This document shows, piece by piece, positions 1-64,000 of a DNA stretch of 64,000 nt. The translations under genes were made by a program, and so were the position numbers. The notes beneath the pieces are model-generated. The model was not told where the DNA came from. It did not search any database and saw only the letters and a program-made list of their open reading frames with translations. The stretch is from Methylophilus rhizosphaerae (GTDB lineage Bacteria; Pseudomonadota; Gammaproteobacteria; Burkholderiales; Methylophilaceae), in NCBI RefSeq assembly GCF_900100975.1, contig NZ_FNFX01000003.1:248001-312000 (forward strand). The letters are read 5' to 3'. How positions within the stretch are numbered: the stretch's first letter is position 1; the number at the start of each line of letters is the position of its first letter.

Positions 1-521
1 TTTTTCAGCTCTCTATGCGCCGCACTTCTAAACGCATTACGGGCAGCATCAATGTCACCTTCGCTCGGCCCGGTTACTTTGGGAGGCTCCGGCGGCGGGG
101 CAGGAGGGGGCGGTACCACCAATTCAGATTTGCTTGCATTGGGAGCCGGTGAGGCGGTGATGACCGGTTGTGACGTGACTTCAGGCGCAGGAGGGGTTGG
201 CTCCCGTGGCGTTTCGGGCATGGGGGCCACTTTTTGTGGTGTTGGCTTGGGTTCTGCTGGTTTGGTCACGACAGGTTTGGGTGCCACCGGCCTGGGTGGT
301 GGTTCTACGGCCTGTGGCTTGTCCGGGGCCGGCTCGGGTTTTGCTGCCGGTGCCTCTTGTTTGACCAGTTCGATGTGGATTTCCTGTTTTTTGGCCGGAC
401 GGTTTTCGTATGTGGGCTTGGGAATGAAAAGCAAGAGCAATGCATGAATCAGCAATGAAGCAAGCAGCCACCACTCTAATGCATGTTTGAACTGTTTTGA
501 TCCCTGTAACTCGGCTTGCAC
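1..521 (-). CDS. TonB-like energy transducer, N-terminal part (C-terminus beyond the window)
   Basis: TonB-family proteins span the inner membrane and pass proton-motive force to outer-membrane receptors. Reading the complement from a GTG at 521 gives a short cytoplasmic start, one membrane helix at about residues 16-32 (WWLLASLLIHALLLLFI), and then a long linker very rich in Pro, Lys and Glu with runs such as PPPPAPPPEPPK. A charged segment (DIDAARNAF) follows at the window edge. This is the TonB plan, but the defining C-terminal domain is not visible, so TolA-like or another proline-rich transducer remains possible. GTG is the only plausible start: AAGGA lies 7 bases upstream and a stop lies about ten codons before it in frame. 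It follows moeA on the same strand after 88 bases and may be cotranscribed. Confidence 0.7.
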   Translation of the reverse strand, partial: MQAELQGSKQFKHALEWWLLASLLIHALLLLFIPKPTYENRPAKKQEIHIELVKQEAPAAKPEPAPDKPQAVEPPPRPVAPKPVVTKPAEPKPTPQKVAPMPETPREPTPPAPEVTSQPVITASPAPNASKSELVVPPPPAPPPEPPKVTGPSEGDIDAARNAFRSAAHRELK

Positions 522-609
522 GCCTACATCCTTATTATAAAACCCCCATCACGACCCGACACTATAAGCTATTTTCTGGTATTCACGCCACTCTGGCGGG
601 CCTGGGTAT

Positions 610-1869
610 TTAACATGTGCCGTAAAAAGGCTGAACGGTGACCATGGCGCCTGCTTCCAGGGCACCGGTTTGTTCATCCAGCACGATAAAGCAGTTTGCC
701 TGGCTCATGCTGCTGAGGATACCTGAACCCTGCTGCCCCAGGGTGCTCACTTTCCAGATACTGCCTTCTTTGAATAAGATGCCGCGCTGGAATTCCGTAC
801 GGCCAGGCGCTTTTTTAATGGCATTGCTACACTCAACCTGGAAGGACGGCTGTTCTCGTTGGGTTTCACCCATCAGGGAGTTGAGCGCACGCTGCACGAA
901 CTGGTAAAAGGTGACCATGGTAGACACCGGGTTGCCTGGCAGGCCAAAATAATGTGCATTACCAATCTTGCCGTATGCCAGTGGCCGGCCAGGTTTCATG
1001 TTAATTTTCCAGAACAATACTTGGCCATGGTTTGCCAGTAACGCTTTCATATAATCTGCTTCGCCTACGGAAACACCGCCGGTGGTGATGACAACATCAT
1101 GCGTACTGGCTGCTTGCAGGAGTGCGTTTTCTAGTTGTTGCGGATCATCCGCCACATTGCCTAAGTCGGTGACTGTGATGCCTGGCGATTGCAGCATCCC
1201 CCATAAACTGTAGCGGTTGCTGTCATAAATCTGCCCTTGTTGCAGTGGTTGCCCAATGCTGACAAGTTCGTCCCCGGTGCTGAAGAATGCCACTTTCAGT
1301 GTTCGATATGCCTGGATGACTGGAATACCGAGGGAGGCGACCAGGCCCATATCTGCCGCTTGTATGCGATGACCGGCGGGGAGTACGGTGTGGTTCATGG
1401 CAATATCCTCCCCTGCCAGGCGGATATTGGCGCCTGATGCCGGAAGTTTGTGAATACTCACTGTTTGGCCAGTGGTAGATGTATGCTCCTGCATGACCAC
1501 CGTATCTGCATCCGCCGGCATGACGGCTCCTGTCATGATTTTGATACAGCAATTGGCCGGGAGGGCGGCATTAAAAGGCTGGCCGGCAAAGGCGGTGCCA
1601 ATGATGGTGAGCGGCTGGTCGCCCTCGGCATGCCTGAAGGCAAAACCATCCATGGCAGAATTGTTGTGACCGGGAACATTGATGCCGGAAATGATGGGCG
1701 CTGCCAGCACACGCCCTAATGCGTCCTTGATACCAATGGACTCTGTTTCCCGGACAGGATCTAAAAACTGTTCGATATAATGGCGCGCCTGTGTCACTGA
1801 CATAGCATTCGGGTCATAATCATCGACACAGGAAGGATTGCTTATCAAGTCTGAAAGATGGTGTTGCAT
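610..1869 (-). CDS. moeA: Molybdopterin molybdenumtransferase MoeA
   Basis: MoeA inserts molybdate into adenylylated molybdopterin in the cytoplasm, the last step that makes Mo-molybdopterin. The 419-residue protein has the MoeA N-terminal signature NNSAMDGFA (residues 69-77), then the MoCF domain with STGDEL (197-202), the nucleotide/pterin motif TTGGVSVGE (262-270) and GLPGNPVS (309-316). The N-terminus is about 20 residues longer than is typical, and a second Met at residue 23 could be the real start. It lies downstream of moaA and mobA on the same strand, opposite the formate dehydrogenase operon, which is the obvious consumer of the cofactor. Confidence 0.95.
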   Translation of the reverse strand: MQHHLSDLISNPSCVDDYDPNAMSVTQARHYIEQFLDPVRETESIGIKDALGRVLAAPIISGINVPGHNNSAMDGFAFRHAEGDQPLTIIGTAFAGQPFNAALPANCCIKIMTGAVMPADADTVVMQEHTSTTGQTVSIHKLPASGANIRLAGEDIAMNHTVLPAGHRIQAADMGLVASLGIPVIQAYRTLKVAFFSTGDELVSIGQPLQQGQIYDSNRYSLWGMLQSPGITVTDLGNVADDPQQLENALLQAASTHDVVITTGGVSVGEADYMKALLANHGQVLFWKINMKPGRPLAYGKIGNAHYFGLPGNPVSTMVTFYQFVQRALNSLMGETQREQPSFQVECSNAIKKAPGRTEFQRGILFKEGSIWKVSTLGQQGSGILSSMSQANCFIVLDEQTGALEAGAMVTVQPFYGTC

Positions 1870-1943
1870 AGCTCGTCACAATGAAAGAGAAATAGTCATT
1901 CTTGCATATTTTTCCCTGAAAATAGGGCCGGGAACAGTTTTGG

Positions 1944-2504
1944 TCAGGGCTCACCAGGCAAAGTATTGATATTGGTAAATGCCGTATCATCCGCAAAATC
2001 CACAAATACATGCGGATGCCGTGCCTGCCAGGCGCTGACTCTGCGCTCCCCGCTCGCCAGGTATGCATCCAGGTTTTTCGCCAGATCACGATGCAACAGG
2101 CTGAATACCGGATGGTTACCGCTGGCGCTGCGGGCAATCGCAATGCTGGCGCGGTTGCTGACGACTGCCTCACTTAATCGCTGCACCAGGTCTAGCGGAA
2201 GCAGGGGCGAGTCACACGGTACGGTGAGCAGCCATTCCGAGTCCTGCAGGTGGTGCAGCCCTGCCTGTATGCCGGCCAGAGGGCCATCGAATTGCTGGTT
2301 GAAGTCGGCAATCACTGGAAAACCCAATTGCCGATAGATATCCAGGTTACGGTTGGCATTAATCAACAGGGTGTTTACCTGCGCCTGCAAACGCAGTAAT
2401 ACATGGTCTATCATGCGGGTACCCTGGTATGGCGCCAGTCCCTTGTCGATACCGCCCATGCGGGTGCCGCGCCCACCTGCCAGAATGACTGCGGTGACCT
2501 GCAT
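1944..2504 (-). CDS. mobA: Molybdenum cofactor guanylyltransferase MobA
   Basis: MobA transfers GMP from GTP to Mo-molybdopterin, giving the guanine dinucleotide form used by bacterial DMSO-reductase-family enzymes such as FdsA. The 186-residue protein opens with the nucleotidyltransferase P-loop LAGGRGTRMGGIDKGL (residues 8-23) and keeps the PCDSPLLP metal-binding segment. Its ATG shares one base with the moaA stop (TGATG), so translation is probably coupled. A gap of 74 bases separates it from moeA. Confidence 0.95.
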   Translation of the reverse strand: MQVTAVILAGGRGTRMGGIDKGLAPYQGTRMIDHVLLRLQAQVNTLLINANRNLDIYRQLGFPVIADFNQQFDGPLAGIQAGLHHLQDSEWLLTVPCDSPLLPLDLVQRLSEAVVSNRASIAIARSASGNHPVFSLLHRDLAKNLDAYLASGERRVSAWQARHPHVFVDFADDTAFTNINTLPGEP

Positions 2505-3514
2505 CAGCCACCAGTATGCGACATAAAGCGGATAACAGCTGGTTGCGCGCGCTGTAAATCGAAGTCATGGCCTTTAGGCTTGATCTGCATGCCATGCAAA
2601 ATCGCGGCGATGAGCGGCGTGTCGTCATCAGGATACTGGCGTAGTAACGGCAATAAATCAATTTTGTCTTCCTGGCCCAGGCATAGATAAAGTTCGCCTT
2701 TGCAGGTAATGCGTACCCGGTTGCAGTTTTCGCAGAAGTTATGGCTATGTGGCGAAATGAACCCGATACGGCTCGGTGCGCCATTCACTTGCCAGTAACG
2801 GGCTGGGCCGCCGGTTTGATACGTGCTGGGGATGAGCGAGAATGTGTTTCTCAGGCGGGCTAAAGTATCCATATTGCTGACAGCGCTTTGCTTGCGGGCA
2901 TGATCCACTTCACCTAAGGGCATTTCTTCAATAAAGCTGATATCAATGCCTTTATCAATCGCGAACTGGACTAATGGAATTGCTTCATCCTCATTGAGGC
3001 CCCGCATAAGGACGGTGTTTAGTTTGATGTTGTCAAAACCTGCCTTTAAAGCGGCTTCCAGGCCAGCCAGCACTTTTCCCAGATCACCCGTGCGAGTGAT
3101 GGCTTTGAAACGCTGAGGATCCAGGCTATCCAGCGAGAGATTGATGCGCTTGATACCGGCAGCTTTCAGTGCCGTTGCGTATTTGCTCAGCTGGCTGCCA
3201 TTGGTCGTTAATACACTTTCTTCCAGCCCCGGCAACCGGTTAACCTCCTGAAACAGCCAGAGTGCGTTTTTGCGGACCAGGGGTTCACCACCGGTAAATC
3301 GAACTTTACGCACGCCCAGACGCACAAACAATTTAACCAGGCGTGCACACTCTTCCAGTGACAGTACTTCGTCGCGTGGCAGGAAAGTCATCTCTTCCGC
3401 CATGCAATACTGGCAGCGAAAGTCGCAGCGATCGGTCATGGACAGGCGAATGTAGTCCACGCGTCGTCCAAACTGGTCAACAAGCATCTGCGGTATGTTG
3501 GCTGGGTGATTCAT
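2504..3514 (-). CDS. moaA: GTP 3',8-cyclase MoaA (radical SAM)
   Basis: MoaA is the radical-SAM enzyme that, with MoaC, turns GTP into cyclic pyranopterin monophosphate, the first step of molybdenum cofactor synthesis. The radical-SAM triad CDFRCQYC is near residues 30-37, the SAM motif is TGGEPLV, and the C-terminal Cys set (CENCNRVRITC) binds the second 4Fe-4S cluster. The protein ends SHTGG, close to the Gly-Gly tail that is essential in this family. The frame is open to a TTG at 3541, but I use the ATG at 3514: a predicted promoter would start the transcript near 3536, inside the longer version. No clear Shine-Dalgarno precedes either start. Confidence 0.94.
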   Translation of the reverse strand: MNHPANIPQMLVDQFGRRVDYIRLSMTDRCDFRCQYCMAEEMTFLPRDEVLSLEECARLVKLFVRLGVRKVRFTGGEPLVRKNALWLFQEVNRLPGLEESVLTTNGSQLSKYATALKAAGIKRINLSLDSLDPQRFKAITRTGDLGKVLAGLEAALKAGFDNIKLNTVLMRGLNEDEAIPLVQFAIDKGIDISFIEEMPLGEVDHARKQSAVSNMDTLARLRNTFSLIPSTYQTGGPARYWQVNGAPSRIGFISPHSHNFCENCNRVRITCKGELYLCLGQEDKIDLLPLLRQYPDDDTPLIAAILHGMQIKPKGHDFDLQRAQPAVIRFMSHTGG

Positions 3515-3542
3515 GCTTAACAGGAATTTTAAATTAATCAAT

Positions 3543-3570
3543 ATTCTATGCCCTTTTTATGGTTTCACAA
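3543..3570 (-). promoter_or_regulatory. Predicted sigma70 promoter of moaA-mobA-moeA
   Basis: On the complement, TTGTGA (3570-3565) and TAGAAT (3548-3543) are separated by 16 bases. The predicted start is near 3536, about 22 bases before the moaA ATG at 3514. The -35 element overlaps that of the divergent fds promoter. Prediction from sequence only. Confidence 0.4.
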
Positions 3571-3591
3571 GGGATGAATAAGGCGTATGAT
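3564..3591 (+). promoter_or_regulatory. Predicted sigma70 promoter of the fds operon
   Basis: TTCACA (3564-3569) and TATGAT (3586-3591), each 5/6 to consensus, are separated by 16 bases. The predicted start is near 3598. The short leader contains TAACTGA twice (3609-3615 and 3620-3626), followed by the ribosome-binding site GAGAGG. Confidence 0.5.
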
Positions 3592-3635
3592 TTCAGGGTG
3601 GCAGAATGTAACTGAATTGTAACTGAGAGGTTAGT

Positions 3636-4115
3636 TTGGACCATCTATTAAGCCCAGAGCAGCAGATGCTCATTCAAGCGCATATTCAAGCACATCAGCA
3701 TGTGCCGGGCGGTCTGATGCCGCTGCTACATGCAATCCAGGATGATATTGGCTATGTACCGGACGCTGTTTATCCTGATATTGCCAAGGCACTGGCGTTA
3801 TCCGTCGCTGAGGTCCATGGCGTTGTCACCTTCTATCATCATTTCCGTACCCATCCGATAGGCAGACATGTGCTGCAGATTTGCCGTGCCGAATCCTGCC
3901 AGGCCATGGGTTGCGGCAAGCTGGAAGCTGAGCTTAAATCCAGGCTGGGAGTGGATTACCATCAAACGACGCAGGATGGCCAGTTTACTTTGCTGCCTGT
4001 TTACTGCCTGGGCAATTGTGGCTGTTCGCCATCCGTTATGCTGGATGATGAAGTATATGGCCGCATGGATACTGAAAAAGTGTCTGAATTGATTGACGAG
4101 GTGTGTCATGGTTAA
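3636..4115 (+). CDS. fdsG: NAD-dependent formate dehydrogenase gamma subunit (NuoE-like)
   Basis: FdsG carries a 2Fe-2S cluster in the soluble cytoplasmic formate dehydrogenase and passes electrons towards the NAD site of FdsB. The 159-residue protein is a NuoE/thioredoxin-fold subunit with the expected cluster ligands: Cys83 and Cys88 (CRAESC), then Cys124 and Cys128 (CLGNC). The start is a TTG at 3636, preceded by GAGAGG; no better ATG lies before the conserved region. It is the first gene of fdsG-fdsB-fdsA-fdhD-fdsD and its stop overlaps fdsB by 8 bases. Confidence 0.95.
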
Positions 4116-5673
4116 GGTATATGTGCCCATAGATTCCACTGCCTTGTCATTAGGTGCTGAACGCACGGCAAAGGCAATTGTGAAAGAAGCACAGGCCGGT
4201 GGTATTGCGATCGAGTTGGTCCGCAACGGCTCGCGTGGATTATTCTGGCTGGAGCCACTGGTCGAAGTTGACACTGCGCAAGGCCGGGTAGCGTTTGGCC
4301 CGGTACAGCCCAAAGATGTGCCAGGTTTGTTTGCGGCCGACTTTACTAATGCCTTGTCTGATAAAGCCAAGGCGCATCCGCTTTATTTAGGACTGACAGA
4401 TGAACTGGCCTGGTTGAAAAAGCAACAACGCCTGACTTTTACGCGGGTGGGCATTACTGACCCCGTTTCGCTGGAAGATTACCTGGCCCATGAGGGGTAT
4501 AAAGGCCTGAAAAATGCCCTGGCATTAAGCGGGGCTGATATCGTCAAAGCCGTTACGGATTCCGGCTTGCGTGGCCGTGGTGGGGCGGCTTTCCCGACGG
4601 GGATCAAATGGAACACCGTGCTTAATGCGCCAGCCGAGCAGAAATATGTTGTTTGCAATGCGGATGAAGGGGATTCCGGTACTTATTCCGACCGCATGAT
4701 CATGGAAGACGATCCTTATGTACTGATCGAAGGCATGACGATTGCAGGTATCGCGGTAGGCGCTACCCAGGGCTATATTTATCTGCGCAGTGAGTACCCG
4801 CATGCGTTGCAGACCTTGAATGAAGCCATCCGTCGGGCGACATTGGCTGGCTACCTGGGTGAGGATATTTTAGGCTCTGGTAAAACCTTCCATCTGGAAG
4901 TCCGCCGTGCAGCAGGCGCTTATGTTTGCGGAGAAGAAACTTCTTTACTGGAAAGCCTGGAGGGCAAACGTGGCCTGGTACGCTTTAAACCGCCATTACC
5001 GGCGATTGAAGGCCTGTTTGGCAAACCTACCATTGTCAATAATGTGATTTCGCTGGCTACCGTGCCGATTATCCTGGACAAAGGTGCGCAGTATTACGCC
5101 GATTACGGCATGGGCCGTTCGCGCGGCACGTTGCCAATCCAGCTGGCAGGTAACCTGAAGCAAACCGGATTGGTGGAACTGGCATTTGGTGCCACTTTAC
5201 GTGAGTTACTGTATGACTATGGCGGTGGCTCGGCAACAGGCCGCCCGATTCGCGCAGTACAGGTAGGTGGCCCGTTAGGCGCTTATTTACCGGAAAGCCA
5301 GTTTGATACACCGCTGGACTATGAAGAATTCGGCAAGATCTGGGCCGTGCTGGGGCATGGTGGCATTGTCGCGTTTGACGACTCGGCAGATATGGCGAAA
5401 ATGGCCCGCTATGCGTTCGAGTTTTGTGCTGAAGAAAGCTGTGGTAAATGTACGCCTTGCCGCATTGGCTCTACACGTGGTGTAGAGGTCATGGACAAGG
5501 TGATTGCAGGTAAGAATCACGCCAGGAATGTGCAGCTGTTGCGCGATTTGTCCGATACCATGTTGAATGGTTCTTTATGCGCCCTGGGTGGGATGACACC
5601 TTACCCGGTATTGAGCGCACTGAATCATTTCCCTGAAGATTTTGGCCTGAGTCATAAGGAAGCTGCTGCCTGA
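4108..5673 (+). CDS. fdsB: NAD-dependent formate dehydrogenase beta subunit (NuoF-like)
   Basis: FdsB binds FMN and NAD and delivers the electrons from formate to NAD. The 521-residue protein has a short N-terminal thioredoxin-like extension, then the NuoF core: glycine-rich [17 protein letters not shown] (nucleotide binding), [14 protein letters not shown] (FMN), and [12 protein letters not shown] with a later CALGG supplying 4Fe-4S ligands. I chose the ATG at 4108, which has GAGG about 6 bases upstream; the frame also opens at a TTG at 4093 inside fdsG. The 8-base overlap with fdsG points to coupled translation. Confidence 0.95.
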
Positions 5674-5693
5674 GTGCAGTGAAGGACGACATT

Positions 5694-8585
5694 ATGGATG
5701 ACATCAAATACACCCCTTCCCAGCCGCAAGTACTGAAATACGATGCTGACAAAGATTATGGCACGCCGAAATCTGACAGCAGCGTGATGGTGACGCTGAA
5801 TATTGATGGCGTGGATGTGACCGTGCCAGAAGGTACTTCCATCATGCATGCCGCCCAGTTGAGTGGTGTGACGGTGCCTAAACTGTGTGCGACCGACTCA
5901 CTGGAACCATTTGGTTCCTGCCGCTTATGCCTGGTCGAAATCGAAGGCCGCCGTGGTTATCCGGCTTCATGTACTACGCCGGTGGCGCCTGGTATTAAAG
6001 TCAAAACCCAGACGCCAAAACTGGCCGATGTGCGTCGTGGCGTGATGGAACTCTATATTTCCGACCATCCCCTGGATTGCTTGACCTGCGCCGCCAATGG
6101 CGATTGTGAACTGCAGGATATGGCAGGCGCCGTGGGCTTGCGTGAAGTGCGCTATGGCTATGAAGGTGAAAACCACCTCGGCCAGGCCAAGGATGAATCC
6201 AATCCCTACTTCACTTTTGACCCTTCAAAATGTATCGTCTGTTCACGTTGCGTGCGTGCCTGTGAAGAAACGCAGGGCACCTTCGCCCTGACCATCCAGG
6301 GGCGCGGCTTTGAAAGCAAAGTCGCAGCGGGTAACCACAATTTCCTTGATTCCGAATGTGTCTCCTGTGGTGCCTGCGTCCAGGCTTGCCCGACTGCAAC
6401 CCTGATGGAGAAAACCGTGATTGATGCGGGGACGCCGGAACATAAAGTCACGACGACTTGTGCGTATTGCGGTGTCGGTTGCAGTTTTGACGCTGAAATG
6501 AAAGGTGAGGAAGTTGTTCGCATGACGCCCAGCAAGGCAGGCGGTGCCAATCATGGACATAGCTGTGTGAAAGGGCGTTTTGCCTGGGGCTACGCGACGC
6601 ATGCCGACCGCATTACCACGCCCATGATACGCAAAAGCATTCATGACCCATGGCAGAAAGTGGACTGGGATGAAGCCATTAATTATGCTGCCAGTGAAAT
6701 TAAACGTATCCAGGCGCAATATGGTAAAGAGGCGGTCGGAGGGATCACTTCCAGCCGTTGTACCAATGAAGAAGTCTATGTGACGCAGAAGCTGATCCGC
6801 GCCGTATTTGGCGTGAATAACGTGGATACTTGCGCCCGTGTCTGCCATAGCCCGACCGGTTATGGCCTGAAGCAAACACTGGGTGAGTCTGCCGGTACGC
6901 AGACGTTTGATTCCGTGATGAAGTCCGACGTGATTTTTGTCATGGGCGCCAATCCTACGGATGGTCATCCGGTATTCGGCTCCATTATGAAGCGCAGACT
7001 GCGTGAGGGTGCCAAATTGATTGTGGCCGATCCGCGCGCCATCGACCTGGTGGAAAATTCGCCACATGTGCGTGCGGACTACCACCTCAACCTGCGCCCA
7101 GGCACTAACGTGGCATTAATCAGTGCCATGTCACACGTAATTGTCACCGAAGGACTGGTCAAAGAGGAGTTTGTCAAAGCCCGTTGTGAATGGGAGTCTT
7201 TTGTCGCCTGGCGTGATTTCGTCGCCAAGCCGGAAAACTCTCCCGAAGCACTGGCAAAAGACCTGGGACTGGATCCACAGAAAGTACGCGAGGCGGCACG
7301 CCTGTTTGCCACCGGCGGCAATGCGGCCATTTATTACGGCCTGGGTGTCACTGAGCATAGCCAGGGATCCACAGCCGTCATGGGCATTGCCAACCTGGCG
7401 ATGGCGACTGGCAATATTGGCCGTGAAGGGGTAGGTGTGAACCCGATGCGCGGCCAGAATAACGTACAGGGCTCTTGTGATATGGGCTCCATGCCGCATG
7501 AGTATCCAGGTTACCGCCATGTGTCGGATGAGGCGACCCGCGCATTGTTTGAAACGGCGTGGGGCGTCAAGCTAAGCGCCGATCCGGGTTTGCGTATCAC
7601 CAATATGCTGGACCTGGCGGCAGAAGGCAGTTTCAAAGCCGTGTATTGCGTGGGCGAGGATATTGCACAATCAGATCCTGATACACAGCATGTAATCCAT
7701 GCCCTGGAAAACATGGAATGTGTGATTGTGCAGGACCTGTTCCTGAACGAAACCGCCAAATTTGCGCATGTCTTTTTCCCTGGTGCCTCTTTCCTGGAAA
7801 AGAACGGCACCTTTACCAATGCCGAACGTCGTATCTCGCCGGTGCGTAAAGTGATGACCCCTAAGAATGGTATGGAAGACTGGGAAATTACGGCCAAATT
7901 CTCAGAGGCTTTGGGTTATCCTATGCACTATGCCCATGCCAGCGATATCATGGACGAGATCGCCGCCTTAACGCCGACCTTTCATGGGGTCAGCTTCAAG
8001 AAGCTGGATGAGATGGGCAGTATCCAGTGGCCATGTAACGCCGAAGCACCGCAAGGCACGCCGACCATGCACGTGGGTGAGTTTGTGCGTGGCAAAGGTA
8101 AGTTCTTTATCACGCAATATGTGCCTACGACAGAGCGTGTGAATACCAAATTCCCGCTAATCCTGACCACCGGGCGTATTTTGTCGCAATACAACGTGGG
8201 CGCGCAGACACGCCGTACCCACAATGTGGTCTGGCATGCTGAGGACAGAATTGAGATTCATCCGCACGATGCTGAAGACCGTGGCATACAAGATGGCGAT
8301 TGGGTAGACATCACCAGCCGGGCTGGCCAGACCGTGTTACGCGCCAAAGTTACCGAGCGCGTGCAACCGGGCGTGGTCTATACCACGTTCCACCACCCGG
8401 GATCTGGTGCCAATGTGATTACGACAGATAACTCGGACTGGGCTACCAATTGTCCTGAATATAAAGTGACAGCAGTGCAACTGACGAAAGTAAACCAGCT
8501 GTCGGACTGGCAAAAAGAGTACCGTACGTTCAGTGATACCCAGGTTGAGTTGTCAGGCATGGATCCGCATACGGTTGTTTTCTGA
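5694..8585 (+). CDS. fdsA: NAD-dependent formate dehydrogenase alpha (catalytic, molybdenum) subunit
   Basis: FdsA oxidises formate to CO2 at a bis-guanine-dinucleotide molybdenum centre. The 963-residue protein has an N-terminal NuoG-like part with a 2Fe-2S domain (FGSCRLCLVEIEG), two ferredoxin-type 4Fe-4S motifs (CIVCSRCVRACEE and CVSCGACVQACP), then the CAYCGVGC cluster that starts the molybdopterin oxidoreductase domain. The metal ligand is cysteine, not selenocysteine, in TCARVCHSPTG, and the C-terminus is a molydopterin-dinucleotide-binding domain. Length matches characterised FdsA proteins (about 960). The ATG at 5694 with GAAGGA upstream is preferred over the GTG at 5679. Confidence 0.96.
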   Translation: MDDIKYTPSQPQVLKYDADKDYGTPKSDSSVMVTLNIDGVDVTVPEGTSIMHAAQLSGVTVPKLCATDSLEPFGSCRLCLVEIEGRRGYPASCTTPVAPGIKVKTQTPKLADVRRGVMELYISDHPLDCLTCAANGDCELQDMAGAVGLREVRYGYEGENHLGQAKDESNPYFTFDPSKCIVCSRCVRACEETQGTFALTIQGRGFESKVAAGNHNFLDSECVSCGACVQACPTATLMEKTVIDAGTPEHKVTTTCAYCGVGCSFDAEMKGEEVVRMTPSKAGGANHGHSCVKGRFAWGYATHADRITTPMIRKSIHDPWQKVDWDEAINYAASEIKRIQAQYGKEAVGGITSSRCTNEEVYVTQKLIRAVFGVNNVDTCARVCHSPTGYGLKQTLGESAGTQTFDSVMKSDVIFVMGANPTDGHPVFGSIMKRRLREGAKLIVADPRAIDLVENSPHVRADYHLNLRPGTNVALISAMSHVIVTEGLVKEEFVKARCEWESFVAWRDFVAKPENSPEALAKDLGLDPQKVREAARLFATGGNAAIYYGLGVTEHSQGSTAVMGIANLAMATGNIGREGVGVNPMRGQNNVQGSCDMGSMPHEYPGYRHVSDEATRALFETAWGVKLSADPGLRITNMLDLAAEGSFKAVYCVGEDIAQSDPDTQHVIHALENMECVIVQDLFLNETAKFAHVFFPGASFLEKNGTFTNAERRISPVRKVMTPKNGMEDWEITAKFSEALGYPMHYAHASDIMDEIAALTPTFHGVSFKKLDEMGSIQWPCNAEAPQGTPTMHVGEFVRGKGKFFITQYVPTTERVNTKFPLILTTGRILSQYNVGAQTRRTHNVVWHAEDRIEIHPHDAEDRGIQDGDWVDITSRAGQTVLRAKVTERVQPGVVYTTFHHPGSGANVITTDNSDWATNCPEYKVTAVQLTKVNQLSDWQKEYRTFSDTQVELSGMDPHTVVF

Positions 8586-9493
8586 TGGTGCATTCAACCG
8601 TTGAGTGCGCGGCTTGCCAGCTTGTTGAGCCCAGTAGTGACTGGCAGGCGATTGCGGCCGAGCAGGCTGCTACTGCATTAACCGTCACACGCTGGCAGCA
8701 TGGCCAGCCACAACAGGTGGAAGATGTGCTGGCACAGGAAGTACCGGTTGCGCTGGTGTATAACGGCATTTCGCATGTGGTGATGCTGGCCAGCCCGGCA
8801 GATCTCGAAGATTTTGCCTATGGGTTCTCTTATACCGAAGGCATTATCAGCAAGCGCAGGCAAATCTACGGCATAGAGGCCAAAGCCGTACAGGCTGCGG
8901 ATGGCTGTTTGCGCGGTATCGAATTGCATATTGACCTGGCAACGGCACAATTTTCAGCCCTCAAGGAGCAGCGGCGTAATTTAACCGGGCGTACCGGCTG
9001 TGGCTTGTGTGGGGCGGAAAGCTTGCAGCAGGTATTCAAAACGCCCGTCCGGCAAAACATACCGGCTCCTGCATTGTCTGTGACCTCGATTGATCATGCG
9101 ATGATGCAATTGAAAGCACAGCAGCCTTTGCAGCAACTGACGGGAGCAACCCATGCCTGTGCCATTGTGAGTGAACAGGGACAGGTATTGCATGTGCGTG
9201 AAGATGTGGGGCGCCATAATGCGCTGGATAAGCTGCTGGGCGCACTACTACGGCAGGAACATGATTTCACAACCTTATGGCGGAAACACTGGGTATTGAC
9301 CACCAGCCGGGCCAGTTACGAAATGGTGCAGAAAGTGGCGATGGTAGGAGGGCAGGCCTTGGTGGCAATTTCTGCGCCCACTGCGTTGGCGGTTAATCTG
9401 GCAAAGGACTATGATTTCCTGCTGGTGGGGTTCGCCAGGCCAGGGCAATGTGTGGTGTATCACGGCGCACTCGCTGACAGTGTGTCGTTTTAA
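8585..9493 (+). CDS. fdhD: Formate dehydrogenase accessory sulfurtransferase FdhD (FdsC)
   Basis: FdhD-family proteins carry sulfur to the molybdenum cofactor of formate dehydrogenase and act as its chaperone; in Fds operons the gene is called fdsC. The 302-residue protein has the conserved sulfur-carrying loop RTGCGLCGAESL and the late motif REDVGRHNALDKL. The start codon shares one base with the fdsA stop (TGATG), so FdhD is made together with the subunit it services. Confidence 0.95.
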   Translation: MVHSTVECAACQLVEPSSDWQAIAAEQAATALTVTRWQHGQPQQVEDVLAQEVPVALVYNGISHVVMLASPADLEDFAYGFSYTEGIISKRRQIYGIEAKAVQAADGCLRGIELHIDLATAQFSALKEQRRNLTGRTGCGLCGAESLQQVFKTPVRQNIPAPALSVTSIDHAMMQLKAQQPLQQLTGATHACAIVSEQGQVLHVREDVGRHNALDKLLGALLRQEHDFTTLWRKHWVLTTSRASYEMVQKVAMVGGQALVAISAPTALAVNLAKDYDFLLVGFARPGQCVVYHGALADSVSF

Positions 9494-9513
9494 TTGATGG
9501 GAAAATAGATAAG

Positions 9514-9732
9514 ATGGAAGTCGAAAAACTGATCCACATGGCCAACCAGATTGGTGACTTTTTTGAAGCAGTACCAGACGAGGAAGAGGCAAAAGTAGAA
9601 ATCGCCGGCCACCTGAAGAAGTTCTGGAATTCCATTATGATTAAGTCAATTGTGGCCCATGTCCAGCAGCAGCAAGGCGCTGGCTTACATCCCCAAGTGA
9701 TTGCGGCCATTCAGCAACATATTCAGGCCTAG
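9514..9732 (+). CDS. fdsD: NAD-dependent formate dehydrogenase delta subunit
   Basis: FdsD is the small subunit found in Fds-type formate dehydrogenases, needed for complex formation or stability. The 72-residue acidic protein shows the family pattern: an opening helix (KLIHMANQIGDFF), then FWNSIM and a Gln-rich C-terminal helix (HVQQQQGAGLHP). It is the last gene of the operon, 20 bases after fdhD, and faces the glycosyltransferase gene across 35 bases. An imperfect stem, CCAGCGT/ACGCTGG (about 9752-9778), lies in that gap without a T-run. Confidence 0.92.
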   Translation: MEVEKLIHMANQIGDFFEAVPDEEEAKVEIAGHLKKFWNSIMIKSIVAHVQQQQGAGLHPQVIAAIQQHIQA

Positions 9733-9767
9733 CCTCACTCCATCCCTCCGTCCAGCGTGCAGGCTTA

Positions 9768-11399
9768 TTAGTGACGCTGGAACAACCTGAAAAACTCTTT
9801 GCTTTGGCGGCTTTGCTCGCCTTCCCAGATGAGTTGCCAGTCATTGCCGGGCAACGCATGTCGTTTGCCCGGTTGATCCTCGATTAACAGCAGGTCGCAA
9901 GCAGAATTGTCCGGTTGCAGATGAATGCCGGCATGATAATGCAGTAAATCTGCCTGTGAGGAGCCTATATTATGGCTGCTGATGCAATGGCGCTGTTTGG
10001 GCAGGTGTTTGCGTAAATCTTCAAAAATAGGCTGATACGTGCGCGCGGCCTCAATCATCGGTAGCCATAAACTCATGAACACTGTCCAGGCGCAGGTCAT
10101 GCCAATCGCCCAGTTGGTGGCACTTGAGCGATTGGAGTGTTTGGAGCGCACGACACCGGAGAGCCAGATGAGGGTGACTGCGACGGCAATCACACCATAT
10201 AACACGTTGAATGGAATGGTTTGCAGGCCGGATAAATAGCTCAGGCGATGGTACAACTTAACGGGTGTGCCATTCAGCATGGCCCACCAGCCTAGCCAGG
10301 CAATGGCAATCAGCAAGCCGAATAAAATCAGCCCGAACCAGTTTAACGCACCGGCTGCGCCGCGCTTGAGGGTCTCTATGCTACCTGCGGCCAGTGCCGT
10401 GAGTGGTACCAGTAGCGGTAAGGCGTTGACTTCGCTGCGATCACTGAAGAAGCCAATCAGCAAAAAGGCGCACACGAAAAAAATCAGGCAGAGCTGGAAG
10501 CGGTAGGTGTGTAACACAACCTGCCTGAATCGCCACAGACCCCAGAAAGCGAACGGTAATGCCGGCCAGGCATACCAGGCCAGTGTGCGGATAAAGTATA
10601 AGTGCATGCTAGGCGATTGTATGTTTTGCTGGTTATACCACCAGCCAGTCCATAAGTCTGCTGCCCATGACTGGCATAACCAGCACCAGAGCAGAATACC
10701 TGGTAATGCAAGCAGCAGCCCCAGTATCAAGGCACGTTTTGCTGCTGCCTGTTGCCGGATGGCGGGCAGGAAAATAACGCCAATGGTGGCACTGATAATG
10801 GTGGCGGCAGGCAATAAGCCTGTGGATAGAAATGCAGTCAGGAGGCCGGCGCAAAGCAGCCACATTGCGCGTAGCGGCTTGCGCACCACGAGTGCCAGGG
10901 CATAAAACGCCATGCTGATCCCGGTGAGCGCTGCCACTTCCGGCATCAAGGTGTGGGCACTCACCACCAGTCCCAGGCACCCGATGAAAATGAAATTGGT
11001 TTGGCGTCCTACCCCCGGGTTCCATAATTCACGGCCACTTAAGCCCATCATCAGCAAAGTGACCAGCATCCAGGCGCCTACGCTCAGCCTAGCTGCGTCA
11101 TGGGTTGGTAGCAAGAAAGAAAATGCATGCGCAAAACCGGTGGCGGCCCAGTAAAACAGAGGCGGTGTATCCAGCGCAGGATGGCCTGCAGATATGGGCG
11201 CTATCCAGTGACCGCCAGTCCAGCTTTGCAGGGACAGGAAGGGATGATCAATCAGTCCCTGGATAATGCTGATAGATTGCGATTCCAGTGGTTTCCAGGG
11301 GGAATGGCCAATCAGGCCGACACACAGCCAGATGGCGCACAATAAAATAAGCAGGTGCGTCTTGGCACGCTCGCCTACTTTGGCGCGCGGCGTGGCCAT
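9768..11399 (-). CDS. Family 39-like (ArnT/PMT-type) membrane glycosyltransferase
   Basis: The protein resembles inner-membrane glycosyltransferases of the GT39/ArnT superfamily, which use polyprenyl-phosphate sugars to modify lipid A, glycans or proteins. It has about 543 residues with roughly ten or more hydrophobic helices. The N-terminal loop W-P-L-E and the block GHPALDTPPLFYWAA, with an acidic residue before PP, is typical of the catalytic first loop. A soluble-looking C-terminal tail of about 100 residues follows. I prefer the ATG at 11399, preceded by GGAGAAC, over one at 11435. The substrate cannot be told from sequence, and nothing nearby is a glycan locus. Confidence 0.75.
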   Translation of the reverse strand: MATPRAKVGERAKTHLLILLCAIWLCVGLIGHSPWKPLESQSISIIQGLIDHPFLSLQSWTGGHWIAPISAGHPALDTPPLFYWAATGFAHAFSFLLPTHDAARLSVGAWMLVTLLMMGLSGRELWNPGVGRQTNFIFIGCLGLVVSAHTLMPEVAALTGISMAFYALALVVRKPLRAMWLLCAGLLTAFLSTGLLPAATIISATIGVIFLPAIRQQAAAKRALILGLLLALPGILLWCWLCQSWAADLWTGWWYNQQNIQSPSMHLYFIRTLAWYAWPALPFAFWGLWRFRQVVLHTYRFQLCLIFFVCAFLLIGFFSDRSEVNALPLLVPLTALAAGSIETLKRGAAGALNWFGLILFGLLIAIAWLGWWAMLNGTPVKLYHRLSYLSGLQTIPFNVLYGVIAVAVTLIWLSGVVRSKHSNRSSATNWAIGMTCAWTVFMSLWLPMIEAARTYQPIFEDLRKHLPKQRHCISSHNIGSSQADLLHYHAGIHLQPDNSACDLLLIEDQPGKRHALPGNDWQLIWEGEQSRQSKEFFRLFQRH

Positions 11400-11512
11400 G
11401 TTCTCCTGCCAGTCGTGATCAATGAAAAACTGCATGTGGTAAGTGCGTGCTCAAATAAGACCTGTCATGCGCATATTAGCGCAAACAATGATAACTACCA
11501 TGCGGCAAAAAC

Positions 11513-11539
11513 AAAAAAGGCAGCCATGCTGCCTTTTTT
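11513..11539 (-). terminator. Rho-independent terminator after rpmE
   Basis: A perfect GGCAGC/GCTGCC stem (11519-11524 and 11528-11533, loop CAT) is flanked by six A on the left and six T on the right. It would therefore work in both directions; here it ends the leftward rpmE transcript. Confidence 0.8.
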
Positions 11540-11556
11540 ATACAGATTCCACCCAA

Positions 11557-11757
11557 TTACATGCCGTATTTCTGGCGGAACTTCTCAACGCGACCAGCGG
11601 TATCTACAATCTTCTGTTTGCCTGTGTAGAAGGGGTGGCATTGTGAACATACTTCGATGTTCAGGTCTTTACCATTGGTAGAACGGGTTTTGAATTTATT
11701 GCCACAACTACAGGTGACGTTAATTTCAGGATAATTTGGGTGAATGTCAGCTTTCAT
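11557..11757 (-). CDS. rpmE: 50S ribosomal protein L31, zinc-binding form
   Basis: L31 bridges the ribosomal subunits. The 66-residue protein has the zinc ligands of the C+ type: Cys16 and Cys18 (CSC), then Cys37 and Cys40 (CSQC), followed by HPFYTGKQK and the conserved GRVEKF block. The C+ form is normally the one used when zinc is plentiful. It sits between rho and a strong terminator, transcribed leftward as a probable single gene. Confidence 0.97.
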
Positions 11758-11860
11758 GCTTTCTCTCTAATCTTAAGCAGTTGCAGTAAACGCGCGATTA
11801 TCCGCTAATTTTTCTGAGTTATCAATAACTTTCTGATAAATAACTCCGTTACCATAGGGA

Positions 11861-13120
11861 TTAACCACGGCGCATACTGTCAAAAAAGTCGTTATTGGTC
11901 TTGGTCGCCTTGATTTTATCCAACAGGAACTCCATCGCCTCCAGGTCGTCCATCGGGTACAGGAGTTTGCGCAATACCCAGATTTTTTGCAGTACATCTT
12001 TGTCTAGCAGTAACTCTTCACGACGGGTACCGGACTTGTTCACGTTGATGGCTGGGTAGATACGTTTCTCGGCCATGCGTCTATCCAGATGGATTTCCAT
12101 GTTGCCGGTCCCTTTAAATTCCTCGTAAATCACGTCGTCCATACGCGAACCGGTATCCACCAGCGCAGTGGCGATAATCGTCAGTGAACCGCCTTCTTCC
12201 ACGTTACGGGCCGCACCAAAGAAACGTTTTGGTTTTTGCAGCGCGTTAGCATCCACACCGCCGGTCAACACCTTGCCGGATGATGGGATGACTGTGTTGT
12301 AAGCACGGGCCAGGCGGGTGATGGAATCCAGCAGAATCACGACATCTTTTTTGTGTTCCACCAGGCGCTTGGCTTTTTCCAGCACCATCTCGGCTACTTG
12401 CACGTGGCGGGTTGCCGGTTCATCAAACGTGGAAGCGACCACTTCGCCGCGTACGGAACGTGTCATTTCCGTTACCTCTTCCGGGCGTTCGTCAATCAGC
12501 AGCACAATCAGGATACAGTCGGGATGGTTGGCAGTAATCGCATGCGCCACGTTTTGCAGCATCACGGTTTTACCGCTTTTCGGGCTGGCCACCAGTAACG
12601 CACGCTGGCCTTTACCAATCGGTGCGATCATGTCGATCATACGGCTGGTGATGTTTTCTTCACCGCGGATATCACGCTCCAGTGTCAGCGGCACGGTCGG
12701 GAACAGCGGTGTCAGGTTTTCAAACAGGATTTTGTGTTTGGTGTTTTCAGGTGCTTCACCATTGACACTATCAACTTTGACTAGGGCAAAGTAGCGCTCG
12801 CCATCTTTTGGCGTACGGATCTCACCCTGGATACTGTCGCCGGTATGCAGGTTGAAACGGCGAATTTGCGAAGGTGAGACATAAATATCATCCGGACCAG
12901 CCAGGTAGGAAGTATCTGGCGAGCGTAAAAAGCCAAAGCCGTCCGGTAACACTTCTAGTGTACCGTCCCCAAAGATGCTGTCACCTTTCTTGGCCTTGTT
13001 TTTCAGGATGGCGAAAATCAGGTCCTGCTTGCGCATGCGACTGGCATTTTCGATTTCGTTACTGATAGCCATTTCTACCAGTTCGGTGACGGGGAGGTGT
13101 TTGAGGTCGGATAAGTGCAT
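11861..13120 (-). CDS. rho: Transcription termination factor Rho
   Basis: Rho is the hexameric RNA helicase that ends transcription at Rho-dependent sites. The 419-residue protein matches the standard length, with an N-terminal SAP-like helix bundle, an OB-fold RNA-binding domain carrying the RNP1-like motif DGFGFLRSP, the ATPase P-loop SPKSGKT, and the Walker B region [16 protein letters not shown] followed by the Q and R loops. It lies just downstream of trxA on the same strand, a common trxA-rho order in proteobacteria, but a strong terminator lies between them, so rho probably has its own promoter or relies on readthrough. Confidence 0.98.
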
Positions 13121-13164
13121 GAGTGACTCGCTAGATTGAGAGACGTCGGAGAAGATGAAAAGAA

Positions 13165-13190
13165 ACCCGGCTTCAGGAAAAAAGCCGGGT
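13165..13190 (-). terminator. Terminator between trxA and rho
   Basis: A perfect 9-bp stem, ACCCGGCTT/AAGCCGGGT (13165-13173 and 13182-13190), has a loop of 8 bases. Leftward it is followed by TTCTTTTC. It starts 8 bases after the trxA stop. Confidence 0.75.
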
Positions 13191-13197
13191 GGAGTTA

Positions 13198-13524
13198 TTA
13201 AATGTTGCTATCGATAAACGCGCTGAGTTGAGACTTGGACAATGCGCCGACTTTGGTGGCTTCTACATTGCCGTTTTTAAACAGCATCAGGGTAGGAATG
13301 CCGCGGATACCATATTTAGGCGGTGTATTCTGGTTATCATCAATGTTCAGTTTGGCAACTTTCAGGCGGCCAGCATATTCTTTGCTGATATCATCCAAGA
13401 TAGGGGCGATCATTTTGCAAGGACCACACCATTCAGCCCAGTAATCAACCAGTACCGGGACGGTAGATTGTAAAACTTCTTGCTCAAAGCTGGCATCGCT
13501 TAAATGGGTAATGTTATCGCTCAT
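13198..13524 (-). CDS. trxA: Thioredoxin 1
   Basis: Cytoplasmic thioredoxin reduces protein disulfides using electrons from thioredoxin reductase. The 108-residue protein has the standard active site WCGPC (Trp32, Cys33, Cys36), the buried Asp in VLVDYWAEW, and the cis-proline region [11 protein letters not shown]. It is transcribed leftward towards rho with a terminator immediately behind it. Confidence 0.97.
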
Positions 13525-13768
13525 TATTGCCTCGTAAGAATGGATGAAGAGTTATTGACTGGAATTAAACAGAAAAATTCTGATTGTCAGGGCTAAAATT
13601 GATTTGGAAGTAGTAATTTGCCGAAGACTTGAAATTACCAGAAATGTTGGCGATTAGTATAGCAACACAATTCCGGCAGAATCAAGTATTTTTCGAACCC
13701 GCTTGCGTGATGTTTGCGACTTGTGGTTTTACAATAACAAGTTATATGCATTCAACCGGCGGGAGTTT

Positions 13769-14257
13769 ATGACACGCAGAGACTTTGGGCAATGGATGGC
13801 AGGCTTGTTCTGCGTATGTTGGGCAAGTGGTGTAATCGCGGATTCTACCTCCAACTGGGTAATGCAGGATATGGCCGGCAAGACCCATCAATTATCCCGG
13901 TATAAGGGACATTGGCTGGTGGTGAATTACTGGGTGCCCTGGTGCCCGCCTTGCCTGGAAGAAATCCCTGAACTGGTCGCGTTCTATGATGAGCATCATC
14001 AACAGCATGTGATGGTGCTGGGGGTCGCTGTCCGCTACGAGAGCGAGAAGTCGGTGCGGGATTTTGCCGAGGATATGCTGATTTCGTACCCGGTGATTTT
14101 GGGGGATGCGCAGAAAACACCGCTGCCACGGCCTGAAGTATTACCTACCACGTATATTTATCATCCTGACGGGCACTTGTATCAAGTCAAACGCGGCACC
14201 GTAAGCAAACACTGGCTGGAGCAATTGCTTACAGAAGCCGCGTCAGGACCCAGATAA
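13769..14257 (+). CDS. Periplasmic TlpA/ResA-like thiol-disulfide oxidoreductase
   Basis: This is a thioredoxin-fold protein probably exported to the periplasm, where such proteins reduce or shuffle disulfides, for example for cytochrome c maturation. From the ATG at 13769 (GGGAG upstream) the 162-residue product has a signal peptide with an Arg pair and a hydrophobic stretch ending near VIA-DS (residues 23-25), then the active site WVPWCPPC with Cys59 and Cys62, and the cis-proline segment VLPTTY. The frame is open further upstream to 13703, but that extension would hide the signal peptide. It converges on the DUF3579 gene with 7 bases between stops. The exact partner is unknown. Confidence 0.82.
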   Translation: MTRRDFGQWMAGLFCVCWASGVIADSTSNWVMQDMAGKTHQLSRYKGHWLVVNYWVPWCPPCLEEIPELVAFYDEHHQQHVMVLGVAVRYESEKSVRDFAEDMLISYPVILGDAQKTPLPRPEVLPTTYIYHPDGHLYQVKRGTVSKHWLEQLLTEAASGPR

Positions 14258-14264
14258 ACGGGAG

Positions 14265-14552
14265 CTAGATCGCTACCGCTTCACCGGCCGGGTTGATCAC
14301 GCTTAGCTGGTTTTCCTTGGCGAACTGTATCAACTGCTCAAAGCCTTCAGGGTTGACCTGTTTCAGTTTCATGTCCACAGACAGGCTGCGGACATTGTTG
14401 ACCAGTTTGGGCTTGAGATAGGGTGAGTAGCGTAATTTCTTGTCGACACCAAAACTGGCATAAGTGCTGCACATACGGTCCACCCAGTCGCTGGGGCGGA
14501 AGGGTTTACCAGCAAGCGTAATCCCCTGAATAATAATCTCCTGGCTTTCCAT
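14265..14552 (-). CDS. DUF3579 family protein
   Basis: A 95-residue soluble protein matching what I know of DUF3579, a small family largely restricted to betaproteobacteria and without assigned function. The recognisable blocks are the opening IIIQGITLAGKPFRPSDW, RMCSTYASFG, and the middle SPYLKPKLVNNVRSL. It ends in a short helix-strand unit (FAKENQLSVINPAG). It is transcribed leftward, upstream of dolP on the same strand with a 38-base gap between its start and the TlpA-like gene on the other side. No catalytic residues stand out. Confidence 0.8.
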   Translation of the reverse strand: MESQEIIIQGITLAGKPFRPSDWVDRMCSTYASFGVDKKLRYSPYLKPKLVNNVRSLSVDMKLKQVNPEGFEQLIQFAKENQLSVINPAGEAVAI

Positions 14553-14590
14553 TCGGATTCCTTAAAGCAAAAATTAAAAAACTCTAAAAA

Positions 14591-15175
14591 TTAATTGGTG
14601 TATTCAAACACTTTAACCACTTTGGTCACACCTTCAGTGGTCCTGGCAATCTCTACCGCATCGTTGGCTTCTTTTTCGGAGACGATACCCAACAGGTATA
14701 CCACGCTGGCTTCAGTCACCACTTTTACCACATTGGCCGGGAAAAGGTTCTCGCTGAGGAAGCGGGTTTTCACTTTGGTGGTCAGGTAGGTGTCGTTGCT
14801 GCGGTCGCCGATGGAGGAAGCCGGTCCAACCGTGATGGCGTTATGGATGTCACGTACATTGGCAATTTCACGGGCCAGCGTTTCTGCCTGGGACTGCTGG
14901 CCTTCGTTTGGCGCTTCCCCTGTCAGTAATACAATGCGGTTGTAGCTGGTCACATTGATATGTGAAGCCTTGTCCATATATTGTGACAGGCGCTTCAGGG
15001 TTTTGAGTTCGATATTTTCATCTTCCACATAAATACCAGAGGAGCGGCGATCTGCTGCCATTGCGCCACCCGCTGCTGCGCCACCCACGACGGCCGGAAA
15101 ACAACCACTCAATTGCGTACTGATGAGGAGCAGGGCGATGGCGGAGAGTTTTCTGGTGAAAATTTTTGAGGTCAT
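14591..15175 (-). CDS. dolP: Outer-membrane BON-domain lipoprotein, DolP (YraP) type
   Basis: DolP is a lipoprotein with two BON domains that binds anionic phospholipid and supports outer-membrane integrity. The 194-residue protein has a signal peptide ending in the lipobox LSGC near residue 25, a small Gly/Ala stretch, then two BON repeats of about 65 residues (around 60-120 and 130-190, the second with YLLGIVSEKEANDAVEIA). The neighbourhood dolP, yraN, rsmI matches the order known from many proteobacteria. Confidence 0.9.
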   Translation of the reverse strand: MTSKIFTRKLSAIALLLISTQLSGCFPAVVGGAAAGGAMAADRRSSGIYVEDENIELKTLKRLSQYMDKASHINVTSYNRIVLLTGEAPNEGQQSQAETLAREIANVRDIHNAITVGPASSIGDRSNDTYLTTKVKTRFLSENLFPANVVKVVTEASVVYLLGIVSEKEANDAVEIARTTEGVTKVVKVFEYTN

Positions 15176-15244
15176 GCAGTTTCCTTGTGATGTAGTAAGC
15201 GATGCCTGATGTGACAGCAGGAAGTAAATAAAATTCTACGCTTT

Positions 15245-15601
15245 TTATGTGTCGATTGCATTACGAATCCAGTCGGGTGACTGGTACTGCGCGTTATCAA
15301 ACAGTACGGCATCAAAGCGGCAAGGCGTGTTGAGGTCGTGCGATTGCAGGTAGTATTGCGCCGCCCGGATGAGTTTCTGCTGTTTGTGGTGATCTATACT
15401 GTATGCGGCGCTGGCGAATTTGTGGTTGCTGCGCAGCCTGACTTCGACAAACACCAGTGTTTTACCTTCACGCAGAATCAGGTCGATCTCACCAAAGCGG
15501 CAACTGTAGTTTTGCACAATCAGTGTCAGCCCCTGTTGCTGCAAAAATGCAGCCGCTGCACTTTCGGCAGCCAGGCCTTGATTATTCTGGTTAAGCTTCA
15601 T
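15245..15601 (-). CDS. yraN: YraN/UPF0102 family endonuclease-like protein
   Basis: YraN proteins have a restriction-endonuclease-like fold; their role is not firmly established, though links to DNA processing have been proposed. The 118-residue protein shows the family core: GLAAESAAAAFLQQQG at the start, then RFGEIDLILREGKTLVFVEVR, with an E...D...E-x-R arrangement resembling a PD-(D/E)XK nuclease, and a following KQQKLIRAAQYYL helix. It is divergent from rsmI, the usual partner gene. Confidence 0.9.
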   Translation of the reverse strand: MKLNQNNQGLAAESAAAAFLQQQGLTLIVQNYSCRFGEIDLILREGKTLVFVEVRLRSNHKFASAAYSIDHHKQQKLIRAAQYYLQSHDLNTPCRFDAVLFDNAQYQSPDWIRNAIDT

Positions 15602-15683
15602 GATGAAAACAGCGTGTTCGGGATGTCAGGTTATTTGTCCGATAAATCTTAGCGAAACCGGCGCGATGACTTAAAATGTGCGC

Positions 15684-16532
15684 ATGAGCGAAATCGGTAC
15701 ATTATATGTGGTGGCAACGCCTATCGGCAATCTGGGCGATATCACCTTGCGCGCACTGGAAACCTTGAAACAGGTGGATGCCATTGCCGCTGAAGATACC
15801 CGGCATACGGTTGGGTTGCTGCGGCATTTCGGCATCAGTAAACCGTTAGTTGCGGTCCATGAACATAATGAGCAGCAGGCTGCCGAAGGGCTGCTGAAGC
15901 GCTTGCAGGCGGGCGAGTCGATTGCACTGGTGACGGATGCCGGTACGCCTGCCGTGAGTGATCCCGGCGCGGTGGTGGTGCAGGCGGTGCGTAATGCCGG
16001 CGTCAAGGTAGTCCCCATTCCCGGTGCCAGCGCGGTGATTGCTGCGTTGTCTGCAGCGGGGATTGTTGAACCGGGATTTTGCTTCGAGGGATTCTTGCCT
16101 GCCAGTGGTTCGCAGCGCCGCAAGCGATTGGATAGATTAAAAGGTATTCCGGTGACGCTGGTGTTTTACGAAGCACCACACCGTATTGTGGAGTGTGTGC
16201 AGGACCTGCAAACCGTATTCGGTGGCGGGCGCTTGCTGACCATTGCGCGCGAACTGACCAAAACCTTTGAAACCATACATACGGCCAGTTTGACAGACAC
16301 TGTACACTGGTTACAGGCTGACAGTAATCAGCAGCGCGGTGAATTCGTGCTGCTGATTCATCCTGCGCCGGCTGAGAAAGCTGAAGGGCTGGATGACAAT
16401 ACGCAGCGTGTCCTCGTGCGCTTGTTGCAGGAGCTGCCATTGAAACAGGCGGTTGCTTTGGCGACTGAGATTACCGGCCACAAAAAGAACGAACTGTATG
16501 AAGCCGCGCTTGCGATCAAAGCGGCTTCATGA
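15684..16532 (+). CDS. rsmI: 16S rRNA 2'-O-methyltransferase RsmI
   Basis: RsmI methylates the ribose of C1402 in 16S rRNA using SAM, fine-tuning the decoding centre. The protein of about 282 residues belongs to the tetrapyrrole-methylase fold, with the N-terminal signature [21 protein letters not shown], the glycine-rich [15 protein letters not shown] and [17 protein letters not shown]. The ATG at 15684 gives the expected N-terminus; a GTG two codons upstream is also open. Its 3' end is followed after about 22 bases by pyrC in the same direction. Confidence 0.95.
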
Positions 16533-16554
16533 TTTTTTGAAAGATATACGATTC

Positions 16555-17589
16555 ATGACAACTCAACTGACCATAATTCGTCCCGATGACTGGCACTTGC
16601 ACCTGCGCGATGGCGAAACGCTAAAAGCGGTCTTGCCTGATACGGCCAGGCAATTTGCACGTGCGATTGTGATGCCTAACTTGCGACCACCTGTCACCAC
16701 TGCCGAGGCGGCACGTGCCTACTACAACCGCATCAAGCTGGCACTGCCTGCCGGCGTGGCGTTTGAGCCGCTGATGACCTTATACCTCACCGATAATATG
16801 GCGGCTGAAGAAATCGTGCGTGCGCGCCAGGATGACGTGGTGCAAGCAGTCAAATTATATCCGGCCGGGGCGACGACCAATAGTGATTCCGGCGTGACCA
16901 GCCTGGCCAAATGTGCTGCCGTGCTGGCCGAAATGGAGAAGCAGGGCATGCCGCTGCTGATTCATGGTGAGGTGACGGATGCCGAGATTGATGTGTTTGA
17001 CCGCGAGAAAGTGTTTATTGAACGTCACCTGCAGCCGCTGCTGAAAGATTTCCCCGGGCTGAAAGTCGTGTTTGAGCATATCACCACCAAAGATGCGGCC
17101 GAATTTGTCACGCAAGGCCCTTCTAACCTGGCTGCAACCATTACTGCACATCATTTGCTCATGAACCGCAATGCCATGTTCACCGGCGGTATCCGACCGC
17201 ACCATTACTGCTTGCCGGTTCTCAAGCGCGAAACGCACAGACAGGCGCTGGTGAAGGCGGCCATCTCCGGGTCGCCCAGGTTCTTCCTGGGAACCGATAG
17301 CGCGCCACATCCCAAATCAGCCAAAGAGGCAACGTGTGGCTGTGCCGGCATGTATACCGCCCATGCCGCGATTGAGTTGTATGCCGAAGCGTTTGAAGCG
17401 GCAGGGGCGCTGGATAAGCTGGAAAACTTTGCCAGCGTTTACGGGTCAGACTTTTACGGACTGCCGCGCAACACGGACACCATCACTTTACGCAAGGAGA
17501 GCTGGCTGGTGCCGGAAAGCATCCCATTTGCGGATGATGTGCTGGTGCCATTGCGTGCCGGGCAAACCATTGCCTGGAAGTTAGCGTAA
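16555..17589 (+). CDS. pyrC: Dihydroorotase, PyrC type
   Basis: Dihydroorotase closes carbamoyl-aspartate to dihydroorotate, the third step of pyrimidine synthesis. The 344-residue protein has the metal-binding DWHLHLRDG (His14 and His16), the carboxylated-lysine region AVKLYPAG, further metal histidines in LLIHGEV and VFEHITT, and the catalytic Asp in LGTDSAPH. It is the class II (E. coli PyrC) length. The ATG at 16555 gives the standard N-terminus; the frame stays open upstream into rsmI, which I treat as chance. Probably read together with rsmI. Confidence 0.96.
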
Positions 17590-17613
17590 ACTTTTGACAT
17601 TGGAGAACAAGTG

Positions 17614-18111
17614 ATGAATAAAAAATGCTGGATTGCAGGGTTGAGTGTGATGTTGAGTACACAGGTGTTCGCGGTCACCATTGATGAAATGCACGGACAG
17701 CAGGCGCCTTATGAGCAAGCTTTTCAGGCGCTGGATACCGATGCTAATGGTAAATTATCCGCGAAAGAAGTGGCGAAGGATAAGGATTTTCCCAAGGGTG
17801 CTTTTGCCAAGGCGGATAAAAACCATAACGGCAGCCTGGATCAGGACGAGTTTGCCACTTATAAATCCAAAGTGGATACTGCAGAAAACAAGCAGGCCGC
17901 ATCAGATAGTGCGATTACCGCCAAAATCAAGTCCAAATACCTGGTTGAGAAGAACCTCAGCAGTTTTAAAATCAGCGTGGAAACCAAGGATAATGTGGTG
18001 ATCCTGAGCGGTTTTGTCGATACAGCTGACCAGAAAGCGCGAGCCGGCAAAATTGCCAGCAGCGTGAAAGGCGTGAAATCTGTCAACAACGCCCTGGTGA
18101 TTAAGCCTTAA
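17614..18111 (+). CDS. Exported EF-hand plus BON domain protein
   Basis: An exported protein of 165 residues. A signal peptide ends near VFA-VT (residue 21). Two EF-hand-like calcium loops follow, DTDANGKLSAKE and DKNHNGSLDQDE (about residues 40-52 and 68-79). The C-terminal half is one BON domain (SAITAKIKSKYLVE to VKSVNNALVIKP). BON domains bind membranes or other envelope components; the EF hands suggest calcium might regulate it, which is inference. I do not recognise a named homologue. GGAG upstream fits either the GTG at 17611 or the ATG at 17614. Its stop is directly adjacent to the convergent ung stop with no spacer. Confidence 0.8.
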   Translation: MNKKCWIAGLSVMLSTQVFAVTIDEMHGQQAPYEQAFQALDTDANGKLSAKEVAKDKDFPKGAFAKADKNHNGSLDQDEFATYKSKVDTAENKQAASDSAITAKIKSKYLVEKNLSSFKISVETKDNVVILSGFVDTADQKARAGKIASSVKGVKSVNNALVIKP

Positions 18112-18798
18112 TCAAAGCTGCCAATTGATCGGTGTCTGCCCGTGCGCGGTCAGATACTGGTTGATTCTGGAAAACTGGCGTGTGCCAAAGAAGCCGCGAT
18201 GTGCAGATAATGGCGATGGATGCGGTGATTTCAATATTAAATGTTTATGCGGGTCTATCATGGCCCCTTTTTTTTGCGCATAACTGCCCCACAGCACAAA
18301 TACCAGCCCCTCCCGCTTTGCATTCAGCGCAGCAATGGCGGCATCGGTAAATGTTTCCCAGCCACGGTTCTGGTGCGAGCCGGCATTGGCCAGTTGCACG
18401 GTGAGCGTCGCATTCAGCAACAATACGCCCTGATCTGCCCATGGCGTTAAATCACCACTACCGCTCATGCGTATGCCTAAGTCAGACTGGATTTCTTTAA
18501 AAATATTGATCAGGGATGGTGGTAATGCAACATCCGCTTGCACTGAAAAACTCAGCCCATGTGCCTGCCCAGGGCCGTGATAAGGGTCTTGCCCGATAAT
18601 CACCACGCGTACCTTGTCAAAAGGTGTATGGTTGAAAGCATTGAAAATCAGCGGCCCCGGAGGAAAGATGGTTTTGCCGGCAGCTTTTTCCTGCTGCAAA
18701 AACGCTTTGAGCGATTGCATATAAGGTCTGTCAAACTCTGCGCCAAGCACAGCTTGCCACGAGGGGTCCAGTTGGCCGGGTTTTGCGTGTGTGGTCAT
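18112..18798 (-). CDS. ung: Uracil-DNA glycosylase, family 1
   Basis: Ung removes uracil from DNA to start base excision repair. The 228-residue protein has the catalytic water-activating motif GQDPYHG (Asp71), the uracil-recognition Asn in LLLNATLTV, and the DNA-intercalation motif [11 protein letters not shown] with the catalytic His. Length and motifs are standard. It runs leftward, convergent and directly abutting the EF-hand/BON gene, and divergent from rnpB. Confidence 0.97.
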
Positions 18799-18865
18799 GA
18801 TGCGTCAATAAATAATGGCTCCTGTGCATTATAGAGTGTTACGGTCGGCATGGTAAAATGGCGGT

Positions 18866-19206
18866 GAAGCCAACCAGACAGTCGCTGCCTGTGCAAACAG
18901 GGAGAGGAAAGTCCGGGCTGCACAGAGCGGGATGACGGCTAACGGCCGTACGCTGAAAGCTGGTAACAGTATAAGGCGAGGAACAGGGCCACAGAGACGA
19001 GTAAACTGTTTTCGGACAGTGGATGTGAAACGCGGTAACCTCCATCTGCAGCAATATCAAATAGGCTGGCATTTTACGCAAGTAATAAGGCGTGGCTCGC
19101 GCTGCCAGCGGGTAGATAGCTTGAGCGTGTGAGTAATTGCACGCCTAGAGGAATGACTGTCAGCTACGCAAGTAGTTACAGAACCCGGCTTACCGGTTGG
19201 CTTTAT
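18866..19206 (+). ncRNA. rnpB: RNase P RNA (bacterial type A)
   Basis: The catalytic RNA that matures tRNA 5' ends. Recognised from the conserved core: GAAGCCAACCAGACAGTC at the 5' end (P1 and P2), GAGGAAAGTCCGGGCT (the universal CR-I/P4 5' segment), AAACGCGGTAACC, GGGTAGATAGCTTGAG, CTAGAGGAATGACTGTC (P4/P2 3' segments) and AGAACCCGGCTTACCGG (CCA-binding region). The 5' GAAGCCAACC pairs with GGTTGGCTT at 19195-19203, closing P1. It is about 340 bases, somewhat shorter than the E. coli RNA. A small AGCTAC-GCAA-GTAGTT hairpin sits between the P2 3' strand and the CCA-binding loop, consistent with helix P19. A possible -10 (TAAAAT, 18854-18859) precedes it. Ends are approximate. Confidence 0.96.
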
Positions 19207-19711
19207 TTTCCTCTTTTTCCGGCTGCCGGACTAATCCTGCACTGCCATTGTCGTCATCCCTTTACTTGCTTCCTGCTGCAGTATCGGCTGCACTGCTTGT
19301 TGTGGCTATCTTCCTTTGGCATTTCGCTAACTGCCTTCTCGAATATATTTTTGCTGCATCGGTGTAGGTAAGCCCGCTGTTGGGGGGGAGCTGATTGATC
19401 GCATTGTGTAAGGTTGTGGCAGGCGAATCCTGGTGGGGAAAGGTCTTGCGGCGAGGTGTTTCAAGATTTCGAACTTCACCATAACTATGCATGAGAAGGG
19501 CTGTGAAAGACGGATGATGTGGTTTCAAAAACCGGTGGGCCAAATAGGAAAAAGTTCAGCAAAAAATGATGTTTTTAAATTGTTCAATATTTTCAATGAG
19601 ATATCTATTTTTATTAAACAATTTTATGTGTTTGTTGCGCCAATATATTGATTTGAATTGCTTTGTTAAAATGCTCTAAGTCTTTGTCTTTAAAAGAGAT
19701 TTTTTCCTCCA
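19207..19711. other. Intergenic stretch without recognisable gene
   Basis: About 500 bases between rnpB and the dcw terminator. The first 350 are of ordinary composition; from about 19550 the sequence becomes strongly AT-rich. Open frames of 72-93 codons exist on both strands (19433-19651 on plus, 19262-19543 on minus), but I recognise no domain, start site or compositional support in them. A T-rich segment at 19201-19220 may end the rnpB transcript. Nothing here resembles tRNA or an insertion sequence. Confidence 0.6.
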
Positions 19712-19737
19712 AAGTGCTTGCCAAGCACTTTTTTTTT
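19712..19737 (+). terminator. Strong rho-independent terminator upstream of mraZ
   Basis: A perfect 8-bp stem, AAGTGCTT/AAGCACTT, with a 3-base loop (GCC), is followed by an uninterrupted T-run. It would stop rightward transcription arriving from the rnpB side, insulating the dcw cluster or ending a short upstream RNA. Confidence 0.85.
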
Positions 19738-19746
19738 ATCTATAGT
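19718..19746 (+). promoter_or_regulatory. Predicted dcw cluster promoter, -35 inside the terminator
   Basis: TTGCCA (19718-19723) and TATAGT (19741-19746), both 5/6 to sigma70 consensus, have the ideal 17-base spacing. Predicted start is near 19753, giving a leader of about 68 bases. The leader contains GGGTGA (19755-19760) and GTGGGA (19775-19780), which loosely resemble the TGGG repeats bound by MraZ, but the regular 10-base spacing is not present. Confidence 0.6.
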
Positions 19747-19820
19747 GTGCAAAAGGGTGATTTTGTGTTGAATTGTGGGAAATTTTCTCATAAACGAACA
19801 AAAAAGGTGATCAGGTAACC

Positions 19821-20267
19821 ATGTTTCGCGGGGCGGTACAGTTAAGTTTGGATGCGAAGGGACGGCTCAGTGTGCCGGCCAAGCACCGTGACGCCCTGAC
19901 TGAAGGCGGCCAGGGTGAAGTGGTGGTCACCGCGCATCCGCACCGTTGCCTGATCCTGTACCCGAAAGCCGCCTGGGAGCCGATCGAAACCAAGCTGACC
20001 AGCCTGTCCAGTTTCAATCCTCAAACCAGTGGTATCCAGCGCATGATCGTGGGTCAGGCGGATGTGATGCATCTGGATTCTGCCGGTCGCCTGTTAGTCA
20101 ATGCCGTGTTGCGCAAGTTTGCCCATCTGGATAAAGAGGTGATGATGGTGGGGCAGGGTAGTCATTTTGAATTATGGGATGTGGCCGCCTGGGATCAGCA
20201 GCTGGAAAAACTGATGGCTGCTGACCAGTTGCAGATCCCGCAAGAGCTAGAGGGATTCTCGCTATGA
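19821..20267 (+). CDS. mraZ: Transcriptional regulator MraZ
   Basis: MraZ is a DNA-binding ring-forming protein that controls the division and cell-wall cluster it heads. The 148-residue protein has two AbrB-like repeats: the first with [26 protein letters not shown], the second with [17 protein letters not shown]. An N-terminal GRL in each copy is typical. It starts the cluster behind a predicted promoter, and its stop overlaps the rsmH start by four bases (ATGA). Confidence 0.97.
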
Positions 20268-21250
20268 TACCGGGCGCGAAGTCAGCGCCCGCGTCTTTGA
20301 CGGAAACGTCTGTGCCGCCAGCCGCCAGCCATGTCACGGTGTTGCTGCATGAAGCGGTTGATGCGCTCAATATACGCACGGATGGCGTGTATGTGGATGG
20401 CACATTCGGGCGTGGTGGCCACAGCCGCCTCATACTTTCCAAACTGGGCACTAAGGGTCGCCTGATCGCGCTTGATCGCGATTTGGCGGCCATTACGCAT
20501 GCGCAAACGATTGCGGATGCGCGTTTTTCTATTTCGCATACCCATTTCTCAGGCATGGCAGAGGTGCTGGCCGGGTTGGGTGTGGATGCGGTGGATGGCA
20601 TTTTGCTCGATCTGGGCATTTCGTCACCGCAGATTGATGAAGGTGCGCGCGGCTTCAGCTTCCGCTTTGACGGGCCGCTGGATATGCGTATGGACCAAAG
20701 CCGTGGCAAAACCGCCGCAGAGTGGTTGGCCACAATTTCAGAGAAGCAATTGGGTGAGGTGATAAGGGATTATGGTGAAGAACGGTTTGCTAAGCAGGTT
20801 GCAAGGGCGATTGTTAAGGAGCGCGAAGATGGGCATGCCATCACCACTACGGGACAACTTGCCAAGATCGTGGCAGGCGCCATCCCAAAGGTTGAGCCGG
20901 GCCAGAACCCAGCAACGCGCACATTTCAGGCTCTACGGATTTTCGTCAATCAAGAGCTTGAGGAGCTCTCGCTAGTGTTGCCGGATTGTTTAAAGTTGCT
21001 GCGCCAGAATGGCCGCCTGGCGGTGATCAGCTTTCATTCGCTGGAAGACCGCATTGTGAAGCGCTTTATTCAATCGGAAATGGATCGGGATAACTTGCCG
21101 GCCGGTTTGCCGGTGCGTGCCAGGGATCTGCCGCAGCCGCGGTTGATGGCCATTGGTAAAGCCATCAAGCCAGGTAAGGCCGAAGTGGCAGCCAATGTGC
21201 GTTCACGCAGTGCAGTGTTGCGGGTGGCCGAACGTACCGGTGTGCAGTAA
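20264..21250 (+). CDS. rsmH: 16S rRNA m4C1402 methyltransferase RsmH (MraW)
   Basis: RsmH methylates N4 of C1402 in 16S rRNA, the same base whose ribose is methylated by RsmI, encoded 4 kb upstream. The 328-residue protein has the family motifs [13 protein letters not shown], the SAM site [40 protein letters not shown] and [14 protein letters not shown]. The N-terminus has about 20 extra residues before the conserved part, but the ATG overlapping the mraZ stop is the natural start. Confidence 0.97.
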
Positions 21251-21258
21251 GGGTGGCA

Positions 21259-21537
21259 ATGATACGGCTGAACCTGATTTTGTTTGCGGTAACGATTGCG
21301 ATGGCACTGGGCGTAGTCACGGCGCAGTACAAGGCGCGCAAGCTGTATTTTGAACTGGATCGGCAGGAGATGCTGACCAAGCAGTATATGACGGAATATG
21401 ACCAGTTGCAGATTGAGCAAAGCACCTGGGCCATGCATTCCCGGCTGGAAGAATTTGCTACCGAGCGCTTGCATATGCGCAGCCCGAGCATGCAGCAGAC
21501 ACAAGTCATCGCAGTGGATATGCCTGCTATCCCTTAA
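21259..21537 (+). CDS. ftsL: Cell division protein FtsL
   Basis: FtsL is a small bitopic division protein that forms the FtsQLB complex and activates FtsWI. The 92-residue product has a short cytoplasmic start, one membrane helix (about residues 3-20, LILFAVTIAMALGVV), then a leucine-zipper-like periplasmic coiled coil (ARKLYFELDRQEML to QLQIEQSTWAMHSRLEEFA) ending with the conserved ERLHM segment. I use the ATG at 21259 with AAGGG upstream; the GTG at 21253 is the alternative. Position between rsmH and ftsI confirms identity. Confidence 0.92.
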   Translation: MIRLNLILFAVTIAMALGVVTAQYKARKLYFELDRQEMLTKQYMTEYDQLQIEQSTWAMHSRLEEFATERLHMRSPSMQQTQVIAVDMPAIP

Positions 21538-21561
21538 GCGGGACAGGGCGAAAGTAGACGT

Positions 21562-23289
21562 ATGTTGTTGAAGGAAAGTCAACATAAGCTGGTGAAACTG
21601 CCGGCCTGGCGCAGAAGGGCGCTGCTGGTGTTGCTGTTGCTGAGTTTTGCCCTGTTGCTGGGGCGCGGGCTTTACCTGCAAACCCTGCACAAGGATTACC
21701 TGATTAAAAAAGGTGAGGCGTTCTCGCGACGCAAAGTGGTGTTGATGCCGCATCGCGGCAAGATTTACGACCGTAACTTCAAGCCATTGGCCATCAGCCT
21801 GCCGGTGGAGTCGTTGTGGGTCAACCCGACCGATGTGCAGGTATCGGCGGCGCAATTAAAGCAAATGGCCAAATTGCTGGATATGGCGCCGAAAGACTTG
21901 CAGCAGAAAGTGCAGCAAAAGAAAAAAGAATTTGTGTATATCAAACGGAGAGTGGCGCCCGATGTGGCAAAACAGGTGATGGCGATGAAAGTGCCCGGCG
22001 TATTCAGTCAGAAAGAATACAAACGCTTCTACCCGGCGGCAGAAGTGGCGGCCCATATCGTCGGTTTCACTGGCGTGGATGATACCGGCGTGGAAGGCAT
22101 GGAGCTGTACCGTAACAGCGTATTGTCGGGCACGGCAGGCAAGCGCGACTTTGTACAGGACCGTAAAGGGCATGTGATCGAAGACCTGGTGGCGGTTAAG
22201 CTGCCACATGATGGCCAGGACCTGGTGTTAAGCATAGACCGTACCGTGCAATATGTGGTGCATCGCGAGTTATCCCGCGCCGTAGAAAAACATAAAGCCA
22301 AGGCTGCTGCTGCGGTGGTGCTGGATGCCAAGACAGGTGAAGTGCTGGCGCTGGTGAATATTCCTACTTATAACCCGAATAGCCCGGTCAATGTCGCCAG
22401 CAAGTTGCGCAATTCGGCCATTGTGAACATTTTTGAGCCAGGCTCCACCATGAAACCGGTGACCGCAGCGGCTGCGATGGAATTCGGCCCTTTCCAGCCG
22501 GACACCAAAATCCAGACGGCACCGGGATATTTGCGTATAGGCACTGCCACTATCCACGATTCACATCCTAACCAGATATTGAGCGTCTCGCAGGTGATCC
22601 AGAAATCCTCCAATGTGGGTTCGGCCAAAATGGCGCTGGAACTTAACCGCGAGCAATTATGGAACACCTACATACAGCTCGGGTTCGGCTCGCCGACTAA
22701 AATCGGTTTCCCCGGCGAGGCTTCCGGCAAGGTGCGCGATTACAAAACCTGGCGCCCGATTGAGCAGGCGACCATGTCGTATGGGCATGGGATCAGTGTC
22801 ACTTTGCTGCAACTGGCGCGTGCCTATACTGTTTTTGCCAATGAAGGTGAGCTGTTGCCGGTTACGCTGACCAAACTGTCTGAGCCGCCGGTGGGGCGCC
22901 AGGTGTTTTCTGCCAAGGTAGCGAATGCCGTCAAGGATATGCTGGAACTGGTGGTGCAGCCAGGCGGTACCGCCCTGAAAGCACAAGTGACCGGCTACCG
23001 TGTGGCAGGCAAGACCGGCACGGCGCACAAACTGGGCCCCGGTGGTTATGAACACGACAAATATGTTGGCTCTTTTGTCGGTATGGTGCCCGCGTCTAAT
23101 CCACGCCTGATCATGGCCGTGATGATAGATGAGCCAAGTAATGGTGAATATTACGGCGGTAGCGTGGCAGCGCCGGTGTTCAGCGCCGTGATGAACGATG
23201 TACTGCGTATGCTGGTGATTCCGCAGGATGGCGCTGCCATTCCTGCCACCACGCCAGCAGAGATGGATGCAGCTCCGGAGGCAATGTGA
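21562..23289 (+). CDS. ftsI: Septal peptidoglycan transpeptidase FtsI (PBP3)
   Basis: FtsI crosslinks septal peptidoglycan with the glycosyltransferase FtsW. The 575-residue class B penicillin-binding protein has one N-terminal membrane anchor (about residues 17-36, LLVLLLLSFALLLGRGLYL), a dimerisation/pedestal domain, and the transpeptidase domain with STMK (active Ser295), SSN (349-351) and KTGT (Lys484). The C-terminal tail is Pro/Ala/Met-rich and may be processed. Its last codons overlap murE by four bases. Confidence 0.97.
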   Translation: MLLKESQHKLVKLPAWRRRALLVLLLLSFALLLGRGLYLQTLHKDYLIKKGEAFSRRKVVLMPHRGKIYDRNFKPLAISLPVESLWVNPTDVQVSAAQLKQMAKLLDMAPKDLQQKVQQKKKEFVYIKRRVAPDVAKQVMAMKVPGVFSQKEYKRFYPAAEVAAHIVGFTGVDDTGVEGMELYRNSVLSGTAGKRDFVQDRKGHVIEDLVAVKLPHDGQDLVLSIDRTVQYVVHRELSRAVEKHKAKAAAAVVLDAKTGEVLALVNIPTYNPNSPVNVASKLRNSAIVNIFEPGSTMKPVTAAAAMEFGPFQPDTKIQTAPGYLRIGTATIHDSHPNQILSVSQVIQKSSNVGSAKMALELNREQLWNTYIQLGFGSPTKIGFPGEASGKVRDYKTWRPIEQATMSYGHGISVTLLQLARAYTVFANEGELLPVTLTKLSEPPVGRQVFSAKVANAVKDMLELVVQPGGTALKAQVTGYRVAGKTGTAHKLGPGGYEHDKYVGSFVGMVPASNPRLIMAVMIDEPSNGEYYGGSVAAPVFSAVMNDVLRMLVIPQDGAAIPATTPAEMDAAPEAM

Positions 23290-24713
23290 GTAAATACATC
23301 ATCCCAGCGCCCGTCCATGGCATCACTGCGGATAGCCGCCAGGTGGAAAAACATGACCTGTTCCTGGCCTATCCGGGCCAGCATGGCGATGGCCGGGACT
23401 ACATTGCGGATGCGATTGCCAAAGGTGCCAACACGGTGATCTGGGACAGCCTGGGCTTTGACTGGAATCCGCAATGGACGGTGCACAATATTGCCATTCC
23501 TGACCTGAAATTCCAGGTCGGCCATATTGCCAGCCAGTTCTATAAGAACCCTACCGAGCAGTTGTGGTGCATAGGCGTGACCGGTACCAACGGCAAGACC
23601 ACGGTGACGCATTGGCTGGCGCAGGCATACCGTTTCCTGCAGCGTAAAGCTGCCGTGATCGGCACGCTGGGCAATGGCACGCTGGATGACCTGCAGGCGA
23701 CACAGAATACGACACCAGGGCCGGTGGCGTTGCAAAAGCTGCTTGCCAATTTCGTCCTGGAGGATGTGCAAACGGTGGCCATGGAAGTGTCTTCACACGG
23801 GCTGGACCAGGGGCGGGTCAACGGGGTGGCTTTTGATGTGGCGGTGTTTACCAACGTCACCCGCGACCACCTGGATTACCACCTGACCATGGGAGCATAC
23901 CAGCAAGCCAAGGAAAAACTGTTCAATTGGCAGACCTTGTCTGCTGCTGTGATTAATGCGGATGACGCGTTCGGTGCCGCCATGATTAGACGCTTGCGCG
24001 AGCAAGGCAAACGGGTCATGAGTTATGGCATGCAGGATGCGGACGTATGTGCGACAGCCGTGACCATGCATGCCACCGGTTTCGAAGTGCAGGTGCGTAC
24101 GCCACAAGGGAATGGCATTGTGCAACTGCATGCACTGGGTCAGTTCAATGTGCATAACATGCTGGCCGTGCTGGGCTGCCTGCTGGTACACGACATCGCG
24201 TTACCGGCGGCGTTGCAGGCTGTTTCTGGTTTGATGCCTGTGACCGGTCGCATGCAAATGCTGGGTGGTGGCGATTTGCCGCTGGTGGTAGTCGATTATG
24301 CCCATACGCCGGACGCGCTGGAGAAAACCTTGCATACCCTGCGGGTACAGGTGCGTGGCAAATTGAGTTGCGTATTCGGGTGCGGCGGCGACCGGGATCC
24401 AGGCAAACGTAGTGAAATGGGACGGATTGCCGGTGAACTGGCAGACAGTGTCATCGTCACCAATGACAATCCGCGCAGTGAAAACCCTTATGCCATTATC
24501 GCCACCATTGCGGAAGGCCTGACCCGTGAATTCACGATGGAAACCGACCGTGCCAAAGCCATCACGCAGGCTGTGTCGCTGGCAGGCAAAGGAGATGTGG
24601 TATTGGTCGCAGGCAAAGGCCATGAAGATTACCAGGAAATCCAGGGCATCCGTTATCCCTTCAGCGATGCCGAATGGGCGCTGAATGCATTGAAAAAAAG
24701 GGTGCCGGCATGA
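23286..24713 (+). CDS. murE: UDP-MurNAc-tripeptide synthetase MurE (diaminopimelate-adding)
   Basis: MurE adds the third amino acid to UDP-MurNAc-L-Ala-D-Glu in the cytoplasm. The 475-residue Mur ligase has the ATP loop GVTGTNGKTTVTH, the VAMEVSSHGL region, and the DNPR signature (TNDNPRSENP) that marks enzymes adding meso-diaminopimelate. The N-terminal substrate domain begins GITADSRQVEKHDLF. It overlaps ftsI upstream and murF downstream by four bases each. Confidence 0.97.
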   Translation: MSKYIIPAPVHGITADSRQVEKHDLFLAYPGQHGDGRDYIADAIAKGANTVIWDSLGFDWNPQWTVHNIAIPDLKFQVGHIASQFYKNPTEQLWCIGVTGTNGKTTVTHWLAQAYRFLQRKAAVIGTLGNGTLDDLQATQNTTPGPVALQKLLANFVLEDVQTVAMEVSSHGLDQGRVNGVAFDVAVFTNVTRDHLDYHLTMGAYQQAKEKLFNWQTLSAAVINADDAFGAAMIRRLREQGKRVMSYGMQDADVCATAVTMHATGFEVQVRTPQGNGIVQLHALGQFNVHNMLAVLGCLLVHDIALPAALQAVSGLMPVTGRMQMLGGGDLPLVVVDYAHTPDALEKTLHTLRVQVRGKLSCVFGCGGDRDPGKRSEMGRIAGELADSVIVTNDNPRSENPYAIIATIAEGLTREFTMETDRAKAITQAVSLAGKGDVVLVAGKGHEDYQEIQGIRYPFSDAEWALNALKKRVPA

Positions 24714-26080
24714 TGACCTTGCAGAATATTGCAGATGTCCTGCACGGTACATTGCATGGCACGGATGTGCTGGTGACCTCCGTCGATACCGATAGCCGTC
24801 GCGTGCAGCCAAGCCAGCTATTTGTGGCATTGCCGGGCGAGAAATTTGACGGCCATGACTTTTTGCCACAAGTGGTCGCACAAGGCGCTGCGGCGGCACT
24901 GGTGTCGCGTCCGGTTGACACCGCCTTGCCCGTGGTTCAGGTCAGCGATACGCGCCTGGCCATGGGGCAACTGGCTGCTTACTGGCGCCAGCATCTCGGT
25001 TTGCCTGTGATTGCCGTCACCGGCAGCAATGGCAAAACCACGACCAAGGAAATGATTGCCGCCATCATGCAGGTGCATGTTGGCGGTGCCGGCCAGGTAT
25101 TGGCAACGGCGGGTAACTTTAACAACGATATCGGCATGCCATTGACCTTGCTGCGCCTGCGCGACACGCATCGCTGTGCCGTGATCGAAATGGGCATGAA
25201 TCACCTGGGTGAAATCGATTACCTGACACGCCTGGCCCGTCCCAATGTGGCGGTGATTAACAATGCCGGCACAGCGCATATTGGCGAACTGGGCTCACGT
25301 GAAAACATCGCCAAAGCCAAAGGCGAAATTTTTGCCGGGTTGGCGGATGACGGGGTTGCCGTCATTAACGCGGACAGCGAGTTCGCTGGCTATTGGCGCA
25401 GCCTGAATGCCCATCGCCGTGTACTGACTTTTGGATTAAGTGTCGATGCCGAGGTGCGCGCCAGCATCGTTGCCTGCGAACCGGTGTCATCGTTCACGCT
25501 GCATTACCAGGGCGCTTCAGTGGCGCTCACACTGGCTGTCCCAGGTGCGCACAATGTCATGAATGCATTGGCAGCGGCGGCGGCCAGCCTGGCGGCAGGC
25601 GCAAGCTTGCCAGAGGTGGCACAGGGCCTGCAAAGCTTCGGCGGTGTCAAAGGCCGCCTGCAACTGAAAACGGCGGCCAATGGCGCGACCGTGATTGATG
25701 ACACCTATAACGCAAACCCTGATTCGATGAAAGCCGCGCTGGATGTGTTACAGCATTATCGCCAGCGTACCTGGTTCGTGATGGGCGATATGGGTGAACT
25801 GGGCGCTGACGCAGCGGCCATGCACGCCATGGTGGGTCACTACGCCAAAGAGAGCGGTGTCGACAATCTGTATGCATTGGGCACACAGTCACAGTTCGCC
25901 GTGCAGGCATTTGGCAGCCAGGGGCAGTATTTTGATTCTGTGGAAACCCTGGCTTCTGCCTTGAAGAAAAATCTCGCTGCGGATGATGTGGTGCTGGTGA
26001 AGGGGTCGCGTTTTATGCAGATGGAACGTGTCGTGAGTGCTTTGGTGGAAACACAAGCCGCCGGACCGGTGGGGAAATAG
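24710..26080 (+). CDS. murF: UDP-MurNAc-pentapeptide synthetase MurF
   Basis: MurF attaches D-Ala-D-Ala to the UDP-MurNAc-tripeptide. The 456-residue protein has the N-terminal SVDTDSRRV substrate motif, ATP loop [26 protein letters not shown] and the late [17 protein letters not shown] block that distinguishes MurF from other Mur ligases. Two Met codons in tandem occur at 24710 and 24713; the first overlaps the murE stop as ATGA. The frame is also open from an ATG at 24674 within murE, which I reject because it precedes the conserved start. Confidence 0.97.
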
Positions 26081-26087
26081 GAAGCTT

Positions 26088-27191
26088 ATGTTATTGGAAC
26101 TGGCAAAGTGGTTATCGACAGATGTGCGTGGATTCCATGTATTTGATTACATCACATTACGTGCCGTGTTGGCGACGCTCACTGCGCTGGCCATTTCATT
26201 TATGGTCGGGCCAGCCATGATACGCAAGCTGACCGAATACAAGGTAGGCCAGGCGGTGCGTGACGATGGTCCGCAAACACATCTGGTGAAAGCCGGCACG
26301 CCAACCATGGGAGGGGCGCTGATCCTGGTGGCAATTGCGGTTTCTACCCTGTTATGGGGCAATCTGCATAACCGGTTTATCTGGGTGGTGTTGATCACGA
26401 CCCTGGGGTTTGGTGCCGTGGGTTGGGTCGATGATTACCGCAAAGTCGTGTACAAAAATCCCAAAGGCTTGTCCGCCAGGGAAAAGTATTTCTGGCAAAG
26501 CCTGATTGGTTTTGGGGTGGCTGGTTTCCTGTACGCGACCTCGACCACTGCGGTCGAAACCACGCTGATCGTGCCGTTTTTCAAGCACCTGGTACTGCCG
26601 CTGGGTGCGGTGGGTTTTATTGTGCTGACCTACCTGGTGATTGTCGGCAGCAGCAATGCGGTCAACCTGACGGATGGCCTGGATGGGCTGGCAACTTTGC
26701 CTACCGTGATGGTGGGAGCGGCACTGGCTATATTTTCCTATGTGGCTGGGCACGTGGTGTTTTCCAAGTATTTGGGTATTCCCTATGTTGCGGGTGCCAG
26801 TGAGCTGATGGTGTTCTGTGCGGCGATGGTCGGTGCCGGGTTGGGTTTTCTGTGGTTTAACGCTTATCCGGCAGAAGTCTTTATGGGCGATGTCGGTGCG
26901 CTGGCACTCGGTGCAGCGCTGGGGGTGGTGGCCGTGATTGTGCGCCAGGAGATCGTACTCTTCATCATGGGGGGCGTGTTTGTGGTTGAAACTTTCTCGG
27001 TGGCCGCGCAGGTGCTGTATTTCAAATACACCAAAAAAATGACCGGCACCGGCAAGCGTATTTTCCTGATGGCGCCATTGCACCATCACTACGAACAAAA
27101 AGGCTGGAAAGAAACCCAGGTGGTGGTGCGATTCTGGATCATCACCATGATGCTGGTACTGGTGGGACTTTCAACGCTGAAGTTGAGATAA
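26088..27191 (+). CDS. mraY: Phospho-MurNAc-pentapeptide translocase MraY
   Basis: MraY makes lipid I by moving phospho-MurNAc-pentapeptide onto undecaprenyl phosphate at the inner membrane. The 367-residue protein has about ten membrane helices and the family motifs [20 protein letters not shown], the Mg-binding [17 protein letters not shown] and the histidine loop [13 protein letters not shown]. The ATG at 26088, seven bases after the murF stop, gives the expected N-terminus MLLELAKWL; an earlier in-frame start lies inside murF. Confidence 0.97.
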
Positions 27192-27219
27192 CACACGAAA
27201 TGACGAGTTGAATGCGAAC

Positions 27220-28581
27220 ATGAAAAAACACTTCGAACAACAACGCATAGCAGTGCTGGGGCTGGGTGACACCGGCTTCTCTGCCTTGCGCTGGCTGCGC
27301 CAGATGGGCGCGGAAGTGGTGATGTTCGACTCGCGCTTACATCCCTCCGGCCAGGATAGGCTGCATGAAGAGTTTCCGGAAGTGGAATACCATCTGGGGC
27401 CATTCAACGCAGCGTTACTGGCAGAGATGGACATGATAGTCGCCAGTCCTGGTGTCTCACTCAAGGAGCCGGTGATTGCGCAATTGATGGCGCAGGGCAA
27501 ACCCGTGGTGGGCGATGTCGAGCTGTTTGCACGTTTCCGTGCGCCGTATGCCAAGGTGATTGCGATTACCGGCTCTAACGGTAAAACCACCGTGACAACG
27601 CTGGTCGGGGAGATCTGCAAGCAGGCTGGATTGAACACCATTGTGGCTGGCAATATCGGGGTGCCGGTGCTGGATACCTTGCAGATGACAGCACCGGATG
27701 TATATGTGCTGGAACTTTCCAGTTTCCAGCTGGAAGCGACGCATCATTTGCAAGTGGATGCGGCGACGGTGCTGAACCTGTCTGAAGATCATATGGACAG
27801 GTACGACGATATGGAGGAGTACGCACAGTCCAAAGCGCGCATTTACCAGCATGCGCGCATTGCTGTCGTTAATCGTGATGATCCGCGCAGTGCGGCATTG
27901 GCCGGTCAGTTGCCACAGGTATCGTTCGGTGTGAATCCGGCGCCTGGCATCAATGATTACGGCCTGAATGAAATGGGCTGGTTATGTGCCGGTCACCGGC
28001 ACTATATCGAATCCGATAGCCTGCATATCCGCGGCAAGCACAATATTGCCAATGCACTGGCCGCGATTGCGCTCACACAGGCCATAGGTATAGACAAAGT
28101 CTCTATCCTGCATACGGTGCAATCTTTTACCGGTTTGCCACATCGCGTGGAATGGGTGGCAACGATTGATGAAATCGATTTTTACGATGACTCCAAAGGT
28201 ACCAATGTTGGTGCTACCTGCGCAGCAATCAGCGGCATGCTCAAACATGGCCAGCCACAGAAGGTGGTACTGATTGCTGGTGGCGATGGTAAGGGGCAGG
28301 ATTTCACTCCCCTGCGCGCAGCCATTGAGCAGCATGCGAGGGCGGTGGTGCTGATTGGACGTGATGGGCCAAAAATCCAGCAGGTATTGCAGAACATCCA
28401 GATGCCCGTGGTGGATGCCGTGGATTTAACCGCTGCCGTACATATTGCAAAAACACTGGCGGAAGCAGGGGATGCCGTGCTGCTATCTCCGGCCTGTGCC
28501 AGCTTCGATATGTTCAGGAACTACGAGCACAGGGCGCAAGTGTTTGTTGAGGCAATCAGGGCGATGGAGGCAGCATGCTAG
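27220..28581 (+). CDS. murD: UDP-MurNAc-L-alanine:D-glutamate ligase MurD
   Basis: MurD adds D-glutamate to UDP-MurNAc-L-Ala. The protein of 453 residues has an N-terminal Rossmann-like substrate domain ([15 protein letters not shown]), the ATP loop [14 protein letters not shown], the middle motif [12 protein letters not shown] and [11 protein letters not shown] near the end, all MurD features. An ATG at 27220 and a TTG at 27208 are both possible; neither has a clear ribosome-binding site. It overlaps ftsW by 7 bases. Confidence 0.97.
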
Positions 28582-29741
28582 GCCCGCTGATGATGACACG
28601 CGAGCGCTATAACTCGCCCAGCCTCGACTTGTCGCTGATCTGGGTGGTGTTGTCTTTGCTGGCCTTCGGCATGGTCATGGTGTATTCCGCCTCGATTGCC
28701 TATGCTGACTCCAGCAAAATGTTCGGCCATAACAGCACCTATTTCCTGGTGCGCCAGGCACTTTATATCGTAGTTGGGCTGATTGCTGCCGTGATTGTGT
28801 TCCAGATTCCGATGGCCTGGTGGCAGAAAATGTCGCCTTACCTGTTTATTATCGGCATCGTGCTGCTGATCCTGGTACTGATTCCCGGTATCGGCAAAGT
28901 GGTCAACGGTAGCCGCCGCTGGATTTCCCTGCTGGTCATGAATTTGCAGCCTTCGGAGTTGATGAAACTGTTTATCGCCATGTACGCCTCGGATTATGCC
29001 GTGCGCAAGGCCAGCAACATGCACAGCTTCAAAAAAGGGTTTTTGCCCATGCTGGGTGTGATGGTGTTTGTCGGTGTCTTGCTGCTGAAAGAGCCGGACT
29101 TCGGTGCCTTTGCCGTCACTGCCTCGATAGCATTTTCCATTATGTGGCTGGGTGGCGTGAACCTGAAAGTGTTTATGGCCATGCTGGGAGCCTTGCCACT
29201 GGCGGTGATCGGCCTAGTGGTGATGGAACCCTACCGCCTGGAGCGCATGAAAGGTTTTTTGAATCCATTTGATGACCCGTTTGATACCGGCTATCAGTTA
29301 TCCCACGCCCTGATCGCATTTGGCCGTGGTGAATTCTGGGGCGTCGGCCTGGGCGGCAGCGTGGAAAAACTGTTGTACCTGCCGGAAGCACATACCGACT
29401 TCCTGCTGGCCGTCGTCGCCGAAGAACTGGGTTATGTCGGCGTGATGGTCGTGGTGTTGCTGTTTGCCTGGCTGGTGATCCGCGCGTTCAGCATCGCCAA
29501 GGAGGCTGTTGCCAATGAGCGTTACTACTCTGCCTTGCTGGCGCAGGGCATAGGCGTCTGGATGGGCGTACAAGGTTTTATCAATATGGGCGTGAACATG
29601 GGTCTGTTGCCAACCAAGGGCCTGACCTTGCCATTGTTATCTTATGGCGGTAGCGGCATCCTGGCCAATTGCATTGCGCTGTCTGTGCTGTTGCGCATTG
29701 ATTTTGAGAATCGCCGCTTGCAGAAAGGCTTGCAAACATGA
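28575..29741 (+). CDS. ftsW: Septal peptidoglycan glycosyltransferase FtsW (SEDS)
   Basis: FtsW polymerises lipid II into glycan strands at the septum in partnership with FtsI. The 388-residue SEDS protein has about ten membrane helices, the extracellular NGSRRWI motif after the fourth helix, the LKEPDFG segment carrying the putative catalytic Asp, the loop [37 protein letters not shown] and the final [10 protein letters not shown]. Starts within the end of murD and overlaps murG by four bases. Confidence 0.97.
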
Positions 29742-30838
29742 GCCGCCAAACCACATTAATGGTCATGGCGGGCGGTACCGGTGGACACGTTTATCCGGCC
29801 ATGGCAGTTGCAGATGCATTGCATGCACAAGGCTGGAAAATTGTCTGGCTGGCGACGGAGGGCGGGATGGAAAATCGCCTGATTGCAGATAAACCATACG
29901 ACAAAGCCATGATGGCCATGCAAGGTGTGCGTGGCAAAGGCCTGCTGGGCTGGCTGACCTTGCCAGTGAAATTGGCGCGCGCATTTACGCAAGCCAGGGC
30001 AGCGATTCGCCAGTATCAACCTGATGTTGTGCTTGGCATGGGCGGTTTTGCCGCGTTTCCGGGTGGTGTGATGGCGAAGCTGGCCGGCGTGCCGCTGGTG
30101 ATTCATGAGCAGAACTCGATTGCTGGCCTGACCAACAAGGTACTGGCAAGGATCGCCAACCGCGTGCTGACCGGGTTTCCGAATGCCCTGGGCACCAAAG
30201 GTGAAATGGTGGGCAATCCGGTACGTGAAGTGATTACAACCTTGCCCGTACCGGAAGTGCGATTTGCTGGCCATCATGGTGCGTTACGCATACTGGTCGT
30301 TGGTGGCAGCCTGGGGGCGGTGGCTTTAAATACCTTGTTACCCCAGGCTTTTGCGCAACTGCCAGCCAATGAGCGGCCACAGATCATTCATCAGGCAGGT
30401 GAAAAGCAGATCGAAGCACTTAAGAAGAATTATGCCGAGGCGGGCGTGGCGGCAGATTGCCGTGCCTTTATTTACGAGATGGATGAAGTGTATGACTGGG
30501 CTGACCTGGTGATTTGCCGCGCGGGTGCCTTGACGGTGGCGGAGCTAGCCAATGTGGGGGCTGCCAGTATCCTGGTGCCGTTCCCGTTTGCGGTGGATGA
30601 CCATCAAACGACCAATGCTGCTTATTTGCAACAGGCAGGTGCAGCCTTGCTGATACAGCAACAGGCGCTGGAAGTGTCGCAGCTGGTGCGCACATTGAAA
30701 ACCCTGGACAGGCCAACCTGCCTGGCCATGGCGCAAAAAGCACGTGCGCTGGCCAGGCCGCAAGCCACGCAACAAGTCGCAGATATTTGCCGGCAGCTGG
30801 CGGCAGGCAATAAAAAAGGAACCCCAGGTTCAGCATGA
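29738..30838 (+). CDS. murG: Lipid II synthase MurG (N-acetylglucosaminyltransferase)
   Basis: MurG adds GlcNAc to lipid I at the cytoplasmic face of the membrane, producing lipid II. The 366-residue GT28 protein has the N-terminal glycine loop [46 protein letters not shown], the second glycine loop [12 protein letters not shown], and the nucleotide-sugar motif [15 protein letters not shown] overlap with ftsW at its start and a four-base overlap with murC at its end. Confidence 0.97.
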
Positions 30839-32229
30839 AACATAAAGTCAAAAAGATTCACTTTATCGGCATCGGCGGTTCCGGCATGAGCGGCATCGCC
30901 GAGGTATTGCTCAACTTGGGTTTTGAAGTCAGCGGCTCTGACCTGGCCAGCAATGCGACCACCAGGCGCTTGCAAGACTTTGGTGCCACTGTGTTTCAGG
31001 GGCATGCCACCGAGTACCTGAGTGATGCCGATGTCGTCGTGGTGTCCAGTGCCATTAACGAGGCGAACCCGGAAATCATTGCCGCAAGAGCACGCAAGGT
31101 GCCGGTGATTCCGCGTGCCGTGATGCTGGCAGAACTGATGCGCTTCAAGCAGGGCATTGCCGTGGCCGGTACGCATGGTAAAACCACGACTACCAGCCTG
31201 ATTGCCAGCATCCTGGCAGAGGCAGACATGGACCCGACCTTTGTCATTGGCGGCAAGCTGGAAGCGGCCAGTGCCAATGCCCGCTTGGGTACCGGCGAGT
31301 GGATTGTGGTCGAAGCTGACGAATCGGATGCCTCTTTCCTGCACCTGACGCCCATCCTGGCCGTGGTCACCAATATCGACCAGGACCATATGGATACTTA
31401 CGAGCACAGTTTTGACAAGCTCAAAACCGCGTTCGTGGAATTTTTGCAGCAGATTCCGTTCTGGGGCATGGCGGTGCTATGCGTGGATGATGCCAATGTG
31501 CGCGAAATCCTGCCACGTGTGACGCGTCCGGTGACCACTTACGGCACGCATGAAGACGCCAGCATACGCGCGGAAAATATCGTGGCAGATAACGGCAAGA
31601 TGCATTTCACGCTGGTGCGCAAAAATGGCAAGACCTTGCGCAATGAAGTCACGTTAAATCTGCCGGGGCATCATTATGTATTGAATGCACTGGCTGCGAT
31701 TGCCATTGCCACCGAGCTGAATGTACCGGATGCCGCCATCCTGAAAGCATTGGCTGAGTTTGGCGGCGTAGGTCGCCGTTTTGAGCGTTATGGCGAAATC
31801 CCGGTGAACGGCGGCCATTTCACACTGGTCGATGATTACGGCCATCACCCGATTGAAATGCAAGCGGTGATTGCGGCGGCGCGCGGAGCATTCCCTGACC
31901 GCCGCCTGGTACTGGCTTTCCAGCCGCACCGCTACACGCGTACGCGTGACTGTTTTGAAGACTTTGTCAAAGTGCTCTCCACCGTGGACGCCTTGTTGTT
32001 GACCGAGGTGTATGCCGCCGGTGAAGCGCCTATCGTGGCCGCAGATACGCGCAGCCTGATTCGCGCCATCCGTGTCAACGGCAAGGTGGAGCCACGCTTT
32101 GTGGAAACCACCGACGAATTGCCTGCCACGATACTGGATAGCGTGCAGGCAGGCGATGTGGTTGTGGTGATGGGTGCCGGCAACATTGGCAGTGTGGCGG
32201 CCAAAACCCGGGAGCTGGCCAGCGTATGA
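30835..32229 (+). CDS. murC: UDP-MurNAc:L-alanine ligase MurC
   Basis: MurC attaches L-alanine to UDP-MurNAc, the first peptide step. The 464-residue protein has the N-terminal dinucleotide-like loop [17 protein letters not shown], the ATP loop [24 protein letters not shown], and the late block [18 protein letters not shown] with [12 protein letters not shown], all MurC-specific. Coupled to murG and murB by short overlaps. Confidence 0.97.
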
Positions 32230-33131
32230 CTGCATCGGGTGTAAAAGCATCAGGCTTGCAAGTGCTGCATCACGAGCCGCTGGCACGTTACACCAGCTGG
32301 CGTGTCGGCGGCCCGGCCGACCGCCTGGTGCTGGCCGATAGCGTGCAGCATTTGCAGCAGTTCCTGCAGCAATTGTCTGCCAGTGAACCACTGACCTTTA
32401 TTGGCTTGGGCAGTAATTTGCTGGTGCGTGATGGTGGTGTGCGCGGCACCGTGGTGGTCATGCACCAGGCCTTGCAAGCGCTGGAAATGCAGGGCGAACG
32501 GATTTATGCCGATGCCGGCGTCACCTGCGCCAAACTGGCACGTTTTGCCGCCAGCCAGAACCGCGCCGGGGCCGAGTTTATGGCGGGTATTCCGGGCACG
32601 GTCGGTGGGGCGCTGGCCATGAATGCCGGCTGCTATGGTGGTGAAACCTGGCAATGGGTGGACCAGCTGAAAACCATAGATCGCAACGGCAAGGTGCAGG
32701 TGCGAAACAAAGCGGAATACCAGCCGGTTTACCGCCATGTGACGCATCCGGTAGCAGATGAGTGGTTTCTGGGCGGCTGGTTTACCGTGCCTGCGGGGGA
32801 TGGCAAAGCGTCAGCGGAGCAGATTAAACAGTTGCTGGCAAAGCGCCTGGCCAGCCAGCCGCTGAATATGCCGAGCGCCGGTTCGACCTTCAGGAATCCT
32901 GAAGGTGATTTTGCCGCCCGCCTGATTGAAGCCTCAGGTTTAAAAGGCACCACCATAGGTGGCGCACAGGTATCGGAAAAGCATGCCAACTTTATTGTGA
33001 ATCTGGGCAGCGCCAGTGCTGCCGACATTGAAGCGCTGATCGAGCACGTCAAAACGACGGTGCGTGCCAAGCAGGGCGTGGCACTGGTACAGGAAGTAAA
33101 AGTGATAGGGGAAGGTGTTTTAAAAGCATGA
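32226..33131 (+). CDS. murB: UDP-N-acetylenolpyruvoylglucosamine reductase MurB
   Basis: MurB reduces UDP-GlcNAc-enolpyruvate to UDP-MurNAc using FAD and NADPH. The 301-residue protein has the FAD-domain start [29 protein letters not shown], the [20 protein letters not shown] loop, and the catalytic Ser region [10 protein letters not shown]. The short length and the AGSTFRNP form are those of type II MurB. Overlaps murC and ddl by four bases each. Confidence 0.96.
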
Positions 33132-34117
33132 GTCTTAACAGTGTAAATATGGCACAGCAAGCATTTGGCAAGGTCGCGGTGCTGTTTGGCGGCCGTTCAG
33201 GCGAGCGTGAAGTGTCACTCAAGAGTGGTTCAGCCGTGCTGGCGGCATTACAACGCCAGGGCGTGGATGCACATGCGTTTGACCCTGCCACTGAGGATTT
33301 ATCTGCGCTGAAAGCATTTGACCGCGCCTTTATTGCCCTGCATGGCCGCTATGGCGAAGACGGCACTATCCAGGGTGCGCTGGAGTTGATGGATATCCCG
33401 TATACCGGTAGCGGTGTGATGGCATCGGCGCTGGGGATGGATAAATGGCGTACCAAATTGTTGTGGACAGCGGCAGGTGTGGTCACGCCTAACTATGTGC
33501 TGATGGATGACAGCACACATGCCGAGAATGTGGTGACTGCATTGGGTTTGCCCTTGTTCGTGAAGCCGGCCAATGAAGGCTCCAGCATAGGCGTGAGCAA
33601 GGTCAAGCAGGCTAGCGATCTGGTCACTGCGTATACCCTGGCCAAACAGTCCGATCCATTGGTGATTGTCGAGCAGTTTGTCGGTGGCGGTGAATATACC
33701 GTGGGTATCCTGGGTGAGACTGCGCTGCCCATCGTGCGCATTGTGCCTAAAAATGAATATTACGATTACGAAGCCAAGTACCTGCGGGATGACACTGAGT
33801 ATCGTTGCCCCAGCGGATTATCGGCCGAGCAGGAAAAACAGATCCAGGCAGAGGCCCTGCAGGCCTTCAACGTGCTGGGTTGCAAAGGCTGGGGCCGCGT
33901 GGACTTCCTGATGGATGAGAGAGGCAGGCATTACTTTCTGGAAGTAAATACCAGCCCGGGCATGACAGACCACAGCCTGGTGCCGATGGCAGCCAAAGCG
34001 GCAGGGCTGGATTTTGATGCATTGGTTGTCCGTATTTTGCAGCAAACCCTTTTTGCAGCAAACCCTTTTTGCAGCAAGCCCTGGTACAGGGATAACGGAA
34101 TAAACGATGTGGCATAA
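33128..34117 (+). CDS. ddl: D-alanine:D-alanine ligase with altered C-terminus
   Basis: Ddl joins two D-alanines for the pentapeptide tip. The 329-residue ATP-grasp enzyme has [33 protein letters not shown], the ATP-binding lysines in [16 protein letters not shown], and the metal loop [24 protein letters not shown]. The core is intact. The last 25 or so residues (after VVRILQQ) are not family-like: they are translated through three tandem 16-bp units and run on until the stop at 34115, so the gene overlaps ftsQ by 11 bases. With one unit the reading frame would end [11 protein letters not shown] and a stop at 34093, a normal-looking terminus. Confidence 0.96.
34034..34081 (+). repeat. Tandem repeat, three 16-bp units, at the 3' end of ddl
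   Basis: Units at 34034-34049, 34050-34065 and 34066-34081 read WTTTTGCAGCAAACCC, differing only in the first base and one A-to-G change in the third copy. Sixteen is not a multiple of three, so each copy shifts the ddl frame. Confidence 0.95.
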
Positions 34118-34811
34118 ACCGACATTGCTGAACTGGATTGCCAACCTGCTGTTTTCACTGGTGGCGGTGATGCTGTTGTACGCCTTGTTGTTTGTGGTGC
34201 TGCACCTGCCAGTGTTCCCGGTCAAGCACGTGCAGGTGGAAGGCAACCTGGATCATGTCAACCACGAGCAGATCCAGCTGATTGTCAGCAAGTACCTGAA
34301 AGGCAATTTTTATACGCTGGATTTGCAGCGCACCCGCACCGCGTTTGAGAAGTTGCCGTGGGCGCGCAAGGTCAGTGTACGCCGCCAGTGGCCGGACACC
34401 ATCGTGGTGCAGGTTGAAGAGCACCAGGCGCTGGGCCGCTGGGGGGGAATCGCCCTGGTCAACCGTCATGGCGAGTTGTTCCAGGCAGCTTCGGATGAGC
34501 AGTTGCCGGTGTTTTATGGTCCAGGCGATGCGGTAAAGGAGCTGGCACAAGGCTATGTGAGTTTTGCGCAGATCCTGGCGAAGACCCCGTTGCAGATTCA
34601 GCAACTGAGCTTGTCTTCACGCCGCGCCTGGGAGATCAAAACCGCGGACCAGCGGCAGATGATGCTGGGGCGCGAAACGGCCAGGCAGCGGTTACAACAG
34701 TTTGTGGCGGCTTACAGCCAGCAACAGACAATTGCGGAAAGTGACTGGCGTTATGCAGATTTACGCTATCCCAATGGATTCGCGTTGCGTATGGCGCGTA
34801 ACGGAGCCTAA
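34107..34811 (+). CDS. ftsQ: Cell division protein FtsQ
   Basis: FtsQ is a bitopic membrane protein that recruits FtsL and FtsB to the division site. The 234-residue protein has one membrane helix (about residues 9-31, [17 protein letters not shown]), then a POTRA domain ([16 protein letters not shown] to [22 protein letters not shown]) and the beta domain containing [15 protein letters not shown]. The start lies inside the extended end of ddl, and ftsA follows after 39 bases. Confidence 0.95.
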
Positions 34812-34850
34812 ACAACAGATTGCCATGAGCAGGCTGTGCAAGGAAAACAC

Positions 34851-36089
34851 ATGAGTAGAGTCAGAGAAGATAAGAATTTAATTGTGGGGCTGGATATCGG
34901 CACCTCCAAGATCGTGGCGATCGCGGCAGAGATATTGCCGGAAGGCACGCTGAAAATAATCGGCGTTGGCCAGCATGCTTCCCGTGGCCTGAAAAAGGGG
35001 GTGGTGGTGAATATTGACTCCACCATGCAAGCTATCCAGCGCGCGATTGAAGAGGTCGAGCTGATGGCGGATTGCAAAATCAATACCGTGTATTCCGGCA
35101 TCGCCGGCAGCCATATCAAGAGCCTCAATTCACACGGCATGGTGAAAATCAAAGAGAGTGAAGTCTCGCAGATGGATATCGATCGCGTGGTGGAAACCGC
35201 CCGCGCCATTGCCCTGCCAGCCGACCAGCAGATTCTGCATATCCTGACCCAGGAATTCATTATCGACGGCCAGGAAGATGTGCGCGAGCCGTTAGGCATG
35301 AGCGGTATCCGCCTGGAAGTGCGCGTGCATATCGTGACTGGTGCGATTGCCGCAGCACAGAATATCGTCAAATGCATCAAGCGTTGTGGCCTGGAAGTGA
35401 GCGACCTGATTCTGCAACCGCTGGCTTCCAGTGAATCCGTGCTGACCGAAGATGAAAAAGAACTTGGTGTCTGCCTGGTGGATATCGGTGGCGGTACCAC
35501 CGATCTGGCGGTGTTCAAGAATGGCGCCATCCGTCACACCGCCGTGATCCCGATTGCCGGCGACCAGATTACCAATGATATCGCGGTGGCCTTGCGCACA
35601 CCGACGCAGTCAGCCGAAGAAATCAAGGTCAAGCATGGCTGTGCCTTGCGCCAGCTGGCCGATCCGCGCGAAGTGGTGGATGTGCCCGCGGTGGATGGCC
35701 GTGAGCCACGCCAGTTGTCCTGCCAGGCGCTGACCGAAGTCATTGAAGACCGCGTGGAAGAAATTTATGAGTTCGTACAGCAGGAACTGCGCCGTAGCGG
35801 TATGGAATCCATGATTGCTTCCGGCATCGTGATTACCGGTGGCGCGGCACAGATGCGCGGCATGGTTGAGCTGGGTGAAGAAATTTTCCATACCCCGGTA
35901 CGCCTGGGCGTACCCAGAGGTGTGGAAGGGTTGTCCGAAGTGGTGGGCAATCCACGTTATGCCACTGGCATAGGCTTGTTGCTGATGGCCAAGCAGCAGG
36001 TCGAAAAGCAAATGGTAGGCAATTTGCAGTCAGGTTCGTTTGGCAGGTTGCTGGAACGCATGAAGAGTTGGTTTACCGGTAATTTCTAG
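34851..36089 (+). CDS. ftsA: Cell division protein FtsA
   Basis: FtsA is the actin-like ATPase that tethers FtsZ to the membrane. The 412-residue protein has the phosphate-1 motif VGLDIGTSKIVAI, the 1C domain around IAGSHIKSLNSHGMV, phosphate-2 VDIGGGTTDLAVF, the ITGGAAQMRGMVEL adenosine motif, and an amphipathic C-terminal helix (FGRLLERMKSWFTGNF) for membrane binding. AAGGAAA precedes the ATG at 34851, so this start is preferred to the GTG at 34836. Confidence 0.97.
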   Translation: MSRVREDKNLIVGLDIGTSKIVAIAAEILPEGTLKIIGVGQHASRGLKKGVVVNIDSTMQAIQRAIEEVELMADCKINTVYSGIAGSHIKSLNSHGMVKIKESEVSQMDIDRVVETARAIALPADQQILHILTQEFIIDGQEDVREPLGMSGIRLEVRVHIVTGAIAAAQNIVKCIKRCGLEVSDLILQPLASSESVLTEDEKELGVCLVDIGGGTTDLAVFKNGAIRHTAVIPIAGDQITNDIAVALRTPTQSAEEIKVKHGCALRQLADPREVVDVPAVDGREPRQLSCQALTEVIEDRVEEIYEFVQQELRRSGMESMIASGIVITGGAAQMRGMVELGEEIFHTPVRLGVPRGVEGLSEVVGNPRYATGIGLLLMAKQQVEKQMVGNLQSGSFGRLLERMKSWFTGNF

Positions 36090-36172
36090 TTTCTTGTAGT
36101 TTTTTTAATGTGTGTTAGGGCGAGTGTGCGGGGCAAACCAATCACTCAATAATAGGCAAATGGAGGGTTAGT

Positions 36173-37330
36173 ATGATTGAGATATTTGACAAAGAGAATG
36201 ACGGCGCCGTAATCAAGGTGATCGGTGTCGGTGGTTGCGGCGGTAACGCTGTGGAACATATGATGACCAAGAGCGTGACCGGCGTGGAATTTATTTGCGC
36301 CAACACGGATATGCAGGCGCTGAAAAAGAGCAATGCAAAAGTCGTGTTGCAGATTGGTTCCGATATCACCAAAGGCCTGGGCGCGGGCGCCAAGCCTGAA
36401 ATCGGCCGTGAAGCTGCGCTGGAAGACCGTGACAGCATTGCGGAAACCATTGATGGCGCCGACATGCTGTTCATCACGGCAGGCATGGGTGGAGGTACCG
36501 GTACCGGTGCGGCGCCTATCATTGCAGAAGTCGCACGTGAAATGGGTATCCTGACCGTGGCCGTAGTCACCAAACCATTCGGTTTTGAAGGCAAGCGCGC
36601 CAAGGTTGCACAAGAAGGCCTGGAAGAACTTTCACAATATGTAGATTCTCTTATTGTGATTCCTAACGAGAAATTGATGGATGTGTTGGGTGAAGACGTG
36701 ACCGTGGTGGAAGCTTACCGTGCCGCCAACGACGTGTTGCATAACGCCGTGTCCGGCATTGCTGAAATCATCAATTGCCCAGGCCTGGTGAACGTCGACT
36801 TTGCCGACGTACGCACCGTGATGTCTGAAATGGGTATGGCCATGATGGGTTCTGCCGAAGCCAGTGGCCCTGACCGTGCGCGTATCGCTGCCGAGCAGGC
36901 TGTTGCCAGTCCATTGCTGGAAGATGTCAACCTGGCCAATGCACGTGGCGTACTGGTCAATATCAGCGCCAGCGGCAGCTTCAAGATGCGTGAATACTAC
37001 GATGTGATGAACACCATCAAGGAATTCACTGCCGAAGAAGCGACGGTGATTGTCGGTAACGTGATGGATGAAAACATGGGTGATAACCTGCGTGTGACCA
37101 TGGTAGCGACCGGCTTGAACGGTTCCGTCGGCAAGCGCCAGGCCAAACCTGAACTGAAAGTGATGACGACACTGCGTGACGGTACGACCAACCAGCCGAT
37201 TTTCGCGGTGGAGGAAGATGAGCCAGCGGTATTCACCAGCAACAGCCGTCGCGCCCAGGTGGAAGCCATGAAGAATTCCGGTATTGAGGAATACGATATC
37301 CCGGCATTTTTGCGCAAGCAGGCTGATTAG
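36173..37330 (+). CDS. ftsZ: Cell division GTPase FtsZ
   Basis: FtsZ polymerises into the division ring. The 385-residue protein has the N-terminal GVGGCGGNAVEHM, the tubulin signature GMGGGTGTGAAP, the T7 catalytic loop NVDFADVRTVM, and the conserved C-terminal peptide EYDIPAFLRKQ, which binds FtsA and regulators such as SlmA (encoded at 44.5-45.1 kb). A strong ribosome-binding site (GGAGG at 36162-36166) sits 6 bases before the ATG, consistent with high expression. Confidence 0.98.
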   Translation: MIEIFDKENDGAVIKVIGVGGCGGNAVEHMMTKSVTGVEFICANTDMQALKKSNAKVVLQIGSDITKGLGAGAKPEIGREAALEDRDSIAETIDGADMLFITAGMGGGTGTGAAPIIAEVAREMGILTVAVVTKPFGFEGKRAKVAQEGLEELSQYVDSLIVIPNEKLMDVLGEDVTVVEAYRAANDVLHNAVSGIAEIINCPGLVNVDFADVRTVMSEMGMAMMGSAEASGPDRARIAAEQAVASPLLEDVNLANARGVLVNISASGSFKMREYYDVMNTIKEFTAEEATVIVGNVMDENMGDNLRVTMVATGLNGSVGKRQAKPELKVMTTLRDGTTNQPIFAVEEDEPAVFTSNSRRAQVEAMKNSGIEEYDIPAFLRKQAD

Positions 37331-37350
37331 TGGCCAGCGTTTGATTGGCT

Positions 37351-37356
37351 TATAAT
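37351..37356 (+). promoter_or_regulatory. Possible -10 element of an lpxC promoter
   Basis: A perfect TATAAT lies 30 bases before lpxC in the ftsZ-lpxC gap. No convincing -35 hexamer is present at 16-18 bases upstream, so support is weak. Confidence 0.3.
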
Positions 37357-37385
37357 AACGTCAATCACTGATAAAAGAGAAAACC

Positions 37386-38324
37386 ATGTTAAAGCAACGC
37401 ACGCTTAAACAACCTATCAGCGCGACTGGCGTTGGGCTGCACAGCGGTGAGAAAGTCACCCTGACGCTCAAACCTGCGCCTGCTGATCACGGTGTCGTGT
37501 TCAAGCGTATCGATTTGCCCGATGCGCCTGCCATGCGGGTCACCCCGACAGCAGTGAACGATACCCGCCTGAGCTCCGCCCTAGAGTTTTCAGGTGCGCG
37601 CGTTGCCACCGTGGAGCATTTAATGTCCGCCCTCGCCGGCCTGGGGGTGGATAATGTGTTGATAGAACTGACGGCCGCCGAAGTCCCCATCATGGATGGC
37701 AGTTCGGGGCCGTTTATCTATCTGCTACAAACGGCTGGGCTGGCCGAACTGGATGCAGCGAAAAAATTTGTGCGCATCCTGAAGCCGGTCGAAGTCCAGG
37801 ATGGCGACAAATGGGCAAAATTTACGCCACATCACGGCTTCAGGGCCGAATTCACTATCGATTTTGCACATCCCGTGTTCGAGTTCTCAGGTAAAACCGT
37901 GACCATTGATTACGATAGCCAAAGCTATGTCGATGAAATCAGCCGCGCGCGTACCTTTGGCTTTATGCACGAGGTGGAATACCTGCGCGCCAATGGCCTG
38001 GCCAAAGGCGGCAGCCTGGATAACGCGATTGTGCTAGACGAATATAAAGTGCTGAATGGCGGCGGTTTACGCTATGACGACGAGTTTGCCAAACATAAGG
38101 TACTCGATGCCATTGGCGATTTATATATCCTGGGTTACCCGATTGTCGGGCAATTTGCCGCCTTCAAATCCGGGCATGCCTTGAATAACCAGTTATTGCG
38201 CGCCTTGCTGGCTGATGACACTGCCTGGGAATACTGCAGTTTTGAAGATGATACGCAAGCGCCGGTTGGTTTTATCCGCCAGCGTGACTACTTTAACCCT
38301 GCGCCCTTGCTGCCGGCCGCCTGA
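37386..38324 (+). CDS. lpxC: UDP-3-O-acyl-N-acetylglucosamine deacetylase LpxC
   Basis: LpxC carries out the first committed step of lipid A synthesis, a zinc-dependent deacetylation in the cytoplasm. The 312-residue protein has the family start [18 protein letters not shown], the zinc His region [26 protein letters not shown], the zinc ligands in [11 protein letters not shown], and [13 protein letters not shown] near the end. It closes the dcw cluster as in other Gram-negatives, and its presence shows an LPS-bearing outer membrane. Confidence 0.97.
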
Positions 38325-38346
38325 ACCCTGGAAGCAGACGAAGATC

Positions 38347-38529
38347 ATGTGGTGGATACGCATATTATTTGTAGTACTGGTGCTCAGTACGCTGGTATTT
38401 GCCTTGCTGGGCTGGCAAACGGGTAACCCGCGCTACTGGCAATGGCTGAAGCGCGTTTGGCGGGCAGGGTTTGTCGTTGTCCTGTTATTGCTGCTGTTTT
38501 TCTTCCTCAGCCGACTGGCCAGAATTTAA
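38347..38529 (+). CDS. Small two-helix membrane protein
   Basis: A 60-residue hydrophobic peptide starting at the ATG at 38347 (MWWIRILFVVLVL), with two likely membrane helices (about residues 5-22 and 38-56) joined by a short loop containing GNPRYWQWLKRVWR. The arginine- and tryptophan-rich loop suggests a cytoplasmic hairpin. It lies 22 bases after lpxC and 46 before slt, in the same direction. I do not recognise the family. A weak purine-rich site (GACGAAG) precedes the start. Confidence 0.6.
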   Translation: MWWIRILFVVLVLSTLVFALLGWQTGNPRYWQWLKRVWRAGFVVVLLLLLFFFLSRLARI

Positions 38530-38575
38530 TTGCCGGCGCGTGCAGCATACGTCAGTACGCGTGAGTTGATGCTAC

Positions 38576-40564
38576 ATGAAGACTAGATTCGTTCATTTCC
38601 TTTTCCTGGCCACCTGCTGTTTAAGCCTGATTCAATCAGCGTTTGCAGGTGAACCTGAAACTTACCAGCAAGCCAAACAGGCCTATCAAAGCAAAAACCT
38701 GCCTGCACTCAACGAGGCGCTGGAGACACTCAGGCAGCGCCGTTCTCCGCTGGTGTCTTATTTGCAATACTGGCAAATGATCCTGACCATGGACCAACTG
38801 TCCTATGCACAGGTACAGGCTTTCTTGCAGGAGAACAACGACTCCCTGCTGGCACAACGCGTGCGTGAATTATGGCTCAAACGGCTGGGACGCGTACAGT
38901 TCTGGGACCAGTTTGTCGAGATCCGCGCGCAAATCCCCAGTTATTACAGCCTGAACGATACCGGCAACCAGTGTTTCCAGGTGCAGGCTGGCATTGCGCT
39001 GGATGATCCAGCGGCTTATGAAGATGGCAAACGCCTGCTGTTATCCGGCAAGGAATTACCGGCCGATTGCCAGGGTATGCTGGAGGCGTTGCAGGAAGTG
39101 GGTGTACTGGATGAGAGCCTGCTACTGGCTGTTTATCGCAATGCCTTGTTTGCCAATAAACCGGCGTTAGCCAAGGTGCTGGCCAAGCGCGCCAGAAAAA
39201 CGGATCCTGCATTTTTCAAGCAGATGGATGATGTGGCGCAGAACCCGGCGCTGGCGCTGAAAAAAGGCAATATCCAGGATAAAACCGCTTATGGCCGGGC
39301 ACTGTATCTGTATGCCATTGACCGGCAGGCGAAAGCGGATGGTGCGCTGGCGCAAACCAGCTACCAGAAATATAGCGGAATATTGAGCAACGAGGAAAAG
39401 CAGCTTGTCCAGGCCTATATGGCGCTGGAGTCTGCCAGGAAGCATGAACCTGAAGCGCTGAAAGCATTCAGCAAGCTGGACACGGCTGTTTTCAGTACCG
39501 AGCAATGGGAATGGTATGCCCGTAGCGCGCTGCGGGCACAGGACTGGGCGACATTGCTGAAAGTCATTAATGCCATGCCAAACTCCCTGGCCGACGAACA
39601 TGCCTGGCGTTACTGGAAGGCACGTGCGCTCAAAGCCAAAGGGCAAACCACGGAGGCAAATCTGCTATTGGCGCCATTGTCGCAGGAACGCCATTTTTAT
39701 GGCTGGCTGGCTGCTGAGGAATTAGGCCCCGTGGCCGGTGAGCCCATGGCGACTTACCAGCCGACAGATGAAGAGGTGCGGCAGTTTGCCAGGCAGCCGG
39801 TTATCAAGCGGATTGAAGCATTGTTTGATGTGGAGGCACGCTACGAAGCCAGGCTGGAATGGTTATATTTGCTCGATGCGCTGGATGATCCTACACGGAT
39901 TGTGGCTGCGCAATATGCATTACTGAAAGGCTGGTATGATCTAACGGTACTGGCTGCAGATAAAACCAGCCGTACGCATAACTTTGCATTGCGTTATCCG
40001 ACCCCCTATCGGGATTACCTGCAGAAAGCGTCCAAGGCACGGGAGATTGATGAGGCCTGGGTATATGGCATTATCCGGCAGGAAAGCCGATTCATGCATT
40101 ATGCCAAGTCGTCGGTGGGGGCTGGTGGCTTGATGCAAGTCATGCCGGCGACAGCCAAATGGATCGCCAAAAAACTGGGATGGACCACTTATCACGATGG
40201 CATGTTGCATGATATTGATACCAACGTGAATCTGGGCACTTACTATATGCGCTACACGCTGGACACATTCAACGGCCAGGAAGCCATGGCGACGGCTGCG
40301 TATAATGCCGGACCGGGCCGCGCCAAACGCTGGGCAGCCGATATGCCGCTGGAAGGCGCGATTTATGCCGAAACCATCCCGTTCAGCGAGACACGCAATT
40401 ATGTAAAGAAAGTGCTGGCGAATGCGCATATGTATGCCTCCAGGCTAGGTTTGCCGGTCATCACGCTTAAAAAGCGGCTAGGAACCGTTCCGGCACGTGG
40501 TAGCGCCAGTGTGACAGAGACGGAGAGCGTGACCACGACAATCCGTATCCTGGAACAAGAGTAA
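38576..40564 (+). CDS. slt: Soluble lytic murein transglycosylase (Slt70-like)
   Basis: Slt cleaves glycan strands in the periplasm to leave 1,6-anhydro ends during wall recycling and growth. The 662-residue protein has a signal peptide ending SAFA-GE (about residue 24), a long alpha-helical superhelix of about 440 residues (the U and L domains), and a C-terminal lysozyme-like catalytic domain with the acid Glu in IIRQESRFMHYAKSS, GAGGLMQVMPATAKW, and AYNAGPGRAKRW. Length agrees with Slt70. Located beside the peptidoglycan synthesis cluster. Confidence 0.94.
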   Translation: MKTRFVHFLFLATCCLSLIQSAFAGEPETYQQAKQAYQSKNLPALNEALETLRQRRSPLVSYLQYWQMILTMDQLSYAQVQAFLQENNDSLLAQRVRELWLKRLGRVQFWDQFVEIRAQIPSYYSLNDTGNQCFQVQAGIALDDPAAYEDGKRLLLSGKELPADCQGMLEALQEVGVLDESLLLAVYRNALFANKPALAKVLAKRARKTDPAFFKQMDDVAQNPALALKKGNIQDKTAYGRALYLYAIDRQAKADGALAQTSYQKYSGILSNEEKQLVQAYMALESARKHEPEALKAFSKLDTAVFSTEQWEWYARSALRAQDWATLLKVINAMPNSLADEHAWRYWKARALKAKGQTTEANLLLAPLSQERHFYGWLAAEELGPVAGEPMATYQPTDEEVRQFARQPVIKRIEALFDVEARYEARLEWLYLLDALDDPTRIVAAQYALLKGWYDLTVLAADKTSRTHNFALRYPTPYRDYLQKASKAREIDEAWVYGIIRQESRFMHYAKSSVGAGGLMQVMPATAKWIAKKLGWTTYHDGMLHDIDTNVNLGTYYMRYTLDTFNGQEAMATAAYNAGPGRAKRWAADMPLEGAIYAETIPFSETRNYVKKVLANAHMYASRLGLPVITLKKRLGTVPARGSASVTETESVTTTIRILEQE

Positions 40565-40625
40565 ATGACGGGTGGTTTTTCGGTACAATATCGTTGAAAT
40601 ATGCAACGTATCAGGAATAGGCAAT

Positions 40626-41585
40626 ATGAAGACAGTCACAGTATTGGGCGGTAGCGGGTTTGTCGGTAGCAGCGTGGTGGCCAGGCTGGATCAGGCGGGA
40701 TACCAGGTCAAAGTCCTGACGCGTCGCCGCGAAGCCGCCAAGCACCTGATTCTTCTGCCCAAGGTGCAAGTGGTTGAATGCGATGTCAATGACCAGGCGG
40801 CCTTGCGCACGCAACTGGCCGGTAGTGACGTGGTGATTAACCTGATTGGCGTCCTGCATCCGGCCCATGACAATGATTTCGAGAAAATGCATCACCAGTT
40901 TCCCCGTCGCGTTGCACAACTGTGTGTGGAATTGGGTGTCCCGCGGTTATTGCATATGAGTGCCTTGCAGGCTGCCGTCAGCGCACCCAGCGCCTATTTG
41001 CGCAGCAAGGCGGCAGGTGACCTGGCCGTGATGGAACACAGTAAGAAACTGCATGTGACAATCTTCCGTCCGTCCGTGGTGTTTGGTGCACGCGACCGGT
41101 TTATCAACCTGTTCGCCAAGCTGATACAGTACATTCCGGTACTGGTCCTGGCCATGCCTAAAGCCAAATTCCAGCCGATCTGGGTAGAGGATGTGGCAGC
41201 TGCCATGGTCAATGCGATTAATGAAACTGCCACCTACGGCAAGATTTATGAGCTGGGCGGACCGGCTATTATGACCTTGCAACAGATCATGGAAGCCGTG
41301 ATGAACACCATAGGCGTGCAGCGGCCCATCATCGGTTTAAGTACGCGGATGTCCCTGTTGCAAGGCAGTTTCATGCAATGGCTGCCGATTAAATTGCTGT
41401 CGCGTGACAATGTGAAATCCATGCAGGTGGATAATGTCTGCCAGCAGCCGATGGCGAACGAATTATGTGTGGTGCCTACCGATATGTTCGCGGTGATTTC
41501 CGGTTACCTGGTCAAAAATAACCCGCGTGGCGCGTACGACCGGTTTCGTGCCGCTGCAGGACGTGTGATTAACGCCAGGCGTTAA
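40626..41585 (+). CDS. NAD(P)-binding epimerase-like protein of the NDUFA9/atypical SDR type
   Basis: A 319-residue atypical short-chain dehydrogenase with the N-terminal NAD(P) loop VTVLGGSGFVGSSVV (GxxGxxG), VINLIGVLH, and the SDR helix AYLRSKAAGDLAVM with FRPSVVFGARDRF. This pattern matches bacterial relatives of the complex I accessory subunit NDUFA9; their role is not well defined, with quinone or nucleotide-sugar substrates suggested. The ATG at 40626 has AGGAATAGG upstream. It precedes cca by 14 bases, probably cotranscribed. Confidence 0.85.
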   Translation: MKTVTVLGGSGFVGSSVVARLDQAGYQVKVLTRRREAAKHLILLPKVQVVECDVNDQAALRTQLAGSDVVINLIGVLHPAHDNDFEKMHHQFPRRVAQLCVELGVPRLLHMSALQAAVSAPSAYLRSKAAGDLAVMEHSKKLHVTIFRPSVVFGARDRFINLFAKLIQYIPVLVLAMPKAKFQPIWVEDVAAAMVNAINETATYGKIYELGGPAIMTLQQIMEAVMNTIGVQRPIIGLSTRMSLLQGSFMQWLPIKLLSRDNVKSMQVDNVCQQPMANELCVVPTDMFAVISGYLVKNNPRGAYDRFRAAAGRVINARR

Positions 41586-41599
41586 TTATTGGGAATGGC

Positions 41600-42808
41600 A
41601 TGCAGATTTACCAGGTAGGAGGTGCCGTCCGTGATGGTTTGCTCGGCCTGCCGGTTAAGGACAGGGACTATGTGGTGGTCGGCGCGACACCTGAGCAAAT
41701 GATTGCGGCGGGCTACCGGGCAGTAGGCAAGGATTTTCCGGTCTTCCTGCATCCGCAAACCCAGCAGGAACATGCGCTGGCGCGAACCGAGCGCAAAACC
41801 GGCAAAGGCTACAAAGGTTTTAGCGTGTATGCCGCGCCGGAAGTGACGCTGGAAGAGGACCTCGCCCGGCGTGACTTTACCATCAATGCCATCGCGCAGG
41901 CCGAAGATGGTCGCCTGATTGACCCGTTTCATGGGCAAGCTGATATCCAGAGAAAAGTATTACGGCATGTCACGGCTGCGTTCGGTGAGGATCCTGTGCG
42001 TATCCTGCGGGCAGCGCGTTTCCTGGCACGTTTCACCGATTTTACCGTGGCCCCCGAAACCCTGGTGCTGATGCGCGAGATGGTGGCCGCCGGTGAAGTA
42101 GATGCGCTGGTACCGGAGCGTGTCTGGCAGGAGATTGCCAGGGGCCTGATGGAAAAACAGCCTAGCCGCATGTTTGACATGCTGCGTGACTGCGGTGCAT
42201 TACAGGTGATCTTGCCTGAGCTCGCGCGCCTGTGGGGGGTGCCGCAAACGGCTATTTACCATCCTGAAATCGATACTGGCGTGCATGTCATGATGGTGAT
42301 CGATTATGCTGCCAGGCAAGGCTTCAGCCTGCCAGTCCGTTTTGCGGCTCTCACGCATGACCTGGGTAAAGGTACCACCCCCAAAGAAGTATTGCCGCGC
42401 CATATCGGGCATGAATTACGCAGTGTGGATCTGATCCGCGATGTGGTGGCACGGCTCAAAGTACCTAATGATTGCAAAGACCTGGCGCTGGTCGTCGCCA
42501 AATTCCACGGTAAATTACATGCCGCCAGGGAAATGAAAGCCAGCACCTTGCTCAATTTCCTGGAAGAACTGGATGCTTTCCGCCAACGGGCACGCTTTGA
42601 GGATTTCCTGCTGGCCTGCGAGTGTGACAGCCGCGGTCGCCTGGGCCTGGAAGATTGTCCGCTGGATGATGCGGAACATCTGCGCAAGGCCTTGCAGGCG
42701 GCCTTGTTAGTGGATGCTGGCGCAATTGCCAGAAGCTGCACTTCGCCTGCACAAATTAAACAGGCGGTCGCCGATGCCAGGATTCAGGCAATCCAGGCCG
42801 CTTTATAG
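41600..42808 (+). CDS. cca: CCA-adding tRNA nucleotidyltransferase with HD domain
   Basis: The enzyme adds or repairs the 3' CCA end of tRNA. The 402-residue protein has the nucleotidyltransferase start VGGAVRDGLLGLPVKDRDYVV, the RRDFTINAIA motif, the template region RILRAARF, and a C-terminal HD phosphohydrolase domain (HDLGKG), as in the E. coli-type multifunctional CCA enzyme with phosphodiesterase and phosphatase activities. Ordinary length and no defects. Confidence 0.95.
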   Translation: MQIYQVGGAVRDGLLGLPVKDRDYVVVGATPEQMIAAGYRAVGKDFPVFLHPQTQQEHALARTERKTGKGYKGFSVYAAPEVTLEEDLARRDFTINAIAQAEDGRLIDPFHGQADIQRKVLRHVTAAFGEDPVRILRAARFLARFTDFTVAPETLVLMREMVAAGEVDALVPERVWQEIARGLMEKQPSRMFDMLRDCGALQVILPELARLWGVPQTAIYHPEIDTGVHVMMVIDYAARQGFSLPVRFAALTHDLGKGTTPKEVLPRHIGHELRSVDLIRDVVARLKVPNDCKDLALVVAKFHGKLHAAREMKASTLLNFLEELDAFRQRARFEDFLLACECDSRGRLGLEDCPLDDAEHLRKALQAALLVDAGAIARSCTSPAQIKQAVADARIQAIQAAL

Positions 42809-42812
42809 GGAC

Positions 42813-43766
42813 TTAACCCTGATTCGCCCCTTGTACGATCTGGTTGCGTCCGGCCTTTTTGGCCTGGTACAGCAAACTGTCCACAAATTCCACGAACACC
42901 TTTGATTCATGGTTGCTGACCGGAATGGTGCTGGCAACGCCGACACTGATGGTCAGTATCTGGCCAATTTTTGAGGCAGCATGCGGGATTTGCTCCTTGA
43001 ACACCAGGTTGCGGCAACGTTCGGCGATTTTAATGGCGGATGCTTCGCTGGTTTCGGGCAGGATAAGGGCAAACTCTTCGCCGCCGAAACGGGCAAAGAA
43101 ATCCTTGACCCGCAGGCCGGCGCCATTGAGTGTATGTGCCACGCGTTTCAATACTTCATCGCCCTGCAAGTGGCCATAAAAGTCGTTGTACTGCTTGAAG
43201 AAATCAATATCGATCATAATCACCGACAGCGGCTGCTGGTTGCGTTTGGCATCCAGCCACGTCTGTTCCAGTACCCGGTCAAACATGCGGCGGTTGGCGA
43301 CATTGGTCAGACCGTCCTTGTAAGAATATTCTTCCAGTTGCTTTTGCAGCTGTAATAATTGTTCTTCGGTTTTTTTACGCTCGCTGATATCAAACATAAA
43401 GCCGATCAGGGCTTCCGGTTCGCCAGATGGCGTGCGGATCACATGCACCACATCCCTGATCCAGACATAGCCTCCGTCCTGGGTCAATGCGCGATAATCC
43501 GCTTCATGGTCTGCGCCATGCAATGATCTTTCCACACAGAAATTGACGATACTCTCACGTTCATCCTGGTGTATGCGGGCAGCCCAATCCTCTACCGACT
43601 GCCAGCTATCCTGGGACCAGCCCAGCAATCGTTCGATTTGCGGGCCGATATAGGTAAACTGTTTGCTGGCCCAGTCAATTTTCCATGGGATTGCCTTGGT
43701 GGATTCCAGTAAGGTTTTATAAATGGTGCTGTCGTTATCGGCGGGTGGATTATGCATATGGCGCAA
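42813..43766 (-). CDS. Diguanylate cyclase with N-terminal PAS domain
   Basis: Predicted to make cyclic di-GMP. The 317-residue protein has no membrane helix, a PAS/PAC sensor region (about residues 10-135, FTYIGPQIERLLGW to IGFMFDISERKKTEEQL), a short coiled-coil linker and a GGDEF domain (about 150-310) with active site FGGEEF. The inhibitory I-site is intact as RVKD five residues before GGEEF, so product feedback is expected. A soluble sensor; the ligand is unknown. It converges on cca with 4 bases between stops. Confidence 0.92.
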   Translation of the reverse strand: MRHMHNPPADNDSTIYKTLLESTKAIPWKIDWASKQFTYIGPQIERLLGWSQDSWQSVEDWAARIHQDERESIVNFCVERSLHGADHEADYRALTQDGGYVWIRDVVHVIRTPSGEPEALIGFMFDISERKKTEEQLLQLQKQLEEYSYKDGLTNVANRRMFDRVLEQTWLDAKRNQQPLSVIMIDIDFFKQYNDFYGHLQGDEVLKRVAHTLNGAGLRVKDFFARFGGEEFALILPETSEASAIKIAERCRNLVFKEQIPHAASKIGQILTISVGVASTIPVSNHESKVFVEFVDSLLYQAKKAGRNQIVQGANQG

Positions 43767-43887
43767 CTCTTGATCACTGCGTGTGAATGCAGGTTACCGA
43801 AGCTACCTGCTATGTGCAATAGCCTGCAAGCCGCATTTTGCGTAAGAAAGTATTAATATTGATTGGCTGCACGGGAAGATGACGTTC

Positions 43888-44223
43888 TCAGCGACGTCCG
43901 CACCACTGTTTTTCGCAGGGGATGCCATCGTGGTCGCCATCCATTTCCGTATTGGGGCAATGTGACAGGAAATATTGCGCTTCCGCGCATGAAGTCATCT
44001 GGGAGCAGTATCGTCGGCCATCACAACGGCTATCGGATGGACTGGGGCCTGAAGCGGGCAGCGGGACAGACTCCAGCTGTTCCACGGTATGAATAACTGT
44101 GGCAGTGACTGCATGACTGGAGTGCTGAAAACGGTTTAGCCATCCTGACGAGATCACTTGATCCAGCAACCAGTAAGCACCGCAGGCCAGAAGTACCAGC
44201 CCAAACATTTTAAGAATATTCAT
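43888..44223 (-). CDS. Membrane-anchored excalibur-domain protein
   Basis: A 111-residue protein with an N-terminal membrane helix (about residues 5-22, KMFGLVLLACGAYWLL), a linker, and a C-terminal excalibur calcium-binding module: CDGRRYCSQMTSCAEA, then MDGDHDGIPCEKQWC. The DxDxDG loop and paired cysteines are the hallmarks. Such modules occur in extracytoplasmic proteins, often nucleases, but no catalytic domain is present here. It lies 20 bases downstream of the DUF2788 gene on the same strand. Confidence 0.85.
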   Translation of the reverse strand: MNILKMFGLVLLACGAYWLLDQVISSGWLNRFQHSSHAVTATVIHTVEQLESVPLPASGPSPSDSRCDGRRYCSQMTSCAEAQYFLSHCPNTEMDGDHDGIPCEKQWCGRR

Positions 44224-44243
44224 GGGCCGGTTCGGACAGTGTG

Positions 44244-44468
44244 TTAATTAATATTCAGGTAATGCTCAATCAGCAGTTTGGCCAGAAAGCCCACCATGCC
44301 TAATGTAAGCGCCAGGAACAAGGCAAAAGTGCCGGTTTTTCCCGCCTTGGATTTCCAAGCCAGGTTGCCGACGATAAAGAAGAGAAAAAGGATCAGCGCC
44401 GCCAGGCCATAGGTCATGCCGAATTCGGTCAGCTGCGCTTCATTCATGCCAAAAATAGTGGTTTCCAT
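44244..44468 (-). CDS. DUF2788 family small membrane protein
   Basis: A 74-residue protein with two predicted membrane helices (about residues 19-38 and 47-66) and the central KSKAGKTGTFALFLALTLGMVGF motif that I associate with DUF2788. Function is unknown. It sits between slmA and the excalibur-domain gene, all three leftward. Confidence 0.75.
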   Translation of the reverse strand: METTIFGMNEAQLTEFGMTYGLAALILFLFFIVGNLAWKSKAGKTGTFALFLALTLGMVGFLAKLLIEHYLNIN

Positions 44469-44507
44469 AATTACAAACTTCCTGTGGCCGGAAATGAGGT
44501 AAAAAGA

Positions 44508-45101
44508 TTATTGCAGGCTGCCGGTCATCAGCTGGGCGATATGTTGTTCCAGATTGTCACTGGGTTTGCGTTTGAAGCCGCTTTTGGCGAATGCGTGCCA
44601 GCGCCCGACCACAAAGCTGATCATGGTATTGGCCGCAATGCCGGCATCGGTCATTTTGTTACCCTGGGCTTCGGCAATACGCAGGGATTGCTTGACGCTG
44701 GCTTCCAGGCGGTCAATCAGCTGGTTAATACGTGCTTGCAGAACCTCATCCTCGTTCACCAGGGCATCCCCGATCAGTACGCGTGACATGCCGGGATTAC
44801 GCTCGGCAAATTTCAGCATGGTTTGCAGCATCAGTTGCACTTGCTTGAGACCATCGGTTTCGTCGCTGGTGATTTTATTGATGACGCCAAACAGCGCGCT
44901 TTCAATAAACTCGATCAGACCTTCGAACATTTTGGCCTTGTTGGCAAAGTGGCGGTATAACGCCGCTTCGGAAACCTCCAGCCTGGCTGCCAGTGCTGCG
45001 GTAGTGATTTTTTCACCTTTGGGTGTTTGCAACATGCCCGCCAGCGTTTCCAAGATTTGTTGTTTGCGGTTTGCGCGTGCTTCTTTGTTGATGGTGGCCA
45101 T
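44508..45101 (-). CDS. slmA: Nucleoid occlusion factor SlmA (TetR family)
   Basis: SlmA binds specific chromosomal sites and antagonises FtsZ polymerisation over the nucleoid. The 197-residue protein has the TetR helix-turn-helix ITTAALAARLEVSEAALYRHFANKAKMFEGLIEFIE, matching SlmA closely, and the following SALFGVINKI helix. The C-terminus GRWHAFAKSGFKRKPSDNLEQHI also fits. The FtsZ it would regulate, with a complete C-terminal peptide, is in the same window. I did not find an obvious SlmA-binding palindrome here. Confidence 0.94.
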   Translation of the reverse strand: MATINKEARANRKQQILETLAGMLQTPKGEKITTAALAARLEVSEAALYRHFANKAKMFEGLIEFIESALFGVINKITSDETDGLKQVQLMLQTMLKFAERNPGMSRVLIGDALVNEDEVLQARINQLIDRLEASVKQSLRIAEAQGNKMTDAGIAANTMISFVVGRWHAFAKSGFKRKPSDNLEQHIAQLMTGSLQ

Positions 45102-45149
45102 GGTGCGTCCCTGATCCAGATAATGCGGTGTTGTTATTTTGGCCCTATT

Positions 45150-45821
45150 TTAACCGCATTCTCCACCAGCGGGAATGCATGACGCGCCTTTTTTCAATGC
45201 ACTGTGAGTGAGTGCCAACACATGCGGTAACCGATATTGCACAAAGTTCGGTTTATGCAGGCGACGGCTGATCCACACTGTACGCATGCCTAGCCGCCTG
45301 GCGGTCATCAGTGCAGGCAGGCTGTCTTCAAACAGGGTGCAATCGGTCGCACGGCAATGTAACTGGCGCAACAATTTGCGGAATCCGCGTACCGATGGCT
45401 TGGCATGAAAGCCGGAAGATTCCACGCTGAAGACCAGTGTGAAGCAATCAAGAATGCCCAGCACTTCCAGTACGCGCAATGCATAGCTGCGCGGAGCATT
45501 GGTGAATACGCATTTGCGTCCCGGCAGTTTTTGCAGCAACTGGCGTAGCTGCTTGGTGGCTTGTACCATGTCATCGGTCAGGAAGGCATGCGTTTCGGCC
45601 AGGAAATGGTGCGGATTGACACCATGATGGCGCATCAGGCCTTTGAGTGTGGCGCCATACAGTTGCCAGTAATACTGGCGTAACTGATGTGCGGCCAGTT
45701 CTTCCAGCGCCAGAAAATCCATGATGTAGCGCGTCATGGATTGGTTCATGGTGGGGAATATCTGTGCCGAGGCGTTGTGCAGGGTGTCGTCGAGATCGAA
45801 AATCCACACCCTGCGAGACAT
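45150..45821 (-). CDS. HAD-superfamily pyrimidine 5'-nucleotidase-like protein
   Basis: A 223-residue HAD hydrolase with motif I FDLDDTLHNA, the helical cap starting FPTMNQSMTRYIM, motif II VFTNAPRSYALRVLEVLGI, and motif IV FEDSLPALMTARRLGM. The cap and the TNAPRSYA segment match the pyrimidine 5'-nucleotidase (SDT1-like) branch, which removes phosphate from UMP or CMP and modified nucleotides. Located between argB and slmA, an arrangement seen in other betaproteobacteria. The substrate is inferred. Confidence 0.85.
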   Translation of the reverse strand: MSRRVWIFDLDDTLHNASAQIFPTMNQSMTRYIMDFLALEELAAHQLRQYYWQLYGATLKGLMRHHGVNPHHFLAETHAFLTDDMVQATKQLRQLLQKLPGRKCVFTNAPRSYALRVLEVLGILDCFTLVFSVESSGFHAKPSVRGFRKLLRQLHCRATDCTLFEDSLPALMTARRLGMRTVWISRRLHKPNFVQYRLPHVLALTHSALKKGASCIPAGGECG

Positions 45822-45854
45822 GCTGTTAGTTGAGCGTAATGACTGGCTTGATGT

Positions 45855-46809
<955 letters not shown>

Positions 46810-46957
46810 TTTTACTTAAGATGACCAGTAAGAAGTGCTTTTGCGGATTTTGTTCAAATTTTTGATGGCGGGTGGGGGAAGCAGGCGTTGCCAGGGAGGC
46901 GTGGCTATTATGTCAAAGCTACTTGGATACACTGAATGCCTGTGCAATACAGGGGAT

Positions 46958-46988
46958 GCTGGTGGCTGAGGATGTGCCAGCCACCAGC
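46958..46988 (-). terminator. Stem-loop just after argA
   Basis: A perfect 10-bp stem, GCTGGTGGCT/AGCCACCAGC, with an 11-base loop starts 5 bases beyond the argA stop. No T-run follows, so it may protect the mRNA end or act as a Rho-assisted pause rather than an intrinsic terminator. Confidence 0.4.
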
Positions 46989-46992
46989 AGCA

Positions 46993-48564
46993 TCAGGCGA
47001 GTGGTTTTGCGAATACCTTGGACTTGCGCTGGAAGTTATACAGTTGCTGCTTTTCCTGTGGTAACTGGTCCACATTCTGTTCGGTGAAGCCGCGCTCCAG
47101 GAACCAGTGTTCGGTGCGCGTCGTCAGGCAGAACAGCCGTTTGTAGCCCATGGCTTTTGCCTGCTCCTGGCAATAATTGAACAGCTTGTCACCGCGTCCG
47201 CCACCGCGATAGGCCGGGTCTATCGCCAGGCAGGCAAATTCCACCATTTTGTCGCCGGCAAACGGGTAAAGCGCGGCACAGCCAATGACGCGGTTATCGT
47301 GTTCCATGACATAGAAATAGTTGATTTCCATTTCGATGCGTTCGCGCCCGCGCCGTACCAGGATGCCTTCATTTTCCAGCGGCTCTATCAGCATCAGGAT
47401 GCCGCCGACATCATCGATATTGGCCTGGCGCATGGTTTCCAGCGGCAACTCGGTAATCATGGTGCCTATGCCTTGCAGCGTGAACAGCTCCTGGATAATG
47501 GCGCCATCAATATGCCTGGAAATTAAATGGGTCCGCGCTACGCCATGTTCGCAGGCGCGTACGGCGGCGGGCAGGTAATAATTCACATCTTCGGAGAAGT
47601 GGATGGGCTCATCGCTTTCCTGCACGTTACGCAGCAGGTTTTTGGCTTTGGCCGAGGTCATCTCGCGCAATAGCTCACCACGCAGGTTATGCACGCCTTC
47701 CGAACCCATGAGGAAAATCAGTTTTTCTGCATCCAGCGCAATGGCGGCACTGACCGCGACATCTTCCAATGTCAGGTTGAAGATTTCGCCGGTCGGCGAA
47801 TAGCCCATGGGCGACAGCAGCACTAACTCGCCATCATCCAGCCGCTTCTGGATGCCAATGGCATCAATCTTGCGCACTTCACCGGTGTGTTGCAGATCAA
47901 CCCCATCGCGTACGCCCAGGGGTTTTGCCGTGACAAAGTTGCCGCTGGCCACCCGGATATCGCTGCCTGCCATGGGCGAATTGGCAATGCCCATGGAGAG
48001 CAGTGACTCAATTTCGACCCGGACGGTGCCATTGGCTTCTTTCACGGCTTCCATCGCCGTGTCATCAGTGATGCGCAAGCCATTGTGCATTTTTGGCACC
48101 AGGTGATCGCGTTTTAACCGCTGCTCGATTTGCGGACGGGCACCATGTACCAGTACCAGGCGGACTTCCAGGCTGGCCAGCAGGTTCAGGTCATGCGATA
48201 ACGCGACGAATTGCTGTTCACTGACCACTTCCCCGCCAAACGCAATCACGAAAGTACTGCCACCGAACGCATGGATATAGGGCGCGGCAGAGCGGAACCA
48301 GTGCACGAATTCTTTGCTGTTGGCTTTGGAAATAATGGCCGGTGGCGTGTTGGTCAGGTTGCTGGGGGGGAGATCGGCATCATACAAACGTCCTGGCGTT
48401 GTACTTAGTGCTTGGGCGGTGGCACGTAGCAGTGTTTCGGAAATGCCTATTTCTCCCCGCTCAATCCTGGAGAGGTTACTGGTATCCGTGCCTATGCGAG
48501 CGGCCAGTTGTTGCAGGGTTAAATTTTGCGATTTACGCAAATTTCTTATATTTGAGCCGATCAT
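46993..48564 (-). CDS. argA: N-acetylglutamate synthase ArgA fused to an N-terminal XRE helix-turn-helix
   Basis: ArgA acetylates glutamate with acetyl-CoA, the first and regulated step of arginine synthesis. The 523-residue protein has three parts: residues 1-62, an XRE DNA-binding domain (NIRNLRKSQNLTLQQLAARI, then DTSNLSRIERGEIGISETLL); about 85-330, an amino-acid-kinase-like domain with EFVHWFRSAAPYIHAF, GGEVV, VLVHGARPQIE; and about 370-520, a GNAT domain (IDPAYRGGGRG, LTTRTEHWFLERGF, LYNFQRKSKV). E. coli-type ArgA has about 440 residues and no XRE domain. The frame is continuous with no Met in the linker (near residue 75), so this is one polypeptide. No clear Shine-Dalgarno precedes the ATG. 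Upstream of argB on the same strand. Confidence 0.92.
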   Translation of the reverse strand: MIGSNIRNLRKSQNLTLQQLAARIGTDTSNLSRIERGEIGISETLLRATAQALSTTPGRLYDADLPPSNLTNTPPAIISKANSKEFVHWFRSAAPYIHAFGGSTFVIAFGGEVVSEQQFVALSHDLNLLASLEVRLVLVHGARPQIEQRLKRDHLVPKMHNGLRITDDTAMEAVKEANGTVRVEIESLLSMGIANSPMAGSDIRVASGNFVTAKPLGVRDGVDLQHTGEVRKIDAIGIQKRLDDGELVLLSPMGYSPTGEIFNLTLEDVAVSAAIALDAEKLIFLMGSEGVHNLRGELLREMTSAKAKNLLRNVQESDEPIHFSEDVNYYLPAAVRACEHGVARTHLISRHIDGAIIQELFTLQGIGTMITELPLETMRQANIDDVGGILMLIEPLENEGILVRRGRERIEMEINYFYVMEHDNRVIGCAALYPFAGDKMVEFACLAIDPAYRGGGRGDKLFNYCQEQAKAMGYKRLFCLTTRTEHWFLERGFTEQNVDQLPQEKQQLYNFQRKSKVFAKPLA

Positions 48565-48626
48565 TTAATTATTTATCAGTTTATTTCGCAAAATAATAAA
48601 TCATTTTATATTTAATGTGCAAATTA

Positions 48627-48651
48627 AAAAAATGACGACCGAAGTCGTCAT
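48627..48651 (-). terminator. Terminator after cfa with UUCG tetraloop
   Basis: A perfect 8-bp stem, ATGACGAC/GTCGTCAT (48632-48639 and 48644-48651), closes a loop that reads TTCG on the complement, the very stable C(UUCG)G form. It is followed leftward by six T. It ends the cfa transcript 28 bases after the stop, just before the argA upstream region. Confidence 0.8.
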
Positions 48652-48678
48652 AACAAAATATCTGTGGTCAGCGCCCCG

Positions 48679-49851
48679 TCAGTGGGCAGAAGTTGGGCGT
48701 ATTGAACGATAAAGACGGTTGCTCTGCCGTTTGCTCAGTACGACTTGCCATAACTGGCCTTGCCGCGAGCGGAAGTAGCCGGCACAACACATCAGGTAAT
48801 AGCGCCACATACGGTAAAAACTTTCATCGTATTTGAACTGCAGTTCTGGCCAGGCGCGGTTGAATTTATCCCACCAGGCCATGAGTGTTCGGTCATAATC
48901 CGGACCGAAATTATGCCAGTCTTCAATCAGGAATTTTTTCTCAATGGCGTGGGTAATCTCATTTGCGGAAGGCAGTTTGCCATTGGGGAAAATATAGCGG
49001 TCTATCCAGGCATCGGTATACAGCGCGGTTTTGTGGTTGCCTATGGTGTGCAGTAAAAACAGGCCGTTATCCTTGAGCAGGCGGTGGGCGGTTTCAAAAT
49101 ACACCGGGTAATTTTTCGGGCCAACATGCTCGAACATGCCGACCGAGACAATCTTGTCGAACTTACCCTGCAGTTCGCGATAATCCATCAGCTGGATATC
49201 GACAGAAAGACCGGCACAGCGCTCCCTGGCCAGGGCCTGTTGCTCCACGGAGACGGTAATGCCGACAACCTCAACCTGGTAGTGTTGTGCCATGTATTTC
49301 GCCAGCCCGCCCCAGCCACAGCCGATTTCCAGCACACGTTCACCGGGCCGCAGATCCAGTTTGCGGCAGATCATCTCCAGTTTGGCTTGCTGCGCTTCTT
49401 CCAGGGTACGGGCATGTTCCCAGTAAGCACACGAATAACTCATGCTGGAATCCAGCATGGCTTCGAACACGTCATTGCCGATGTCGTAATGCTGTTGTGC
49501 GACCTGGTAGGCGCGTTTTTTTGTTTGCAGATTGAACAGGGCATGGCGCAGGACATCGCCAAGTAATTGCAGTTTGCCCCAGCCACCGAGTTGTTCGTCG
49601 ATATCGGCCCGCATGACGCGGTGGAAAAATTCGTCCAGCCTGTTGCAGTCCCAGCGGCCTTCTATGTAAGCCTGCCCGAATCCGAGCGTGCCACGGGTCA
49701 AGACGTCGCGGTAGACGCTTTCGTCGTACACCTGTACATCCCATGGTGCATCGCCGTTAATGGTAATGCCGGTGGTGGCGAGCAGCCTGACCAGGGTTTC
49801 CGGCGGTGCCGGCGGGTGCTCCGCGTAATGATTGATGGTAGTTTTTGGCAT
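48679..49851 (-). CDS. cfa: Cyclopropane-fatty-acyl-phospholipid synthase
   Basis: Cfa methylenates the double bond of unsaturated fatty acids in membrane phospholipids using SAM, usually on entry to stationary phase. The 390-residue protein has the N-terminal lipid-binding region (LGFGQAYIEGRWDCNRLDEF), the SAM motif VLEIGCGWGGLAKYMA, QQHYDIGNDVFEAMLDSSMSYSCAYW, VGMFEHVGPKNY and a C-terminal YLMCCAGYFRSRQGQLWQ. The ATG at 49851 is preferred, with GGAGGA about 12 bases upstream; the frame is open to a GTG at 49887. Confidence 0.95.
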   Translation of the reverse strand: MPKTTINHYAEHPPAPPETLVRLLATTGITINGDAPWDVQVYDESVYRDVLTRGTLGFGQAYIEGRWDCNRLDEFFHRVMRADIDEQLGGWGKLQLLGDVLRHALFNLQTKKRAYQVAQQHYDIGNDVFEAMLDSSMSYSCAYWEHARTLEEAQQAKLEMICRKLDLRPGERVLEIGCGWGGLAKYMAQHYQVEVVGITVSVEQQALARERCAGLSVDIQLMDYRELQGKFDKIVSVGMFEHVGPKNYPVYFETAHRLLKDNGLFLLHTIGNHKTALYTDAWIDRYIFPNGKLPSANEITHAIEKKFLIEDWHNFGPDYDRTLMAWWDKFNRAWPELQFKYDESFYRMWRYYLMCCAGYFRSRQGQLWQVVLSKRQSNRLYRSIRPTSAH

Positions 49852-49995
49852 CGCGGGTAAGACTCCTCCAAAACGCATACAGATCACAAAGGATTAGCCA
49901 TGTTAAAGGCAATGGCCAATGACTGAACTCTTATCATATAACAGATATCAGCGTTGACCAAAGGTTCCGGACGCTGGTGGCGCGCGGCGGCCTTT

Positions 49996-50925
49996 TTAGC
50001 GGGAGAGTATCTGGAGCCAGGCTGGCAGGGTGGCGATACTCAACAGGGTGGTAGAGAAAACCGCCGCTGCGTAGAGTGCGCCATCCAGCTGGTAGCGTTC
50101 GCAGATGATAACGCCAAATACCATGGTTGGCATGGCGCTTAACAACGTCACTGCCGTCAGCGTGTGGCCACCTAGCCCCAATCCTTGTGCCACCATCATG
50201 GCGACAAGAGGCGCCAGCAGTAAGCCTATGATGCATACCGGTAGCAGGGTAGGTAGTAACGCCAGCTTAAAGGTATCCCAGCGTATGCTCATGCCTAATG
50301 CAATCAGCATCAACGGTACCACGCCACCTGCCAGGGTATGCAGTGCATGGCCTATCATTTCGGGCTGCGGTACCTGTGCCAGGTTGAGGATGCAGGCAAT
50401 CACGAGTGCCCACAGTGGTGGCACGCGTACCAGCTCACGCCATGGATTTAAACGCTTTTCGTTTTGACCATAAGCCTGGGCCATCAGCATGCCCAGCGAT
50501 AATAAAACGGGTGTACAGGCGAACAAGTCGAACTTCAGTACCATTTCCTGCGCCCAGTCGCCGAGCACTTCGCTGGTGACCGGCAGGCCCAGATAGGTAG
50601 CATTGGGAAAGGTGGCCGCCAGCATCAGTGCGCCCTGTTGCGCGCGTGAGAGGAGCAGGAAGCGCTTGAGAACCTGCAGGACTAGCCACATCAGCAACGC
50701 TGCCGTGGCCAGCCTGGAAAGGGCAGTCAGCTGGATACTGAAGGTATCCGCATCCAGGGGTGCCTGCCAGAGAATATTGACGACCATGGCCGGTAGCAGC
50801 AGATAAAACACCAGGTCGGTGAGTGCCTTGCGGTGTGAAAGTGCCGGCATATGGCCGGGCGCCAGGCGCTGCCAGAGAATGCCGGCGGCGATCAGCAGCG
50901 CCATTTGTAACATCACTTCAATCAT
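49996..50925 (-). CDS. AEC-family membrane transporter
   Basis: A 309-residue inner-membrane protein with about ten hydrophobic helices in two similar halves, resembling the auxin efflux carrier (AEC) family, which in bacteria includes malonate and other small-acid transporters. Features include the FPNATYLGLPV segment (Asn-x-x-x-x-Gly-x-Pro) after the third or fourth helix and the pseudo-repeat MPTMVFGVIICERY in the second half. The substrate is not predictable. It is 8 bases downstream of the DUF1348 gene on the same strand. Confidence 0.85.
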   Translation of the reverse strand: MIEVMLQMALLIAAGILWQRLAPGHMPALSHRKALTDLVFYLLLPAMVVNILWQAPLDADTFSIQLTALSRLATAALLMWLVLQVLKRFLLLSRAQQGALMLAATFPNATYLGLPVTSEVLGDWAQEMVLKFDLFACTPVLLSLGMLMAQAYGQNEKRLNPWRELVRVPPLWALVIACILNLAQVPQPEMIGHALHTLAGGVVPLMLIALGMSIRWDTFKLALLPTLLPVCIIGLLLAPLVAMMVAQGLGLGGHTLTAVTLLSAMPTMVFGVIICERYQLDGALYAAAVFSTTLLSIATLPAWLQILSR

Positions 50926-50933
50926 GGACTGGT

Positions 50934-51401
50934 TTATAGCCCCAGGTCGGTCAGGCCAGGATGGTCATCCGGGCGCCTGCCCAGTGGCCAGAAAAACTTG
51001 CGGTCAGCTTCACTGATCGGTAAATCGTTGATGCTGGCATGACGCCGCATCATGAGGCCGGCATCATTGAACATCCAGTTTTCATTGCCGTAGCTGCGGT
51101 ACCATTGTCCGGCATCGTCGTGCCATTCGTAGGCAAAACGCACGGCGATTTTGTTATCCAGAAATGCCCAGATTTCCTTGATCAGGCGATAATCCAGTTC
51201 CCGTACCCATTTGCGTGCCAGGAAAGCATGTACCTCCTGGCGTCCGCTTGGGAATTCGGCGCGGTTACGCCAGATGGTATCTTCGGTATATACCTGGATC
51301 ACGCGATCCGGATCGCGGCTGTTCCAGGCATCTTCTGCCATGCGTACTTTCTGTATGGCGGTTGCGAGTGTGAAAGGTGGCAACGGTGGTTTGGCTTCCA
51401 T
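50934..51401 (-). CDS. DUF1348/NTF2-like protein
   Basis: A 155-residue soluble protein of the NTF2-like fold (cone-shaped alpha/beta barrel), recognised as DUF1348 from [57 protein letters not shown] and [20 protein letters not shown]. Members are described as nuclear-transport-factor-2 family proteins without known activity. It is read leftward with the AEC transporter directly behind it. Confidence 0.88.
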
Positions 51402-51433
51402 TTGAAGACTCCTTGGCTAATGAATGAGATAGC

Positions 51434-52168
51434 TTAAAAATCGCCCCACAATGATTGCATGCTGGCGATGGCGGTGAGCGCGGCAGTTTCAGTACGCAAG
51501 ATTCTCGGGCCGAGCACGATGGATTGGAAATGGTGTTGTGTTGCGAGTTCAATCTCGCCCGGGCTTAACCCGCCTTCAGGGCCAATCAGCAAATGAATTG
51601 GGTGCTCAGGTTTGTCCAGCGTTGCCAGCCGTTTGGCACCCACCGGGTTGAGTAACAGGTTCAGGCACCCGGATACCGTGTGCTGGTTCAGCCATTGCAC
51701 CAGGGTAAGTGGGGGATGCACTTGCGGTACGATGGTACGTCCGCTTTGCTCACAGGCAGCAATCGCGACACCTTGCCAGTGCTCTACACGTTTTTCGGCA
51801 CGATCCCCGCTGAGTTTGGTCACGCAGCGCTCAGTGCTGAGCGGGTAAATTTCTGTCACTCCCAGTTCGACCGCTTTCTGGATGGTGTAATCCATGCGGT
51901 CACCGCTGGAAATACCTTGCAACAGGCGGATAACCAGGGGCGATTCATTATTCACGGCGGTGCGGCTTAATACTTTTGCATAGGTGACTTTTTTCTCGCT
52001 ATGCGTCAGCGCGCATTCGTAGTCAAAGCCATCGCCGCAAAACAAGGTCAGCGTATCTCCTGTTTTGAGGCGCATGACCCGGATGGCATGTGCAGAGGCA
52101 TTTTCGCTCAAGGCGGCCGTGTCACCGATATTGAGCTGTGCCGGGCTGTAAAATCGTAAATTACTCAT
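51434..52168 (-). CDS. rsmE: 16S rRNA m3U1498 methyltransferase RsmE
   Basis: RsmE methylates N3 of U1498 in 16S rRNA. The 244-residue SPOUT-class protein has an N-terminal PUA-like domain (RFYSPAQLNIGDTAALSE, HAIRVMRLKTGDTLTLF), QKAVELGVTEIYPLSTERCV, and the knotted SAM site LLIGPEGGLSPGEIELA with LGPRILRTETAALTAI. The ATG at 52168 gives the normal N-terminus; the frame extends to 52204. Divergent from the peroxiredoxin-like gene. Confidence 0.95.
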   Translation of the reverse strand: MSNLRFYSPAQLNIGDTAALSENASAHAIRVMRLKTGDTLTLFCGDGFDYECALTHSEKKVTYAKVLSRTAVNNESPLVIRLLQGISSGDRMDYTIQKAVELGVTEIYPLSTERCVTKLSGDRAEKRVEHWQGVAIAACEQSGRTIVPQVHPPLTLVQWLNQHTVSGCLNLLLNPVGAKRLATLDKPEHPIHLLIGPEGGLSPGEIELATQHHFQSIVLGPRILRTETAALTAIASMQSLWGDF

Positions 52169-52266
52169 GCTGGCATTGTAACCAAAATGGCCGGCGGCTG
52201 ACATTCACGCCTGTGACTTAATGGCGTACCATACTGGTTTGATGTTTATCTGCTGGAGTAAATGCA

Positions 52267-52818
52267 ATGGCGAGTATTAGTCCCCCGGTATGTGATTTTG
52301 GCTGGAAAGCGCCTGAATTCAACCTGCCCGACGTCAATGGCAAATGGGTCAACCTCAAAGACAGCATGGGCCCCAATGGCTTGCTGGTGATGTTTATCTG
52401 CAACCATTGCCCGTATGTGAAAGCGATCCTGCCGCGCCTGATTGATGATATAGAGGAGTTGAAGGCGCTGGGTGTGAACACGGTCGCCATTATGTCCAAC
52501 GATCCTGCCGATTACCCGGAAGACAGTCCGGAAAACATGAAAAGAATCGCGGAGGAAATGGCCTTCCCGTTTCCGTACCTGCTGGATGAAACGCAGCAAG
52601 TTGCCAAAGCCTATGATGCGGTGTGTACGCCGGATTTCTTTGGATTCAATCAACACTTCGAACTGCAATACCGTGGCCGTTTTGATGAAAGCCGCAAGGA
52701 GACGGCACCGGAAAGCACACGCGATTTATTCAAGGCAATGAAACAGGTCGCTGAAACCGGGCAGGGGCCTCAGTCGCAGGTGGCAAGTATTGGTTGCTCC
52801 ATTAAATGGAAAGCATGA
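52267..52818 (+). CDS. Thioredoxin-fold peroxiredoxin-like (AhpC/TSA) protein
   Basis: A 183-residue cytoplasmic thioredoxin-fold protein of the AhpC/TSA-related group. The opening FGWKAPEFNLPDVNG and the active-site segment FICNHCPYVKAI (a C-x-x-C pair followed by the cis-Pro motif CTPDFFGF later) are characteristic of a widespread subfamily annotated thioredoxin family protein. It is likely a redox protein or peroxidase; substrate and reductant are unknown. It has no signal peptide. Convergent with nnrS, 23 bases away. Confidence 0.8.
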   Translation: MASISPPVCDFGWKAPEFNLPDVNGKWVNLKDSMGPNGLLVMFICNHCPYVKAILPRLIDDIEELKALGVNTVAIMSNDPADYPEDSPENMKRIAEEMAFPFPYLLDETQQVAKAYDAVCTPDFFGFNQHFELQYRGRFDESRKETAPESTRDLFKAMKQVAETGQGPQSQVASIGCSIKWKA

Positions 52819-52841
52819 TTGCACTTTCCATTTGATCATCA

Positions 52842-54056
52842 TTAACCTGGTGAGCCATCAATCCGTGACTTGCTCAGTATCGGCCAGTACACGATACAGA
52901 ACCACGTGAACGCGGCAATCCAGCAGGTGGCGGCCAGCATCACCGACAAGCGGTAGCTCTCGGGTAGCAGCAAAGGCAGGAACACCCGACAAAGTGCGGC
53001 GGCGATACACAGGCCAAATATCCAGGAAACGCTGCGGGGTGGCGCGTGAATATTGCGGCCGGTGTGCCCCAGGGATACGCGTGCCATCATCGCCAGGGTA
53101 ATCACGCCTATGCCACCAATGGCCCAGCAATGAATGGCAAAAATGGGGGAAATACTATTTTCCATTGCGCTGAGCGCAAACATGAAAAATCCGGCATTGA
53201 TCAGCCATAATCCGCAGTAAAAGCTCCACAGCAACGGCACTTGCCAGAGTCCCGCCGTGTGCCAGCGCCACAGACGCAGGCTGCTGCCCATGCCAATGGC
53301 CAGGCCCAGTATGATATTGGTGGTGGCGGATTCAACCGTCAGCAGATTGAGTAACAGCACTACCAGCGCCAGCATTAACAAGTTATCCAGCCAACTGGCG
53401 TTTTTCAGCGTCACGTCTGCTTTCACCCCACGTTCGATAAATCCCGGCAGGATGCGGCGGCTGATGACCATGATCAGGCTGATATTCAGCAACAGGCCAA
53501 CCCACAATGCGGCACGCGCGCCGCTGGCTGTCCATCCAAGTGCTTGTGCATAAAACGCCATATTACCCAAGGTCAGGAATATCACTTTTGACAGGACACC
53601 CAGTTGCCGCCACTGTTTCACTTTGATAATGGGCAGTGCGACGGCCAGAATCAGCCACAGGTTGAATAGCATATCCAGCCCGGCTGCGATCAGGGCCCAT
53701 TCGGGGGCGAACAGCATCAGACTGCGCGCACCGGCCCAGCAGAGAAGCAGGCCCAGTAAAGGCCAGCCTTGCAGTGTTGCGACCCCGGTCCAGTTCTTGA
53801 CTGCCGTCAGCAAGAAGCCGGCGATGACAGCAAACGCAAAGCCGTACAGCATTTCATGTGCATGCCACTGGGACGCCGATACATAGAACAGTGGCGGCAA
53901 GGTAAAATGAAGATACTTCCACATCCAGACAGTCATGGAAATGGCGGCAAACGCTGCCGCGAACAGGAAGAAAGGACGAAAGCCGAGATTCAGCAAGGCA
54001 AAGCCATGTGGTGGTGCTTTATGGCTGGGCGGGGAAATCTGGATGAACTGCTGCAT
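52842..54056 (-). CDS. nnrS: NnrS family haem-copper-type membrane protein
   Basis: NnrS is an inner-membrane haem- and copper-containing protein associated with nitric oxide metabolism and protection from NO stress. The 404-residue protein has about twelve membrane helices and the family blocks FALLNLGFRPFFLFA, WHAHEMLYGFAFAVIAGFLLTAVKNWTG, RRILPGFIERG and HCWAIGGIGVITLAMMARVSLGHTGR, with the conserved histidines. The ATG at 54056, with AAGGAG four bases upstream, is clearly the start. A palindromic regulator site is positioned just upstream on the same strand. Confidence 0.92.
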   Translation of the reverse strand: MQQFIQISPPSHKAPPHGFALLNLGFRPFFLFAAAFAAISMTVWMWKYLHFTLPPLFYVSASQWHAHEMLYGFAFAVIAGFLLTAVKNWTGVATLQGWPLLGLLLCWAGARSLMLFAPEWALIAAGLDMLFNLWLILAVALPIIKVKQWRQLGVLSKVIFLTLGNMAFYAQALGWTASGARAALWVGLLLNISLIMVISRRILPGFIERGVKADVTLKNASWLDNLLMLALVVLLLNLLTVESATTNIILGLAIGMGSSLRLWRWHTAGLWQVPLLWSFYCGLWLINAGFFMFALSAMENSISPIFAIHCWAIGGIGVITLAMMARVSLGHTGRNIHAPPRSVSWIFGLCIAAALCRVFLPLLLPESYRLSVMLAATCWIAAFTWFCIVYWPILSKSRIDGSPG

Positions 54057-54092
54057 GCGACTCCTTTCTAACTTTGCAGGCAAACGTCACAA

Positions 54093-54136
54093 ATAATAGC
54101 GGCAAACCATGCCAGCGCATTTGCGCTAGCGCAAAT
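54093..54136 (-). promoter_or_regulatory. Predicted nnrS promoter with NnrR/Dnr-type FNR-family site
   Basis: A perfect 18-bp palindrome, ATTTGCGCTAGCGCAAAT (54119-54136), contains TTGCG-N4-CGCAA, the form reported for the NO-responsive FNR-family regulator NnrR. On the complement, TATTAT (54098-54093) is a good -10. The start would be near 54086, which places the palindrome centre at -41.5, the class II activator position. The same site could also be seen from the rightward oxidoreductase gene, but its spacing fits nnrS. Confidence 0.6.
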
Positions 54137-54196
54137 CAGGTAGACATCATGCGCCGAATACGTACAATTTAAAATACTCAGAAATGGAAGAGAGCG

Positions 54197-55210
54197 ATGA
54201 CTGCAAAACTTAACTGGGGCATTTTAGGTGCCGCCCGCGTCAATGAACGGTTGTTACCAGCGATTGTTGAAGCCACGAATGCACAACTGGTAGCGATTGC
54301 CAGCCGCCGTCCCGGTGCTGCTAAAGCGACACTGGATAAATATGCCCCTAATATCAGCGGCGTGACTTGTTACGACGATATGCAAAGCCTGCTGCACGAC
54401 GAAAACGTACAGGCCGTGTATTGCCCGATGGCGAATGAGGAACACGCTGAGTGGGCGCTTAAAGCGATTAGTGCTGGCAAGCATGTCCTGATTGAAAAGC
54501 CGATGACGACCAGTCTGGCGGAGATTGCCAGGATTGAAGCTGCGGCAAAAGCCAAAGGCGTGAAGGTGATGGAAGGCTTTATGTACCGTTTCCATCCCCA
54601 GCACGCCAAAGTCCAGCAATTGATTGATAGCGGCTTGATTGGTGATGTATTGTCCTGTCGCGCCAGTTTTTCCTTCCTGATGGCGCCTGCGCGCATGTAC
54701 CGCATTAACCGCGATATGGTGCATGGCGGTGGCGCGATGTGGGATATCGGCCCGTATGCGATTCACGCCTTGCGCTGGTGTTTCCAGAATAATGGCGTGC
54801 CCGCTGAGCCAAAAAATGTAGTGGCGTATGGCAAGCTGAATGACCATGGTGCGGATGTGGTCGCCAGCGGTATCCTCGATTTCGGCCCGGATGCACAAGG
54901 TCGTGCGCGTTTTGGCCATTTTGACGTGAGCTTTGAACGTGGCCGTAAAGCCGAATATGAAATCATCGGCGATAAAGGCTGGATCAAATGCCACAATATG
55001 TGGGCGTACCCCGGTGATGACCCTGTCATCAGCTGGGAGGCGGGCGGTAAGTCAGAAACACTGATACTACCCAAAGCCAACCACTTTAATCTTGAAATCG
55101 AACATTTCAGTGATTGTGTGCTCAATGGCAAAGCGCCATTACTCACTTTCGATGATGCAAAAGGCAATTGCCGCACCATCGAAGCCGTGATATCGGCACT
55201 GAGCGAATGA
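54197..55210 (+). CDS. Gfo/Idh/MocA-family NAD(P)-dependent oxidoreductase
   Basis: A 337-residue dehydrogenase of the glucose-fructose oxidoreductase superfamily. It has the N-terminal dinucleotide fold WGILGAARVNERLLPAI, the EKP motif (GKHVLIEKPMTTSL) and the family's MEGFMYRFHPQH and GGGAMWDIGPYAIHALR blocks, with the catalytic His in the expected place. The substrate is probably a sugar or inositol-like polyol derivative; no sugar pathway genes are adjacent. Ribosome-binding site GGAAGAGAG precedes the ATG. Confidence 0.88.
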   Translation: MTAKLNWGILGAARVNERLLPAIVEATNAQLVAIASRRPGAAKATLDKYAPNISGVTCYDDMQSLLHDENVQAVYCPMANEEHAEWALKAISAGKHVLIEKPMTTSLAEIARIEAAAKAKGVKVMEGFMYRFHPQHAKVQQLIDSGLIGDVLSCRASFSFLMAPARMYRINRDMVHGGGAMWDIGPYAIHALRWCFQNNGVPAEPKNVVAYGKLNDHGADVVASGILDFGPDAQGRARFGHFDVSFERGRKAEYEIIGDKGWIKCHNMWAYPGDDPVISWEAGGKSETLILPKANHFNLEIEHFSDCVLNGKAPLLTFDDAKGNCRTIEAVISALSE

Positions 55211-55234
55211 TTTGGCTGGTACCCGATTGGGTGA

Positions 55235-55831
55235 TTAATCGATCGCAGGCATACCGATAAAGTTAGGCAGTGCCTGGATGCGTGTCATCCACTGACGGAT
55301 GGCCGGATAGGCTGCCAGTGAAATGCCGCCTTGGTGTGCCAGGGCGATATAGGGAAAGTTGGCAATGTCGGCGATGGTGGGGCGGTTAAGTACCAGCCAG
55401 TCATGCCGGCTGAGCTGTGCTTCAAACACCGGCAGGATAAAATCACTTTGCGCCACGGTGGATGCCTTATCCAGCGGATAGCCAAACAGCTCAATGAGTC
55501 TGGCGTCCGCAGGCCCGTGCTGGATATTGTTGGCGGCGGTAGATAGCCACGCGATCACTTCAGCCAAGTGTGCCGGGTCTTTGGGGCACCAGGCCTCACC
55601 GCCATATTGTGTTGCCAGGTATACCAGGATCGCCTGCGAGTCTCGCAATAGCACATCACCATCTTGCAGAATCGGTAGTTCACCCAACGGGTTCATGGCC
55701 AGGAACGGGGCAGTTTTATGTTCGCCCCCCATAAAGTCCACCGGATGCAAGGTGACGGGAATGCCGGCAAGTGCGCAAAACAGGCGTACCTTGTAGCAGT
55801 TGCCGGATAGTTCCAGGTCATACAGTTTCAT
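55235..55831 (-). CDS. Glutathione S-transferase family protein
   Basis: A 198-residue GST with the N-terminal thioredoxin domain (LYDLELSGNCYKVRLFCALAGIPV, where Ser or Cys near residue 9-12 is the likely glutathione-binding residue, the cis-Pro in GELPILQDGDVLLRDSQAIL), and an all-helical C-terminal domain (RPTIADIANFPYIALAHQGG). Its ATG lies inside the last codons of the VOC gene (14-base overlap), so the two are translated together, suggesting detoxification or a glutathione-linked reaction. Confidence 0.88.
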   Translation of the reverse strand: MKLYDLELSGNCYKVRLFCALAGIPVTLHPVDFMGGEHKTAPFLAMNPLGELPILQDGDVLLRDSQAILVYLATQYGGEAWCPKDPAHLAEVIAWLSTAANNIQHGPADARLIELFGYPLDKASTVAQSDFILPVFEAQLSRHDWLVLNRPTIADIANFPYIALAHQGGISLAAYPAIRQWMTRIQALPNFIGMPAID

Positions 55832-56297
55832 GAGGATTCTCCTGATCAGTCGGGTTCAGTAGTTCGTTAAATTCCAGCACGTTACCATCCGGGTCACGTA
55901 TAAACAGCGTGATTCTGCGCTGGCCGTAACGTACCGGTCCTTCGGTAATGGCAATGCCGTGTTGTGCCAGCCATTGCTGTAATGTACTCAAACTGGGCAC
56001 GACAAAGGCGGCATGGGTATAGCCACAATATTTTACCGGCGCGTCCAGCAGGATATTATGTCGTTGCGGCTGTTTGGCACCATTGAGGATCAGGTTGATG
56101 CGCAAGCCGGACGCATTCACCATTTCATTGGCCTGGCCGTCCCTGAAATAAGCGGTTTCGACAAAGCCCAGTGCTTCATAAAATGCTTTGGCAATGTCGC
56201 GGTCAGACACGCGGATGCCAATATGGTCAATATCCGTGATTTGAGGGGCGGGCATAGGCGTGATTGGATGCATGCTGCCCAGTGTAATTGCTTCCAT
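55818..56297 (-). CDS. VOC-superfamily (glyoxalase/dioxygenase-fold) protein
   Basis: A 159-residue single-unit vicinal-oxygen-chelate protein: IDHIGIRVSDRDIAKAFYEALGF at the start gives a metal His, HAAFVVPSLSTLQQWL a second, and FIRDPDGNVLEFNEL the C-terminal Glu. It could be a lactoylglutathione lyase-like, dioxygenase-like or resistance protein; the pairing with a GST gene favours a glutathione-related role. It is divergent from the LysR gene, its likely regulator. Confidence 0.88.
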   Translation of the reverse strand: MEAITLGSMHPITPMPAPQITDIDHIGIRVSDRDIAKAFYEALGFVETAYFRDGQANEMVNASGLRINLILNGAKQPQRHNILLDAPVKYCGYTHAAFVVPSLSTLQQWLAQHGIAITEGPVRYGQRRITLFIRDPDGNVLEFNELLNPTDQENPHETV

Positions 56298-56315
56298 ATA
56301 AGCAATAAATGCGCT

Positions 56316-56333
56316 ATAAATTAGTTCATTTAT
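56316..56333. promoter_or_regulatory. Candidate LysR-type regulator site
   Basis: The inverted repeat ATAAAT-N6-ATTTAT lies in the 55-base gap between the divergent VOC and LysR genes, the usual place for an autoregulated LysR site. The core fits T-N11-A-like spacing only loosely. Confidence 0.35.
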
Positions 56334-56352
56334 TCATTTTTCGGAGTAATGG

Positions 56353-57273
56353 ATGGCGCAATTGGATCAGGTTGCCATGATGAAACTGGTGCTGGCGGTA
56401 CATGAGAAAGGCAGCCTGACCGCGGCGGCTGAAGTGCTGTCCGTTTCCCCGCCCACAGTGGTCAGGCAACTGGCTTTGCTGGAAGCCACACTCGGTGTTG
56501 CGCTGTTTACACGGACGACGCGCAAAATTCATATCACGAACGAAGGCGAACTCTACCTTGAATATGCCAGGCGCATACTCAAAGAACTGGATGCGCTCAC
56601 ATTGAACCTGAATGCGCGCAAGGGATACCCGCAAGAGGGCGGTACGCAGGCGTTGTCCGGGCATATGGTCATCACTGCGCCCGTGCAGTTTGGCCGCATG
56701 CACGTGATGCCGATGATCAATGCATTTATGGCCCAACATCCTCAAGTGACTGTGCAGTTGCTATTACAGGATATGCTGACCGACCTGGTGGAAACCGGTG
56801 TGGATATTGCCTTCAGGATAGGGGGAGTCGGTTTGCCTGATGTGGTGGCGCTGCCAATTGGCGAAGTACAGCGCGTGGTGTGCGCCAGCCCGGAATATCT
56901 GGCTCAGCATACGGCGATTCAGGTGCCTGCGGATTTAAACCATGCCATGGGGATCAAGAATACTGCTCTGAATAAAGGCCAGCACTGGAAATTTAATGAT
57001 CATGGACAGATGGTGCAAGTGCAGCCACCGATCCGCTTTACTACCAACGATATTGATGCCGCGATCCAGCATTGCCTGGCAGGATTGGGCGTAGGCGTGT
57101 TTTTATCCTATCAGGTCGCGGCACATTTGCAGTCTGGCCGGCTGGTCACGCTATTGGCCGATTACCAGAGGCCGGGCCTGCCGGTGTCTATTGTTTACCC
57201 GCAAAGCAAGCGCTACCTGGCACGCACTCATGCCCTGATCCAGTTTGCGCGGTCAGCGCTGGTATTTCGCTGA
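56353..57273 (+). CDS. LysR-family transcriptional regulator
   Basis: A 306-residue LysR regulator. The N-terminal winged helix-turn-helix is standard (LVLAVHEKGSLTAAAEVLSVSPPTVVRQLALLEATLGVALFTRTTR). The effector domain continues with MVITAPVQFGRMHVMPMINAF and ends LPVSIVYPQSKRYLARTH, close to the AaeR/DsdC-like soluble group. CGGAG lies 6 bases before the ATG at 56353. Its divergent orientation suggests control of the VOC-GST pair. Ligand unknown. Confidence 0.92.
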   Translation: MAQLDQVAMMKLVLAVHEKGSLTAAAEVLSVSPPTVVRQLALLEATLGVALFTRTTRKIHITNEGELYLEYARRILKELDALTLNLNARKGYPQEGGTQALSGHMVITAPVQFGRMHVMPMINAFMAQHPQVTVQLLLQDMLTDLVETGVDIAFRIGGVGLPDVVALPIGEVQRVVCASPEYLAQHTAIQVPADLNHAMGIKNTALNKGQHWKFNDHGQMVQVQPPIRFTTNDIDAAIQHCLAGLGVGVFLSYQVAAHLQSGRLVTLLADYQRPGLPVSIVYPQSKRYLARTHALIQFARSALVFR

Positions 57274-57311
57274 CCGGCAAGCAGTGGGGACACCCGCAGA
57301 GCGCATGGCGG

Positions 57312-57863
57312 TTAGATTTTGCCGTCGAGGCCCATCTGGTAATACTTGTGCACAATTTTTTCCTGGTTTTCCAGCAGCCAGTCTATGCTAGGCTCATTGC
57401 GCAAAGCTTTCTGGATAGCCTTGAAAGTGGCTTCGCGGTGAATGTCAAACAGCGCTTTGTGGTCGATTTTCTCCTGTTCCAGAATCGCTGGGCTGAGCCA
57501 GACGGACACAATAATGCCCAGGTCATTAGCCTTCTCTTTCGGGATATCGCCGCTACGCACCGCATCCAGCACGCCGTTGGCAATCGCGCCTTGCACGGTG
57601 CCCATCAGAATATTGGTATAGCGCGGGTCTTTCACGGTGACCTTGCTGACCATCAACGTCGCCGGGCGCACCATGACATCAGTATTCATAATCGCTAGTA
57701 CGCGGGTGTGGCCTTTGACTTGGTCGCCAAGCAGGTTGGCAAATGCAGTACCCATGGGGCCATTCATTTCACCAATCGCGACTTCTGGTTCGGCGGCTGT
57801 ACCGGGAGGACCGCCTGCTACCAGGGCTTCACCGACACGCATAATGATTCTATCGTCAGACAT
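57312..57863 (-). CDS. Formaldehyde-activating enzyme homologue (Fae-like), active His apparently replaced
   Basis: Fae joins formaldehyde to tetrahydromethanopterin in methylotrophs. This 183-residue protein is clearly of the family: MRVGEALVAGG, FANLLGDQVKGHTRVLAI, RPATLMVSKVTVKD, TVQGAIANGVLDAV, VSVWLSPAI, ATFKAIQKAL. It differs from canonical Fae: the catalytic-His segment (EVAHIDL-type) reads AAEPEVA, placing Glu25 where the proton-donor His is expected, and there is a C-terminal helix (ENQEKIVHKYYQMGLDGKI) longer than usual. It may be a Fae2/Fae3-like paralogue with a changed role (formaldehyde binding or sensing). A strong ribosome-binding site, AAAGGAG, precedes the ATG. No other C1-pterin genes adjoin it. 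Confidence 0.85.
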   Translation of the reverse strand: MSDDRIIMRVGEALVAGGPPGTAAEPEVAIGEMNGPMGTAFANLLGDQVKGHTRVLAIMNTDVMVRPATLMVSKVTVKDPRYTNILMGTVQGAIANGVLDAVRSGDIPKEKANDLGIIVSVWLSPAILEQEKIDHKALFDIHREATFKAIQKALRNEPSIDWLLENQEKIVHKYYQMGLDGKI

Positions 57864-57934
57864 TTACAAACTCCTTTGGGATCAATGTATTTTTTACATG
57901 TTAGGGGAAAATGCCGGCCATGGCTATCCGTCGG

Positions 57935-57979
57935 CTGGTATTTACCAGGTTTGGCAGGTCTTTGCCACCGCTGGTAGCG
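57935..57979. other. Three consecutive small hairpins between fae-like gene and tkt
   Basis: CTGGT-ATTT-ACCAG (57935-57948), TGGCA-N6-TGCCA (57952-57967) and CGCT-GGT-AGCG (57969-57979) follow each other closely. They would lie in the fae-like leader if its promoter is further right, or in an untranscribed divider. Function unknown. Confidence 0.4.
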
Positions 57980-58000
57980 AGAATTAAATAGTCATAACCC

Positions 58001-58052
58001 TTGATGAAAAACGGGTTCTCAGGAATAATCTACCCTTTCCGTAAAAGGGTAG
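58001..58052 (+). promoter_or_regulatory. Candidate tkt promoter and inverted repeat at its start site
   Basis: TTGATG (58001-58006) and AATAAT (58024-58029) are 17 bases apart, with a start near 58036. An inverted repeat, CTACCCTTT (58030-58038) and AAAGGGTAG (58044-58052), spans the predicted start site; as DNA it could be an operator, or, if transcription starts earlier, a leader hairpin. Confidence 0.4.
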
Positions 58053-58136
58053 GTTTTGCGCCCTTTTTAAAGAATTCAATCAAGGTTTTGCAGCTTTTTG
58101 TGTAAGACCGCTCTTATTTTCATTTGGGAGAAAACA

Positions 58137-60119
58137 ATGGCAACTCGTGTCGACTTGTGCAATGCCATCCGTGCTTTGAGCATGGACGCTGTACAAAAAG
58201 CAAACTCCGGTCACCCAGGCGCACCTATGGGCATGGCGGAAATTGCTGAAGTATTGTGGAACCACAACCTGAGCCACAATCCAACCAACCCACAATGGGC
58301 TAACCGTGACCGCTTCGTGTTGTCTAACGGCCATGGCTCCATGCTGATTTACTCCTTGCTGCACCTGACAGGTTACGATGTTACGATTGACGACATCAAG
58401 ACTTTCCGTCAATTGCATTCACGCTGTGCCGGTCACCCGGAATACGGTTACGCACCAGGCGTTGAAACCACGACTGGTCCATTGGGTCAGGGTATTGCTA
58501 ATGGCGTTGGTTTCGCCATGGCAGAAAAACTGCTGGCTAACCAGTTCAACAAGCCAGGTCACGACATCGTTGACCATTACACATACGTGTTCCTGGGCGA
58601 TGGTTGCATGATGGAAGGCGTTTCTCACGAAGCTTGTGCTTTGGCTGGTACATGGGGCCTGGGCAAACTGGTAGCTTTCTGGGATGACAACGGTATTTCT
58701 ATCGACGGCCACATCGAAGGCTGGTATACAGACGACACAGCAGGTCGCTTCACTGCATATGGCTGGCACGTGCAATCTGTTGACGGTCACGACCAGGCTG
58801 CCATCCAGGCTGCTATCGACGCAGCCAAGAAAGTGACCGACAAGCCTTCATTGATTTGCTGTAAAACAATCATCGGTAAAGGTTCACCAAACAAATCCGG
58901 TTCACACGACTGCCACGGTTCCGCACTGGGCGACGCAGAAGTTGCTGCTACACGTGCTGAAATCGGCTGGCCACACGAGCCATTCGTGATTCCTGCCGAC
59001 GTATACGCTGGCTGGGATCAAAAAGTGAAGGGTGCTAAACGCGAAGCTGACTGGAACGAAAAATTCGCAGCTTACGAAAAAGCATTCCCGGCTGAAGCTG
59101 CAGAGTTCAAGCGTCGCATGAACAACGAACTGCCAGCTAACTGGAAGGCAGAAACAGACAAGATCATCGCTGCCATCAACGAAAAAGCGGAAGGTGTTGC
59201 TTCACGTAAAGCTTCACAAAACGCGATCGGCGCTTTGGCGCCATTGTTGCCAGAATTCGTTGGCGGTTCCGCTGACCTGACTGGTTCCAACCTGACTTCC
59301 ACTGGCAGCTTCGTGCACGTAGATGCGAAAAAACCAGGTAACTACATCTCTTACGGTGTACGTGAATTCGGTATGGCAGCCATCATGAACGGTATGGCAT
59401 TGCACGGTGGCATCTTGCCATTCGGCGGTACATTCCACATGTTCTCTGACTACATGAAAAATGGTATGCGTATGTCTGCGTTGATGCATCAACGTGTGAT
59501 CTACGTGCTGACCCATGACTCTATCGGTCAAGGCGAAGATGGCCCAACTCACCAACCAGTAGAAAACACTTCTGGTCTGCGTTACATCCCACGTATGGAC
59601 GTATGGCGTCCAGCTGATGCAACTGAAACAACAGTTGCTTGGGTTGCTGCAGTTGAGAAGAAAGACGGCCCAACTAGCTTGGTTCTGTCTCGTCAAAACT
59701 TGCCAGGCATCAAACACGACGCGAAAGACTTCGATGCAATCCGTAAGGGTGGCTACGTATTCTCCGACGTTGCTGGTGCGCAAGTGATCATCATCGCTAA
59801 CGGTTCAGAGCTGGATCTGGCTGTGAAAGCTGCTGCTGAGTTGAACGCAGCCGGTACTAAAGTGCGTGTGGTTTCAATGCCATCCACTAACGTATTCGAC
59901 CGCCAAGACCAGGCATACAAAGACAGCGTGTTGACTCCAGGTGTTAAACGCGTGGCTGTTGAAGCTGCTCACCCAGACTTCTGGCGTAAGTATGTCGGTC
60001 TGGAAGGTGCAGTTGTTGGTATCGATACCTTCGGCGAATCCGCACCAGGTGGCGCACTGTTCAAACACTTCGGTTTCACAGTTGAGAACGTAGTCAACAC
60101 AGTTAAGTCCGTACTGTAA
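58137..60119 (+). CDS. tkt: Transketolase
   Basis: Transketolase moves two-carbon units between sugar phosphates with thiamine diphosphate; in ribulose-monophosphate methylotrophs it regenerates the formaldehyde acceptor. The 660-residue protein has [30 protein letters not shown], the ThDP motif [32 protein letters not shown], and the C-terminal [25 protein letters not shown] precedes the ATG at 58137 (a GTG at 58098 is open but unlikely). Codon choice differs from neighbours (many GCT, CCA, TCC, AAC, GAC), as expected for very high expression. Confidence 0.96.
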
Positions 60120-60170
60120 TTGTTGACGAAGTTTCAGTGAAGGCTAACCTCTAGGTGATGCTGGAGCTAA

Positions 60171-60203
60171 AATGTTGTGAACACAGTGAAATCTGTTCTG
60201 TAA
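60171..60203 (+). pseudogene. Remnant of the 3' end of a second transketolase gene
   Basis: Reading 60171-60203 gives [10 protein letters not shown] and a stop, identical to the last ten residues of the transketolase ending at 60119. Seven of the ten codons differ from those of tkt, every time at the third base, so the similarity is of protein-coding origin and from a diverged copy. Nothing before it (a stop lies at 60168-60170) extends the frame. Confidence 0.75.
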
Positions 60204-60223
60204 TTTAGAACAGTAGCTGCATA

Positions 60224-60256
60224 AAAAACCGCTTCCTTGTGAAGCGGTTTTTTTAC
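60224..60256 (+). terminator. Terminator of tkt, first copy of a duplicated element
   Basis: CCGCTTC/GAAGCGG (60229-60235 and 60241-60247), loop CTTGT, is flanked by A6 and T7. A nearly identical element occurs at 60814-60845; the two bracket the toxin-antitoxin pair. Confidence 0.9.
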
Positions 60257-60270
60257 GCCTGTTTATTTAA

Positions 60271-60299
60271 ATAGCATTATAACGTTATGATGCTATAAT
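60271..60299 (+). promoter_or_regulatory. Promoter and operator of the toxin-antitoxin pair
   Basis: A 26-bp near-perfect palindrome (60271-60296, one mismatched pair, centre ATAACGTTAT at 60279-60288) overlaps a perfect -10, TATAAT (60294-60299). No good -35 is present. This arrangement fits autorepression by the antitoxin. Confidence 0.65.
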
Positions 60300-60331
60300 G
60301 TCGTCACTATTCAATGATGACAGGAGTAAAT

Positions 60332-60565
60332 ATGGCTGAATTATCCAAACGATCAACGGTATATTTTGATCCTGCCATTCATCAAGCTTTGCGCCTTAAA
60401 GCTGCCACCAATCATAGCTCACTCTCAGAGTTGGTTGATGAAGCGGTAAGATTGTTGATGCGTGAAGACCAGGAGGATTTGGCCGCGATTAGTGCGCGTG
60501 CCAATGAGCCGGAAATGAGCTATGAAGCCATGCTCGAAGTGTTAAAGCAAGATGGCAAAATATAG
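60332..60565 (+). CDS. Ribbon-helix-helix antitoxin (CopG/RelB type)
   Basis: A 77-residue antitoxin. The N-terminal part (STVYFDPAIHQALRLKAATNHSSLSELVDEAVRLLM) is a ribbon-helix-helix DNA-binding domain; the acidic C-terminal half (REDQEDLAAISARANEPEMSYEAMLEVL) should bind and block the toxin. AGGAG lies 5 bases before the ATG at 60332. It overlaps the toxin gene by 14 bases, the usual organisation of type II pairs, and probably represses its own promoter through the palindrome just upstream. Confidence 0.9.
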   Translation: MAELSKRSTVYFDPAIHQALRLKAATNHSSLSELVDEAVRLLMREDQEDLAAISARANEPEMSYEAMLEVLKQDGKI

Positions 60566-60815
60566 CGTCAGCTTCAAGTCTTCTGTTGCCAAAGACTTAC
60601 GCACAATTCCCGGGCAAGATGTTGCTCGTATCATGAGTCGTATCAATGCTCTGGCTGAGAGTCCTCGCGCGGAGGGATGCATCAAGTTAACAGGGAGTGA
60701 GTGTTACCGTGTCAGGCAAGGGTTGTATCGTATTGTTTATGAAATTCATGATGATAGATTGGTAGTGCTGGTGATCAAAGTCGGTCACCGGTCAAGTGTC
60801 TATGACCAGGTTTAA
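60552..60815 (+). CDS. RelE/ParE-family toxin
   Basis: An 87-residue basic toxin of the RelE/ParE superfamily: YSVSFKSSVAKDLRTIP at the start, SPRAEGCIKLTGSECYRVRQGLYRIVYEIHDDRLVVLVIKVGHRSSVY for the core and C-terminus. The YRVRQGLYRIVYEI and KVGHR segments hold the arginines and tyrosine/histidine expected in ribosome-dependent RelE nucleases; gyrase-type ParE cannot be excluded. Its stop codon lies inside the second copy of the terminator repeat. Confidence 0.9.
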   Translation: MAKYSVSFKSSVAKDLRTIPGQDVARIMSRINALAESPRAEGCIKLTGSECYRVRQGLYRIVYEIHDDRLVVLVIKVGHRSSVYDQV

Positions 60816-60845
60816 AAACCGCTTCCTTGTGAAGCGGTTTTTTAC
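60814..60845 (+). repeat. Second copy of the tkt terminator, ending the toxin gene
   Basis: The A-run, stem CCGCTTC-CTTGT-GAAGCGG, T-run and following AC match 60224-60256 apart from the length of the homopolymer runs; after two differing bases, CTGTT also matches. Works as the rho-independent terminator of the toxin-antitoxin operon. Confidence 0.9.
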
Positions 60846-60936
60846 ATCTGTTGTAGCTGCGAAATAGGCTAACTAGGCCATTTAATAATAACCATGTAGA
60901 ATATATGGTTTTATTATCAGCAACAAGAAAGTCCGC

Positions 60937-61275
60937 ATGTCTACATTCCCAGCCTGCCCACAATGCCAATCCGAATACACCTACGAAGATGGCGATAACT
61001 ATATCTGCCCAGAATGTGCGCACGAGTGGAGCAAAGTTGCCGCAGCAGATTCAGAAGAGGTGAAAGTCGTACGAGATGCCAACGGTAACGTGCTGCAAGA
61101 CGGCGATACCATTACCGTGATTAAAGACCTGAAAGTGAAAGGCTCTTCGTCAGTGGTAAAGGTGGGCACTAAAGTGAAAAACATCCGCCTGGTCGATGGT
61201 GATCATGATATCGACTGCAAGATTGATGGCTTTGGCGCAATGAAGTTGAAGTCAGAGTTTGTGAAAAAGGCTTAG
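60937..61275 (+). CDS. yjdM: Zinc-ribbon protein YjdM (PhnA-like)
   Basis: A 112-residue cytoplasmic protein with an N-terminal zinc ribbon, [21 protein letters not shown] (two C-x-x-C pairs, residues 7-27), and the C-terminal SH3-like PhnA domain ([31 protein letters not shown]). Formerly called PhnA, but it is not a phosphonoacetate hydrolase; function is unclear. Preceded by the terminator of the toxin-antitoxin operon, so it has its own promoter in the 90-base gap. Confidence 0.93.
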
Positions 61276-61318
61276 TGACTACAGAATTGATAAATTAAAA
61301 GTAATCATAAGACCATGC

Positions 61319-61347
61319 CCCTAATTAATATTAGGGTCAGAGTAAAT
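61319..61347. repeat. Hairpin plus GGGTCAGAGT motif after brnA
   Basis: CCCTAAT-TAAT-ATTAGGG (61319-61336) runs directly into GGGTCAGAGTAAATTTA, next to the brnA stop. A GGGTCAGAGTnnAATT-like string is a motif I associate with repeats near transposases and toxin-antitoxin genes in many proteobacteria. It could be a mobile-element end or simply the terminator between yjdM and brnA. Confidence 0.4.
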
Positions 61348-61626
61348 TTAAACGGGGCTCACTTTTTTCAAGGCCTCATTAATCCGCGTTTGCCATCCCG
61401 TGCCTGTGGCTTTAAATTTCTCCACCACATCATTATCCAGCCGGATATGCACTAATGTTTTATTGCTGCCGGCTGGTCGGCCGCGCATTTTCTTGAATTG
61501 GGCTTCACTCAATTCAAACGTGTCAGGATCGGCTGCAATACCAGCATTGATACGTGCATCCTCTGCGGCATCGGGCAGTTCAAGCTCCAGGTTATCTACT
61601 TTTAATGTTTTGGCGTGTTTTGACAT
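61348..61626 (-). CDS. brnA: BrnA-type antitoxin
   Basis: A 92-residue antitoxin of the BrnA family. The C-terminal RGRPAGSNKTLVHIRLDNDVVEKFKATGTGWQTRINEALKKV is the ribbon-helix-helix DNA-binding segment, with the GTGWQTRINEAL signature; the N-terminal part binds the toxin. It is the second gene of a leftward pair and overlaps brnT by 35 bases, so translation is coupled. Confidence 0.92.
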   Translation of the reverse strand: MSKHAKTLKVDNLELELPDAAEDARINAGIAADPDTFELSEAQFKKMRGRPAGSNKTLVHIRLDNDVVEKFKATGTGWQTRINEALKKVSPV

Positions 61627-61879
61627 ATTTACTTACTTCGCGAGCATTTGCTTTTCGCAAACTGATTATATGAGTGACTTCGCTACGTTCTGTATAAACG
61701 ATGCAATAAAGACGCTTGGCTAATGGCGCGTATCCAATTAAACGAACTTCGCCATAATCCTTTCGTGCATCTTCAGTAATTAAAATCAAGCTCCAATCTA
61801 GTAGTCTCGCATTCTCTAGAGAGATGCCATGCTTTTGGATATTGGACAGATTTTTGAGTCTAGAGTAGCTAAATTTCAT
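61592..61879 (-). CDS. brnT: BrnT-type ribonuclease toxin
   Basis: A 95-residue toxin of the BrnT family (RelE-like fold, ribonuclease). The family pattern is visible: FSYSRLKNLSNIQKHGISLENARLLDW, then EVRLIGYAPLAKRLYCIVYTERSEVTHIISLRKANAREVSKYV. It is first in the operon, as usual for brnTA, and the operator palindrome lies just upstream. The usual Asp before the N-x-x-KHG motif is less clear than in typical members. Confidence 0.88.
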   Translation of the reverse strand: MKFSYSRLKNLSNIQKHGISLENARLLDWSLILITEDARKDYGEVRLIGYAPLAKRLYCIVYTERSEVTHIISLRKANAREVSKYVKTRQNIKSR

Positions 61880-61880
61880 A

Positions 61881-61898
61881 TTATTGTAATTACAATAA
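61881..61898 (-). promoter_or_regulatory. Operator palindrome upstream of brnT
   Basis: The perfect 18-bp palindrome TTATTGTAATTACAATAA starts two bases before the brnT ATG. Position and symmetry suit autorepression by BrnA. Confidence 0.55.
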
Positions 61899-62046
61899 AT
61901 TATTAGTCAAGGGGGAGTATGAATGAAAATAACATAAATTAATATATGTTATTAAAACATTTTGATAGGCGTGGGACTAAACCAATTCCACAACTGCCAC
62001 TCTCAAATATAATCGCTACTTAACTCTAAAAATCTCAGGTAAATCC

Positions 62047-64000
62047 ATGCGAACCGAAAACGCTGTTGCACCAAAAACCATTTATCTCAAAGACTACACA
62101 CCAGCACCATACCTGGCCAAGCAGGTGAATTTGAGTTTTAACCTGTTGCCGGGAAAAACCATTGTCACGTCTGAAGTGAAGTATGTGAAAAATTCGGCGG
62201 GTGCTTCTCATGATTTGGTACTGGATGGTGAAGACCAGACTATTTTGTCCGTGGCAAAGAATGGTCAACCATTGAGCGATTACACCGTGGCTGATGGGCA
62301 AATGACCATCGCTAATCCGGGTGATGAGTTCACGCTCACCATCATCAGCGAGATTGACCCAGCAGCGAATACGGCGCTGGAAGGTTTGTACCAATCACAG
62401 GGCACGTACTGCACGCAGTGCGAGGCGGAAGGCTTCAGGCGCATTACGTATTACCAGGATCGCCCGGATGTATTGAGCGTGTTTACCGTGCGCATTGAGG
62501 CTGATGCCAAGGCGTATCCGGTATTGCTTTCTAACGGCAATTTGCAGGACTCTGGCAAGTTGGCCGATGGCCGTCATTACACCGTCTGGCATGACCCTTT
62601 CCCCAAACCTTGTTATTTGTTTGCGCTAGTGGCAGGTGATTTGGAGCGCGTGGCGGATACGTTTACGACCATGACGGGTCGCAAAGTAGATTTGCATATC
62701 TATGTGCGTTCGGGCGACGAAAGCCAATGCAGCCATGCCATGGAATCACTGAAAAAGTCCATGAAGTGGGACGAAGAAGTCTATGGCCGCGAATATCAGC
62801 TGGAGCTGTTTAATATTGTCGCGGTGAGCGATTTTAATATGGGCGCGATGGAAAACACCTCGCTCAATATCTTCAATACAGCGCTGGTATTGGCGCATCA
62901 GGAAACCGCGACCGACAGCGATTTTATGAGTGTGGAAGGCGTGATTGGTCACGAGTACTTCCATAACTGGACCGGTAACCGCGTGACTTGCCGTGACTGG
63001 TTCCAATTGTCACTTAAAGAGGGTTTTACAGTATTCCGCGACCAGGAATTCAGCGCCGATTTGAATTCGCGCGCGGTGTTGCGGATTGATGATGTGAATA
63101 GTCTGCGTCGCTTGCAATTCCCCGAAGATGGCAGCCCGCTAGCGCACTCGGTGCAGCCTGATCAGTTTATCGAGATCAGCAACTTCTACACCAAGACCAT
63201 TTATGACAAAGGCGCCGAGTTGATCCGCATGCAACATACTTTGCTGGGTGCAGAGACTTTCCGCAAAGCCACTGATTTGTATTTTGACCGTTATGACGGC
63301 CACGCTGTGACTTGCGACGATTTTGTGCAATGTATGGCCGATGCGTCTGGTCGCGATCTGTCGCAATTCTTCCGCTGGTATAAACAGGCCGGAACGCCGA
63401 CACTGCAAGTCAGCAGCCAGTATGACGCTGCGCAGCAAAGCTACACCCTGACCTTCAGGCAGTCACAACCGGATACACCGGGGCAAACCGACAAGCAGTC
63501 GCTGCATATTCCTGTCGCGCTAGGTTTGCTGGATGCCAATGGTAAAGAGATTCTGCCAACCCACGTGCTGGAAGTCACTGCACGAGAGCAAACATTCACT
63601 TTCATTGATTTGCCTGGCAAGCCTGTGCCTTCTATCCTGCGTGGTTTTTCAGCTCCTGTGAAACTGGAAACCGATTTGAGTGACGATGATCTGCGTTTAC
63701 TGCAAGTGCATGACACTGACGGCTTTAACAAATGGGAAGCGGGCCAGACGTTGGCCTTGCGCACTATCCAGCGCGTGATGGCTGATTCACAAGCTGATAT
63801 CAGCCAATTTATTGCAGATGTCGGCATCTTGATTGAACAGGGTTTGGCGGGGCGGGGTGATAAAGCCTTGCTGGCACGTGCGCTTAGCTTGCCGATGATA
63901 GGCGTGATCGGTCAGTATTTACCGGTGATTGATCCGGCTGCCATTGATGCAGCACGTACCTCCGTCCTCAAACAGATTAAGAGCGCACATAAAGAGGCGC
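62047..64000 (+). CDS. pepN: Aminopeptidase N, N-terminal two thirds (runs off the window)
   Basis: PepN is a broad-specificity zinc aminopeptidase of the M1 family acting in the cytoplasm on peptides from protein turnover. The first 651 codons are present. They contain the N-terminal beta domain (YLKDYTPAPYLAKQVNLSFNLL), the substrate-binding motif GAMEN, the zinc site HEYFHNWTGNRVT followed by the third ligand in LKEGFTVFRD, and the catalytic Tyr region SNFYTKTIYDKGAELIRM. CAGG lies upstream of the ATG at 62047. No frameshift is visible to the right edge. Confidence 0.97.
   Translation, partial: MRTENAVAPKTIYLKDYTPAPYLAKQVNLSFNLLPGKTIVTSEVKYVKNSAGASHDLVLDGEDQTILSVAKNGQPLSDYTVADGQMTIANPGDEFTLTIISEIDPAANTALEGLYQSQGTYCTQCEAEGFRRITYYQDRPDVLSVFTVRIEADAKAYPVLLSNGNLQDSGKLADGRHYTVWHDPFPKPCYLFALVAGDLERVADTFTTMTGRKVDLHIYVRSGDESQCSHAMESLKKSMKWDEEVYGREYQLELFNIVAVSDFNMGAMENTSLNIFNTALVLAHQETATDSDFMSVEGVIGHEYFHNWTGNRVTCRDWFQLSLKEGFTVFRDQEFSADLNSRAVLRIDDVNSLRRLQFPEDGSPLAHSVQPDQFIEISNFYTKTIYDKGAELIRMQHTLLGAETFRKATDLYFDRYDGHAVTCDDFVQCMADASGRDLSQFFRWYKQAGTPTLQVSSQYDAAQQSYTLTFRQSQPDTPGQTDKQSLHIPVALGLLDANGKEILPTHVLEVTAREQTFTFIDLPGKPVPSILRGFSAPVKLETDLSDDDLRLLQVHDTDGFNKWEAGQTLALRTIQRVMADSQADISQFIADVGILIEQGLAGRGDKALLARALSLPMIGVIGQYLPVIDPAAIDAARTSVLKQIKSAHKEA

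Follow-up and report, generated by a model that had tools for sequence, protein, structure and literature searches.

A helix-turn-helix fused to N-acetylglutamate synthase in Methylophilaceae: a candidate trigger enzyme of arginine synthesis

Can the first enzyme of arginine synthesis, when it carries a DNA-binding domain on the same chain, control transcription of its own gene? This question is raised by argA of Methylophilus rhizosphaerae, which was analysed in a 64,000-nucleotide stretch of the genome (the window) and compared with related loci. The gene forms a single frame of 523 codons, with a TAA in frame directly 5′ of the ATG at 48564, and its product joins in one chain an XRE/Cro-type helix-turn-helix (HTH), a disordered linker and a complete classical N-acetylglutamate synthase (ArgA) (Table 1). 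In Pfam, HTH_3 (PF01381) matched with an E value of 7.9e-10 and 39.1 bits against a cut-off of 23, which assigns the domain to the XRE/Cro type; Arg_repressor (PF01316) was not among the matches of the protein up to E 0.1, and the protein is not an ArgR-family member by this measure. AA_kinase matched residues 104–349 and GNAT domains matched residues 413–495. Both NCBIfam equivalog models of ArgA scored far over their cut-offs, PRK05279 over residues 80–522 (686.9 bits, cut-off 344) and TIGR01890 over residues 86–522 (578.3 bits, cut-off 202.85), and together with the amino-acid-kinase-like and GNAT domains they class the protein as a classical ArgA.

Table 1. Features of the argA locus in the window
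Feature	Position	Strand	Basis and remarks
XRE-ArgA fusion gene, 523 aa	46993..48564	-	Open frame, translation, Pfam and NCBIfam, family conservation
XRE/Cro-type helix-turn-helix, residues 3–61	48382..48558	-	PF01381 over residues 6–57; recognition helix about 28–35
Pro/Asn/Thr-rich flexible linker, residues 62–81	48322..48381	-	pLDDT < 50 over residues 64–87; most relaxed part
Synthase N-terminal helix, residues 82–97	48274..48321	-	Structure model
Amino-acid-kinase-like domain, residues about 104–371, includes K281	47452..48255	-	PF00696, alignment to 2r8v
Arginine loop ELFTLQGIGT, residues 359–368	47461..47490	-	Fits the motif in the accessible part of PMC4490483
N-acetyltransferase domain, residues about 376–521	47002..47439	-	GNAT Pfam matches, 3e0k alignment
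argB, acetylglutamate kinase	45855..46739	-	TIGR00761; 253 bp downstream of argA
Distal operator-like site TTTGCACATTAAATATA	48607..48623	-	At the distal-dyad position of relatives; left half intact, right half degenerate
Proximal operator-like site	48576..48596	-	Contains TTATTTTGCGAAATAA (48581–48596), and a TTTGCG whose distal counterpart TTTGCA lies 31 bp away
Sigma-70-like promoter TGCACA-17-TATTAT	48593..48621	-	Consensus 9/12, overlaps both sites; weak, as the region has 2 such matches and shuffles average 0.7

A structure model was built with AlphaFold2 on 26 family sequences (mean pLDDT 82.9). Its pTM was 0.62, so the placement of the domains relative to each other is uncertain. A five-helix N-terminal domain was predicted with confidence, followed by the poorly predicted linker region and the helix that opens the synthase (Table 1). 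The best solved relative by sequence was the N-acetylglutamate synthase of Neisseria gonorrhoeae (2r8v, 3d2p), and the enzyme part superposed on its arginine-bound form 3d2p with a Foldseek TM score of 0.89 by target length at 36% identity. The two proteins agree over the whole enzyme part, the arginine loop and the active-site residues; they differ in that the fusion has about 80 extra N-terminal residues carrying the XRE HTH.

From three rounds of searching, 114 Methylophilaceae loci were fetched (30 + 4 + 80), and the same in-frame fusion was found in 112; the two loci dropped had runs of N at the HTH (L114) or were broken by a stop (L133). At least 50 of the 54 HTH positions were filled in all 112 proteins, and HTH_3 was detected at E ≤ 0.01 in each of the 26 members scanned with Pfam. 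The protein was matched in 147 of 150 family genomes, mostly from residue 1–6 through the end. By record title the fusion occurs in Methylophilus, Methylotenera, Methylovorus, Methylobacillus, Ca. Methylopumilus and Novimethylophilus, and the HTH is kept even in genomes of 1.2–1.4 Mb. Median dN/dS values, taken over 15 chosen pairs, were 0.040 for the HTH (14 usable pairs), 0.121 for the linker (residues 63–83, 11 pairs) and 0.025 for the enzyme (15 pairs), indicating purifying selection on the HTH and a linker that is the most relaxed part of the protein.

These results bear on an artefact, in which a sequencing error joins two genes or the HTH is never translated. Start codons of the types ATG, GTG and TTG lie in frame at codons 1, 9, 60, 87 and 106 of the first 106, among which TTG60 or GTG87 could formally begin a shorter product, and a strong ribosome-binding sequence before the ATG was not seen in M. 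rhizosphaerae. The identical frame in 112 loci and the low dN/dS of the HTH make such an artefact practically negligible; because the HTH codons are under purifying selection, the HTH must be translated. The sequence-only reading had placed an XRE HTH and the synthase in one frame, and the open frame, the domain matches and the family loci confirm it. Of the two failures it had envisaged, a faulty assembly disagrees with the recurrence of the frame in 112 of 114 loci, and a start inside the linker is spoken against by the selection on the HTH.

The taxonomic range, for which the same reading had proposed a protein database search, was determined on genomes. An order-wide search took in 399 genomes, of which 13 were Methylophilaceae; the non-family rows among the matches listed started at query residue 48 or later. 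In a class-wide search (369 genomes), those among the matches listed began at profile position 32 or later, and the ones beginning before position 47 contained stops. The fusion appears confined to Methylophilaceae, with no HTH-covering row free of stops elsewhere among the matches listed. The best 80 of 560 confirmed stretches all matched from residue 1, 2 or 6, and their titles name Methylophilaceae genera or unclassified MAGs, with a single exception. The exception (L285, JAIPCR010000004.1), a MAG titled Sulfuritalea sp., has the fusion at 67% identity and is either a mislabelled bin or a case of gene transfer.

A FastTree tree of the enzyme part, with 112 fused and 23 unfused sequences, required a single change between the two states, with support 100, and on this tree the fusion arose once. 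The 23 outgroups were the best-scoring non-family loci of the order-wide search, not a random draw, and none of these loci had a match to the XRE domain that might indicate its source. An rsmE-like gene, named after the window's copy, lies 5′ of argA and in the same orientation in 20 of the 23 outgroups, where argA has no HTH. Among 109 family loci with 600 bp or more of upstream sequence, 73 share this arrangement. The HTH was added at a junction that has itself stayed stable. In the window itself, cfa and two further frames (48679–51401) separate rsmE (51434–52204) from argA.

The regions upstream of argA in the family contain two AT-rich dyads about 30 bp apart, with a common core TTGY-N7-RCAA; they are TTTGTATTAATTACAAA-like in Methylotenera-type genomes and TTTGCATTAAACGCA-like in others. 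With at most one mismatch, TTTGYA-N5-TRCAAA was matched in 49/112 family upstreams vs 0/23 outgroups, whose gene starts were set at the first ATG candidate; the mean best mismatch was 1.9 in the family, 3.5 in shuffled sequences and 4.0 in outgroups. The core was then counted in 65 non-redundant upstreams (proteins < 90% identical, drawn from 109 regions of 100 bp or more; L096 was omitted for its uncertain start). The exact core occurred in 26/65 (outgroups 2/23, downstream control 0/64), the core within 1 mismatch in 57/65 (5/23 and 14/64), two such cores in 34/65 (0/23 and 1/64), and a pair 27–33 bp apart in 29/65 (0/23 and 0/64). In 200 first-order resamplings the corresponding means were 1.2, 16.4, 2.0 and 0.3, with maxima of 6, 26, 6 and 3, a comparison that is overstated because the motif was chosen from the same regions. 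Pair spacing peaked at 30 bp (18 pairs) and 31 bp (8 pairs). No core within 1 mismatch was present in 8 of the 65 family upstreams, and a clear pair was absent in several g16 genomes (e.g. L124, L125 and L128). Taken across relatives, the dyads have the appearance of conserved operator pairs.

In M. rhizosphaerae both dyads are degenerate, with at least 3 mismatches to TTTGYA-N5-TRCAAA, and the pair pattern failed to match upstream of argA in the window even when 1 mismatch was allowed. ATTTGCA at 48618–48624 and TTTTG at 48589–48593 are identical in all 16 loci of the window's clade (L007–L022). The inverted repeat TTATTT-N4-AAATAA (48581–48596), which had been proposed as the target, proved to be at the right place, within the proximal site; it covers only the proximal half of the arrangement, the distal site lying farther upstream. 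An inverted repeat alone in AT-rich DNA is weak evidence, and the support for an operator here comes from the relatives.

Since the promoter-like match overlaps both sites (Table 1), promoter conservation may explain part of the block identity; indeed, the invariant blocks of the window's clade coincide with its −35/−10-like pair. Carried further, this would mean that the upstream conservation is mere promoter sequence and that the HTH serves protein–protein contact or assembly. Such a reading is very unlikely, as true palindromes occur in many relatives and their spacing peaks at 30–31 bp, a regularity that promoters do not need, and the recognition-helix positions are among the best conserved of the HTH domain. 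In the 112 proteins R10, L31 and E35 are invariant, and N30, S32 and R33 are present in 110, 111 and 109, respectively. DNA binding by XRE-ArgA at the dyads is the reading that we prefer.

The enzyme part should be active and arginine-sensing, judging from its residues, which were matched to N. gonorrhoeae numbers by our reading of one pairwise alignment. Among the substrate-binding and catalytic residues described in the accessible part of PMC4490483, the counterparts R405 and E442 are present in 112/112 family proteins, R513 in 111 and S515 in 110, while T481 (111/112) occupies the place of the proposed acid Ser392. The same text gives the arginine loop as E-(L/I)-(F/M)-(T/S)-x-x-G-x-G-T, with a key lysine K201 and glutamate E270. 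The loop motif was found in 110/112 family proteins, the exceptions being L124 and L125 (Tyr for Phe), and K281 and E359 in all 112. By these residues both the catalytic site and the arginine site are those of a classical ArgA, and their retention at the arginine site makes arginine a plausible signal. Sensing of acetyl-CoA, which had also been suggested, finds nothing in its favour here except the intact active site. ArgJ is encoded in the genome, so that the acetyl group can be recycled; ArgJ carries out this recycling, and ArgA may then only top up the cycle.

No ArgR (PF01316) over the cut-off was found in 100 family genomes; the search gave two sub-threshold fragments within longer frames, and the positive control was matched in 9 of 14 known genomes. 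This lack is not special to Methylophilaceae, because the accessible part of PMC5343134 describes a wider absence, outside the gammaproteobacteria among its genomes. Single-site pattern searches were run on 15, 19 and 12 family genomes, and 14 + 12 loci were inspected rather than every match. Among the inspected matches, argA was the sole recurrent intergenic place. Site matches in the 15 genomes fell at argA in 12 and at the start of metW in 11; other recurrent extra matches lay in coding sequence, in a gene beginning MKKFPGFWNKNNEG, presumably hflK, and at the start of another gene, which we take to be of HIT type. A wider arginine regulon was considered and rejected, no arg gene except argA being among the inspected matches. 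The proposal of the sequence-only reading that the enzyme regulates itself or argB was accordingly upheld in part: self-regulation is well supported by comparison (recognition helix, dyads, position of argB and lack of ArgR), and among the inspected matches it was not extended by any other arg target.

The sites at metW raise the question of whether another protein is responsible. Searching 44 genomes with the pair pattern at 1 mismatch gave 120 forward matches vs 33 for a reversed control pattern; among the matches listed were six exact places, three of them at metW (G001, G004 and G016) and none at argA. For metW, 83 of 92 loci were anchored, of which 53 were non-redundant family ones. An exact site occurred at the metW start in 21/53 loci (synonymous-codon null mean 5.3, maximum 12 of 1000) and a pair at 30 or 42 bp in 19/53 (null mean 4.5, maximum 10), figures to be read with the facts that these dyads overlap conserved codons and are missing from several genera, and that neither ancestry nor codon bias near starts enters the null. 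The gene product matches TIGR02081 over residues 15–203 of 206, and the first dyad precedes the modelled domain. The dyads lie within the first 20 codons or so (e.g. L340, L338, L333, L328 and L149), and the residues they encode vary between genera. As a second operator or target, metW is suggestive only.

A separate regulator might bind the dyads and control argA and perhaps metW, leaving the fused HTH to some other function. It would account for the like dyads at metW in excess of the null, and one would not readily expect an arginine enzyme to act on a methionine gene. We consider a separate regulator unlikely, as the pairs are missing from the 23 unfused outgroups at a like junction and present with the fusion, the HTH belongs to a class of DNA-binding domains and has kept its recognition helix, and two gains at one node from unrelated causes are less simple. 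The dyads are better assigned to argA's own protein, because a self-standing regulator would normally have sites elsewhere and argA was the sole recurrent intergenic place inspected.

Whether control would extend to argB depends on the arrangement of the two genes. The gap between them in the window has no terminator-like site and one promoter-like site, and argB is possibly co-transcribed with argA there. Of 34 family loci with 700 bp or more of flank, 29 have argB 3′ of argA on the same strand, 19 of these at a distance of 45–75 bp. The set consists mostly of near relatives of the window, and argB does not follow argA in any of its four more distant members (L037–L040), nor in any of the 23 outgroups.

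From these comparisons, we consider it likely that XRE-ArgA is an arginine-responsive trigger enzyme that represses transcription of its own argA(-argB). The fusion protein would be an active, arginine-inhibitable synthase that also binds DNA via its XRE domain, would occupy the two dyads over its own promoter, and would repress argA, together with argB in that part of the family where argA and argB form one unit. According to the accessible part of PMC4490483, arginine shifts the N-terminal helix of the N. gonorrhoeae enzyme and widens its hexamer ring. In XRE-ArgA that helix bears the HTH, so the tethered HTH pairs of a presumed hexamer would shift with it upon arginine binding and modulate the contact with DNA, with stronger repression as the most likely outcome. 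Inhibition of the enzyme and control of transcription would then reside in a single chain, in a family in which no ArgR was found. If autoregulation is correct, arginine is somewhat favoured as the effector.

Activation in place of repression, or glutamate, acetyl-CoA or the enzyme product as the effector in place of arginine, is possible though doubtful. Such variants would fit the intact substrate-binding residues and the response of the trigger enzyme PutA to its substrate, as noted in the accessible part of PMC8249747; the sites lie over the predicted promoter, where repressor sites are usually located, and the arginine site connects to the HTH-bearing helix, which we infer to favour arginine-linked repression. 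An extension of the arginine-responsive model, in which a hexamer clamps both dyads with HTH pairs set in a ring, arginine opens or closes the clamp, and the same protein also acts at the metW start, coupling arginine to methionine synthesis at their acetyl-CoA-using entry steps, seems rather unlikely.

Trigger enzymes as such are already known; the paired dyads upstream of a fused argA are new here. The accessible part of PMC8249747 lists BirA, NadR, PepA, PutA and PyrH as trigger enzymes of E. coli, with PutA binding its own putA-putP region. Like these, XRE-ArgA would unite a metabolic enzyme and a transcription regulator in one protein, its regulatory part being deduced from sequence, whereas the enzymes and pathways are different ones. 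NadR also carries an XRE-type HTH. BzdR, a regulator without its old enzyme activity, likewise combines an XRE HTH with a domain that is or once was an enzyme. In BzdR the XRE domain is joined to a shikimate-kinase-like domain (accessible part of PMC3602430), and the fused HTH of XRE-ArgA showed a weak NCBIfam match to PRK08154; the enzyme fold differs, and the catalytic residues are kept in XRE-ArgA. The likely physiological role of XRE-ArgA would be that of ArgR, the control of arginine genes in connection with arginine, carried out by an unrelated domain. An N-acetylglutamate synthase with an HTH was not found described in titles and abstract starts of the open-licence PMC literature, and in the review PMC4490483 neither an HTH nor a DNA role of the synthase occurs as a term. 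If correct, the model places a further trigger enzyme at the first step of arginine synthesis and offers a way in which arginine genes may be controlled across a methylotroph family in which ArgR was not found, including its streamlined genomes. With a single placeable fusion event and a presumed operator, the locus would be a clear instance of an enzyme that acquired a DNA-binding domain and remained an enzyme.

Two minor observations concern the sites. Residue 39 of XRE-ArgA, just past the recognition helix, is Leu mostly with TTGT-type and Gln mostly with TTGC-type sites, and ranked second of 523 positions by mutual information with operator type (92 labelled rows, 20 mixed or unlabelled ones omitted); co-evolution was not retained, as independent pairs on the tree were 2 concordant, 0 discordant and 3 unchanged, which is not significant. 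In L098, L099, L139, L140 and L141, a third similar dyad is located about 90–95 bp 5′ of argA.
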